From the NCBI RefSeq assembly GCF_004348535.1, contig NZ_SMJX01000031.1:1-44137 (forward strand): a stretch of 44,137 bases of DNA, given 5' to 3'. The notes below the pieces were generated by a model that saw nothing but the letters and a program-made list of their open reading frames with translations, did no database searches and had not been told where the DNA came from. Shown here piece after piece: positions 1-44,137 of the stretch (its first letter is position 1; the number at the start of each line of letters is the position of its first letter). The DNA is from Actinomadura sp. KC216 (GTDB taxonomy: Bacteria > Actinomycetota > Actinomycetes > Streptosporangiales > Streptosporangiaceae). The translations under genes and the position numbers were made by a program.

Positions 1-747
1 GGGCTGCGCCGCGCGGGCCTGGATCCGGCCGCCGCGACGCCGATCGTCGGGACGTCCGCGGGCGCGATCGCCGGCGCGATGATCGCGACGGGGCGCGACC
101 TCGCGGAGGTGGCGGAGCTGCCGCCCCGTGGCCGGGAGCGGCCGCCGTCGGACGCCTCGGTGATGGTCCGGGCGTTCGAGCTGACCGCGGACCCGGACCT
201 GGACCCGGACGAGGTCAGGCGCCGCATCGGCCGGCTCGCGCTGGAGGCCGACACGCCGCCCGAGGAGCGTCATCTCGCCGGGATGCGGTACCTCGTCGGG
301 ACCGACGCCTGGCCCGGCCGGCGGGAAGGACGGCCGCGGCTGCTCGTCACCGCGGTGGACGTCGCGTCGGGCAGGCCGGTCGTGTGGGACGGGAGCGACG
401 ACGGCGTCCCGCTGACCGCGGCCGTCGCGGCGAGCAGCGCCGCGCCCGGGTTCGCCGAGCCGGTGACCATCGGGGGCCGCCGCTACATGGACGGCGCGTT
501 CGGCGGCGGGTCCAACGCGCATCTCGCGGCGGGCGCGGGCGCGGTCGTGCTGGTGGAGCCGCTCCCCCAGATGTCGGACGGATCGGGGGCCGATGTCCGG
601 ATCGTCCCCGACGAGGGGGCGCGGGAGGCGTTCGGCGACGACGTCGGCGACATGGCGCGCTGGACGCCCGCCTACCGGGAGGGCCTCCGCCAGGCCCCTG
701 CCGCGGCGGCACTGATCGGGTCGGCGATCAGGGGTCCGGCCGGGTGA
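1..747 (+). CDS. Patatin-like phospholipase, 5'-truncated by window edge
   Basis: The reading frame is open from base 1, so the start lies outside the window; 248 residues are visible. Near the beginning the frame reads GTSAGAIAGA, the GxSxG nucleophile elbow of patatin-family serine hydrolases. The second catalytic residue is visible in RYMDGAFGGGSN, matching the patatin D-G-[GA] motif. Patatin proteins hydrolyse acyl esters of lipids by a Ser-Asp dyad; the substrate here is unknown. The missing N-terminus should hold the glycine-rich oxyanion loop. No signal peptide can be judged. The 3' end overlaps the convergent response-regulator gene by 20 bases, so no terminator lies between them. Confidence 0.85.
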   Translation, partial: GLRRAGLDPAAATPIVGTSAGAIAGAMIATGRDLAEVAELPPRGRERPPSDASVMVRAFELTADPDLDPDEVRRRIGRLALEADTPPEERHLAGMRYLVGTDAWPGRREGRPRLLVTAVDVASGRPVVWDGSDDGVPLTAAVAASSAAPGFAEPVTIGGRRYMDGAFGGGSNAHLAAGAGAVVLVEPLPQMSDGSGADVRIVPDEGAREAFGDDVGDMARWTPAYREGLRQAPAAAALIGSAIRGPAG

Positions 748-1372
748 TGAGGCCGCGGTCGAGGGCGACGATGACGGCGTGGGTGCGGTCGCTGACGTCG
801 AGCTTCGCGAAGACGCGCAGGAGGTGGGTCTTGACGGTCGCCTCGGCGATGACGAGGCGGCGGCCGATGTCGGCGTTGGACAGCCCGTCCGCGACGGCGT
901 TGAGGACGTCGATCTCCCGCGCGGTCAGCGTCACCGGCGCGGGCCGCCGCATCCGGGCGACGAGCTTCTCCGCCACGCGGGGCGCGAGGACGGTCTCGCC
1001 GCGGGCCGCGGAGTGGATGGCCTCGACGAGCTGGTCGCGCGTGGTGTCCTTGAGGAGGTAGCCGATGGCGCCGGCCTCGATCGCGTGCTCGATGTCGGCG
1101 TCGGTGTCGTAGGTGGTGAGGACGAGGACGCGGGTCCCGGAGCCGCCCGCGACGATCCGCTCGGTGGCGGCGACGCCGTCCAGCACGGGCATGCGCAGGT
1201 CGAGGAGCGCCACGTCGGGACGGAGCCGCTCGGCGAGCTCGACGGCCTCGCGCCCGTCGCCCGCCTCGCCGACGATGTCGATGGTGGGCTCGGAGGCGAG
1301 CAGCGCGACGACGCCCGCGCGCATGACGGTGTGGTCGTCCACCACGATGATCCGGAGTCTGCCGTCGGTCAT
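728..1372 (-). CDS. NarL/FixJ-type response regulator
   Basis: A 214-residue cytoplasmic transcription factor with an N-terminal receiver domain (about 6-122) and a C-terminal LuxR-type helix-turn-helix (about 148-210). The acidic pair is D12-D13, the predicted phosphoacceptor is D58 in ALLDLRMP, and the switch threonine/lysine region is seen as LTTYD and LLKD. The output domain has the family pattern LTAREIDVLNAVADGLSN and TVKTHL. The ATG lies one base after the stop of the kinase gene, with a GGAGAGG ribosome site inside the kinase's last codons, so the two are co-translated. It is the expected partner of the adjacent sensor kinase. The regulated genes are probably the MMPL exporter in the same operon, which is inference. 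Confidence 0.95.
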   Translation of the reverse strand: MTDGRLRIIVVDDHTVMRAGVVALLASEPTIDIVGEAGDGREAVELAERLRPDVALLDLRMPVLDGVAATERIVAGGSGTRVLVLTTYDTDADIEHAIEAGAIGYLLKDTTRDQLVEAIHSAARGETVLAPRVAEKLVARMRRPAPVTLTAREIDVLNAVADGLSNADIGRRLVIAEATVKTHLLRVFAKLDVSDRTHAVIVALDRGLITRPDP

Positions 1373-1373
1373 G

Positions 1374-2552
1374 TCATGCCTCTCCGGGACCGGGGTGCAG
1401 GGGGATGAAGGCGAGGACGCGGGTGCCGTCGCCGGGGGCGCTGGTGACGGTCAGCTCGCCGCCGAGTTCGGCGAGGCGGCGGCGCATGCCGTCCAGGCCG
1501 AACCCGGTGGCCGCGCCGACGACGAAGCCGCGGCCGTCGTCGATGATCTCCAGCTCGACGCCGTGCGGGTGCCGGTCGAGGACGACGCCGACCGTGGTCG
1601 CGGCGGCGTGCTTGCGGATGTTCGCCAGGGACTCCTGCGTGCAGCGCAGCAGCGCGATCCGGACCGTCCGGTCGCAGTCGACCTCGGGCAGGTCGGCGGT
1701 GACGGTGAGCCCGGTGTCCTCGGCGAACCGGTCGAGGGTGCGGCGCAGCGCCCCGGCGATCGGGGCGGGCGCCGACGCGTCCGGCGCGGCGGGACCGCCG
1801 GTGCCCGCGGCGACCAGCACGCGGGCCTCGGCGAGGTTCTCGCGGGCGGTCTGCTCGATCGAGAGGAGCTGCTGGGCGCTGCGGTCCGGGTCGGCGCCGA
1901 GCCCGTTCCTGGCCGCCTCCGCCAGGACGACGATGGACGCGAACCCCTGCGCGAGCGTGTCGTGGATCTCGCGGGCCAGGCGTTCCCGCTCCTCGGCGGC
2001 GCCCTGGCGGCGCTGCGCCTCGGCCAGCTGGAGTTGCGTGGTCTCCAGGTCGGCGGCGAGGAGGCGGGCGCGTTCGTCGCGCTGCCCGACGACCCGGTGC
2101 ATCCACAGCCCGAACAGCACGCCGGCCGCGTAGCCGATGAGGGTGGCGATCACGTTGCCGGTGAGGATCTCGCCGCCGCGTCCCTGCTGGACGACGTTCC
2201 CGGCGACCGTGGCCGCGGCGGCGGCGCCGCTGAGGGCGACCGCGCGCCGCGGGCCTCCCGCGAAGATCCAGAAGTGCGGGAGCGACACGATCAGCAGGGA
2301 GGCGGCGCCGTTCATCAGGTAGGAGACGGCGCCGATCCCGAGGATGAGCACGCCGAGGAACGCGTACCGGCGGACGGCGGGGTCGCCGGGGAACGCTCCG
2401 GTGATCGGATAGGAGAGCGCGAGCACCGCCAGCAGCGCCAGCGTGGTGGATTTGGTGCCGTCCGGCTGATCCCACACGCCCATGGCCTGCGGGATCAGTC
2501 CGAGGGTCATCCAGAGGGCGGCGTACCACCGGCGGAGTGCCCGTTGCGCCAT
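1374..2552 (-). CDS. Two-component sensor histidine kinase (NarL-partner, HisKA_3 type)
   Basis: A 392-residue membrane kinase. Residues about 1-155 hold several hydrophobic segments, so the sensor part is mostly membrane-embedded, without a large extracellular domain. A short coiled coil (about 158-192) leads to the dimerisation/phosphoacceptor motif AREIHDTLAQGFASI with predicted phospho-His at 197. The C-terminal HATPase domain shows an N-box (QESLANIRKHA), DDGRGF and GFGLDGMRRRL. This H-box is typical of HisKA_3 kinases that pair with LuxR-type regulators, as found next door. The start ATG is four bases after the MMPL stop codon. The ligand is unknown; a membrane-active drug or envelope stress is a reasonable guess from the exporter in the same operon. 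Confidence 0.93.
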   Translation of the reverse strand: MAQRALRRWYAALWMTLGLIPQAMGVWDQPDGTKSTTLALLAVLALSYPITGAFPGDPAVRRYAFLGVLILGIGAVSYLMNGAASLLIVSLPHFWIFAGGPRRAVALSGAAAAATVAGNVVQQGRGGEILTGNVIATLIGYAAGVLFGLWMHRVVGQRDERARLLAADLETTQLQLAEAQRRQGAAEERERLAREIHDTLAQGFASIVVLAEAARNGLGADPDRSAQQLLSIEQTARENLAEARVLVAAGTGGPAAPDASAPAPIAGALRRTLDRFAEDTGLTVTADLPEVDCDRTVRIALLRCTQESLANIRKHAAATTVGVVLDRHPHGVELEIIDDGRGFVVGAATGFGLDGMRRRLAELGGELTVTSAPGDGTRVLAFIPLHPGPGEA

Positions 2553-2556
2553 GCGG

Positions 2557-4764
2557 TCAGACTACTTTTTCCAGGGACGGCCCGGTGACCATGGGGTCAT
2601 GCCCTCGGCGGGACGGCCGGGACGGCCACCAGCTCCTCTCGCCGAGGAGCAGCATGAGCGACGGCAGGATCACGATCCGGATGACGGCGGCGTCCAGCAG
2701 GACGGCCACCGCCAGCGCGAAGCCCATCTGCTTCATCTCCATGATGTGCAGGGCCACGAAGCTGCCGAACACGGTGACCATCACGAACGCGGCGCTGGTG
2801 ACGACGCCCGCGGAGGCGCGGATCCCGCCGAGCACCGCGTCCCGCGTGGGCGCGCCCGCCAGCACGGCCTCCCTGATCCGGCTGATCACGAAGACCTGGT
2901 AGTCCATGGAGAGGCCGAACAGGATCACGAACAAGAACAGCGGCACGCGGGAGCCGATCGACCCGGTGGAGGTGAAGTCGAGCAGGCCCTCCGCCCACGT
3001 CCCCTGGAAGACGAGGGTGAGCAGGCCGAGCGCGGCGCCCGCGGACAGCAGGTTCAGCAGCACGCCGACGAGGCCGAGCGCGACGGAGCGGAACGCCCAC
3101 ACCGTCATCGCGAACGTCACCAGCAGCAGCGACCCGATGATCATGGGCATCCTGTTCTTCTGGTGCTCGGGATAGTCGGTGTAGCGGGCGACGTCGCCGG
3201 TGACGGCGGTCTCGACGCCGAGCCTTCCGACGGTGGCGGGCACGTGCTCGCCGCGGACCGCCGTCAGGGACGCCCGCGCCTCGTCCGTGCTGCCGTAGTG
3301 CGGGACGGCGAGTTCGAGGACGCTGATCCGGCCGTCCGGCGAGGTGCGCAGCTCGGACGCGCCGTGCAGGAGGGCGCCGGACGGGCCGCGGTCGCCGGAC
3401 GCGCGGGCGGCGAGGTCGCGGAGCGCGGCGGCGACCTCGTCCGTCTGGCCGGGGTCGGCGCGGACGACGACCTGGTGCGTCGCCTTCAGCTCGGGGAACG
3501 CGGCGTTGAGCCGGTCGTAGGTCCGCATGGCCGGGATGTCGCGCGGGTGGGATTCGCGTCCCATGTCGGTGAGGTTGAGGTTCAGCAGCGGCGCGGCCAG
3601 GGCGAGCATCACGAGCAAGCCGACGATGAGCGTCGCGGCGGGACGGCGCTCGACGGGACGCAGCATCGCGGTAGTGATCCGCCCGCCGTCCTTCGACCTG
3701 AGGCGCCGGGCGGGCCTGCCGCGGCGGGCCCGGCGGGCGGCGCGGCGCTCCGCCCACTGGCCGAGCTTGGCGAGCAGCGCGGGCAGGACGGTCAGCGAGC
3801 TGACGACGGCGGCGAGCGTGACGACGATCGCGCCGGTCGCGATGGACGAGAAGATGACGTCGCCGGCGAGGTAGAGGGTGGCGCTGGAGACGGCGACCGC
3901 GAGCCCGGAGAGCACGACGGCGCGTCCCGATGTCGCCGCCGCGATCTCCACGACGGCCCGCGGGGAGAGCCGCCCGCCGGACCGGGCCCGCTCCTCCCGT
4001 TCCCGCTTGAGGTAGAAGAGCGTGTAGTCGACGCCGACGGCCATCCCGATCAGCAGGATGATGTTGGCGCTGACCCCGGCGTCCGGGAACACGTGCGAGG
4101 CGAGCATCGACAGGCCGATGGCCGCCGCGATCGACGTCAGCGCCAGCATGATCGGCACGACGGCCAGCGACACCGACCCGAACACCACCAGCAGCGTGAT
4201 CAGCGTGATGGGCAGCGCGATGACCTCGGTGCGCGACAGGTCCTCGCCGCGCAGCTTCTCGATGCCCTTGCTGATGGACGGCCCGCCGGTCTCCTCCACC
4301 CGCACGCCGGGGTGCGCGGCCCGCACCTCGGCGGTCTGCGCGTGCAGCGGCTCGACGTGCTTCTTGCCTTCGAGCTCGGGGCCGCGCAGGGTGACCTCGA
4401 CGCGGACGGCCGTCCCGTCGCCCGACCGGATCGGCGCGGACACCGACTCGACCTCGGGGAGGCGCTTCATCCTGGCCGCGGCGTCGCGGGCGGCGGCGCC
4501 GGCGGCGCGGGCGTCGAGCCCGGCCGTGCCGGGCTTCGCGGTGATCAGGATGTGCTCGACGGGCTTCTGCTGCAGCCCGCCCTCGGCGGCCATCGACTCG
4601 GCCCGGCCGGCCTCGCCGATCCGGAAGTCCGCGGAGGTGGCGGCGTTCCCGCCGACGCCGATCCCGATGCCGAGGCACACGACCACGAACAGGAACCACC
4701 CGGCGATCGCCCGCCAGGGGTGCCCGGCGCTCCACCGGGCCATCTTCACAGAGGGGTTCGTCAT
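2557..4764 (-). CDS. MMPL/RND-family membrane exporter
   Basis: A 735-residue polytopic protein with two tandem MMPL modules. Each module has one membrane helix, a large external domain, then a group of about five helices. Visible family patterns include GMAVGVDYTLFYLKR and its counterpart FGLSMDYQVFVISRI in the second half, both with the conserved Asp-Tyr in a helix used for proton coupling in RND pumps. MMPL proteins export lipids, siderophores or drugs. The start chosen is the ATG giving MTNPSVKMARW; the frame extends upstream without protein-like sequence. The start codon is buried in an inverted repeat (see 4762-4800). It is the first gene of an operon with the sensor kinase and regulator and is divergent from a MarR gene, which suggests inducible export. 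Substrate unknown. Confidence 0.93.
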   Translation of the reverse strand: MTNPSVKMARWSAGHPWRAIAGWFLFVVVCLGIGIGVGGNAATSADFRIGEAGRAESMAAEGGLQQKPVEHILITAKPGTAGLDARAAGAAARDAAARMKRLPEVESVSAPIRSGDGTAVRVEVTLRGPELEGKKHVEPLHAQTAEVRAAHPGVRVEETGGPSISKGIEKLRGEDLSRTEVIALPITLITLLVVFGSVSLAVVPIMLALTSIAAAIGLSMLASHVFPDAGVSANIILLIGMAVGVDYTLFYLKREREERARSGGRLSPRAVVEIAAATSGRAVVLSGLAVAVSSATLYLAGDVIFSSIATGAIVVTLAAVVSSLTVLPALLAKLGQWAERRAARRARRGRPARRLRSKDGGRITTAMLRPVERRPAATLIVGLLVMLALAAPLLNLNLTDMGRESHPRDIPAMRTYDRLNAAFPELKATHQVVVRADPGQTDEVAAALRDLAARASGDRGPSGALLHGASELRTSPDGRISVLELAVPHYGSTDEARASLTAVRGEHVPATVGRLGVETAVTGDVARYTDYPEHQKNRMPMIIGSLLLVTFAMTVWAFRSVALGLVGVLLNLLSAGAALGLLTLVFQGTWAEGLLDFTSTGSIGSRVPLFLFVILFGLSMDYQVFVISRIREAVLAGAPTRDAVLGGIRASAGVVTSAAFVMVTVFGSFVALHIMEMKQMGFALAVAVLLDAAVIRIVILPSLMLLLGERSWWPSRPSRRGHDPMVTGPSLEKVV

Positions 4765-4800
4765 GCGGAAAATGCTCGTCGCGGGCACCCTTTCCGCATG
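4762..4800 (-). promoter_or_regulatory. Hairpin covering the MMPL start codon
   Basis: CATGCGGAAA at 4762-4771 and TTTCCGCATG at 4791-4800 are perfect 10-base inverted arms around a 19-base loop. In the leftward MMPL transcript the 3' arm contains the AUG itself, and no convincing Shine-Dalgarno sequence lies outside the fold. The geometry suits a hairpin that masks translation initiation, or else a DNA operator. Function is inference; the symmetry is seen directly. Confidence 0.5.
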
Positions 4801-4858
4801 AGGCCCGTCCGGCTGAACCTCGTGTCCACCGACCGGTGGACCCCGCCGCGGCATCCTC

Positions 4859-4872
4859 TCTCGATATCAAGA
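4859..4872. promoter_or_regulatory. Probable MarR operator
   Basis: The sequence TCTCGATATCAAGA is a 14-base palindrome with one mismatched pair, centred on GATATC. It lies between the divergent MMPL and MarR genes, and ends 6 bases before the MarR -10 hexamer, so a bound repressor would cover that promoter. MarR-family dimers commonly bind near-palindromes of this size. The binding protein is inferred from position. Confidence 0.6.
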
Positions 4873-4878
4873 TACAGG

Positions 4879-4884
4879 TAGGGT
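4879..4884 (+). promoter_or_regulatory. -10 hexamer of a leaderless promoter for the MarR gene
   Basis: TAGGGT is followed by six bases and then the ATG at 4891. The TANNNT-N6-8-ATG arrangement is the usual sign of leaderless transcription in actinobacteria. No clear -35 box is visible; the region is occupied by the palindrome at 4859-4872. Confidence 0.55.
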
Positions 4885-4890
4885 GGCGGG

Positions 4891-5379
4891 ATGCAGGATG
4901 AGGTGGACAGGCTCGTCGCCGCGTGGCGCACCGAGCGTCCGGACCTGGACGTCCGGCCGCTGCAGGTCCTCAGCCGCGTGTCCCGGCTGGCCCGGCATCT
5001 CGACCGTGCCCGGCGCGGCGTGTTCGCCGACCACGACCTGGAGTCGTGGGAGTTCGACGTCCTCACGGCGCTGCGCCGCGCGGGCAGCCCCTACCAGCTC
5101 AGCCCGGGCCGGCTGCTGCGTGCCACGCTGGTCACCTCCGGCACGATGACCAACCGTATCGACCGGCTCGCGGCGGCCGGGCTCGTCGAGCGGCACCCCG
5201 ACCCGCAGGACAAGCGCGGCGTCCAGGTCCGCCTCACCAAGGCGGGCATGACCCGGGTGGACGCCGCGATCGCCGACCTGCTCGAACGGGAGCAGGTCAT
5301 CCTCGAAGGCCTCAGCCCCGCGCAGCACGACACCCTGGCCGACCTGCTCCGCATCCTCCTCATCCCGTTCGACGAGTAG
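4891..5379 (+). CDS. MarR-family transcriptional regulator
   Basis: A 162-residue winged-helix regulator. The N-terminal helices (LQVLSRVSRLARHLDRA) form the dimer region. The recognition part is LRATLVTSGTMTNRIDRLAAAGLVERHPDPQDKR, followed by the wing (RGVQVRLTKAG), the standard MarR layout. The ATG follows a -10-like TAGGGT by six bases, so the mRNA is probably leaderless. It is divergent from the MMPL operon with a near-perfect palindrome between them, so it most likely represses the exporter and itself until a small aromatic or drug-like ligand binds. The ligand cannot be read from sequence. Confidence 0.93.
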   Translation: MQDEVDRLVAAWRTERPDLDVRPLQVLSRVSRLARHLDRARRGVFADHDLESWEFDVLTALRRAGSPYQLSPGRLLRATLVTSGTMTNRIDRLAAAGLVERHPDPQDKRGVQVRLTKAGMTRVDAAIADLLEREQVILEGLSPAQHDTLADLLRILLIPFDE

Positions 5380-5400
5380 CCCTGCCCATAGCCCTGACCG

Positions 5401-7200
5401 CTAGCCGATGTCCTCGGCGAGCATCAGCCATTCCTCCTCGACCGTGGCGGCCTCGGCCTGGATCTCCCTCAGCCGCCCGTCGAGTTCCTGGAGCTTGGCG
5501 TAGTCGGTGGCGTGCGCCGCGAGCTGCTCGTGCAGCTCGGCCTCCTGCCCGGCGAGCTTCTCCAGGCGGCGTTCGAGCCGGTCGAGCTCCTTGCGGGCCT
5601 TCCAGTCCTGCCCGCCCTTCGGCTTCGCGGCGGCTTTGGCGGCAGGTGCGGGCTGTGCCGCTGGGACGGCCGTGCCCTCCGCGCGTGCGGGTTTCGGGGC
5701 CGTTCCGGCGGCGCGGCGGTCGAGGTACTCGCCGACGCCGCCGGGCAGCATCGACACGCGCCCGTCGCCGAGGAGGGCCACGACGTGGTCGGTGACGCGC
5801 TCCAGGAAGTACCGGTCGTGGCTGACGACGACGAGCGTCCCGGGCCAGCCGTCCAGGAGGTCTTCGACCTCGGTGAGCGTCTCGATGTCGAGGTCGTTGG
5901 TGGGCTCGTCCAGGAGGAGGACGTTGGGCTCGGCCATCAGGAGCCGGAGGAGCTGGAGGCGGCGCCGCTCGCCGCCGGACAGGTCGCCGACCGGCGTCCA
6001 CTGGCGCTCGCGCTGGAAGCCGAGGCGTTCGAGGAGCTGGCTCGCGGTCCAGTCGCGCTTGCCGACGGTGATGCGGCGGCGGATCTCCTCCACCGACTCC
6101 AGGACGCGCCGCGACGGGTCCAGGTCTTCGAGGTTCTGCGTCAGGTGCGCGAGCTGGACGGTCTTGCCCTGCACCACCGTCCCGGCCACCGGCGACACCG
6201 AGCCCTCCAGCAGGCGCAGCAGGGTGGACTTGCCGCTGCCGTTGACGCCGACGAGCCCGACGCGGTCCCCCGGGCCGAGCCGCCACGTCATCCGCTCGAA
6301 GATCGTGCGGGCGGCGCCGTTCCCGCCGACCTCGACGGTCACGTCCTCCACGTCGTAGACGGTCTTGCCGAGCCGCGCGGTCGCGAACCGGGTCAGCTCG
6401 ACCGAGTCGCGCAGCGGCGGCTCGTCGGCGATCAGCGCCTGCGCGGCGTCCACCCGGAACTTCGGCTTGGACGTGCGGGCCTGCGGGCCGCGCCGCAGCC
6501 ACGCCAGCTCCTTGCGGAGCAGGTTCTGCCGCTTCGCCTCGGTCGCGGCGGCGATCCGGGCGCGTTCGGCCTTCGCGAGGACGTAGGCGGAGTAGCCGCC
6601 CTCGTAGCGTTCGACGCTCCCGTCGACGACCTCCCACGTCCGGTCGGTGACCTCGTCCAGGAACCAGCGGTCGTGGGTGACGACGAGCAGCGCGGACTTG
6701 CGGCCCTTCAGGTGCCGGGCCAGCCAGTCGATGGCCTCGATGTCGAGGTGGTTGGTGGGCTCGTCCAGCAGCAGCAGGTCGGACTCGGGGACGAGGAGCC
6801 GCGCCAGCGCGACCCGGCGGCGCTCGCCGCCGGACATGCCCGCGAGCGGCGCGTCCAGGCCGAGATCGGCGAGCAGCCCGCCGAGGACGTCGCGGACGCG
6901 GACGTCGCCCGCCCACTCGTGCTCGGCGCGGTCGCCCAGCACGACGGACCGGACCGTCGCCTCCGCCGGGAACTCGTCCCGCTGGGCGAGGTGGCCGAGC
7001 CGGAGGCCGCGCGAATGCGTGACGCGCCCGGTGTCGGGCTCGGTCTCCCGCGCGAGGACGGACACGAGGGTGCTCTTGCCGCCCCCGTTGCGGCCGACGA
7101 CGCCGACGCGGTCGCCCTCGTCCAGCCCGAGCGACACGGCGTCGAGCAGCGGCGTGGGCCCGTAGGCCTTGGCGACGTTCTCAAGGTTGATCAGATTCAC
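5401..7200 (-). CDS. ABC-F family ATPase (tandem ABC domains)
   Basis: A 599-residue soluble protein with two ABC ATPase domains and no membrane segments. Walker A motifs are GRNGGGKST (about 36-44) and GVNGSGKST. Both signatures read SGGERRR, and both Walker B/D-loop regions read LLLDEPTNHLD or LLLDEPTNDLD. The inter-domain linker is charged (AKAERARIAAATEAKRQNLLRKELAWLRRG), as expected for the P-site tRNA interaction motif. The C-terminus ends in an alanine/lysine-rich stretch and a coiled coil rich in Glu and Leu. ABC-F proteins act on the ribosome, as translation factors or antibiotic-resistance factors. The general architecture resembles the housekeeping Uup-type proteins that carry a C-terminal coiled coil. 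The start is a GTG with GGTGG upstream. Confidence 0.93.
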   Translation of the reverse strand: MNLINLENVAKAYGPTPLLDAVSLGLDEGDRVGVVGRNGGGKSTLVSVLARETEPDTGRVTHSRGLRLGHLAQRDEFPAEATVRSVVLGDRAEHEWAGDVRVRDVLGGLLADLGLDAPLAGMSGGERRRVALARLLVPESDLLLLDEPTNHLDIEAIDWLARHLKGRKSALLVVTHDRWFLDEVTDRTWEVVDGSVERYEGGYSAYVLAKAERARIAAATEAKRQNLLRKELAWLRRGPQARTSKPKFRVDAAQALIADEPPLRDSVELTRFATARLGKTVYDVEDVTVEVGGNGAARTIFERMTWRLGPGDRVGLVGVNGSGKSTLLRLLEGSVSPVAGTVVQGKTVQLAHLTQNLEDLDPSRRVLESVEEIRRRITVGKRDWTASQLLERLGFQRERQWTPVGDLSGGERRRLQLLRLLMAEPNVLLLDEPTNDLDIETLTEVEDLLDGWPGTLVVVSHDRYFLERVTDHVVALLGDGRVSMLPGGVGEYLDRRAAGTAPKPARAEGTAVPAAQPAPAAKAAAKPKGGQDWKARKELDRLERRLEKLAGQEAELHEQLAAHATDYAKLQELDGRLREIQAEAATVEEEWLMLAEDIG

Positions 7201-7278
7201 GACGCCACCAAGCCTATTGGCCCCCGGAGCCCCCGCCGGACGCAGGCCCTCAGACGCGGGCCGTCAGGCGCGCCCCGG

Positions 7279-7461
7279 TCAGACGCCGGGCGGCGGGCCC
7301 TGGCCCGATGGCGGCGGGCCGTGTCCCGGGGCGCCGTAGCCGGGCGGCGGGACGTTCTGGTTCTTCCGGCTCGACGACACGGCGACGACGATCACCACGA
7401 CGGCGACGACGATCAGGAGCATCAGCAGGAGGAACGCTCCCAGCAGGACGACCATCGACAC
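7279..7461 (-). CDS. Small single-pass membrane protein with Pro/Gly-rich tail
   Basis: A 60-residue predicted protein. Residues about 3-28 are almost entirely Leu, Val, Ile, Met and Ala, giving one membrane helix. A short basic stretch (SSRKN) follows, then a Pro/Gly-rich tail (PPPGYGAPGHGPPPSGQG). The start is a GTG at 7461, or an ATG two codons later; a GAGG lies about 13 bases upstream. No family is recognised. Small membrane proteins with such tails are common next to housekeeping genes in actinomycetes, but the call rests on composition and frame only. Confidence 0.5.
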   Translation of the reverse strand: MSMVVLLGAFLLLMLLIVVAVVVIVVAVSSSRKNQNVPPPGYGAPGHGPPPSGQGPPPGV

Positions 7462-7509
7462 GGAACAGGCCTCACAGGGGGATGTTCGGAGTCCAACGGT
7501 TCCGGAGGA

Positions 7510-7701
7510 TCAACGAACGGCGGAGGGCGGCTTAGGGCCGCCTTCGGGTTGCGCCTCAAGGCTAGCGGCTCGGGCCCGTCCGGCGACGACGGATGCCGGG
7601 GCGTTGCGGCGCAGGTCCCGGTCGCGGCGCACGGCCAGCAGGACGAGCGTCGCCATCATCGCGATCGCCATGACGGCCAGCAGGCCGGACAGGTACGTCA
7701 T
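7510..7701 (-). CDS. Small membrane protein, N-terminal helix
   Basis: A 63-residue predicted protein starting MTYLSGLLAVMAIAMMATL, a clear membrane helix, then RRDRDLRR as a cytoplasmic anchor and a short Ala/Pro/Gly tail. GGTGGAG lies four bases before the ATG, a good ribosome site, which favours a real gene. No family is recognised. It is on the same strand as its small neighbour 7279-7461, 48 bases upstream of it, so the two may be co-transcribed. Confidence 0.55.
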   Translation of the reverse strand: MTYLSGLLAVMAIAMMATLVLLAVRRDRDLRRNAPASVVAGRARAASLEAQPEGGPKPPSAVR

Positions 7702-7879
7702 CGCTCCACCTCGCCGGAGGGATCAGCGCTCGAGTGAATCGGTGTCACAGGTACAAGACGCCTGCCGTGTGCAAGAAGTTCGCTTGTGTGACGAGCGCAT
7801 CTACCCTTTTTTATTAGGAAAGCTTCTTGTTGTGAAGCCCCAGGGTATCGGCGTCGTCACACCGCTGCCACACCCGCCG

Positions 7880-8809
7880 TCACACCACCGTCGCACCCGG
7901 AACGGGCCCGTGGGCGCGCAGGATCTGCCGGGCCACACCCGCTCCGTCCAGCGCTTCCGCGAGGTCGCCGGCGTCCTCGTCGGTCTCGGCGAGGAAGGCG
8001 CATGTGGGGCCGGAACCGGACACGAGCGCCCCGACGGCGCCGAGATCGCGGCCCGCGTCCAGGACCCGCTCCAGCGACGGCCGCAGCGCCAGCGCCGCCT
8101 CCTGGAGGTCGTTGGTGAGGGCCTCGCCGAGCCCCTTGGCGTCGCCGGTCGCGAGCGCGGTCATCAGCGCCTCGGAGACCACCGGCGGTGCCGCCGCCTC
8201 GCCCCGGGCGTCGCGGATCCGGTCGCACTCGGCGTAGACGGCGGGGGTGGACAGCCCGCCGTCGGCGGTCGCGAACACCCAGTGGAAGACCCCGCGGGTC
8301 AGGGCGGGGGTGAGCCGCTCGCCGCGGCCGACACCGACCGCGGTGCCGCCGAGGACGGCGAACGGCACGTCGCTGCCGAGCTCGGCGCCGAGTTCCACCA
8401 GATCGGCGCGGGCGAGGGCGGGGCTTTCGCGGTCGTCCCAGAGCCGGGCGCAGGCGACCAGCGCGGCGGCGGCGTCGGCGCTGCCGCCCGCCATGCCGCC
8501 CGCCACCGGGATGGCCTTGCGGATCCGGATCGCGGCGCGGGGCTCGACGCCGAGCCGCGCCGCGACGAGCCTGGCCGCCCTCGCCGCGAGATTGTCGTCG
8601 TCGACCGGGACGTCGTCGACGGACACCCGCGAGTACGGGGCGGCCTGGACGCTCACCTCAAGGCCGGGCGCGTCCCGGGCCGTCACCTCGTCGAAGAGGG
8701 AGACGGCGTGGAACACGTTGACGAGGTCGTGGTAGCCGTCGTCGCGGATCGGTCCCACGCCGAGCTGCAGGTTGACCTTGGCGGGGACGCGTACGCTCAC
8801 TGCGGTCAC
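7880..8809 (-). CDS. ispE: 4-diphosphocytidyl-2-C-methyl-D-erythritol kinase
   Basis: A 309-residue GHMP kinase, the ATP-dependent step that phosphorylates CDP-methylerythritol in the MEP pathway to isoprenoid precursors. The N-terminus VRVPAKVNLQLGVG is the family substrate motif. The ATP-binding glycine-rich loop is PVAGGMAGGSADAAAAL, and the third GHMP motif is SGSGPTCAF near the C-terminus. Length matches the family. The chosen start is the GTG at 8809 (VTAVSVRVP), with a weak AGGG upstream; an in-frame GTG three codons later is possible. It sits downstream of rsmA as in many actinobacteria, but here a secreted-protein gene separates them, with only 44 bases between that gene and ispE. 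Confidence 0.96.
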   Translation of the reverse strand: MTAVSVRVPAKVNLQLGVGPIRDDGYHDLVNVFHAVSLFDEVTARDAPGLEVSVQAAPYSRVSVDDVPVDDDNLAARAARLVAARLGVEPRAAIRIRKAIPVAGGMAGGSADAAAALVACARLWDDRESPALARADLVELGAELGSDVPFAVLGGTAVGVGRGERLTPALTRGVFHWVFATADGGLSTPAVYAECDRIRDARGEAAAPPVVSEALMTALATGDAKGLGEALTNDLQEAALALRPSLERVLDAGRDLGAVGALVSGSGPTCAFLAETDEDAGDLAEALDGAGVARQILRAHGPVPGATVV

Positions 8810-8853
8810 GTCCAAAACCCTAGGGGCAATCCCTGGCAGCGTCGTCCCGGCGG

Positions 8854-10014
8854 TCAGTCTCCGCTGGTCACTGGCAGGTTTCGGGGGTTGAAGTAGGGGG
8901 TCGTGGCGAGTTCGCGCAGGGCCGAGACGGTGTGCTTGTCGCCCGTCACCGAGTAGGCGCGGCGCTTGTCGCGGGCGTTGGCCGCCTGCTCGTCGGAGTT
9001 GAAGTAGACGACGGCCTTGACCTGCGGGTCCTGCAGCGTCTTGGCGGCCTCCCTGAGCCATTCGGCGCGCCGCTCGCCGTAGGACTTCGGGACGCCGAAC
9101 TCGGCGATCATGATGGGCTTCTCGCGGTCCCGCGACCACTGCAGGAACATCTTCACGGCCTCCGACAGGTCGCGGTACTCGTAGTCGGTGCCGGGCTGCG
9201 CGTCGGCGCAGACCCAGTCGACCTGGTCGTCGCCGGGATAGTACGCGGGGGCGTCGCCGCCGCCGAAGCCGCGCGCGGTCGGGCACCACACCCACGCGAC
9301 GTTGTCGACCCGCTCCTGCTCGAAGACCGTCCGCAGGTGCTTCCAGGCCGCGACGAAGGCCGCCGGGTCGTGCACGCGCCTCTTGTTGGACGCCTTGTCC
9401 ATGTCCGGCGACCAGCGCAGGAAGACCGGCTTGCCGAGGGCCTTGACGGCGCGGGCGCGGCGCTGGACGAGCTCGTCGTACTCGCCCTGGACGATCTTCT
9501 TGGTGTCGGCGCCGCCCCAGGTCAGCAGCAGATAGCGGTTGCCCTCGGTGACCGACTTCTCCAGCCCGGCGGGGAACTCCGCCGTCCAGCTCCGGTAGGT
9601 CTGGACGATGTCGAGCTGCCGGCCGAGCGCCTGCTCGAAGCCGACGACCGGGGCCATGCCCGGCTTGCCCGCGTCCTTCCCGGTCGGCTTCGGGGCCGGC
9701 GACGCCGATCCGGACGCCGAGCCTGACGGCGAAGGCGACTCCGGAGGCGACTCGGACGGGGAGGCCGAGGCCGACCCCGGCTTGGACGCGGACGGCTTGC
9801 CCTCGCCGTCCGGCGGCACCCAGGCCCCGAAGTACGCCCCCTCCTTCGGCGGCACCGGCGCCACGCCCGCCCGCGCCGTCGTCGTGATCTTCGGCGCGGC
9901 CCCCGCGCCGCCGCCGCAGCCCGCCGCCACCGTCGCGACCATAGCCGCGATGGCGAGCAGGGCCGTCCCCACGATCGGCAATCTCGCCCGCGCCGTCCGC
10001 GAACGCCCCTTCAC
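8854..10014 (-). CDS. Secreted GH26-like glycoside hydrolase, possible lipoprotein
   Basis: A 386-residue exported protein. The start is a GTG preceded by a perfect GGAGGT site. It has a basic n-region and hydrophobic core ending VATVAAGC, so Cys33 could be lipidated, although the -3 residue is Ala rather than Leu. A Ser/Pro/Gly linker (about 65-115) precedes the catalytic domain. That domain resembles GH26 enzymes: an early GRQLDIVQTYRSW, then FLRWSPDMD where GH26 enzymes carry the acid/base Glu, WVWCP, and IAEFGVPKS, whose Glu fits the nucleophile. The usual R-x-x-H-E-M signature is altered, so activity is uncertain. Substrate could be a mannan or a cell-wall glycan. It is inserted between rsmA and ispE. 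Confidence 0.75.
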   Translation of the reverse strand: MKGRSRTARARLPIVGTALLAIAAMVATVAAGCGGGAGAAPKITTTARAGVAPVPPKEGAYFGAWVPPDGEGKPSASKPGSASASPSESPPESPSPSGSASGSASPAPKPTGKDAGKPGMAPVVGFEQALGRQLDIVQTYRSWTAEFPAGLEKSVTEGNRYLLLTWGGADTKKIVQGEYDELVQRRARAVKALGKPVFLRWSPDMDKASNKRRVHDPAAFVAAWKHLRTVFEQERVDNVAWVWCPTARGFGGGDAPAYYPGDDQVDWVCADAQPGTDYEYRDLSEAVKMFLQWSRDREKPIMIAEFGVPKSYGERRAEWLREAAKTLQDPQVKAVVYFNSDEQAANARDKRRAYSVTGDKHTVSALRELATTPYFNPRNLPVTSGD

Positions 10015-10120
10015 ATCGACCTCCGGCTCGTCGTGTCCAGTGTCCCCTGTGGAGCCGTACAGCCCCCGGCTCCCCGCCGCACCCCGCGCCCGGACCACGC
10101 TCTGCCCGGCACGCTCCGCT

Positions 10121-10168
10121 GCGAACATGCCCTGCCGCGAACATGCTCCGCTCTGAACATGCCCGCCG
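10121..10168. repeat. Degenerate 16-bp tandem repeat, three units
   Basis: Units at 10121-10136, 10137-10152 and 10153-10168 share the core GAACATGC with a C-rich remainder. A fourth, weaker copy may precede them. They lie between rsmA and the GH26-like gene, upstream of the latter. Confidence 0.6.
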
Positions 10169-10177
10169 AACCGCGCC

Positions 10178-11062
10178 CTAGGGGGTCGGGAGCTGATCTC
10201 CCCGGCGTGAAGGACCATACTCGGCAATACGGGCGAAGGCGGCCACGTCCAGAGCTTCCCCCCTCGCCCGGGGGTCCACGCCCGCGGCGCGCAGCGCCTC
10301 CTCGGCCGCGCCCGCGGACCCGGCCCAGCCCGCCAGCGCCGCCCGCAGCGTCTTGCGGCGCTGCGCGAACGCGGCGTCCACCACGGCGAACACCTCCTCG
10401 CGGGTCGCCGCGGTCGGCGGCGGCTCGCGGCGGGTGAACGCGACCAGGCCCGAGTCGACGTTCGGCGCGGGCCAGAACACCGCGCGCCCGACCGACCCGG
10501 CCCGGCGCGCGTCCCCGTACCAGGCGAGCTTCACCGACGGCACCCCGTAGATCTTCCCGCCGGGCGCGGCGACCATCCGGTCGGCGACCTCGGCCTGCAC
10601 CATCACCAGCGCGGTCCGCAGCGACGGCAGGACGGCCAGCAGGTGCAGGACGACCGGCACCGCCACGTTGTAGGGCAGGTTCGCGACGAGCGCCGTCGGC
10701 GCGGGCCCCGGCACCGCTGTGATCTTCATCGCATCGGCGTGGACGACCTCCAGCCGCCCCGCGAGCTCCGGCGCGCGCACCTCGACCGTGCCGGGCAGCG
10801 CCGCGGCCAGCGCCGCGTCCACCTCCACGGCGACGACCCGCCGCACCTCCGGCAGCAGCGCCAGCGTCAGCGACCCGAGCCCCGGCCCCACCTCGATCAC
10901 GACGTCATCGGGACCCGACCCGGCCGTCCGGACGATCCGCCGGACGGTGTTGGCGTCGATGACGAAGTTCTGCCCGAGCGTCTTCGTCGGCCGGACGCCG
11001 AGCCGTTCCGCCAGCTCGCGCACGTCCGCCGGGCCCAGCAGCGCCGCCTGTGTCTCCCCCAC
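10178..11062 (-). CDS. rsmA: 16S rRNA (adenine1518/1519-N6)-dimethyltransferase
   Basis: A 294-residue SAM-dependent methyltransferase that dimethylates two adjacent adenines near the 3' end of 16S rRNA (KsgA family). The N-terminal [11 protein letters not shown] is the family hallmark. The SAM motif I is [16 protein letters not shown], and the catalytic motif IV is NLPYN. The C-terminal region ([14 protein letters not shown]) matches the rRNA-binding helical domain. The start chosen is the GTG giving VGETQAALL, with CGGGG just upstream; the frame continues to an ATG at 11125 but without a better ribosome site. Its position next to tatD and ispE fits the conserved actinobacterial block. Confidence 0.96.
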
Positions 11063-11189
11063 GGCCCCGATTGTTCCAGCTCGATCGCGCGCAGCGACCG
11101 GAGCGCGGGGGACCCGTCCCCACAAGGCCCTTGCGGCCGGGTAAGGAGCCGAATCACCTGAATGTCATTAGTCCGCAGCAAGGCCCCAT

Positions 11190-11195
11190 TAGGCT
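11190..11195 (+). promoter_or_regulatory. -10 hexamer, likely leaderless promoter of 11204 gene
   Basis: TAGGCT followed by eight bases and an ATG fits the actinobacterial leaderless pattern. It also argues for the ATG at 11204 over the upstream ATG at 11162, which has only an over-distant AAGGAG. Confidence 0.45.
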
Positions 11196-11203
11196 GCCTG
11201 ATC

Positions 11204-12193
11204 ATGGTGTGGCGGAGAAACGCGTTCTATGCCGCGATGGTGGTGGCCGCCTGCGCGGTCGCGTTCTGGCCGGTCATGATGGTGCTGACGTACACGTCCG
11301 GCGAGAAGGCCGACGCCACCGTCACCGAATGCGTCTTCAGCCCCGGGTCGAAGCGCACGGCCAAGGTGGAGCGCTGCGACGCCGTCTGGCGCACCGAGAG
11401 CGGGAAGACGGGCAAGGGCCCCATCTACGGGCTCGACACCGACACCCCCGAGGGCACCCGCGTGACCCTGCGGATCGGGCCGATGGGCCCCTACGCGGGC
11501 AGCGTCGTCGACCAGTACCAGCTCTTCACGCCCGCGATCCTCCTCGCCGCCGTCGGGGTGCTGGGCGCGGTGCGGACGGGCCGCCGTGTCGCGTCGGGCC
11601 GGGCCGTGGCCCGCACGCTGCTGAGCAGGCCGTCCGACACCATGCAGCTCGTCGTCACCCGCCAGAAGGCGAAACGCCCGGACGGCGGCCTCTACGTCTC
11701 GCTGGCCAAGGCGCAGGCGCCGGCGGGATACGAGCGGGCCCAGCCGCGAAGCCTCCATCTGGCGCAGGTCAAGCTGCTGCACATGCCCGTCTGGTTCTTC
11801 GGGAGGGCGATCGACCCGGCCGGTGTCGCGGCCTGGAAGGGCCCCGGCGGCGAGACGTTCCTCCTCGTCGACCATGTGGTCCGCAGGCGGCTGGAGCCCG
11901 AGTACGTGCTGATCGACACCTCGGGCACGGTGCACCTGGTGATCCAGCGGCTCCGCTGGAGGCCGGCCTCCTACACGCTGCTGCGGCCCGACGGCACCGA
12001 GGTCGGGCACGCCGGGCCCGGGAAGGGGCGCGGGCCCGGCGTCCTCGAAGTGCGCGACGCCCAGGGCGCCCAGATCGCGGTGGCGGCGTGCCGGTGGCGG
12101 TCCTGGATCCTGGAGGTGCAGCCGTCCGCGCCGCCGCTGCTGCGGGACGCGAGCCTCGTCCTCACCTTCCTGCAGCACCGCCTGTCCGACTGA
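11204..12193 (+). CDS. DUF3592-like membrane protein of unknown function
   Basis: A 329-residue protein with a first membrane helix at about 5-30 (AMVVAACAVAFWPVMMVLTY) and a second at about 107-125 (LLAAVGVLGAV). The segment between them is predicted to be outside: a small beta-rich domain with two cysteines (TECVFSP and VERCDAVW), like the DUF3592 arrangement. The C-terminal two thirds is probably cytoplasmic and has no recognised domain. The frame opens at 11162, but the ATG at 11204 is preferred because of the -10 hexamer just before it. It is oriented against all its neighbours and occupies the place between tatD and rsmA where many actinobacteria carry rpfB. Function unknown. Confidence 0.8.
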   Translation: MVWRRNAFYAAMVVAACAVAFWPVMMVLTYTSGEKADATVTECVFSPGSKRTAKVERCDAVWRTESGKTGKGPIYGLDTDTPEGTRVTLRIGPMGPYAGSVVDQYQLFTPAILLAAVGVLGAVRTGRRVASGRAVARTLLSRPSDTMQLVVTRQKAKRPDGGLYVSLAKAQAPAGYERAQPRSLHLAQVKLLHMPVWFFGRAIDPAGVAAWKGPGGETFLLVDHVVRRRLEPEYVLIDTSGTVHLVIQRLRWRPASYTLLRPDGTEVGHAGPGKGRGPGVLEVRDAQGAQIAVAACRWRSWILEVQPSAPPLLRDASLVLTFLQHRLSD

Positions 12194-12202
12194 CGCGCGC
12201 GT

Positions 12203-13027
12203 TCACCAGGGGCCGAAGGCGCGTTCGCCGTTGGCGGCGATGGCCGTGCACAGCTCCGCCACGTCCACGCCCTTGATCTCCGCCATGGCGCGGACGGTGT
12301 GCGGGATCAGGTACGACGCGTTCGGCTTGCCGCGGTGCGGGATCGGCGTCAGGAACGGCGCGTCGGTCTCCACCAGCAGCAGGTCGAGCGGGGCCGCCTT
12401 CAGCGCCTCCCGCAGCGGCTCGGCGTTCTTGAACGTGACGTTGCCCGCGAAGCTCATCAGGTAGCCGCGCTCGGCGCAGGTCTCCGCCATCTGCGCGTCG
12501 CCCGAATAGCAGTGGAAGACGACCGTGTCGGGCGCGCCCTCCTCGTCCAGGACGCGCAGGACGTCGTCGTGCGCGTCGCGGTCGTGGACGACGAGGGCCT
12601 TGCCGGTGCGCTTGGCGATCTCGATGTGGCCGCGGAACGAGCGGTGCTGATCGTCCTTCGGCGCCCAGTCGCGGTAGTAGTCCAGGCCCGTCTCGCCGAT
12701 CGCGCGGACCTTGCGGTGCGCGGCCAGCCGCGCCACGTCCTCCAGGACGGCGTCGGAGATCCCGGTCGTCTCGTTCGGGTGGATCGCGACCGCCGCGTAC
12801 ACGTCGTCGAACTCGGCGGCGGCCTCCACGGCGAACCGCGACGACGGCAGGTCGCAGCCGATCGTGACGATCCGGGTGACGCCCGCCGCCTTCGCCGACC
12901 TCAGCTGCTCCTGCACCGGGGTGTCGACGATGTCGAGATGGCAGTGGCTGTCGAACACGTCCACTGGGAGGCGCTCGGGAAGCGGCGCGAACGAGCGTGA
13001 ACTCTGCCCGTCCTCGTCCCGGCTCAA
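12203..13027 (-). CDS. tatD: TatD-family metal-dependent DNase
   Basis: A 274-residue TIM-barrel hydrolase. Metal ligands are all in place: DSHCHLD, the bridging Glu in GETGLDYY, the His in [17 protein letters not shown], and the final Asp in VETDAPFL. TatD proteins are 3'-5' exonucleases linked to DNA repair and quality control. The preferred start is a TTG whose last two bases begin the metG stop codon (TTGA), with GGAG five bases upstream. A GTG at 12964 (VDVFDSHCH) is the alternative. The overlap indicates translational coupling to metG. The 3' end faces the unknown membrane-protein gene with nine bases between the stops. Confidence 0.95.
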
Positions 13028-14826
13028 CGGTTCTCCAGCCTGGCGAGCTCCTCGTCCACCACGGACGCGTCGAGCTTCGTGAACAGCGGGACCGGCTTGG
13101 TCAGCGGGACCCCGGGCTTGATCGGCGTGGACTCCCAGCGCGCCTCGGTCGCGTAGTCGCCGGTCAGGATCGTGTAGTCGGGGCCGCCGTCCTCCGAGAC
13201 GGTCCGCAGCTCCGGCATGCCGCTCCACTCGCCCTCGCCGCCGAGCATCTCGTAGACCTTCTGCGACGAGCGCGGCAGGAACGGCGTCAGCAGCGTCTTC
13301 GCGTCGTCGACGACCTGGAGCGCGGTGTGCAGGATCGACTTGACGCGGGCCGGGTCGTCCTTCAGCTTCCACGGCGCCTGGTCGGACAGGTACCTGTTGG
13401 CGTCGCGGACGACGTCCAGCGCCTCGGTGATCGAGTTCTTGAACCGGGACCGCTCGAGCTCCGCGCCCACGGCCGCGAACGCGTTGCGGCTGCGCTCCAT
13501 CAGCGCCCGGTCGGCGTCGGTGAGCTCGCCCGCCTCGGGGATCGCGCCGAAGTTCTTCGCCGCCATGTTCACCGACCGGTTGACGAGGTTGCCCCACGCG
13601 GCGACCAGCTCGTCGTTGTTGCGGCGGACGAACTCCGCCCACGTGAAGTCGGTGTCCTGGTTCTCGGGCCCGGCGACCGCGACGTAGTAGCGCAGCGCGT
13701 CGACGTCGTAGCGGGCGAGGAAGTCCTGCACGTAGATGACGACCTGGCGGGACGAGGAGAACTTCTTGCCCTCCATCGTCAGGAACTCCGACGACACGAC
13801 CTCCGTCGGCACGTTCAGCGCGCCCAGCGACCCCGGCGTCCCGCCCTTGTCGCCCTGGCCGCTGTAGCCGAGCAGCATCGCCGGCCAGATCTCGGCGTGG
13901 AAGACGATGTTGTCCTTGCCCATGAAGTAGTAGGACAGGGCCTCCGGGTCCTGCCACCAGGCGCGCCACGCCTCCGGGTCGCCGGACCGCCGCGCCCACT
14001 CCACCGACGCGGAGAAGTACCCGACGACCGCGTCGAACCAGACGTACAGCTTCTTCGCCGGGTTGTCGCGCCAGCCGTCCAGCGGGATCGGGACGCCCCA
14101 GTCGAGGTCGCGGCTGATCGCCCGCGGCTGCATGTCGTCGAGCAGGTTCAGCGCGAACTTCAGCACGTTCGGCCGCCACGCGAGCGCGCCGTTCTGCTTG
14201 CCGCGCAGGTACCGGCCGAGGACCTCGGTGAACGCGGGCAGGTCGAGCATGAAGTGCTCGGTCTCCACGAACTTCGGGGTCTCGCCGTTGATCCGCGACA
14301 CCGGGTTGATCAGGTCGACGGGGTCGAGCTGGTTGCCGCAGTTGTCGCACTGGTCGCCGCGCGCGCCGTCGTAGCCGCAGATCGGGCAGGTGCCCTCGAT
14401 GTAGCGGTCGGGCAGCGTCCGGCCGGTGGACGGCGAGATCGCGCCCATCGTCTTCTGCGGGAAGATGTAGCCGTTGTCGTACAGGCCCTTGAAGATCTCC
14501 TGGACGACGGCGTAGTGGTTCAGCGTCGTGGTCCGGGTGAACAGGTCGTAGGTCATGCCGAGGCCGTGCAGGTCCTGCGCGATGACGCCGTTGTAGCGGT
14601 CGGCGAGCTCCCGGGCGGACACGCCCTCCTTGTCGGCCTGCACTTGGATCGGCGTGCCGTGCTCGTCTGTGCCGCTGACCATCAGGACCTGGTTGCCCGC
14701 CATCCGCTGGTAGCGGCTGAACATGTCGGCGGGCAGCGCGAAACCGGAGACGTGCCCGATGTGACGGGGCCCGTTGGCGTACGGCCAGGCGGGCGCGGTC
14801 AAGATGTGACGGCTTGACGAGGACAT
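13024..14826 (-). CDS. metG: Methionyl-tRNA synthetase
   Basis: A 600-residue class I aminoacyl-tRNA synthetase charging tRNA-Met. The HIGH signature is PRHIGHVSG near the N-terminus. The second active-site loop is KFSSSR, a common variant of KMSKS in this enzyme. A four-cysteine zinc knuckle is seen as [18 protein letters not shown]. No C-terminal tRNA-binding appendix is present, which matches the shorter form. The ATG at 14826 is preceded by TACCCT seven bases upstream on the coding strand, so translation is probably leaderless; this leaves no room for a riboswitch. It is coupled to tatD by a TTGA overlap. Confidence 0.97.
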
Positions 14827-14833
14827 GGAATCA

Positions 14834-14839
14834 AGGGTA
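14834..14839 (-). promoter_or_regulatory. -10 hexamer of leaderless metG promoter
   Basis: On the minus strand TACCCT is followed by seven bases and the metG ATG. This is the TANNNT leaderless pattern; no -35 box is evident. Confidence 0.5.
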
Positions 14840-14964
14840 GTCGCGTCGGGGACGCCCCGGCACACGACAGGAGTAGCCTGGTCCGGCGGCGCACGATCAC
14901 CTTGGCGGCACGATCCCCGCGAAGCCCCTCGATCCCCACGGAGCCCTTGGAGGCGGAGCCAGGC

Positions 14965-16641
14965 ATGGCCCAGAGCACGTCCGACCAGCCGGCCGTTGAC
15001 GAGGTGGCCGGGGAGGCGGCGGCAGCAGGGGGGCCACGGCGAGCTCCGCTGGCCCGCGCGGCCGGGCGGCTGCGGCGGACGCGGCGCGTGGTGTGGCTGT
15101 CCCTGCTGGTCGCGGCCGCGACGGTGCTCGCGCAATGGGTGATCATGACGCCGCCGCTGTACTTCGACCCGTACTACGTGTGGCTCGCCGCCCGCGACTG
15201 GCCCGACATCCCGCTGAACGTGTGGCCGTTCGACGAGGTCCCGCACCAGGTCACCCGGATCGGGCTGGTGCTGCCCGCGCGGCTCGTCCAGGAGGTCCTC
15301 GGGGACGGGCAGGCCGCCTTCTTCGTCGTCGCGGCGCTCGGCGGCTGCGCGTTCTTCGTTGGAACGTACCTGATCGTCAGGTCGCTGTTCGGGGACGTGG
15401 CGGGCGTGGCGTCCGCGGCGATCCTGCTGATCCACCCGTTCTTCACGATGACGAACCCGTTCGGCCACGAGATCACCTGGTCGACGGGGCAGGTGCTGCC
15501 GGACATGCCCGGCGCCGGGCTGTTCGCGATCGGGATGGCGGGGCTCGTCGTCGCGAGCCGCCGGACCGGGCGCGCCCAGACCCGGATGCTGATCATGGCC
15601 GGGGTGTTCATGGGGTCGGCGTTCCTCGTCCGGGAGTTCCTCGCCTTCCTGTTCCTCCCGATCCCGGTGTACCTGGCGCTGCTGAGGATCCCGTGGCGCC
15701 GGAACATCACGGTCGGCGCGCCGATGCTCGCGATCCTGGCGGTCAACCTCGTCCACAACCAGATCGTGTGGGGCAGCCCGCTCGCCGGGCTGATGTCCGC
15801 GGCGACGCACGGCGGCCAGTCCCGCGACTACGTGACGCGCGAGCTAGCCGCCCGCTCGTTCCTGCGCGCCATGCACGACTGGAACGAGCTCGGGCTGGTG
15901 TTCACCGCCGCGCTGGTGCTCACGACCCTCGGCTGGTCGGTCACCCACGACCGGCGGCTCGCGCTGATCCTGGTGTGGTTCGCGAGCCTCGCCGTCCCGC
16001 TGACGCTGTTCTCGGGCGTCCTCGACCCGAACGACATCTCGCTGCGGGCCTGGCTGCAGCGCTACTGGTTCGCGGTGCTGCCCGCGCTGCTCGCGGGCGG
16101 GTTCGGCTCTCTGATCCTGATGTTCCGGATGCTGCCCGTCAATCTGGGGGGACGACCCCCCAGGCCCCCCGGAGGGGGGATTCGGGCCGATCTCGTCTCC
16201 CGCCTCCGGCTGCGCACGCTGGTGGTTCCGGTGCTGGCGGTGGCGCTCGGCGGGACGTACGCGGTCGCCGCCGTCCGGGCCGTCCCCGACCTGCCGCGCG
16301 ACAAGGCGTGGAGCGAGCTGCGCGGCTACCTCGCCGGGCACCGCGACATCACGCTGATCTGCGCCGACCGGCGGCTCGCGCAGACCCTCACGTTCTACAC
16401 GCGGGATGTGTGGGGCGACCCGGTCTGGCGCGGCGAGATCCGCGACTTCCCGCACTACCTGGGGCAGGTCCCGCGGAACGCGACCGAGGGGCCGATGCTG
16501 TACACGCGGTGGCGGGGCATGGAGTCGCAGATCGGGGGCGGGTGGCGTCCGGACCCGGCGCAGGGCTGGCGCCTCATGTGGCGCTCGTCGGACGGGATCC
16601 TCCAGCTCTGGAACCCGCCGCCGCAATCGGCGGAGAACTAG
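14965..16641 (+). CDS. GT-C-like polytopic membrane protein (putative glycosyltransferase)
   Basis: A 558-residue protein. After an Ala/Gly-rich cytoplasmic start (to about 45) there are about ten hydrophobic segments, then a soluble C-terminal domain from about residue 445. The first extracytoplasmic loop carries [15 protein letters not shown], where GT-C enzymes place their acidic catalytic residue. Such enzymes transfer sugars from polyprenyl-phosphate donors. The ATG has GGAG six bases upstream. At residues about 394-405 the helix series is interrupted by a Gly/Pro-rich insert encoded by a GC palindrome (16144-16179). The gene's TAG stop overlaps the convergent neighbour's stop in a shared CTAG. 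Substrate unknown. Confidence 0.75.
16144..16179. repeat. Double GC hairpin inside a coding region
   Basis: CTGGGGGG and CCCCCCAG form a perfect 8-bp stem with loop ACGA (16144-16163). Immediately after, six C and six G residues flank GGA (16165-16179). The segment is read in frame as a Gly/Pro/Arg-rich insert between membrane helices. It resembles a dispersed palindromic element that landed without breaking the frame; that origin is inference. Confidence 0.65.
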
Positions 16642-18509
16642 CGGGCCCAGGCGACCCAGTCGCCCTGGATGGTGCGGCGGCTGTCGATGATCCGCCAGCC
16701 GGGCGGGGCGCCCTTCGGCCAGGACGCGGAAGCCGGCTTGTCCTTCGGCCACGCCAGGACGACCATGTCCACGTTCTGCGGCGGCGCGTACCAGCGGGCG
16801 TCGAAGACGCTGCCGTCCGCCCACCAGGCCCAGTAGTAGTGCGAGAGGCGGATCGTCCACGGGACGTTCCAGTCGACGGCGATGGACCGCTGCCGTCGCA
16901 GGTCGATGCTCTGCCGGATGTCGGTGTGCGCGGTCTCGTCGCGGACGAGGGGCCGGGCGATCCGGTCGGTCGCCGTCACCGACATCCCGACCGCGACGGC
17001 GGCCAGCAGGCCCGCGAGGAGCAGCGGCCCGCTCCGCCGGAGCCGGGCGACGGCCACGGACGCGCACATGAGCGCGAGCCCGGTGGCGGTGGCGTGCCAC
17101 AGCTGGAACGACTCCCAGTCCCACGTGAGGAACGACGTCTCCGGGAAGTCGTAGGGCGTGTGCTTGTACAGGGTGAGCAGGTCGCCCGCGTACCACTGGA
17201 CGACGCACGCGGCGACGACCGTCAGCGTGGCCGCCGCGGCCGACGCCCACAGCAGCGTCCGCGGCGACGCGCGCAGCAGGACCGCGACGCCGACGGCGAA
17301 CAGCACCGGCGTGATCGAGGCGAGGTAGCGGCCGTAGACGTAGTTGCCGATGCGGTACTCGACCGGCAGCGCCGCCGAGGTGGCGAACGCGATGCCCGCC
17401 ACGATCGCGATGACGGCGAGGGCGAGCGCGCGCGTCCGTCCCGGTGCGCCCTGCATCGCGGCCTTGACGGACGGGCTGCCGGACGGCCGGACGGCGACGA
17501 ACGCGACCGCGACGAGGCCGATGGCCGCCATCCCGCCGGTCGCGGCGGCCTGGTACCAGACCTGCCCGGTGCCGAGCGACAGCATCCAGCCCCAGCCGTC
17601 CTCGGACGTGAGCCGCCGGACGACGTTGCCGCCGAGGTCGTTGTCGCCCGTCGGGTACATGTGCGGGAGCAGCGAGCGGTTCAGCAGCATCCCGGCGCCG
17701 GTCGCGCCGGCGGCGGCGAGCGCGGCGAGGCCCGCCGCGCGCCAGGACCGCCACCGGCACACCAGTGCCGCCGCGAGCAGCGCGAGATGAGCGGCCAGCA
17801 GGATCGCGCCGCGCGTGTGGCAGGTGTAGGCGTACGCGACGATCAGCGACGCGCCCGTCCCGGCGAGCGTCAGCCGGACGGACGAGCGGCGATCGGCGGG
17901 CGGCGGCGCGTTCAGCCAGGCGTGGACGAGCAGCAGCCAGCCGACCACCATCACCGGCAGGATCGCGTCGGTCAGCGCGAACTCGGAGTAGAACAGCACG
18001 GCCGGGAGCACCGCTGTCACGTGCCCGAACACGTACGACCAGCGCCTGCGGACCCGCAGGCGGCGCAGCAGCAGGTAGGCCAGCGGGAGCAGGGCGGCGC
18101 TGACCAGCGCGTTGATCACCAGGGCGCCCCGGTAGACGCTCACCGGGTCGTCGCCGAACCAGAACGCGGGCATCAGCAGCAGCGGGTACCCGCCGCGGTA
18201 GACGGTCCCGGACGACATGTCGGCGTCGGCGCCGCCGGTCAGGACGCGGGCGGCGAACAGGTAGCCCGACTCGTCCGGGGTCGCGACGGGGATCGTCTGC
18301 CCGGAGGCGAGCAGGAGCCGGACGGCGACCTGCGCGGCCCAGCCCAGCACGAACAGCCAGGCCCAGCGGCGGCTCGGTCGGGACGGGGCGGGGCGCCGGT
18401 CGGGCGGCGCGACCGGCGGCCGCGCGCTGACGACCGTCCGGCCCGACGTCGGGGAGGCTGTCGAGGCCGGCGGCGCGGTCTCGGCGCCCGCCGGCGTTGG
18501 CGTGCTCAT
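16638..18509 (-). CDS. GT-C-like polytopic membrane protein (PMT_2/ArnT-like architecture)
   Basis: A 623-residue protein with a Pro/Ser/Thr-rich cytoplasmic N-terminus (about 1-50) and about twelve hydrophobic segments, then a soluble C-terminal region. The first external loop reads PVATPDESGYLFAARVL; the Asp-Glu is where GT-C transferases place the catalytic base. A second loop carries YRGGYPLLLMP, similar to PMT_2 proteins. The start ATG (MSTPTPAG) was chosen because sequence upstream is not protein-like; the G-run upstream is not an ideal ribosome site. It lies downstream of the GT2 gene on the same strand (158-base gap), a natural donor-synthase and transferase pair. Exact sugar and acceptor unknown. 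Confidence 0.75.
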   Translation of the reverse strand: MSTPTPAGAETAPPASTASPTSGRTVVSARPPVAPPDRRPAPSRPSRRWAWLFVLGWAAQVAVRLLLASGQTIPVATPDESGYLFAARVLTGGADADMSSGTVYRGGYPLLLMPAFWFGDDPVSVYRGALVINALVSAALLPLAYLLLRRLRVRRRWSYVFGHVTAVLPAVLFYSEFALTDAILPVMVVGWLLLVHAWLNAPPPADRRSSVRLTLAGTGASLIVAYAYTCHTRGAILLAAHLALLAAALVCRWRSWRAAGLAALAAAGATGAGMLLNRSLLPHMYPTGDNDLGGNVVRRLTSEDGWGWMLSLGTGQVWYQAAATGGMAAIGLVAVAFVAVRPSGSPSVKAAMQGAPGRTRALALAVIAIVAGIAFATSAALPVEYRIGNYVYGRYLASITPVLFAVGVAVLLRASPRTLLWASAAAATLTVVAACVVQWYAGDLLTLYKHTPYDFPETSFLTWDWESFQLWHATATGLALMCASVAVARLRRSGPLLLAGLLAAVAVGMSVTATDRIARPLVRDETAHTDIRQSIDLRRQRSIAVDWNVPWTIRLSHYYWAWWADGSVFDARWYAPPQNVDMVVLAWPKDKPASASWPKGAPPGWRIIDSRRTIQGDWVAWAR

Positions 18510-18668
18510 CGACGTACGGCCCCCCACCGCCGGGCTGTCAGAGAACGGTGATCCATCGCCGGTCAAGCCTGTCACACCCCCGCCGGGCACCGGTTCGAGG
18601 GCCGGGAACGCTCAGCGAGTTCTCGGCTTCCGTGACGGTCTGTCCGGCGTGTTCGTCAGGATGCCCTG

Positions 18669-20054
18669 CTATGCCCTGGACGCTCCGCTCTCGTCGCCTT
18701 CGTCGCTTCCGGACGCCTTCGTCGCGCCGGACTTCCTGGAGGTGCTCTTCCCGGCGGCGGCCTTCCCCGCGGTGCTCTTCCCGGCGGTGACCTTCGCGGG
18801 CTCGCCCTTCGCGGACTCGTCCTTCGCGGACTGCTCGTCCTTCGCGACCCGGCGGGCGGCGGCGTCCACGACCCCGGCGGCCTCCTCGGCCGGGTCGATG
18901 ATCGGCGGGTGCTGGCGGCGGCGGATGCCGAGGATGCTGACGAACAGCGAGGCGAAGATCGCCTGGAGGCTCATCACGAGCGCGGTGGCGGCGGGGACGA
19001 CGATGCGCAGCGACTCGCGCGGGTCGAGCTCGCCGAAGCTGTTGACCCGCCAGTGCAGCAGCGAGGCGACGAGGCCGCCGAGGCCGGCGACGGCGAGCAC
19101 CCCGCCGAGCAGCAGCCCGCGTTCCAGGCTCCACCAGTCGATGATCTTCTGGACCCGCTGGTCGTGCGGCAGGAATCCCTCCTGCATCGCGTAGACCTTC
19201 GTGAGCAGCGCGAACAGCACCGCCTGGAAGCCGATCACCAGCGCGGCCCCGGCGCCGACGAGCGTGTCGACGTCGAACGCGATCTCCCCGACCGTGACCG
19301 GGCCGGTCGACAGCGCGATCCCGGCGAGCAGTCCGAGCGTCATGAACACGAGGCCGGGGATGAGGAACAGCCAGCGCGGGCTGTAGAGCATGAGGAAGCG
19401 GAGATGACGCCATCCGTCACGCCAGGTGTTCAGGTGCGGGGCGCGGGAGCGGCCGTCCGGCGACAGCGTGGTCGGCACCTCGCGGATGTCGTAGCCCTGC
19501 AGGGTCGCCTTGACGACCATCTCGCTGGCGAACTCCATGCCGCCGGTCTGCAGGCCGAGCCGCAGGATCGCGTCCTTGTCGAAGGCCCGCAGCCCGCAGT
19601 GGAAGTCGCCGATCTTGCTGCCGAAGAACAGCCGCCCGACGAAGCTGAGCACCGGGTTGCCGAGGTAGCGGTGCAGCGGCGGCATGGCGCCGTCGGCGAT
19701 GCCGCCCTTGAACCGGTTGCCCATGACCAGGTCGGCGCCGTCGCGCAGCTCGTCCAGGAACGGGCCGAGGGTGGTGAAGTCGTAGGAGTCGTCGGCGTCG
19801 CCCATCGCGACGTACCGGCCGCGCGCGGCGCGGATCCCGCCCATCAGGGCGTTGCCGTAGCCCTTGTCGATGACCGGCACGACACGCGCCCCCGCGTCCC
19901 TGGCGAGCTGCTGGCTGCCGTCGGTGCTGCCGTTGTCGGCGATGACGACCTCGCCGTCGATGCCGTTGTCCTCGAAGAACCCGATCGTCTTGCGGACGCA
20001 GGTCTCGACCGTCTCGGCCTCGTTCAGACACGGCATCACTACGGAGAGTTCCAC
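18669..20054 (-). CDS. Membrane-anchored family 2 glycosyltransferase (DPM/GtrB-like)
   Basis: A 461-residue protein. Residues 1-230 form a GT-A domain: MELSVVMPCLNEAETVE at the start, VIADNGSTDGS, and the metal/nucleotide motif MGDADDS (D86-A-D88). About four membrane helices follow (about 240-385). The C-terminal ~60 residues are low-complexity, rich in Lys, Ala, Ser and Glu with repeats of the AGKS type. Enzymes of this kind make polyprenyl-phosphate mannose or glucose from nucleotide sugars for use outside the membrane by GT-C transferases, several of which surround this gene. The GTG start has a strong AAGGAG six bases upstream. The sugar cannot be read from sequence. Confidence 0.9.
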   Translation of the reverse strand: MELSVVMPCLNEAETVETCVRKTIGFFEDNGIDGEVVIADNGSTDGSQQLARDAGARVVPVIDKGYGNALMGGIRAARGRYVAMGDADDSYDFTTLGPFLDELRDGADLVMGNRFKGGIADGAMPPLHRYLGNPVLSFVGRLFFGSKIGDFHCGLRAFDKDAILRLGLQTGGMEFASEMVVKATLQGYDIREVPTTLSPDGRSRAPHLNTWRDGWRHLRFLMLYSPRWLFLIPGLVFMTLGLLAGIALSTGPVTVGEIAFDVDTLVGAGAALVIGFQAVLFALLTKVYAMQEGFLPHDQRVQKIIDWWSLERGLLLGGVLAVAGLGGLVASLLHWRVNSFGELDPRESLRIVVPAATALVMSLQAIFASLFVSILGIRRRQHPPIIDPAEEAAGVVDAAARRVAKDEQSAKDESAKGEPAKVTAGKSTAGKAAAGKSTSRKSGATKASGSDEGDESGASRA

Positions 20055-20066
20055 GCGATCTCCTTC

Positions 20067-20111
20067 GTTACCCCTGGTGACGTTTTCCCTGATGGCGTTT
20101 CCCCTGATGAC
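20067..20111. repeat. 15-bp imperfect tandem repeat, three units
   Basis: Units at 20067-20081, 20082-20096 and 20097-20111 share the pattern GTTTCCCCTGATGAC with one to three changes each. They lie 12 bases upstream of the GT2 start, in its likely leader. The rest of this divergent 287-base gap has a pair of GTTCATGA boxes 16 bases apart (20165 and 20181) and no evident gene. Confidence 0.65.
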
Positions 20112-20341
20112 CGCCGGCGGGACGATCCACTAATCTCAGTTGTTCTGCGCGGCGGCCCGTCGTCGTTCATGAATCCAGTGGTTCATGATGCCTGCCGGAG
20201 ACGGGTATTGATGGCCGCTCTCGTCAAGAGCACCCGTATCGTGTTGCCCTATCGCAACCCAAAAAACATCACCGCCACGTTCGCGGGCGGCAGGCTAGGA
20301 CGTCAAGCATACGGGCACAGCGGCCCGGAAGGGGGTCGCCT

Positions 20342-22225
20342 GTGACGCGCGCCGAGCAACGCAGTGCTCTGGAACGACGCGGTGCCCTCGAGCAACGCAG
20401 TGCCATCGAACAGCGCAGTGCCGCCGGACAGGGGGCCGGACACCGAAGGGGAGGTGCGGCAGTGGCGGGCGAATCGTCGCGGGGCACCGCGGCCGCCACG
20501 GGCGGGACTGCCCTGGCCACGGCCGAGGGGGCCGCCGAGGACGCGGAGAGCCGGCCGGGCGCGTCCGGCCAGGGCGACACGCCCGGCGGGACGACGACGA
20601 CCGTCCCGGTCCCGGACGAGGACCTGGACGAGGCCCTCGGCGGAGACCTCGGCACGGGCCTGAAGGACGACACGGAATCCGGCGACTCGCCTGGTGACGC
20701 GGGGGGCGCGCCCGAGGACGAGGCCGCCGACTCCCGGCGCGGCCGGCGCGGACGCGGCCTGTGGGAGCTCGCCCGGCGGCACCCGGCCTTCAGTGTGATC
20801 ATTGCCACAGCGGCGCTGCTCCGGCTGATCGCGATGCTCGGCTACCAGCCGGTGATGTTCTTCAACGACAGCTTCGACTACCTGCACGTCGCGACCGACC
20901 CCTACCCGCATCCGCTGCGGCCGGACGGGTACGCGTTCCTGCTGCTCATCCTCAAGCCGTTCCACAGCTTCGCGCTGGTCGCCGCCGTCCAGCACCTCAT
21001 GGGCCTCGCCATGGGCGTGATGATCTACGCGCTGCTGCGGCGCCGGTTCCGGCTGCCCGGCTGGGGCGCCGCGCTCGCCGCCGCGCCCGTGCTGCTGGAC
21101 GCCTACCAGCTCCAGCTCGAGCACCTCGTCCTGTCGGACACGATGTTCACGTTCCTGGTGATGAGCGCGGTCACGCTGCTGCTGTGGCGGGACCGGCCGT
21201 CCTGGAAGATCGCCGCCGCGGTCGGGCTGATCGTCGGGCTGGCCTGGCTGACCCGGTCGGTCGGGATGCCGGTGCTGCTCGGCGTCCTGGTGTACATGCT
21301 GATCCGGCGCAGCGGCTGGAAGGTCATGGCGGCCACGCTCGCAGCCTGCATGCTGCCCGTGCTCGCCTACATGGGCTGGTACAAGGCCGACAGTGACAAG
21401 TTCGCGATCACCGAGAGCAACGGGATCTTCCTGTACGCGCGGGTCTACAAGTTCGCCGACTGCCACCAGATGAAGGACCTGCCGGTCAGCGAGTACCCGC
21501 TGTGCACCGAGCCCGCGAACCGGCTGCCGAACTCGCAGGACGGCATCTGGAACGCCCAGTCGCCGCTCAACCGCTACACCGGGACGCGGTTCAGCCCGGA
21601 GAACAACGCGCTCGGCAACGATTTCGCCAAGCGCGCGATCATCGCGCAGCCGCTCGACTACCTCCAGGTCGTCGCGCACGACTTCTTCCGGGTGTTCCGC
21701 TGGGAACGGACGGTGTTCCCCGACCCGGCGACGTACTCGCAGTACGAGTTCGAGAAGACGAGCAGGCCGCTGCCCGAGTGGCACATGCCCGGCGGCGGGA
21801 TCGCGTCCGCCGAGGCCAGGGCGTACGAGCGCGGCGAGGCCCGCACCCAGGTCGTCGAGCCGTTCGCCGGGGTCGCCCGCGGCTACCAGGACGTCTTCTA
21901 CCTGCGCGGCACGATGATCGGCGGCATCCTGCTGATCGGGCTGGCCGGGCTCGTCCCGCTGTGGCGGCGGTTCGGCGGCGAGGCGCTGCTGCCGTGGACG
22001 CTCGCGACCGGCCTGCTGCTGGCCCCCGCCGCGACCGCGGAGTTCGACTACCGGTACGTGCTGCCCGCCGTCCCCCTCGCGGCGCTCGCCGCCGGGGCCG
22101 CGTTCAGGCCCGAGGCCCGCGCGACGGTCGTCGGCTGGACGCGCCGCCTCCGCGCCCTCCGTAAGAGCGGGAGCGATTCGGACAAGGAGGCACCCCAGGA
22201 CGCCCTCAAGGCCCCCGTGGCCTGA
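20342..22225 (+). CDS. GT-C-like polytopic membrane protein with low-complexity N-terminus
   Basis: A 627-residue protein if the GTG at 20342 is used (GGGGG six bases upstream). A GTG at 20462, with GGGGAGG seven bases upstream, would give 587 residues. The longer form begins with four copies of a six-residue repeat (EQRSAL-type), then about 100 residues of Gly/Ala/Asp-rich cytoplasmic sequence. From about residue 150 there are roughly ten membrane helices. The first external loop reads MFFNDSFDYLHVATDPYPHPLRPDGY, the typical acidic first loop of GT-C proteins. A large external domain (about 340-510) follows the mid helices. It is divergent from the GT2 gene. Likely a lipid-linked-sugar transferase; target unknown. 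Confidence 0.75.
   Translation: MTRAEQRSALERRGALEQRSAIEQRSAAGQGAGHRRGGAAVAGESSRGTAAATGGTALATAEGAAEDAESRPGASGQGDTPGGTTTTVPVPDEDLDEALGGDLGTGLKDDTESGDSPGDAGGAPEDEAADSRRGRRGRGLWELARRHPAFSVIIATAALLRLIAMLGYQPVMFFNDSFDYLHVATDPYPHPLRPDGYAFLLLILKPFHSFALVAAVQHLMGLAMGVMIYALLRRRFRLPGWGAALAAAPVLLDAYQLQLEHLVLSDTMFTFLVMSAVTLLLWRDRPSWKIAAAVGLIVGLAWLTRSVGMPVLLGVLVYMLIRRSGWKVMAATLAACMLPVLAYMGWYKADSDKFAITESNGIFLYARVYKFADCHQMKDLPVSEYPLCTEPANRLPNSQDGIWNAQSPLNRYTGTRFSPENNALGNDFAKRAIIAQPLDYLQVVAHDFFRVFRWERTVFPDPATYSQYEFEKTSRPLPEWHMPGGGIASAEARAYERGEARTQVVEPFAGVARGYQDVFYLRGTMIGGILLIGLAGLVPLWRRFGGEALLPWTLATGLLLAPAATAEFDYRYVLPAVPLAALAAGAAFRPEARATVVGWTRRLRALRKSGSDSDKEAPQDALKAPVA
20354..20425 (+). repeat. 18-bp tandem repeat, four units
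   Basis: Four adjacent 18-base units begin at 20354, 20372, 20390 and 20408. If translated they give EQRSAL, ERRGAL, EQRSAI and EQRSAA. They fall between the two candidate starts of the membrane-protein gene, so they are either an N-terminal peptide repeat or leader DNA. Confidence 0.75.
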
Positions 22226-22242
22226 CGCGCTCTAAGGACCAA

Positions 22243-22545
22243 TCACCAGGCGTGCATGCGGCGAAGGTGGAACACCATCGCCACGTCGCCGCCGTCGCGC
22301 GCCAGCGGCACCTCGCCCTGCCTGCCCTTCACCGCGGACAGCGCCTTCACGTTCTGGCTCTGGCACGTCGGGCAGGAACGGTCCACCCAGGGCGTCGTGC
22401 AGGGCTGGCCGCCGCGCTCGTAGATGACGGCCTCGTTCCCGTGCCCGTCGCCGTAGTGGCGGACCTCCAGCTCTTCATTCCAGGTCGTCGCGCAGTTCAA
22501 GCACTCGAAGACCCAGGACTCGTGGCTCGACCATGCGTCCCGCAC
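22243..22545 (-). CDS. Small zinc-ribbon protein
   Basis: A 100-residue protein with two Cys-x2-Cys pairs: FECLNCATTW (C15, C18) and RSCPTCQSQNV (C58, C61). These probably hold one zinc ion as a zinc ribbon. The sequence between carries a conserved-looking HYGDGHGNEAVIY. A GGAGG eight bases before the GTG at 22545 decides that start; a GTG three codons upstream has no spaced ribosome site. Soluble, no signal peptide. It lies 17 bases from the convergent stop of the GT-C gene and just downstream of rsmI. Function unknown; zinc ribbons often bind nucleic acids or partner proteins. Confidence 0.8.
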   Translation of the reverse strand: MRDAWSSHESWVFECLNCATTWNEELEVRHYGDGHGNEAVIYERGGQPCTTPWVDRSCPTCQSQNVKALSAVKGRQGEVPLARDGGDVAMVFHLRRMHAW

Positions 22546-22587
22546 GGCACTCACCTCCGCATCCGTGGCGACGCCACCAACTCCAGG

Positions 22588-23427
22588 TTACGGCGCCTTC
22601 CTGGCCTGGACGACGGCGTCGTAGACCACCCGCTTGGGGGCGCCGTTCTCCTTGGCGACCTCCGCGATGGCCTGCTTGCGGGGCGTCCCGGCGTCCTCGC
22701 GGGCGGCGACGGCGGCCGCCAGCTCCGCCGGGTCCGTCAGCCCCTCCGGCTCGGGCGCCCCGCCGACCACCAGCGTGATCTCGCCGAGGACGCCGCCCTC
22801 AGCCCACGCGGCCAGCTCGCCGAGCGTGCCGCGGCGGATCTCCTCGTAGGTCTTGGTCAGCTCCCGGCAGACGGCGGCCGGACGGTCCGCGCCGAACGCG
22901 TCCGCCATCACGGCGAGGGTGGCCGGGAGGCGGCGCGGGGACTCGAAGAACACCATCGTGCGGGGCTCGACGGCGAGCGCGTCCAGGCGCCGGGCCCGCT
23001 CGCCCGGCCTGCGCGGCGGAAACCCCTCGAAGCAGAACCGGTCGGTGGGCAGCCCGGACGCCACCAGCGCGGTCGTGACGGCGGACGGCCCGGGCAGCAC
23101 CGAGATCGGCACGCCTTCGGCGACGGCCGCCCGGACGAGCCGGTACCCGGGGTCCGACACGCCCGGCATGCCCGCGTCGGTGATCACCAGGACGTCCCGT
23201 CCGGCCTGGAGCTCGGCCAGCAGCTCGTCCGCCCGCGCCTTCTCGTTCTGGTCGTGGTACGACACGATGCGCCCGGTGAGCGCCACGCCGAGGTCGCCCG
23301 CGAGCCGCCGCAGCCGCCGCGTGTCCTCGGCCGCGATCACCGGCGCGTCCGCGAGCGCCGACCGCAGCCGCGCCGACGCGTCCTCCGGCCGCCCGATCGG
23401 CGCCGCCGCCAGCAGCAGAGTCCCCAT
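22588..23427 (-). CDS. rsmI: 16S rRNA (cytidine1402-2'-O)-methyltransferase
   Basis: A 279-residue tetrapyrrole-methylase-fold enzyme that methylates the ribose of C1402 in 16S rRNA with SAM. Family motifs are AAEDTRRLRRL, the SAM-binding ITDAGMPGVSDPGYRL, VLPGPSAVTTALVASGL and FEGFPPRRPGER. The start is the ATG giving MGTLLLAA. It lies inside a 17-bp perfect tandem duplication, so a second ATG 17 bases upstream is out of frame and opens a five-residue ORF ending on the rsmI start. It is divergent from pmt, the same pairing known from Mycobacterium (Rv1003 and Rv1002c). Confidence 0.95.
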   Translation of the reverse strand: MGTLLLAAAPIGRPEDASARLRSALADAPVIAAEDTRRLRRLAGDLGVALTGRIVSYHDQNEKARADELLAELQAGRDVLVITDAGMPGVSDPGYRLVRAAVAEGVPISVLPGPSAVTTALVASGLPTDRFCFEGFPPRRPGERARRLDALAVEPRTMVFFESPRRLPATLAVMADAFGADRPAAVCRELTKTYEEIRRGTLGELAAWAEGGVLGEITLVVGGAPEPEGLTDPAELAAAVAAREDAGTPRKQAIAEVAKENGAPKRVVYDAVVQARKAP

Positions 23428-23452
23428 CACGCGCCAGTCCCCATCACGCGCC
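23419..23452. repeat. Perfect 17-bp tandem duplication at the rsmI start
   Basis: The 17 bases at 23419-23435 are repeated exactly at 23436-23452. Each copy carries an ATG on the minus strand with the same GGGGACT downstream. The duplication therefore doubles the translation start region of rsmI. Confidence 0.9.
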
Positions 23453-23547
23453 CCAGTCTTCCACCCGCGTTCTCGCCGCGCGCCAGGCCGCGCGGCGGGC
23501 GCGCGTTCCGTGCGTTCCACGCGAATCCGGCGGGGTCCGGCCGCCCG

Positions 23548-23553
23548 TACGAT
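23548..23553 (+). promoter_or_regulatory. -10 hexamer of leaderless pmt promoter
   Basis: TACGAT, six bases, then the pmt ATG at 23560. Fits the TANNNT leaderless pattern; no ribosome site is present. Confidence 0.5.
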
Positions 23554-23559
23554 GACTGG

Positions 23560-25275
23560 ATGGCGATGACGGATCTCGTGCACGCGCCGGCCACCGGATC
23601 ACGGCGAAGGCCGCCCCCGCTGCGGGAGTGGCTCGCGCCCGCGATCCCCGGCAACCCGCTGCTGTCCTGGCTGGGGCCGCTCCTGGTGACGCTGTTCGCC
23701 GGCTACCTGCGCTTCGACGGGCTCGGGTCGCCGAAGCAGGTGGTCTTCGACGAGACCTACTACGCCAAGGACGCGCTGGCGCTGCTGGAGTTCGGCTGGG
23801 AGCACAACACCGTCAAGAACGCCGACAAGCTGCTGATCGCCGATCCGGACGCGAACATCTGGACGGACGGCCCCTCGTTCGTCGCGCATCCGCCGTTCGG
23901 CAAATGGATGATCGCGCTCGGCGAGTGGATGTTCGGCGCGACGCCGTTCGGCTGGCGGTTCGTCCCCGCCCTCGCCGGGACGCTGTCGGTGCTGATCCTG
24001 TGCCGGGTCGCGCGGAGGATGACGGGGTCGACGATGCTCGGCTGCGCCGCCGGGCTGCTGCTCGCCGTGGACGGCCTCGCGTTCGTGACCAGCCGGGCCG
24101 CGCTGCTGGACATCTTCGTGATGTTCTGGGTCCTCGCCGGGTTCGCCTGCCTGGTGAACGACCGCGACCGCTCCCGCCGGATCCTCGCCGAGAAGATCGA
24201 ACGGGGGGACACGTCCCTCTACGGGCCGTTCCTCGCGCACGGCTGGCGGTGGGGCGCGGGGATCTGCCTCGGCCTGGCCTGCGCGACCAAGTGGACGGGC
24301 ATCTTCTATGTCGCCGCGTTCGGGCTGATGGTCGTCCTGTGGGACTACGGGGCGCGCCGCGCGGCCGGGGTCCGGGCGCCGTTCACCGGGACGATGCTGC
24401 TGGAGGCCGCCCCGGCGTTCGTGCAAATGGTCGTGGTCGGGCTGCTGACCTACCTGGCGACGTGGTGGGGCTGGATCTTCAGGCCGGGCGCGTGGAACCG
24501 CGGCCAGGCGTCCGACCATGTGCTATGGCGGCCGTTCGAGGCGATGCCGGACCTATGGCGCCACCACAAGCAGATCCTCGACTTCCACACCGGGCTGGAC
24601 GACAAGCATCCCTACCAGTCGTGGCCGTGGGACTGGCCCGTCCTGCGGCGCCCGGTCGCGTTCTTCTACACCGAGCCCAAGGGCGCCTGCGGCGGCGCGG
24701 CGCGGTGCTCCCGCGAGATCCTCGGGATCGGCACGCCCGCGCTGTGGTGGGGCGCGCTGGCGGCGCTGATCGCGGTCGCGTTCATCTGGGTCATGCTGCG
24801 GGACTGGCGGGCCGGGGCGATCCTGGTCGGGTTCCTCGCCGGCTGGCTGACCTGGTTCCCGTCCGCGTTCTCCGAGCGGACGATGTTCCTGTTCTACGCG
24901 ACGCCGCTGATCCCGTTCATGGTGCTGGCGGTCGTCCTCGTGCTCGGGTACCTGATGGGGCCCGCGCCCGCCTCGTTCGCGGGCGCGCACGCCGCCCGTC
25001 CCGGCAAGAGCGCGCACTACGACGACGCGTCCGAGGGCGTGTCCCCCCTTCCCTCCACGCTTCCCGACTACGGGGAGGGCGGCGCGCACACGGCGGTGCC
25101 CGCGGGCCCGTCCCTGCCGGGCGCGGGGCTGCGGCGGCTGGTCGGGGCCGCGGCCGCGGGCGCGTTCCTGCTGGTGGTGCTGGCGAACTTCGCGTACTTC
25201 CACCCGATCCTGTCGGCCCAGACGATCCCGTACGACGACTGGCACGAGCGGATCTGGTTCGGCTCCTGGGTCTGA
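23560..25275 (+). CDS. pmt: Polyprenyl-phosphate-mannose protein O-mannosyltransferase
   Basis: A 571-residue GT39/PMT-family membrane enzyme that transfers mannose from polyprenyl-phosphomannose to Ser/Thr of exported proteins. The first external loop contains FDETYYAKDA, the invariant Asp-Glu of PMT enzymes. Further family patterns are HPPFGKW, WRFVPALAGTLS and ATKWTGIFYVAAFG. About eleven membrane helices are predicted, with a long loop containing HPYQSWPWDWPVLRRP. Length matches actinobacterial Pmt. In M. tuberculosis the orthologue is Rv1002c, also divergent from rsmI. A leaderless start is likely. The donor could come from a polyprenyl-phosphomannose synthase elsewhere or from the GT2 enzyme in this window. 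Confidence 0.95.
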   Translation: MAMTDLVHAPATGSRRRPPPLREWLAPAIPGNPLLSWLGPLLVTLFAGYLRFDGLGSPKQVVFDETYYAKDALALLEFGWEHNTVKNADKLLIADPDANIWTDGPSFVAHPPFGKWMIALGEWMFGATPFGWRFVPALAGTLSVLILCRVARRMTGSTMLGCAAGLLLAVDGLAFVTSRAALLDIFVMFWVLAGFACLVNDRDRSRRILAEKIERGDTSLYGPFLAHGWRWGAGICLGLACATKWTGIFYVAAFGLMVVLWDYGARRAAGVRAPFTGTMLLEAAPAFVQMVVVGLLTYLATWWGWIFRPGAWNRGQASDHVLWRPFEAMPDLWRHHKQILDFHTGLDDKHPYQSWPWDWPVLRRPVAFFYTEPKGACGGAARCSREILGIGTPALWWGALAALIAVAFIWVMLRDWRAGAILVGFLAGWLTWFPSAFSERTMFLFYATPLIPFMVLAVVLVLGYLMGPAPASFAGAHAARPGKSAHYDDASEGVSPLPSTLPDYGEGGAHTAVPAGPSLPGAGLRRLVGAAAAGAFLLVVLANFAYFHPILSAQTIPYDDWHERIWFGSWV

Positions 25276-25293
25276 CGCCCTCCGGCACCACGG

Positions 25294-26499
25294 TCAGCAG
25301 GCCGGGGCCTTGGCGGGGACGGCCGGGGCGGCGTGCGGGCGCAGCGTCCGGCCGCCGAGCAGGCAGAACGCCAGGGCGAGGACGCCGCCCGCCCCGGCCC
25401 CGGCGAACGCGCCGGGAACGCCCGCGAGGTCCTGCCCGAGCCCGGCGGCGAACGACCCGGCCGAGCTGCCCGCGCCGACCGCCGCGACGACCCACGCGAA
25501 CGCCTCGGTGACGGTCCCGCTCGGCGCGAGCCGGTCGACGAGCGTGAAGCTGCACGCCAGCACGGGCGCCAGGAAGACACCGGACGCGAACGCGAGCACC
25601 GACATCGCCGCCAGCCCCGGCGCGAGGACGAGCGGCACGTACCAGGCGGCGAGCGCGGCCAGCAGCCACCGCAGCCGCCGGTGCGGCTCGCCCGCCCACC
25701 GCCGGGCGCCGTAGACGATCCCGCCGGTGAGCGCGCCGCCCGCCATGCACGCCAGCAGCAGCCCGGACGCGAGGTCGCTGCCCTGCCGTTCGGCGTAGGC
25801 GACGACGGCGACCGCGTACACGCCGAGCGCGATCCCCGCGCAGGCCAGGGACAGCAGCAGCACCCGCAGGCCGGGCGAGCGCAGCGGCCCGGCCCAGTCA
25901 GCGGCGCGCGGCTCGCCCGTCCAGCGGCGGGACGGCCCGGACAGCGCGACGATCAGCGTCCCGGCGATGCCGAGCGCGCCGGTCAGCAGCAGCGCGGTCT
26001 CGGTGCTCGCGACGGCCGCGGCGACGACGAGCAGCGGCCCGACGGTGAAGAGGAGTTCCTGGGCGGCGGCGTCGAGGGCGTAGGCGGCGTCGACCTGGTC
26101 GGGGCCGTCCAGGACGTCCGGCCAGAGGGCGCGCAGCCCGGCCTCCAGCGGCGGGGTGGCGAACCCGGCGACGATCACCGCGATGACGGCGGCGGCCAGC
26201 GGGCCCGCACCGACCGCGGCGAGGAGCCCGAAGCCCGCGGCGGACGCGCACGCGGCGGGGAGCAGGACGCGGGGCTGCCCGAACCGGTCCATGGCGCGGC
26301 CGAGGACGGGCTGCCCGGCCGCCGTCGCCAGGCCGAGGATCGCGGCGAGCGTCCCGGCGAGGGGGTAGCCGCCGTCGTCGGCCCGGACGTGCAGCACGAC
26401 GGCGAGCATCCCCATCCCGTTGGGGAGCCGGCCGAGGAGGGTCGCGCCGAGCAGCCGCCCCGCATACGGCCGTCTCAGAAAGACGACATAACCGCGCAT
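25294..26499 (-). CDS. MFS transporter
   Basis: A 401-residue major facilitator with about twelve membrane helices and no large soluble domains. The start ATG (MRGYVVFLRRPYAG) has a G-rich ribosome site (GGGGGG) three bases upstream; the frame extends further but without protein-like sequence. A loop between helices 2 and 3 reads GRAMDRFGQPRVLL, a form of the MFS signature GxxxDRxGRR. It resembles the sugar/drug efflux subgroup of short MFS proteins. The gene is divergent from a LacI-type regulator with two matched operators in the gap, so its expression is probably released by a sugar-like or nucleoside-like ligand. Substrate unknown. Confidence 0.9.
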   Translation of the reverse strand: MRGYVVFLRRPYAGRLLGATLLGRLPNGMGMLAVVLHVRADDGGYPLAGTLAAILGLATAAGQPVLGRAMDRFGQPRVLLPAACASAAGFGLLAAVGAGPLAAAVIAVIVAGFATPPLEAGLRALWPDVLDGPDQVDAAYALDAAAQELLFTVGPLLVVAAAVASTETALLLTGALGIAGTLIVALSGPSRRWTGEPRAADWAGPLRSPGLRVLLLSLACAGIALGVYAVAVVAYAERQGSDLASGLLLACMAGGALTGGIVYGARRWAGEPHRRLRWLLAALAAWYVPLVLAPGLAAMSVLAFASGVFLAPVLACSFTLVDRLAPSGTVTEAFAWVVAAVGAGSSAGSFAAGLGQDLAGVPGAFAGAGAGGVLALAFCLLGGRTLRPHAAPAVPAKAPAC

Positions 26500-26520
26500 G
26501 ATCCCCCCGCATTGATCCCC

Positions 26521-26534
26521 GTCATACGTATTAC
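26521..26534. promoter_or_regulatory. LacI-type operator 1
   Basis: GTCATACGTATTAC is a 14-base palindrome with one mismatched pair and a central CG, the form preferred by LacI-family proteins. It lies 21 bases upstream of the MFS start and 22 bases centre-to-centre from operator 2, two helical turns. Confidence 0.7.
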
Positions 26535-26542
26535 TCGCCCGG

Positions 26543-26556
26543 GTCATACGTACCAC
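26543..26556. promoter_or_regulatory. LacI-type operator 2
   Basis: GTCATACGTACCAC shares the first ten bases of operator 1 and the GT-N2-TACGTA-N2-AC frame. It covers the position of the -35 region of the lacI promoter (TAGTCT -10 at 26575-26580), so it would give autorepression. Confidence 0.65.
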
Positions 26557-26614
26557 TTCCCGGCTGTGCGGCGCTAGTCTGATTTCGTCCATGATCCGCC
26601 AGGGGAGGCGCAAG

Positions 26615-27664
26615 GTGCCGGCAGTCAGCCGTCCCACCAGCAAAGACGTGGCTCAGGAGGCCGGGGTCTCGCAGTCGACGGTCTCGCTCGTGCTGGGCGG
26701 AAAGTGGACCGGCCGGGTGTCCCCCGCCACCGCGAGCAGCGTGCGCAGCGCGGCCGAGCGGCTCGGTTACCGCCCCAACCTGGCGGCCCGGAACCTGCGG
26801 CTGGGCACGACCCGGACCGTCCTGCTGATGGTCCCGACCCTGACCGCGCCGTTCTTCGGACCGGTCTACACCGGCGCGGCGCGGGTCGCGTCCCGGCACG
26901 GCTTCGGCGTCGTCGTCTCCACCTGGTCGGACGACACGACCGCCGCCCCGGACCGCGCGGCGGCGCAGGGCGGCGACAGCCCGTTCGCCGTGCCGGACGA
27001 GGCGATCGACGGCGTCCTCGCGTCGTCGCTGGCCGTCGAGGCGCTCGGCGAGTTCCGGCAGACGCCCGTCGTGATGCTCGACAGCGGCCCGGCCGAACCC
27101 TCCGGGCCGTTCTCCCCGGCCTGTGTCCCGACGGTCGACTTCGGCGTCGCGGACGGGATGCGGGACATCGTCGCGCACCTCACCGCCCTCGGCCACCGCC
27201 GCATCGGGCACGTCGCCGCCGCCGTCGACCAGTGGACGTTCCGTGCCCGCGCCGACGCCCTCGCCGACGCCCTCGCGCCGCTGCCCGGAACGGTCCTGCT
27301 CCGCGCCACCTGCGCGATCGACGTCGGATCGGCCAAGGACGCCGCCGCGCGGCTGCTGGACCGTGCCGATCCGCCGACCGCCCTGGTCTGTGACGACGAC
27401 CTGATCGCCGCGGGCGCCTACAAGGCGGCGCGGGCGCGCGGGCTCGACGTCCCCGGCGACCTGTCGGTCACGGGGTTCGACGACGTCCTGCTCGCCACCG
27501 CGCTGGAGCCGGAGCTGACGACCGTCCGGCTGCCCGCGGAGGAGCTGGGCGCGCAGGGCATGGCGGCACTGCTCGACCTGCTGTCCGGGCGGCGCCCGGC
27601 ACCGCGCGTGCTGCCGGGAGAACTGGTCGTCCGCGGCTCCACGGCGCGCCCTCGGGCCTTGTGA
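26615..27664 (+). CDS. LacI-family transcriptional regulator
   Basis: A 349-residue repressor. The N-terminal helix-turn-helix and hinge are complete: SKDVAQEAGVSQSTVSLVL, then ERLGYRPNLAARNL. The remainder is the periplasmic-binding-like effector domain, with family strands such as LTAPFFGPVYTGA, TALGHRRIGHVA and LSVTGFDDV. The GTG start at 26615 was chosen because GGGGAGG lies six bases upstream; an ATG eight codons earlier lacks a ribosome site. Likely controls the divergent MFS gene and itself through the paired operators. The effector-pocket residues do not identify the ligand. Confidence 0.93.
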   Translation: MPAVSRPTSKDVAQEAGVSQSTVSLVLGGKWTGRVSPATASSVRSAAERLGYRPNLAARNLRLGTTRTVLLMVPTLTAPFFGPVYTGAARVASRHGFGVVVSTWSDDTTAAPDRAAAQGGDSPFAVPDEAIDGVLASSLAVEALGEFRQTPVVMLDSGPAEPSGPFSPACVPTVDFGVADGMRDIVAHLTALGHRRIGHVAAAVDQWTFRARADALADALAPLPGTVLLRATCAIDVGSAKDAAARLLDRADPPTALVCDDDLIAAGAYKAARARGLDVPGDLSVTGFDDVLLATALEPELTTVRLPAEELGAQGMAALLDLLSGRRPAPRVLPGELVVRGSTARPRAL

Positions 27665-27704
27665 GAACGCCGCCCCAGGTCAGGGCGCATACATATCGGG
27701 AGGA

Positions 27705-27738
27705 ATATCGATGTGCGTCCGATATCAATATTGGACAT
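27705..27738 (+). promoter_or_regulatory. 34-bp bipartite element upstream of the beta-lactamase (copy A)
   Basis: ATAT, 12 bases, then GATATCA, three bases, then TTGGACAT. The same parts with the same spacing occur on the minus strand at 30498-30531 upstream of the PBP gene. The inner arms (ATATCG and CGATAT, nine bases apart) form an inverted repeat like the binding site of a LysR dimer. TTGGAC could serve as a -35 box. The regulator is inferred to be the adjacent LysR protein. Confidence 0.65.
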
Positions 27739-27768
27739 GACATCTCCGGCTCTGCTCTGCTCTCCTCC

Positions 27769-28746
27769 ATGAAGACCCGCGCTCCCCGATTCAGGACGCC
27801 GCTCGGCGCCGCCGTCCTCGCCCTCTCGACCTTCGCCGCCATCGCCGGTTGCGACTCCGAGGCCGCCCCGGCGGGCAGCGCGTCGAAGAGCCCGACGAGT
27901 CGGCAGAGCCCGCAGAGCCCGCCCGTTTCCGCGCAGCCCGCGCCGTCCCAAGGCGATGTCACGGCGAAGCTCCGCCGGCTTGAGGAGACCCGCGATGTGC
28001 GGATCGGCGCCTACGCCGTCGACACCGCCACCGGCCGTTTCGTCGCGCACCGTGCGGACGAGACGTTCCCGTTCGCTTCCACGTTCAAGGCCTTCGCCTG
28101 CGGCGCGGTGCTGCGGAAGGCGCGCGATTCCGACCCGGGGCTGATGGACCGCGTCATCCGCTACAAGAAGAGCGACCTGGCCGCCTTCTCCCCCGTCACC
28201 GAAAAGCACGTCGGCACCGGCATGACCGTCGCCGACCTGTGCCACGCGACGATCACCCGAAGCGACAACACCGCCGGAAACCTGGTGCTGAAGGAGATCG
28301 GCGGGCCCGCCGGCCTCACCGCCTTCCTCCGCTCGCTCGGCGACACCGTCACCCGCAGCGACCGCTGGGAGCCCGGCCTCAACGACTGGAAACCGGGCGA
28401 GAAGCGCGACACGACCGCGCCGCGCGCCTGGGCGGGGAGCCTGCGGGCCCTGACGGTGGGCGACGCCCTAGCGCCCGCCGACCGCGACCGGCTCAACGCC
28501 TGGTTGAAGGCCACGGTCACCGGCGGCAAGCGCATCCGCGCCGGGCTCCCCGAGGGCTGGGCCGCCGGTGACAAGACCGGCACCGGCGGCACCTACGGCA
28601 GCGCCAACGACATCGCGATCGTCTGGCCGCCGTCCCGCGCCCCGCTGGTCATCGCGATCCTGACGACCAGGCCGGACGCGGGCGCCCGCACCGACGAGCG
28701 GGCCATCGCGGAGACCGCCCGCGTCCTCACCCAGGCGCTGCGCTAG
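27769..28746 (+). CDS. Class A beta-lactamase, lipoprotein
   Basis: A 325-residue serine beta-lactamase. Signal sequence ends in lipobox IAGC, giving lipid-anchored Cys28, followed by a Ser/Pro/Gln linker to about residue 60. All class A motifs are present: S104-T-F-K107, S165-D-N167, E201-P-G-L-N205 in the omega loop, and K269-T-G271. It hydrolyses beta-lactams outside the membrane; spectrum cannot be predicted. The start is the ATG at 27769 because only this gives a proper signal peptide. It lacks a ribosome site, which is unusual for a leadered gene. It is convergent with the PBP gene (10-base gap) and shares its upstream 34-bp element. Confidence 0.95.
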   Translation: MKTRAPRFRTPLGAAVLALSTFAAIAGCDSEAAPAGSASKSPTSRQSPQSPPVSAQPAPSQGDVTAKLRRLEETRDVRIGAYAVDTATGRFVAHRADETFPFASTFKAFACGAVLRKARDSDPGLMDRVIRYKKSDLAAFSPVTEKHVGTGMTVADLCHATITRSDNTAGNLVLKEIGGPAGLTAFLRSLGDTVTRSDRWEPGLNDWKPGEKRDTTAPRAWAGSLRALTVGDALAPADRDRLNAWLKATVTGGKRIRAGLPEGWAAGDKTGTGGTYGSANDIAIVWPPSRAPLVIAILTTRPDAGARTDERAIAETARVLTQALR

Positions 28747-28756
28747 TCCAGAACTC

Positions 28757-30406
28757 TCACAGGCCCTTGAGGAAGTTCGCCGCGATGGGGGCGGCGGCCT
28801 CCGCGCCGGTGCCCCCGCCCTCGACGATGACGGCGAACGCGACGTCCTTCTGGTAGCCGATGAACCAGCCGTGGGTCGGCGGGTTCTCGCCCTCGCCGAA
28901 CTCGGCGGTCCCGGTCTTGCCGGCCGTCCCGGACGGGAACGAGACGCCCGCCGCCGTCCCCTCGCTCACCACGGCGGGCATGATCGTCTGGAGGGCCTTC
29001 TTGACGGCGGGTTCCAGCCGCTTCGGCGGCTCGGGCTTGCGGCCGCCGGCGTCCGCGGCGTTCACGGCGTCGGCGGGGCCGACGAGGCGCGGCGACCGCC
29101 AGGTGCCGTCGGCCGCGGCGGCGGCGACGGCGGCCATGTTGAGCGGGCTGGTCAGCACCTGGCCCTGGCCGAAGGACGCGGCGGCGAGCGCGGTGTCGTC
29201 CTTGGTGTCGGGGAACGCGGCGCGGACGGCCGGGACCCCGGCGATGATCGGCGCGTTGAACCCGAACTGGGCCGCGACCTCGGTGAGCCGCTTCTCGCCC
29301 AGCTTGTCCACGGCCATGCGCGCGAACGTGGTGTTGCACGAGTGCGCGAACGCCTGCCGGAACGGGACCGTCCCGAAGTCCTCGTACTTGTAGTTGTGGA
29401 ACGAGCGGCCGCCGACCGTCGTGGTGGCCGGGCACGGGACGTTCGTGGCCGCGCCGACGCCGTCCGCGACGATCGCGGCGGCGGTGACGACCTTGAACGT
29501 CGAGCCGGGCGGGTACTGGCCCATCAGCGCCCGGTTGTAGCCGCCGGGCTTGTTCGCCACGGCGAGGATCTCCCCCGTGGACGGGCGCAGCGCGACCATC
29601 GCGGCGGGCTTCTTCGCCGCGCTCAGGGCCTTGCCCGCGGCGGCCTGCACCTGCGGGTCGATGGTCGTCTTCAGCGGGCTGCCCGGAGAGCTGTCGAACC
29701 GCTTCAGCGTCTTGACCGGGGTGCCGTCCGCGCCGACGATCTGCACGGCGAGCCCGGGCGTCCCGGCGAGGCGCCGCTCGTACTGCTTCTGGAGCCCGTC
29801 CAGGCCGACCGGGTCGTCCTTGCGGTAGGGCGCGCGGAGCTTCTTCGCCGCCTCGGCGGACGCGGGCCCGATCGGCCCGGCGAGCTGCCGCGCGGACCCG
29901 GACGGCGATTCGCTCAGCACGCTGCCGTCCGCGGCGAGGACCGGCGCGCGGTCCGGCCACGCGCGACCCGCGCTGAGCCGCTGTCCCTCCTGGAGCTCCG
30001 GGTGGAGGAGCTGCGGCGACCACCGGACGCGCCATTCGCCGTCCCGCTCGACGAGCGGCAGCGGCGCCTCGTACCTCCACGTGCGGGTGCCGGCGAGGAG
30101 CAGCTCGGCGGCGTAGGACGCGCCCGCCTTCCCGCCGTCGGCGCGGCCCACGGACGCGACGGTGAACCGCTGCGAGGTGAGCCCGAGGTCGTCGTACATG
30201 CGGGTGAGGCGCTGCTCGACGTCGGCGGGCGCGCCGTCCGTCAGCGCCTTCATCGCCGCGTGGTCACGGTTCGTCCATGCCGCGAGGTAGCTCTCGGCAG
30301 TGTCCCGCGGGTCGTCTCCCCTGTTCAGGAACCACACCGTCCCCGCCCCCACTACCACGACCGCCGTCACGACCACCGCGACGACGATCATCCGGGTTCG
30401 GCGCAT
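28757..30406 (-). CDS. Class B penicillin-binding protein, MecA/PbpLipo-like
   Basis: A 549-residue transpeptidase with one N-terminal membrane helix (about 6-28). An NTF2-like MecA_N domain follows (about 33-150, beginning DTAESYLAAWTNRD), then a dimerisation region, then the transpeptidase domain. Catalytic motifs are S302-T-F-K305, S356-C-N358 and K497-T-G. This domain order is that of low-affinity PBPs such as MecA/PBP2a, Enterococcus PBP5 and mycobacterial PbpLipo (Rv2864c), which crosslink peptidoglycan. GGAGGAGGGGAGAG lies just before the ATG, an unusually strong ribosome site. The leader carries a 17-bp tandem duplication. With a beta-lactamase on each side and a LysR gene divergent, a role in beta-lactam tolerance is likely. 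Confidence 0.93.
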   Translation of the reverse strand: MRRTRMIVVAVVVTAVVVVGAGTVWFLNRGDDPRDTAESYLAAWTNRDHAAMKALTDGAPADVEQRLTRMYDDLGLTSQRFTVASVGRADGGKAGASYAAELLLAGTRTWRYEAPLPLVERDGEWRVRWSPQLLHPELQEGQRLSAGRAWPDRAPVLAADGSVLSESPSGSARQLAGPIGPASAEAAKKLRAPYRKDDPVGLDGLQKQYERRLAGTPGLAVQIVGADGTPVKTLKRFDSSPGSPLKTTIDPQVQAAAGKALSAAKKPAAMVALRPSTGEILAVANKPGGYNRALMGQYPPGSTFKVVTAAAIVADGVGAATNVPCPATTTVGGRSFHNYKYEDFGTVPFRQAFAHSCNTTFARMAVDKLGEKRLTEVAAQFGFNAPIIAGVPAVRAAFPDTKDDTALAAASFGQGQVLTSPLNMAAVAAAAADGTWRSPRLVGPADAVNAADAGGRKPEPPKRLEPAVKKALQTIMPAVVSEGTAAGVSFPSGTAGKTGTAEFGEGENPPTHGWFIGYQKDVAFAVIVEGGGTGAEAAAPIAANFLKGL

Positions 30407-30424
30407 CGATCTCTCCCCTCCTCC

Positions 30425-30458
30425 TTCTCGAACTGAACCGCTTCTCGAACTGAACCGC
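30425..30458. repeat. Perfect 17-bp tandem duplication in the PBP leader
   Basis: The 17 bases at 30425-30441 are repeated exactly at 30442-30458. They lie between the regulatory element at 30498-30531 and the PBP start at 30406, so they fall in the promoter or 5' leader of that gene. Confidence 0.9.
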
Positions 30459-30497
30459 CCTTGAGCGGAGCCACAAGAACACCAGCCCGCCGCCGAA

Positions 30498-30531
30498 ATG
30501 TCCAAGAATGATATCTATGTTGCAGGTATAT
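30498..30531 (-). promoter_or_regulatory. 34-bp bipartite element in the PBP/LysR gap (copy B)
   Basis: Read on the minus strand: ATAT, 12 bases, GATATCA, three bases, TTGGACAT, the same arrangement as copy A upstream of the beta-lactamase. It lies between the divergent PBP and LysR genes and reaches to within ten bases of the LysR -10 hexamer. That is the normal location of an autoregulatory LysR site. Confidence 0.65.
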
Positions 30532-30540
30532 CCGAATTGA

Positions 30541-30546
30541 TATGAT
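30541..30546 (+). promoter_or_regulatory. -10 hexamer of the LysR gene, likely leaderless
   Basis: TATGAT, eight bases, then the GTG start at 30555. A TTGCAG at 30520-30525 may be the -35 box (15-base spacer) and lies inside copy B of the 34-bp element. Confidence 0.55.
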
Positions 30547-30554
30547 CGCTGGTC

Positions 30555-31529
30555 GTGAACCTCGTCGGCCATCTGCGGTGCTTCGTCATCGTCGCGGAAG
30601 AGCTGCACTTCGGGCACGCGGCGGAGCGCCTCGGCATGGCGCAGCCGCCGCTCAGCCAGCGCATCCAGCGGCTGGAGCGGGAGCTCGGCGTCCGGCTGTT
30701 CGACCGGTCGAGCCGGCGGGTGGAGCTCACCGCGCCCGGCAGGCTCCTGCTGGACGAGGCCCGTGACATCCTCACCCGCGTGGAGCGCATCTACTCCGTC
30801 GCCGAGCGGGCCAGGCGCGGCGAGGTCGGCACGGTCCGGGCGGGCGTGCCGAGCGACCTCGGCGGGACGATCGTCGCCGCGCTCATCGCCGCGTTCCGGG
30901 ACCGGCGCCCCGACCTGCGGCTCGACCTGCGCGAGACCGGCACGGCCGAGCAGGTCCGCGCGCTCGCCGACGGCGCGCTGGACGCGGGCGTGGTCCGGCA
31001 CCCCTGCGACTCCCGCGACCTGGAACTCGGCCCGATGCTCGCCCAGCCCCTCGGCGTCCTGCTCCCCACCGAGGCGAACCTGCCCGGCGACGCGCCCCTG
31101 CCCGCCGAGGTGCATCTGGCCGACCTCCGCGGGTTCGACCTCGTCGTACCGCCGCGCGAGGAGGCGCCCGGCGCGCACGACGACCTGCTCGCGACCTGCC
31201 GGCGCCACGGGTACGCGCCCACCGCGATCCACGAGGCCCGGCATCCGCAGTTCGCGCTGGGCCTCGTCCTCGCGGGGACGGCAGTGGCGCTCGTCCCTCG
31301 CACCGACGACTCCGCCGGGGCGACGTGGCGCCCGCTGGTGGGCGAGCCCCTCTCCTGGCGGACGTCGTGCGTCTGGCGGCGCGCCCGCGACCCCGAGCAC
31401 GCCCGCGCGATCGCCGACTTCGCCGCCGTCGCGACCGCCGTGCTGCGCAGCGAGGCGGGCATGGCACCGCTGGACGGCGCCCCCGCGCGCCGGGTCGTCC
31501 CGCGCCCGTCGTCGGGGTTCCTGGCATGA
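30555..31529 (+). CDS. LysR-family transcriptional regulator
   Basis: A 324-residue regulator. The N-terminal winged helix is standard: FVIVAEELHFGHAAERLGM, QPPLSQRIQRLERELGVRLFDRSSRRVELTAPG. The effector domain follows from about residue 90. Divergent from the PBP gene and overlapping the next beta-lactamase-fold gene by four bases (ATGA), so that gene is translated with it. Its position between two beta-lactamase-fold genes and a PBP recalls AmpR, the LysR regulator of ampC that senses cell-wall fragments, although the sequence shows no specific AmpR hallmark. The GTG start has no ribosome site but a -10 hexamer eight bases upstream. Confidence 0.93.
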   Translation: MNLVGHLRCFVIVAEELHFGHAAERLGMAQPPLSQRIQRLERELGVRLFDRSSRRVELTAPGRLLLDEARDILTRVERIYSVAERARRGEVGTVRAGVPSDLGGTIVAALIAAFRDRRPDLRLDLRETGTAEQVRALADGALDAGVVRHPCDSRDLELGPMLAQPLGVLLPTEANLPGDAPLPAEVHLADLRGFDLVVPPREEAPGAHDDLLATCRRHGYAPTAIHEARHPQFALGLVLAGTAVALVPRTDDSAGATWRPLVGEPLSWRTSCVWRRARDPEHARAIADFAAVATAVLRSEAGMAPLDGAPARRVVPRPSSGFLA

Positions 31530-32473
31530 GCGCGGCCCCGGGCGAGGCGAGCCGGAGGCCGGGCACGCCGGGCACCGGCGGGGACGCCGGCGCGGACGTG
31601 GCCGCGCGCATCGAGGCGGAGTTCCGGTCCGCGGGCGTCACCGGGTTCCTGCACACCGTCGACATGGACACCGGGCGGGAGGTCGCCGTCCGCGCGGGCG
31701 CGCCCGTCGTGCTCGCGTCGGTGTTCAAGGTGCCGCTGCTCGTCACCTTCCACCGGCAGGCCGCCGAGGGGCTGCTCGAGCCGTCCGAGCAGGTCACGCT
31801 TCCTGCGGAGGGCCGCACCACCGGGCCCACCGGGGTGTCGGGGATGCTGGACGAGGCGCGCCTGTCCCTCCGCGACCTCACCTTCCTCATGATCACGATC
31901 AGCGACAACGCCGCCGCCGACGTCGTGCTGGAACGGGTCGGCCGGGACGCCGTCAACGCGACGGCCGCGGCGCTCGGCCTGCGCGACACCGTCGTCGAGG
32001 TCAGCGGGCGCGAGCTGCACGAGACCCTCCTCGCGGACGCCGGGGCCGGCAGCGTCGCCGACGTGTGGGCCAAGCTGGACGAGCCCGGCGTGCAGTCCCG
32101 CCTCCGCGCCCTCGACCCCGCCCGGACGAGCCGCAGCACCCCCCGCGACATGACCCGCCTGCTGTCGATGATCTGGCGGGACGAGGCCGCGCCGCCCGCC
32201 GGCTGCGCCGCGATGCGGCGGCTGTTCGGGCTCCAGGTGTGGCCGCACCGGCTGTCGTCCGGGTTCCCCTACGACGACGTGGTCGTCAGCGGCAAGACCG
32301 GGACGCTGCCGACGCTGCGCAACGAGGTCGGCGTCGTCGAGTACCCGGACGGCGGGCGGTACGCGGTCGCGGTGTTCACGCGGTCGCCGCTGCCCGTCGC
32401 CGTCCTGCCGCAGGCCGACGCGGTCATCGGCACGGCCGCCCGCATCGCCGTCGAGCACCTCCGCCGCCCGTAG
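31526..32473 (+). CDS. Class A beta-lactamase-fold serine hydrolase, no signal peptide
   Basis: A 315-residue protein of the beta-lactamase2 family. Motifs S65-V-F-K68, S126-D-N128 and K257-T-G are present, and TPRDMTRLLSMIW matches a conserved class A helix. A clear omega-loop E-x-x-L-N is not seen, so deacylation, and therefore true beta-lactamase activity, is doubtful. The N-terminus is Gly/Ala/Pro-rich without a hydrophobic segment, so the protein appears cytoplasmic. The ATG overlaps the LysR stop (ATGA), which indicates translational coupling. It could be a cytoplasmic ligand-processing or sensing partner of the regulator, or a hydrolase exported by an unrecognised route. Confidence 0.85.
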   Translation: MSAAPGEASRRPGTPGTGGDAGADVAARIEAEFRSAGVTGFLHTVDMDTGREVAVRAGAPVVLASVFKVPLLVTFHRQAAEGLLEPSEQVTLPAEGRTTGPTGVSGMLDEARLSLRDLTFLMITISDNAAADVVLERVGRDAVNATAAALGLRDTVVEVSGRELHETLLADAGAGSVADVWAKLDEPGVQSRLRALDPARTSRSTPRDMTRLLSMIWRDEAAPPAGCAAMRRLFGLQVWPHRLSSGFPYDDVVVSGKTGTLPTLRNEVGVVEYPDGGRYAVAVFTRSPLPVAVLPQADAVIGTAARIAVEHLRRP

Positions 32474-32492
32474 CCGCCCGTAGCCAGCTGTA

Positions 32493-32516
32493 GCCGCCCG
32501 CGGTCACCCGGGCGGC
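32493..32516 (+). terminator. GC-rich stem-loop after the LysR operon
   Basis: GCCGCCCG and CGGGCGGC form a perfect 8-bp stem with an eight-base loop, 20 bases after the stop. No T-run follows, which is common for actinobacterial terminators. A second small inverted repeat (CCCAAT/ATTGGG, 32543-32561) precedes the next promoter. Confidence 0.45.
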
Positions 32517-32594
32517 CGCGGGTGGCGACCGAACGTGACAGCCCCAATACCTCCGATTGGGCGGACCGCTAACCCGGCACTCCCTCGGGAAACG

Positions 32595-32600
32595 TAGGCT
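32595..32600 (+). promoter_or_regulatory. -10 hexamer upstream of the AAA ATPase gene
   Basis: TAGGCT lies about 36 bases before the TTG start at 32636. This would give a short leader that includes the GGGGAG ribosome site at 32624-32629. Confidence 0.4.
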
Positions 32601-32635
32601 GTACCCCTGCTTTGATCGCTCTTGGGGAGACTTCT

Positions 32636-35455
32636 TTGCGGCTGCCGGATCATCTGGAGCTATTGCTCACCGACGAGCCGGTGCTCGACGTCTACTCGCA
32701 CGGCCCGTGGCGCGTCCCGGACGGGCTCTTCGAGGAGATCTCGGCCCGGATCGACGGACTCGCGGCCGACCCGCGGGCCGCGGACCTGACCACCGACGAG
32801 CACAAGCTGCTGACGCTGCCCGCGTCGCTGGTCACCGCGGAGGTCTTCGGCATCCTGGCGTTCCTGCCCGGCGGCGGCGCGATCAAGGCGGGCTCGTGGT
32901 CGCAGCTCCCCGAGCGGCTGCTGTACAGGCACCTCGTCAACCCCGGCCCGCTCAGCACCCGGATGACCCGCTGGGACGCGCCCGGGGGCCGGTGGCGGCC
33001 ACCGGTCGACTGGTTGATCGAGGCGCCCGACCGGGAGCTCGCGATCGAGCTGGCGCGCGACTGCCTGTCGGTCCTGGAGGGCGTCGAGCCGCTGGAGGAA
33101 CGCCGCAAGGCGCTGCTGCGGATGTACGACGACCCGCCCGAATGCGACGTCAACCTGCCCAAGATGGAGCTGCGGGAGCAGTGGCACGCGCACGCGGGCG
33201 ACGACATCGTCACCGCCGTGCCGGAGCTGCTCGGCCCGGTCGGCTACCTGGAGTGGGTGTGCGGTGGGCTGCTCGCCGCCTACGAGCATCTGACAGAGGT
33301 GGCGCCGCGCGAGGAGAGCGTCGAGGTCCACCTGATCCAGTTGCTGCTGCAGGGCAGCATGGAGCACGTCCCGGCGGAGCTGTCCGTCGCGCTGGGCGAG
33401 GACCGCTACGGCGACCTCCAGCAGCGGTTTCCGGGCGAGCGGCGCGGGTTCAAGCCGGGCGCGTGGCAGGAGCGGACGCGGGCGTGGCTCGTCCGGGCGC
33501 TGGTCGCCGGGGCCGCCGACGCCTGCCGCGGCTGGCTCGACATGGCGATGCGGTTCGTCGCCGTCGTCCAGGGGCTGCCGGGCGACCCGTGGTTCCCGAA
33601 GGCCGAGTGGATCCCGGTCGGCCAGTTCCAGACCGACCTGCGCCGCCTGTACGCGCCGCGCCGCCGCGTCGTCAACCCGCTCACCGAGACGCTGAAGAGC
33701 GTCCCGGCGAAGGCCGCCCCGCCCGCCGGGTCGCGCTCGCGCGGCCGCCCGGAGATCGCGACGTCGCTGGTCGGGCAGCCGGAGGTGGTCCAGGCGCTGG
33801 ACGAGCTCACCCGCGGCGACGAACCCGTCCGGCTGCTGCTCGCCGGGCCCGACGCCACCGGCAAGCGCGACGCCGCGCAGGAGCTCGCGAAGGCGCTCGC
33901 GTTCGGCCGCGACCCGCACTGGGTCACCGACAACCTGTTCACCGGGCAGCGGCTGTCGGACGCCGTCGCCAAGCTGCACGCCGACGCCCGCGACTGCGCC
34001 GGCGACCGGCTGCTCATCATCGAGGGCCTGGACGGCATCGTCACCGACCCCGGCAACGGCGAGGCGATCGCCGCGGAGCTGCACCGGCTGCTGGCCGTCC
34101 ACCTCGACCTGCACGTGGTGGCGCTGTGCGACGCCGGCGGCGAGGACCGGATCCGCGAGATCAACCCCGTCCTGCCGCAGCGGTTCCGCATCGCCCGGAC
34201 CCGCCCGTTCACCGCGGAGGGCCACGCCGAGCTGTTCCGCCGCGCCCTGGAGGCGCGCGGCGCCCGCGGCACCCGGCAGGCCGTGGAGGCGGCGGGCGCG
34301 CTGCTCGCCGCGACGCCGCCGATGCAGACGCTCCGCAACGCGCGCCTGGCCCCGCATCTCGCCGACCAGGTCGTCGCGGCCGTCCGCGCCCGGACCGCCA
34401 AGGACGCGGTCGCGGCGGCGGATCCCACGGGCGAAGGAGCGGTCGAGGAGGCCGGGAACCAGGACGCGAGGCCGGTCGTCCGCAAGCAGGACATCCCGGC
34501 GACGCTGGACACCTCGCTCGCCGCCGGGAACCCGCTCGCCGAGCTGCACTCCCTCACCGGCCTCGACACCGTCAAGCACGAGATCGCGCTCATCGTCGCC
34601 GGGACGCACGCGGCGCGGCTGCGCAGCGAGTCCGGGCTGAAGATCACGCCGCCGACCCGGCACATGGTGTTCACCGGCAACCCCGGCACGGGCAAGACGA
34701 TGGTGGCGCGGCTGCTCGGCCGCATCTACAAGCGGCTCGGGGTGCTGTCGTCCGGGCACCTGATCGAGGCGTCCCGCGCGCATCTCGTCGGCGAGTACAT
34801 CGGGCAGACCGCGCCGCGCACCCGCCGGCTGGTGGAGCGCGCGCTCGGCGGCGTCCTGTTCATCGACGAGGCGTACACGCTGACGCAGTCGCCGCTGAAG
34901 GGCGACTACGGGCACGAGGCGATCGCCGAGCTGGTCAAGCTGATGGAGGACCACCGCGACGACCTCATCGTCATCGTGGCCGGCTACCAGCAGGAGATGG
35001 CGGAGTTCCTCGCCGCCAACCCGGGCCTGGACTCGCGCTTCCCCAAGCAGATCCACTTCCCCGACTACACCGACGACGAGCTGATCACCGTGTTCGGGCA
35101 GCTCGCCGCCGCGGACGGCTTCAAGCTCGCGCCCGGCACCGAGGACGTCCTGCTCGCGATGCTGCGCCGCGCGCCCCGCGGCCCGTCGTTCGGCAACGGC
35201 CGCCTGATGCGCAACATGCTGGACGTGGCCGTCGCCAACCAGGCCGACCGCGTCGCGTCCGCCGCGTTCGCCGCCAAGAAGCAGAGCGCCAAGAAGGGCG
35301 AGAGCGGGGGCAAGGGCCAAACCGGTGGCAAGGGCGAGAGCGGCGGTAAGAAGGCGCTGCGGACGCCGTCGAAGAAGGAGCTGATCACGCTCACGGCCGA
35401 CGACCTGCCTCCGCTGCTGGATCATCCCGAGGAATTCTTCGGGCTGTACCTGTAG
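32636..35455 (+). CDS. CbxX/SpoVK-like protein with two AAA modules
   Basis: A 939-residue cytoplasmic protein. The TTG start is supported by GGGGAG six bases upstream; an in-frame TTG eight codons earlier has none. Residues 1 to about 370 match no family I recognise. A first AAA-like module (about 385-590) has a degenerate P-loop, GPDATGKRD, with Arg where Ser/Thr binds magnesium, and IIEGLDG in place of a DE-box. The second module (about 625-860) is intact: Walker A GNPGTGKT (681-688), Walker B VLFIDEA (740-746), sensor VIVAGYQQEM and an Arg finger region NPGLDSRFPK. This is the CbxX/SpoVK/EccA type of AAA. A Lys/Gly/Ser tail links to a conserved-looking C-terminus ending FFGLYL. Role unknown; these ATPases usually remodel protein complexes. 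Confidence 0.85.
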   Translation: MRLPDHLELLLTDEPVLDVYSHGPWRVPDGLFEEISARIDGLAADPRAADLTTDEHKLLTLPASLVTAEVFGILAFLPGGGAIKAGSWSQLPERLLYRHLVNPGPLSTRMTRWDAPGGRWRPPVDWLIEAPDRELAIELARDCLSVLEGVEPLEERRKALLRMYDDPPECDVNLPKMELREQWHAHAGDDIVTAVPELLGPVGYLEWVCGGLLAAYEHLTEVAPREESVEVHLIQLLLQGSMEHVPAELSVALGEDRYGDLQQRFPGERRGFKPGAWQERTRAWLVRALVAGAADACRGWLDMAMRFVAVVQGLPGDPWFPKAEWIPVGQFQTDLRRLYAPRRRVVNPLTETLKSVPAKAAPPAGSRSRGRPEIATSLVGQPEVVQALDELTRGDEPVRLLLAGPDATGKRDAAQELAKALAFGRDPHWVTDNLFTGQRLSDAVAKLHADARDCAGDRLLIIEGLDGIVTDPGNGEAIAAELHRLLAVHLDLHVVALCDAGGEDRIREINPVLPQRFRIARTRPFTAEGHAELFRRALEARGARGTRQAVEAAGALLAATPPMQTLRNARLAPHLADQVVAAVRARTAKDAVAAADPTGEGAVEEAGNQDARPVVRKQDIPATLDTSLAAGNPLAELHSLTGLDTVKHEIALIVAGTHAARLRSESGLKITPPTRHMVFTGNPGTGKTMVARLLGRIYKRLGVLSSGHLIEASRAHLVGEYIGQTAPRTRRLVERALGGVLFIDEAYTLTQSPLKGDYGHEAIAELVKLMEDHRDDLIVIVAGYQQEMAEFLAANPGLDSRFPKQIHFPDYTDDELITVFGQLAAADGFKLAPGTEDVLLAMLRRAPRGPSFGNGRLMRNMLDVAVANQADRVASAAFAAKKQSAKKGESGGKGQTGGKGESGGKKALRTPSKKELITLTADDLPPLLDHPEEFFGLYL

Positions 35456-35510
35456 GCGGGCGGGTATGACGTAGGTGGCTTCCCCGCCCGCCGACGGCGA
35501 GGAGGCTTCC

Positions 35511-37109
35511 ATGACCCCGGACGACCGGCGCCTTCTGCTCAGCCAGGCCGACCAGGAGACGGCTCGGCTGCGGGACGGGACGCTCCCCTGGTCGTGGTGG
35601 CTGGAGCGCGCCGTCCTGCACGGCCGCCGCCACGGCTACACCGCCATCCTGCTGATCGGCGCGCAGTGGCGCGGCGCCACGGACGTCCGCGGCTACGAGG
35701 AGTGGCGCTCCGCGGGCCGCCAGGTCAGGAGGGGCGAGACGGGCATCCGCGTCCTCGGCCGGACGGGCACGCCCCGCGCCGTCTTCGACGTGTCGCAGAC
35801 GGACGGCCTCCCCCTCCCCGACCGTTCCGGGCCGACGCCCCCGCCCGACGCCGCACACCTCGCGGCCCTCCAGGCCATCACGGCGAAGGCGCCCGAACGT
35901 GGCGTGCGGCGGATCGAGGCCGACTCCGTCGCGTTCCTCGTCGCGTCCTGGCTTGGGCTGGAGCCGCCCATGCCCGCCTTCCCGGCGCGGGCGTTCTGGG
36001 CGGGTCCGGGATTGGGCGACCGCATCCTCCGGACGGCCCGGCGCCTGCACGGGCGCGTGTCGGGCGCGTCCCAGCACGGCATCATGGCGGACGCCCACCG
36101 CTTCTTCCGTGCCCGGCTGGCGGCGAGTTGGGCGCCCGCCTACCTGGCCGGACGCGGATTCCCGCCGGGCGTGCAACGCCGGTGGCAGATCGGATACGCC
36201 CCCGCCGGCCCGCGCGCGCTCACCGACCACCTCCGGACGCTCGGCCACGGCGACGAGGAGATCGCCGGCGCCGGCCTCGCGCGTCCGGGCGGCCGGGCCG
36301 GACGGCTCCGCGACACCTTCCGGGACCGCGCCATGTTCGCGATCCGGACACCGGACGGCGCGATCGCCGGCTTCATCGGACGCCGCCGCGACGGTCGCCC
36401 GGGCTCCGGCGGCGGCGCGGGCCCCGGCGGCGGCGCGGGCCCCGGCGGCGGCGCGGGCTCCGGCGGCGGCCCCAAGTACCTGAACGGCCCCGAGACGCCG
36501 CTCTTCCACAAGGGCGAGCTGCTGTACGGCCTGTACGAGGCCCGTGACCGGCTCGCCGCCGGGGCGCGTCCCGTCCTGGTCGAGGGGCCGCTGGACGCGA
36601 TCGCCGTCACGATGGCGGGCCCCGCCGAGTACGCGGCCGTCGCGACCTGCGGCCTCGCCCTCACCGCCGCGCAACTGGACGCGCTCGCGGACGTCGCCGA
36701 CCTGGAGAGCGCGGGCGTCATCGTCGCGCTGGACGGCGACCCCGCCGGACGGTCCGGGACCGTCCGGGCGTGGGAGCGGCTCGCCGGGATCGGCGGCCCG
36801 GTCGAGACCGCGGGCCTGCCGGGCGGCCGCGACCCCGCGGGCCTCCTCCAGGCCGAGGGCCGCGCCGCCGTCCTGCGCGCGCTCCGCACCCGGACGCCGC
36901 TGATCGACGCCGTCGTCGACGCGGCCGTCGAACGGGCGGGCGGGCCGCTCGCCACGCCGGAGGACCGCCTCGCCGCGATCCGCGCCGCGGCCAGGATCAT
37001 CGCCGCCCGCCCGGCGGAGGCGGCACGGCAGGTCGTCCGCGTCGCGTCGCGCGTCGACGTGCCGCCCGCGCTCATCACCGAAGTGCTGGTGGACACCGTC
37101 AGCCCGTGA
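35511..37109 (+). CDS. ArdC-N domain fused to a DnaG-type TOPRIM primase core
   Basis: A 532-residue protein; GAGGAGG five bases before the ATG decides the start. Residues about 10-110 match the ArdC N-terminal ssDNA-binding domain (GYEEWRSAGRQVRRGETGI and VFDVSQTDGLPLP), with the usual following helix RIEADSVAFLVASWLGL. From about 185 a primase core begins: HRFFRARLAASWAPAYLAGRGF and WQIGYAP resemble the DnaG N-lobe. A Gly-rich repeat linker (about 298-320) leads to the TOPRIM domain, with VEGPLDAIAV and VIVALDGDPAGRSG carrying the catalytic Glu and Asp-x-Asp. No CHC2 zinc finger is present. ArdC-N is also found in the RP4 TraC primase, so a plasmid or conjugative origin is likely. It follows the AAA gene by 55 bases. 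Confidence 0.85.
   Translation: MTPDDRRLLLSQADQETARLRDGTLPWSWWLERAVLHGRRHGYTAILLIGAQWRGATDVRGYEEWRSAGRQVRRGETGIRVLGRTGTPRAVFDVSQTDGLPLPDRSGPTPPPDAAHLAALQAITAKAPERGVRRIEADSVAFLVASWLGLEPPMPAFPARAFWAGPGLGDRILRTARRLHGRVSGASQHGIMADAHRFFRARLAASWAPAYLAGRGFPPGVQRRWQIGYAPAGPRALTDHLRTLGHGDEEIAGAGLARPGGRAGRLRDTFRDRAMFAIRTPDGAIAGFIGRRRDGRPGSGGGAGPGGGAGPGGGAGSGGGPKYLNGPETPLFHKGELLYGLYEARDRLAAGARPVLVEGPLDAIAVTMAGPAEYAAVATCGLALTAAQLDALADVADLESAGVIVALDGDPAGRSGTVRAWERLAGIGGPVETAGLPGGRDPAGLLQAEGRAAVLRALRTRTPLIDAVVDAAVERAGGPLATPEDRLAAIRAAARIIAARPAEAARQVVRVASRVDVPPALITEVLVDTVSP
36402..36470 (+). repeat. 18-bp tandem repeat in the primase linker
   Basis: Just under four units of 18 bases (36402, 36420, 36438, 36456) encode GSGGGA, GPGGGA, GPGGGA and GSGGG. 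The repeat forms a flexible linker between the N-lobe and the TOPRIM domain. Confidence 0.9.
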
Positions 37110-37127
37110 GGTCCGTGAGGGACACCG

Positions 37128-38510
37128 TCAGCCAGGGATGGGCGACGGGAGCCGCGCCGCCATGTCGAACAGCAGGCTCTCGGCGCCGCGCCGCGTGACG
37201 AGCTGCGCCCCGACCGGCAGGCCGCGGACCGTCCCGGCCGGGACGCTCAGCGCGGGCAGGCCCAGCACGTTCCACGCGCAGGTGAGGGCCACCAGCGCGG
37301 GCGCGTACCGCCCGAACGGCCCCTCCACCTCGCCGATCTTCGGGGCCGTCATCATCATGGTCGGCAGGGCCAGCAGGTCGTAGCGCTCCAGGAGCCCGGC
37401 CACGTGGCGGGCGAACTCGTCGCGTTCGCGGAACGCCCGGACGTACCGCCAGCCGGGCGTCCGCACCGCCTGCTCCAGGCGTTCCAGCGTCGGCGGCTGG
37501 TACAGCTCCGGCGCCGCCTCGACGCGGTCGGCGTGGATGTCGTACGCCTCGCAGTCCTGGATCGCGCGGAAGATGCGCCGCAGCTCGAAGAGGTCGAGCG
37601 GTTCGGCCGGGGCGTTCGGGAACAGCGCCCGGACGGCCCGCACGACGTCCGGGTCGGCGGACTCCGGCTCGATCCAGGCGACGCGCGGGGTGTTGTCGGC
37701 GGGCGGCGTGGCGGCCCCCGCCGAGGCGGCCTCCGCCGGAGCGGCCTCCGCCGGGCCGACCAGTGCGTGGTAGGCGATCCGGCAGTCGTCCGCGGACCCG
37801 GCGAGGAAGCCGACGTGGTCGAGCGACGGCGACAGCGGGAACACGCCGTCGGTCGGGATGGCGCCGTACGGCGGCTTGAACCCGGCGATCCCGCAGAACG
37901 ACGCCGGGATCCGCACGGACCCGCCCGTGTCCGTGCCGAGCGCGAGCGGGACCATCCCGGCGGCGACCGCGACCGCGCTGCCGCTGCTGGACCCGCCCGA
38001 CATCCGCTCCCGGTCGTGCGGGTTGCGGACCGGCCCGTTCACCGACACGTCGCCGCTGCCGCCGTACGCGAACTCGTGCGTGCCGGTCTTGCCGACGATC
38101 ACGGCGCCGGCGTCGCGGAGCATCGTCACGCAGGCCGCGTCCGTGCCCGCCACATGCCCGGTGAAGTGCGCCGATCCCATGCCGGTGGGCAGGCCGGCGA
38201 CGTCGATGATGTCCTTCACCGCGACCGGGACGCCGTGCAGCGGGCCGCGGTCGACGCCGGACGCGAGGTCCTTGTCCGCCTGCTTGGCCGCCGCCTCGGC
38301 GCCCTCGCGGTCGAGTGTGACGAAGGCGTTGAGCTTCTTCGCGTTCTCGTCCGCGTTCTCCCCCGCGTTCTCCCCCGCGCTCTCCCCGGCGGTCTCGTCG
38401 GCGTCGATCGACGCGAACGCGTGCGCCAGCAGTTCTGTGGCGGACGTGTCGCCGGAACGCAGATCGCGCCCGACGTCCGCCAGCGTCCGTCCGGTGAAGA
38501 ACCCGCCCAT
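37128..38510 (-). CDS. Amidase signature family hydrolase
   Basis: A 460-residue enzyme with the Ser-cisSer-Lys triad of the amidase signature family: Lys in HGVPVAVKDIID, cis-Ser in MSGGSSSGSA and the nucleophile Ser in GTDTGGSVRIPA. It hydrolyses a C-N amide bond; family members act on diverse amides and the substrate here is unknown. It is not obviously GatA, since no gatB or gatC is nearby. AGGAGG four bases before the ATG decides the start. Two low-complexity inserts occur: a Glu/Asn/Ala four-residue repeat near residue 40-55 and an Ala/Glu-rich stretch near 255-270. The gene is convergent with the primase gene (18-base gap). Confidence 0.93.
   Translation of the reverse strand: MGGFFTGRTLADVGRDLRSGDTSATELLAHAFASIDADETAGESAGENAGENADENAKKLNAFVTLDREGAEAAAKQADKDLASGVDRGPLHGVPVAVKDIIDVAGLPTGMGSAHFTGHVAGTDAACVTMLRDAGAVIVGKTGTHEFAYGGSGDVSVNGPVRNPHDRERMSGGSSSGSAVAVAAGMVPLALGTDTGGSVRIPASFCGIAGFKPPYGAIPTDGVFPLSPSLDHVGFLAGSADDCRIAYHALVGPAEAAPAEAASAGAATPPADNTPRVAWIEPESADPDVVRAVRALFPNAPAEPLDLFELRRIFRAIQDCEAYDIHADRVEAAPELYQPPTLERLEQAVRTPGWRYVRAFRERDEFARHVAGLLERYDLLALPTMMMTAPKIGEVEGPFGRYAPALVALTCAWNVLGLPALSVPAGTVRGLPVGAQLVTRRGAESLLFDMAARLPSPIPG
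38341..38400 (-). repeat. 12-bp tandem repeat inside the amidase gene
   Basis: Five 12-base units from 38341 to 38400 encode four-residue repeats of the type GENA/DENA in the amidase N-terminal region. Two units are identical and three differ at one to four bases. Confidence 0.85.
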
Positions 38511-38902
38511 ACCGCCTCCTATCAGTACCGTCTCGTCCAGACGGCGCCTTCGATCTACGTACCATGACAGACCGTCCGGAGACGAGCCCGGTACCGCGCG
38601 TCGCACTCCGTGGCTCGTTCATCGCTGAGCGTGAGCCTCTCGTCGCAGATCCCCGACCGCCCGCCGACCGCGCTCCGGAACCCGCGAACCTACGCGCCAG
38701 TACACGGCAGGCTGCAACGCACCTGGACAGATGCTTCCGCCGGTTCGCTGGGGGGCGGGGCGGTGGCCGTGCCGCATCCCGGACGCGGTCACCGCCTCTT
38801 GTAGCCGGGGACGTCGACAGGTGGGGGGACAAAGCCACGGCGGCTAGGCCAGACACGCACCGCCGCCGTGGCTCTGTCAACCGCTCGACCGTGGAGCAAG
38901 CC
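38511..38902. other. Non-coding part of the amidase/phosphoketolase gap
   Basis: I see no convincing gene here. An open frame at 38564-38908 has Arg/Pro-rich composition, mixed third-position usage and no ribosome site. The main structure is a long stem-loop at 38833-38873. The stretch divides two divergent genes, so it should hold both promoters, but no standard -35/-10 pair stands out. Confidence 0.5.
38833..38873. other. 11-bp stem-loop in the divergent gap
   Basis: AGCCACGGCGG (38833-38843) and CCGCCGTGGCT (38863-38873) are perfect inverted arms with a 19-base loop. No T-run follows on either strand. It lies 29 bases before the 16-bp tandem repeats. Terminator, attenuator or protein site are all possible. 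Confidence 0.5.
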
Positions 38903-39049
38903 GGTTGAGGCGGGCAACGGTTGAGGCGGGCAACGGTTGAGGCGGGCAACGGTTGAGGCGGGCAACGGTTGAGGCGGGCAACGGTTGAGGCGGGCAACGG
39001 TTGAGGCGGAGCGACGGTTGACGTGGGGCGACGGTTGAGGTGGCCGATC
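38903..39049. repeat. 16-bp minisatellite upstream of phosphoketolase
   Basis: Six identical 16-base units, GGTTGAGGCGGGCAAC, run from 38903 to 38998. Three degenerate units beginning GGTTGA follow to about 39049, the first two 17 bases long. There are no spacers, so this is not a CRISPR array. The array ends about 65 bases before the phosphoketolase start, in the promoter/leader region. Confidence 0.95.
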
Positions 39050-39114
39050 GCGGGGACGTGAGCCTTTCGAGGTCCACTGCGATCCTGCGAGGCGGCACCG
39101 AAGGGACGGACCCC

Positions 39115-41535
39115 ATGACGAAGTCCGGCACGATTCCGTCCAGCACCACCGCGTCCGGCACCACCCCGTCCAGCGCGGCCCGCTCCCCCGGTCTGAACGA
39201 CGACGACGTCCGGCTGATCGACGCGTACTGGAGCGCGGCCAACTACCTGTCCGTCGGGCAGATATACCTGCTGGACAACCCGCTGCTCCGGGAGCCGCTC
39301 CGGCCGGAGCACATCAAGCCGCGCCTGCTTGGCCACTGGGGCACCTCGCCCGGCCTGAACTTCTGCTACGCGCACCTCAACCGGGTGATCAACGCGCGCG
39401 ACCTCGACATGATCTACATCATGGGGCCGGGGCACGGCGGTCCGGCGGCCGTCGCGAACGCCTGGCTGGAGGGCACCTACAGCGAGGTGTACCCGGACGT
39501 GTCGCTGGACGCCGACGGCATGCGCAAGCTGTTCCGGCAGTTCTCGTTCCCCGGCGGCATCCCCAGCCATGTCGCCCCGGAGACGCCCGGGTCGATCCAC
39601 GAGGGCGGCGAGCTCGGCTATTCGCTCGCGCACGCGTACGGAGCGGCGTTCGACAACCCGGACCTCGTCGTGGCGTGCATCGTCGGCGACGGCGAGGCGG
39701 AGACCGGCCCGCTGGCGGCGAGCTGGCATTCCAGCAAGTTCCTCGACCCGGTGAAGGACGGCGCCGTCCTGCCGATCCTGCACCTCAACGGCTACAAGAT
39801 CGCGAACCCGGCCGTGCTGGCGCGGATTCCCGAAGAGGAACTGGTCCAGCTCCTCGACGGCTACGGATACCAGCCGTTCCTGGTGAGCGGGGACGAGCCC
39901 GCGTCCATGCACCGGAAGATGGCCGCCGCGCTCGACCAGGCCCTGGACGAGATCGCCGACATCCAGCGGAACGCCCGCGAGGGGAACGTCACCGAACGGC
40001 GGCGCTGGCCCGTCATCGTCCTGCGGTCGCCCAAGGGCTGGACGGGCCCGAAGGAGGTGGACGGGCTGCCGGTCGAGAACACGTGGCGTTCACATCAGGT
40101 CCCGCTCGCCGGTGTGCGCGACAACCCCGAGCATCTGGCGCAGTTGGAGGCCTGGCTGCGCTCGTACGGTCCCGAGGAGTTGTTCGGCCGCGATGGGAGC
40201 CCCGTCGCGTCCTTGCGGGCCCTGGCACCCGGTGGCGAGCGACGGATGAGCGCCAACCCGCACGCCAACGGCGGGCTGCTGCTGAAGCCGCTTCGCCTGC
40301 CCGACTTCCGCGACTACGCCGTCCCGGTCGGCAAGCCCGGCACGACGTCGTCCGAGCCGACCCGCGTGCTCGGTGCGTTCCTGCGCGACGTCGTGACGGC
40401 CAACCCGTCCAACTTCCGCATCATGGGCGCTGACGAGACCGCGTCCAACCGGCTCGGCGCCGTGTTCGACGCGACCGACCGCGTCTTCCAGGGCGAACGG
40501 CTGCCGAGCGATGAGCACCAGGGGCCGTCCGGGCAGGTGATGGAGGTGCTGAGCGAGCACCTGTGCCAGGGCTGGCTGGAGGGCTACCTGCTGACCGGGC
40601 GGCACGGGCTGTTCAACAGCTACGAGGCGTTCGTCCACATCGTCGACGCGATGTTCAACCAGCACGCGAAGTGGCTGAAGGTCACCCGGCACCTGGCGTG
40701 GCGGCGGCCGATCGCGTCGCTGAACTACCTGTTGTCGTCGCATGTGTGGCGGCAGGACCACAACGGCTTCACCCACCAGGACCCCGGGTTCCTGGACGTG
40801 GTGCTGAACAAGAAGCCGGAGATCGTCCGGGTGTACCTGCCGCCGGACGCGAACACGCTGCTGTCGGTCGGCGACCACTGCCTGCGGTCCCGCGACTACG
40901 TCAACGTGATCGTCGCCGGGAAGCAGCCCGCGCTGAACTGGCTCTCGATGGACGCGGCCGTCGCCCACAGCGCCCGCGGCATCGGCATCTGGGAATGGGC
41001 GTCCAGCGACGGCGGCGCCGACCCGGACGTCGTGCTCGCCTGCGCCGGGGACATCCCGACGCTCGAAACGCTCGCCGCCGCCGACCAGCTCCGGCAGCTC
41101 TTCCCCGAGCTGCGCGTCCGGGTCGTGAATGTTGTGGATCTCATGCGGCTGCAACCGTCCAGCGAGCACCCGCACGGGCTGCCTGACCGGGAGTATGACG
41201 CGCTGTTCACCACCGACAAGCCCGTGATCTTCGCCTTCCACGGCTACCCGTATCTCGTTCACCGGCTCACCTACCGCCGCACCGGGCACCCCAACCTGCA
41301 CGTCCGCGGCTACAAGGAGGAGGGCACGACCACCACGCCGTTCGACATGGTCATGTTGAACGACCTGGACCGCTTCCACCTCGTCATGGACGTCATCGAC
41401 CGCGTCCCGTCGCTCGGCGGACGCGTCGCCCACATCCGCCAGCGCATGGCCGACCGGCGCCTCGCCCTCCGCGCCTACACGCGCGAGCACGGTCAGGACG
41501 CACCGGAGATCCGCGACTGGACGTGGCCGTACTGA
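39115..41535 (+). CDS. xfp: Xylulose-5-phosphate/fructose-6-phosphate phosphoketolase
   Basis: An 806-residue thiamine-diphosphate enzyme that splits xylulose-5-P (and often fructose-6-P) with phosphate into acetyl-P and glyceraldehyde-3-P (or erythrose-4-P). Family motifs are [43 protein letters not shown] and the ThDP/Mg motif [14 protein letters not shown] followed by HLNGYKI. Length matches the family (about 790-825). The ATG at 39115 was chosen after a moderate AAGGGAC; an upstream in-frame ATG at 39040 would add 25 unconserved residues and start inside the repeat region. Stop and acetate kinase start overlap by one base (TGATG), giving a two-gene operon. Confidence 0.96.
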
Positions 41536-42611
41536 TGCGCGTCCTGACCGTGAACCCTGGGTCGAGCAGCCTGAAGGTGAGCCTGCTCGACGCGGACGAC
41601 ACCCTCCTCGCCGAAGACTCGGGCGCGGGCCATGAGATCGCTGGGATCGTTGCCGAGATGCCCGCTGAGCCGGACGCCATCGGCGTGCGTTTCGTTCATG
41701 GGGGCACCGAATACACGGAACCGACCCTCATCGACGCCACGGTCACGAAGCACCTGCAGAGCCTTGCCGACCTGGCTCCTCTCCACCAGCCCGCGTCCCT
41801 GCACGCCCTGTCGGAGATCACCGCCGCCCTGCCCGGCGTACCGGCCGTCGCCTGCTTCGACACCGCGTTCCACGCCACCCTCCCCGACGCCGCCGCCACC
41901 TACGCGCTGCCCTCTGAATGGCGCGAACGGTTCAACCTGCGCCGCTACGGCTTCCACGGCCTGTCGTTCTCCTACGCCGTCCGCCGTACCTCCGATCTGC
42001 TCGGCGCCACCCCGCCCCGCATGGTCGTCTGCCACCTGGGCTCCGGCGCGTCCCTGTGCGCCGTGGCCGAGGGCCGCTCCGTCGACACCACCATGGGCTT
42101 CACGCCGCTCGAAGGGCTCATCATGGCGTCGCGGGCGGGCAGCATCGACCCCGGCATCCCGCTGTGGCTGATCAAGCACGGACTCTCCGCCGAGGACGTC
42201 AACTCCGCGCTGGAACGCGACTCCGGTCTGCGCGGCCTCACCGGCACCGGCGACATGCGCCGCATCCGCGACCTCGCCGAGCAGCGCGACGTGAACGCCC
42301 TCGCCGCCCTGGACGCCTACCACCACCGCCTCCGCGCCTGCGCCGCCGCCATGACCGCCTCGCTCGGCGGCCTGGACGCACTCGTGTTCACGGGCGGCGT
42401 CGGCGAGCACGACTCGTCCGTCCGCATGCGCCTGGCCGAGGACCTCGCCTACTTGGGGGTTTCCGTGGACCCTGATCGAAATGTTGCGGTTGACGGCGAC
42501 AGCGAGATCACGGCAGCGGACGCCTTTGTGCGTACGTTTGTGGTAGCGGCCCGCGAGGACTTGGAAATAGCATCCGGAGTCAGACGCCTCCTTAGTGGGT
42601 CATATTCGTAG
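41535..42611 (+). CDS. ackA: Acetate kinase, short form
   Basis: A 358-residue ASKHA-fold kinase that converts acetyl-P and ADP to acetate and ATP. Motifs: NPGSSSLK at the N-terminus, VRFVHGG, ACFDTAFH with the catalytic Asp, RRYGFHGLSF, HLGSGASLCAV, DTTMGFTPLEGLIMASR and FTGGVGEHD. It is about 40 residues shorter than the usual ~400, with the reductions spread over the N-terminal half and the loops rather than in the active site. The ATG overlaps the phosphoketolase stop; a GTG 12 bases upstream is the alternative. It completes the phosphoketolase shunt. The last bases, including the stop codon, are part of a 13-bp tandem duplication. Confidence 0.95.
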   Translation: MRVLTVNPGSSSLKVSLLDADDTLLAEDSGAGHEIAGIVAEMPAEPDAIGVRFVHGGTEYTEPTLIDATVTKHLQSLADLAPLHQPASLHALSEITAALPGVPAVACFDTAFHATLPDAAATYALPSEWRERFNLRRYGFHGLSFSYAVRRTSDLLGATPPRMVVCHLGSGASLCAVAEGRSVDTTMGFTPLEGLIMASRAGSIDPGIPLWLIKHGLSAEDVNSALERDSGLRGLTGTGDMRRIRDLAEQRDVNALAALDAYHHRLRACAAAMTASLGGLDALVFTGGVGEHDSSVRMRLAEDLAYLGVSVDPDRNVAVDGDSEITAADAFVRTFVVAAREDLEIASGVRRLLSGSYS

Positions 42612-42626
42612 ACCATATTCGTAGAT
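42601..42626. repeat. 13-bp tandem duplication across the ackA stop
   Basis: CATATTCGTAGA occurs at 42601-42612 and again at 42614-42625, with a weaker third copy after 42627. The first copy contains the ackA TAG stop codon. Confidence 0.8.
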
Positions 42627-42660
42627 CATTCGTTGATCGTCAGAACGAGGTTGGTAATTC

Positions 42661-42837
42661 GGGCGGTGGGGGCGGCGCAGCGTACGGGGCCGCCCCTCCA
42701 AAGTCAAGGGCGCCTTCGGCGTCGCTTCGCGATGGGACTTCGTCCCACCCTTGACTTCGGAGCCTCTACGGCCCCTCGTGCAGGTTGCGTCGGGCAGGCT
42801 CCGCCTGCCCCGCTCCGACGCGCCGCCCCCACCGCCC
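42661..42837. repeat. 177-bp nested palindromic element with a four-way junction
   Basis: The ends, 42661-42678 and 42820-42837, are perfect 18-base inverted arms. Inside, GGGGCCG (42686) pairs with CGGCCCC (42769). A 10-bp stem, AAGTCAAGGG (42701-42710) with CCCTTGACTT (42748-42757), encloses three hairpins placed end to end: 42711-42721, 42722-42732 and 42733-42747, all with TTC loops and no unpaired base between them. A further 8-bp hairpin lies at 42792-42810. It is either a structured RNA, a non-autonomous mobile element or a dispersed repeat; no T-run supports a plain terminator. No protein gene is apparent in 42612-42944. Confidence 0.75.
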
Positions 42838-42932
42838 AGCCACGAAGTAGGCATCCAAAATGGACAATATAGGGGCAAATGGCACCTTTTATTTCGTGCA
42901 TCCTAGGGCGCATGACGCGGCCTTTAGTGTGT

Positions 42933-42938
42933 TATCAT
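42933..42938 (+). promoter_or_regulatory. -10 hexamer of the HNH gene, likely leaderless
   Basis: TATCAT, six bases, then the ATG at 42945. The preceding hundred bases (42841-42944) are much richer in A and T than the rest of the window. Confidence 0.55.
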
Positions 42939-42944
42939 TAGAAC

Positions 42945-44137
42945 ATGAGTTCGATCACCTTGGATTTGGATGGGGCATCCACCGGTGAAATGGTGGGTGT
43001 TCTTTCGGTGATCGCCTCCGAACTTGCACGGCGCGATTCCCCGGATTCGGCGGCCTCGTGCAAGGAACTCTCCGAAACCCTCGCTGCCACCACCGACCAG
43101 CTTGAAGCCGCCCTGGCCGGATTGGTGGCCGTGGTCGACCGGGCCGGGGAAGTGCGGCGGTGGGGTTACCCGTCCACTCAGGCTTGGCTCCGTCATGAAC
43201 TGGGAATGCGCGACAACCGCGCCAAAGAGCGCCTCACCCTGGCGCGGCAGCGTGACCGCCTCGCTCAGGTGACGAAGCGATGGACGGGCGGCGACCTGTC
43301 CTTCGGATACGCCGCGACCATCGCGGGTGCCGTCGCCCGCCTTGACGACGAAGACTGCCAGGCGGCCGAAGAGATCCTGCTCGGCATGGCCGACCAGGAC
43401 TTCTCAGCCGGGAAGGTCGCTTCGTTCGGCAAGCGCATCCGCGACGTGATCGCCGAGCGGGACGGCACCGAGAACCCCGACAGCGACGTCAAGCGCGGAT
43501 ACGAGCGCTCCTGGATCGACTCCACCCGCTCCCTGGACGGCGGCCGCTACATCAAGGGCTGGCTCAACGCCGAAGACGCCGCCATCTGGGACGGCACCCT
43601 GGCCCCGCTCGCCAAGCCTGCCGGGCCTGATGACCGGCGGGATCTTTCCGAGCGGACGGCGGCCGCGCTAACCTCGGTCCTTGGCGGGGGTCACAAGGCC
43701 ACCCGGGTCACCGTCATCTGCGACCTGGACACCCTCACCGGCGGTACCACCCCGGCCCGCCTCACCGACGGCACCCCGATCCCGGCCGAACACGCCCGCC
43801 GCATCGCGCTCAACGCGGGCCTGTCGCCCTTGCTGCTCGGCCCCGGCCAGCACCCGCTCTACCTAGGCCACACCGTCCGGATCGCCACCGCCGCGCAACG
43901 CCGCGTCCTGCAGACCATGTACCCCACCTGCGCCGTGCAGGGCTGCGAGGTACCCGGAATGCTGTGCGAAGTCGACCACGTACACGGCTGGGCCCTCGGC
44001 AAGAGCCCAACCGACATCGACAAACTCACCCTCACCTGCGGCTGGCACAACCGCTTCAAACACAGCCACCCCGGTCAGATCCAGATCAATCAAGATCCCT
44101 TAACCGGGCGCTACACCTACCGGCTTCGCCCGCCACC
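42945..44137 (+). CDS. DUF222 / 13E12-type HNH endonuclease, 3'-truncated by window edge
   Basis: At least 397 residues are visible; the frame is open to the window end. The N-terminal two thirds is the helical DUF222 domain (ELSETLAATTDQLEAALAGLVAVVDR, GYPSTQAWLRHELGM, RLTLARQRDRL). The C-terminal part is an HNH nuclease domain: CAVQGCEVPGMLCEVDHVHGW with D344-H345 and two Cys, then KLTLTCGWHNRFKH. This is the 13E12 repeat family of actinobacteria, present in many copies per genome and considered selfish or mobile, in part because several carry group II-type or IS insertions. Several third positions (TTG, CTT, GCT) differ from neighbouring genes early in the frame. It follows the folded 177-bp element and an AT-rich stretch. 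Confidence 0.93.
   Translation, partial: MSSITLDLDGASTGEMVGVLSVIASELARRDSPDSAASCKELSETLAATTDQLEAALAGLVAVVDRAGEVRRWGYPSTQAWLRHELGMRDNRAKERLTLARQRDRLAQVTKRWTGGDLSFGYAATIAGAVARLDDEDCQAAEEILLGMADQDFSAGKVASFGKRIRDVIAERDGTENPDSDVKRGYERSWIDSTRSLDGGRYIKGWLNAEDAAIWDGTLAPLAKPAGPDDRRDLSERTAAALTSVLGGGHKATRVTVICDLDTLTGGTTPARLTDGTPIPAEHARRIALNAGLSPLLLGPGQHPLYLGHTVRIATAAQRRVLQTMYPTCAVQGCEVPGMLCEVDHVHGWALGKSPTDIDKLTLTCGWHNRFKHSHPGQIQINQDPLTGRYTYRLRPP

Follow-up and report, generated by a model that had tools for sequence, protein, structure and literature searches.

In the familiar LysR-based switches of β-lactam resistance a LysR protein controls a β-lactamase, as in the Gram-negative AmpR-AmpC system, where the enzyme is of class C. 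It is the staphylococcal repressor-protease system, MecR1/BlaR1-MecI/BlaI with mecA and blaZ, that places drug hydrolysis and a bypass penicillin-binding protein (PBP) under common control. In Streptomyces cacaoi, the LysR gene is followed by the gene for BlaB; the LysR activator is BlaA, and BlaA and BlaB together regulate BlaL and BlaU. According to one report, control of S. cacaoi BlaL lies with BlaB, a PBP, and an activator of the LysR type (PMC3610667), and a title within its reference list describes S. cacaoi BlaB as a penicillin-binding protein. The open-licence PMC literature, mostly at the level of listings, yielded no description of LysR-BlaB governing a PBP. Here we describe a locus of Actinomadura sp. 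KC216, within an analysed stretch of 44,137 nucleotides (the window), in which a LysR-BlaB pair lies beside the genes for a class A β-lactamase (bla) and a PBP.

Gene content of the locus

The preliminary description of this DNA reported four adjacent genes, and both their adjacency and their coordinates were confirmed (Table 1). The class A β-lactamase scores 320 bits against NCBIfam NF033103 (cut-off 200). The PBP, described earlier as of MecA/PbpLipo type, has the MecA_N architecture (56.7 bits for this domain in the Pfam scan, cut-off 22) and, by reading, the motifs STFK, SCN and KTG; the PbpLipo label fits it only loosely, because its N-terminus reads as a membrane anchor that lacks a lipobox. 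A Foldseek search with the PBP model placed PBP2a entries at the top, followed by PBP5fm among others; the model (pLDDT 66.7) is too weak to be superposed, the PBP2a entries giving an rmsd of about 15. The protein is predicted to be PBP2a-type and to serve as a substitute (bypass) transpeptidase. The LysR and BlaB genes overlap by four nucleotides (ATGA), with BlaB directly downstream. What had been called a second β-lactamase-fold protein does have that fold, but is a BlaB-type regulatory protein rather than a second β-lactamase.

By sequence and by fold, the closest solved structure to the window BlaB is that of S. cacaoi BlaB (2wuq), the two proteins being 31-36% identical. SxxK, SDN/SDG and KTG are all present in its class A β-lactamase fold; the acylation residues are invariant (33/33 sequences) and the class A deacylation motif ExxLN is found in none of the BlaB sequences (0/33). 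The protein has no signal peptide, by reading, and is predicted to be cytoplasmic. We consider it fairly probable that BlaB senses penicillin directly. Alternatively, the link between LysR and its site may be right while the effector of LysR, as in an AmpR-type scheme, is a fragment of peptidoglycan or a nucleotide-linked precursor on which BlaB acts. Small molecules are the effectors of several LysR regulators, which fits this alternative, and BlaB, lacking a signal peptide, would meet the drug only inside the cell. The invariant acylation residues and the absent deacylation motif speak against it, as does the description of S. cacaoi BlaB as a penicillin-binding protein (a title in the references of PMC3610667); we regard it as possible, though doubtful.

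Membership in two better-known families of switch was rejected. The locus resembles AmpR-AmpC in its LysR regulator, divergent-gap operator and β-lactamase output, but no class C enzyme is encoded among the seven proteins scanned; the LysR-divergent gene is a PBP, the β-lactamase is of class A, and there is a BlaB partner as well as a PBP target. What it shares with the staphylococcal system is a penicillin-binding sensor and joint control of a PBP2a-type PBP together with a class A β-lactamase (both predicted here), whereas the regulators differ, being a LysR protein and a stand-alone class A-fold protein; neither an M56 sensor protease nor a BlaI-type repressor was detected by Pfam among the seven proteins of 25294-35455 that the scan covered, and membership was ruled out on gene content. 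The different parts of the earlier suggestion amount to a LysR-BlaB pair of the known kind with a new main target: since the fourth gene encodes BlaB, the locus represents a variant of the switch known from S. cacaoi and not one built from new parts.

Table 1. Genes and sequence features of the locus, in window coordinates
Feature	Position	Strand	Basis
Class A β-lactamase, predicted lipoprotein	27769-28746	+	Pfam PF13354 (Beta-lactamase2), NCBIfam NF033103; lipobox by reading
PBP2a/PBP5fm-type class B PBP	28757-30406	-	Pfam MecA_N + PBP_dimer + Transpeptidase
LysR-type regulator (BlaA-like)	30555-31529	+, GTG start	Pfam HTH_1 + LysR_substrate
BlaB-type regulatory protein, class A β-lactamase fold	31526-32473	+	Pfam Beta-lactamase2
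bla-side inverted repeat ATATC-N6-AATAT (predicted site of LysR recognition)	27693..27708	+	Sequence
GATATC box and TTGGAC, bla promoter; predicted activation site and -35	27721..27736	+	
-10-like box, bla promoter (prediction)	27751..27758	+	About 1.2 bits/position over 45 bla sites at this distance
-10-like box CTGGTGTTCT, PBP promoter (prediction)	30477..30486	-	Kept in 47 PBP sites
GATATC box and TTGGAC, PBP promoter; predicted activation site and -35	30500..30515	-	
Inverted repeat ATATC-N6-GATAT, PBP-LysR gap	30528..30543	.	Conserved in genus loci
TATGAT, predicted LysR -10	30541..30546	+	Sequence; aligned in relatives

A composite element at both promoters

Two copies of a 34-bp pattern had been proposed, at 27705-27738 (+) and 30498-30531 (-). 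Both fit the pattern exactly and with identical spacing, and the second lies inside the PBP-LysR divergent gap, as claimed. With up to three mismatches allowed, these are the only copies in the window (0 in 100 shuffles) and the only two matches in the whole assembly of 9,063,532 bases (9.06 Mb) in 667 contigs, where the reversed control gave 0.

The element is longer than 34 bp. The ATAT with which the pattern opens belongs to an inverted repeat, ATATC-N6-(G/A)ATAT, of which it forms the right arm, and TTGGAC is followed after 15-16 nt by a conserved -10-like box; at both targets the order, in the same register, is inverted repeat, GATATC, TTGGAC and -10-like box. The register of the bla-side repeat is also that of the PBP-side repeat in relatives. 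In the divergent gap, the repeat overlaps the predicted LysR -10, which stands 8 nt before the GTG, and a leaderless LysR mRNA is predicted. The repeat arms stand N6 apart, and the canonical LysR T-N11-A spacing is not claimed.

Distribution within the genus

BlaB was found in 56/65 genus genomes at E <= 1e-30, one of them holding only a remnant (G014), and a PBP orthologue in 58/65 (E < 1e-200). The PBP2a-type PBP is the usual divergent partner of LysR-BlaB in the genus: by reading of coordinates, PBP and BlaB are neighbours in 49 of the 55 genomes whose BlaB is intact, are split between contigs in four (G016, G026, G035 and G083) and are truly apart in two (G030 and G087).

The strict pattern ATATCNNTNTTGGACW has a match in 51/65 genus genomes (reversed control 0/65), with 101 hits in total against about 0.8 expected from base composition at an assumed 72% G+C. 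Nor is it scattered: 93 of the 95 distinct strict sites in the fetched loci precede a class A bla (45), the PBP (38), a class D bla (8) or an MFS transporter (2). The remaining two have no target; L133 has class D-type promoter flanks from which the gene is absent, and L134 looks like a chance match. Three class D proteins that were scanned score 261.6-267 bits against NCBIfam NF012161 (cut-off 250). Alignment of the regions upstream of orthologues places the element before both bla and PBP genus-wide. Conservation of GATATC and TTGGAC is partly selected, because both lie within the search pattern; outside it, the PBP and bla sites carry 1.06-1.36 bits in the repeat arms and about 1.2 in the -10-like box, with 0.33-0.65 in the two spacers.

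Among the 27 genus loci with full flanks (L034-L046 and L048-L061), 18 include a class A bla within the stretch fetched; it bears the element in 15 of them. The bla of L036 (G004) keeps only the TTGGACAT part. For the nine loci that lack bla in the stretch, five genomes have a distant element-bearing β-lactamase gene (four class A, one class D). One could argue that LysR controls only itself and the divergent PBP, the bla element being ancestral or bla otherwise controlled, given these nine loci and the bla genes of L034 (G013, a very close relative) and L035 (G021), whose upstream alignment shows no element. We judge this very improbable: class A bla genes retain the element at 45 distinct sites, some of them distant from LysR, and unrelated gene families are also preceded by it.

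Association of the element with LysR-BlaB

In a sample of 345 genomes of the order, the strict pattern is present in 153 (reversed control 1/345). The element and a strong BlaB (E about 1e-90 or better) occur together in 148 genomes, the element only in 5, strong BlaB only in 22 and neither in 170 (Fisher p ~1e-65, with kinship between genomes ignored). When all BlaB at E <= 1e-40 are counted, the corresponding numbers are 149, 4, 55 and 137, and within the genus they are 49, 2, 6 and 8 (p 2e-5). Chance similarity of the copies is ruled out by the assembly scan, the 100 shuffles and the reversed controls in the genus and the 345 genomes.

Of the element-only genomes, G079 has a LysR that extends beyond its contig, G068 retains the element although little is left of its LysR and BlaB, and G112, G278 and G312 have element sites before unrelated or unassigned genes. 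Six genus genomes have BlaB and no strict match (G004, G011, G017, G034, G064 and G073); near matches stand at the PBP in G011, G017, G034 and G064, and a degenerate one in G004. Neither G031, in which LysR is broken and BlaB absent, nor G014, where only the BlaB tail is left, has a strict element; in G031 the repeat and the GATATC box have decayed and TTGGAC is retained. No strict element occurs in five genomes without PBP orthologue or BlaB (G007, G008, G029, G059 and G074), and the same holds for G075. The displaced PBP genes of G087 and G030 retain a near match, and in G087 the element also stands before an MFS-LysR-BlaB array.

The repeat also tracks the recognition helix of LysR. Among 170 distinct LysR starts, 96 encode the helix QP[PL]LS[QR], 63 the helix Q[PS]V[AVI]SRR and 11 other helices. 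The first group is accompanied by GATAT in 84 cases, GGCAT in 0 and neither in 12; the second by GGCAT in 28, GATAT in 1 and neither in 34 (mostly xGCATA); the third by GGCAT in 4, GATAT in 1 and neither in 6. Since the helix groups are also clades, this covariation supports the link without proving it.

These data bear on whether the element is simply a promoter for one (alternative) sigma factor of wall-stress genes, with LysR uninvolved. The spacing at which TTGGAC and the box downstream of it are conserved is promoter-like, and TTGGAC survives in G031 despite the loss of LysR-BlaB, as such a promoter would. However, the promoter core has the repeat and the GATATC box upstream of it, and these two have decayed in that genome; the element co-occurs with LysR-BlaB, and the repeat differs between LysR helix types. 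We find the sigma-factor explanation very improbable. The proposal that one regulator serves both promoters is instead supported, as judged by the element at orthologues, its co-occurrence with LysR-BlaB, the box decay that accompanies loss of the pair and the match between palindrome and helix: LysR probably binds the element and switches on bla and PBP, a prediction from sequence in which we place good confidence.

Targets outside the genus

At least 136 sites lie outside the genus, of which 74 were classified. Of these, 20 came with the search itself and 54 were chosen to favour second sites and sites of the ATATCNNTC type; the target shares are therefore not those of a random sample. The targets are PBP (35), class A bla (11), bifunctional GT51 PBP (10; six by Pfam scan and four by reading, L195 among these being frame-broken), class D bla (6), metallo-β-lactamase (MBL)-fold proteins (3), MFS transporters (2), a LysR-divergent site of ambiguous target (1, L235) and unrelated or unassigned genes (6). 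We do not call the MBL-fold targets β-lactamases, because they score 98.7-102.3 bits against a subclass B3 cut-off of 240. The last six sites precede genes for tartrate dehydrogenase (L174), nucleotide-sugar dehydrogenase (L231) and a citrate symporter (L243), an unrelated gene by reading (L242), and two unassigned genes (L221 and L227). Half-sites separate true from unrelated sites only weakly and were rejected as a sorter: in fixed register both arms occur at 0/6 unrelated sites and 31/53 PBP, bla, class D and MFS sites, and with shifts allowed at 2/6 and 33/53.

In relatives, the operator probably also serves additional targets at other places in their genomes. Because unrelated families elsewhere carry the element, copying of one local promoter is rejected as the whole story. 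The element precedes several predicted defence genes in many related species, and one regulator therefore likely controls several defences.

Comparison with S. cacaoi-type loci

Like the S. cacaoi system, the window locus has BlaB after LysR, a divergent target, and an operator common to LysR and that target, here in the PBP-LysR gap. It differs in that: (i) the divergent partner is a PBP2a-type PBP, the β-lactamase being a second target; (ii) the half-sites are ATATC/GATAT rather than the S. cacaoi-type ATGCC/GGCAT; and (iii) further probable targets in trans occur in relatives.

We also scanned named genomes by BlaB alignment and analysed the best 80 of 437 relatives. In 74 of these 80 the fetched stretch holds a match to class A bla on the other strand, a bla-divergent layout that is also that of S. 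cacaoi. Where a LysR start was located in these loci, it mostly follows a core resembling GTCCAA or GTCAAA and a repeat of the ATGCC/GGCAT type, and the window locus is alike in having a GTCCAA core and a repeat before LysR. Matches between the window LysR and the LysR proteins encoded beside S. cacaoi-type BlaB stand at about 29-49% and cover part of the length of the latter. A PBP lies near LysR-BlaB in five of the best 80 of 437 loci (L315, L316, L318, L321 and L322), and no TTGGAC was found before these PBP genes in the stretch examined. From this comparison it follows that the switch is of the LysR-BlaB kind, with the PBP partner and the regulon in trans as the variant; what looks new here is this target set, a PBP as main partner together with a regulon in trans.

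Proposed mechanism and implications

We propose that LysR would sit on the repeat and limit its own expression, as suggested by the overlap of the repeat with the predicted -10, TATGAT, so close to the GTG. BlaB, acylated by a β-lactam or reporting a wall fragment, would then alter LysR, which would occupy GATATC next to the -35 and recruit polymerase; the output would be drug hydrolysis and a substitute transpeptidase. Beyond this locus, we lean towards a wider reading in which LysR-BlaB, with its operator and a soluble penicillin-sensing partner, would be the master switch for a regulon of β-lactam and cell-wall defence spanning the family, with a PBP2a-type core and with class A and D β-lactamases, MBL-fold proteins, bifunctional synthases and MFS transporters in trans.

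The LysR-BlaB pair described here appears to run both hydrolysis and the bypass PBP. The operator copies, found at resistance and wall-synthesis genes of unrelated families within one actinobacterial family, make a regulon readable, and the way in which the palindrome goes with the type of LysR helix offers a direct handle on the link between regulator and site. The old question of how BlaB passes the penicillin signal to LysR becomes testable by cross-species comparison. If the master-switch reading is true, the system would be an actinobacterial counterpart of mec-bla, made from unrelated regulators.

Rearrangement and decay of the locus

The island is flanked by a divergent gene pair (table below), which still adjoins it in most of the Actinomadura loci examined.

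Divergent gene pair at the island border
Feature	Position	Strand
MFS transporter and LacI-type regulator	25294-27664	MFS transporter, -; LacI-type regulator, +

The LysR-BlaB regulator pair has been lost in three Actinomadura genomes, G031 (locus L251), G068 (L250) and G014 (L070), where its decay is at differing stages, and these losses look independent of one another. In G087 (L247), the genes form an MFS-LysR-BlaB array with the element upstream of its MFS gene, and the PBP gene, relocated far from this array, retains a near match to the element.

Architecture and predicted targets of the element

Upstream of the β-lactamase gene in loci L048 and L052, the core of the element recurs a second time in near-matching form (AATATTGATATTGGAC) on the opposite strand, resulting in overlapping palindromes. 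The element also precedes genes for metallo-β-lactamase-fold proteins (L173, L200 and L245), all scoring below the subclass B3 cut-off. In genome G104, this gene lies just downstream of BlaB.

Finally, the same element is found in other genera at genes for bifunctional GT51 PBPs (L203, L213, L216, L218, L222, L223, L226, L230 and L237), an identity confirmed by Pfam for six genes. The occurrence of the element at such genes suggests that the predicted regulon extends to a peptidoglycan synthase.
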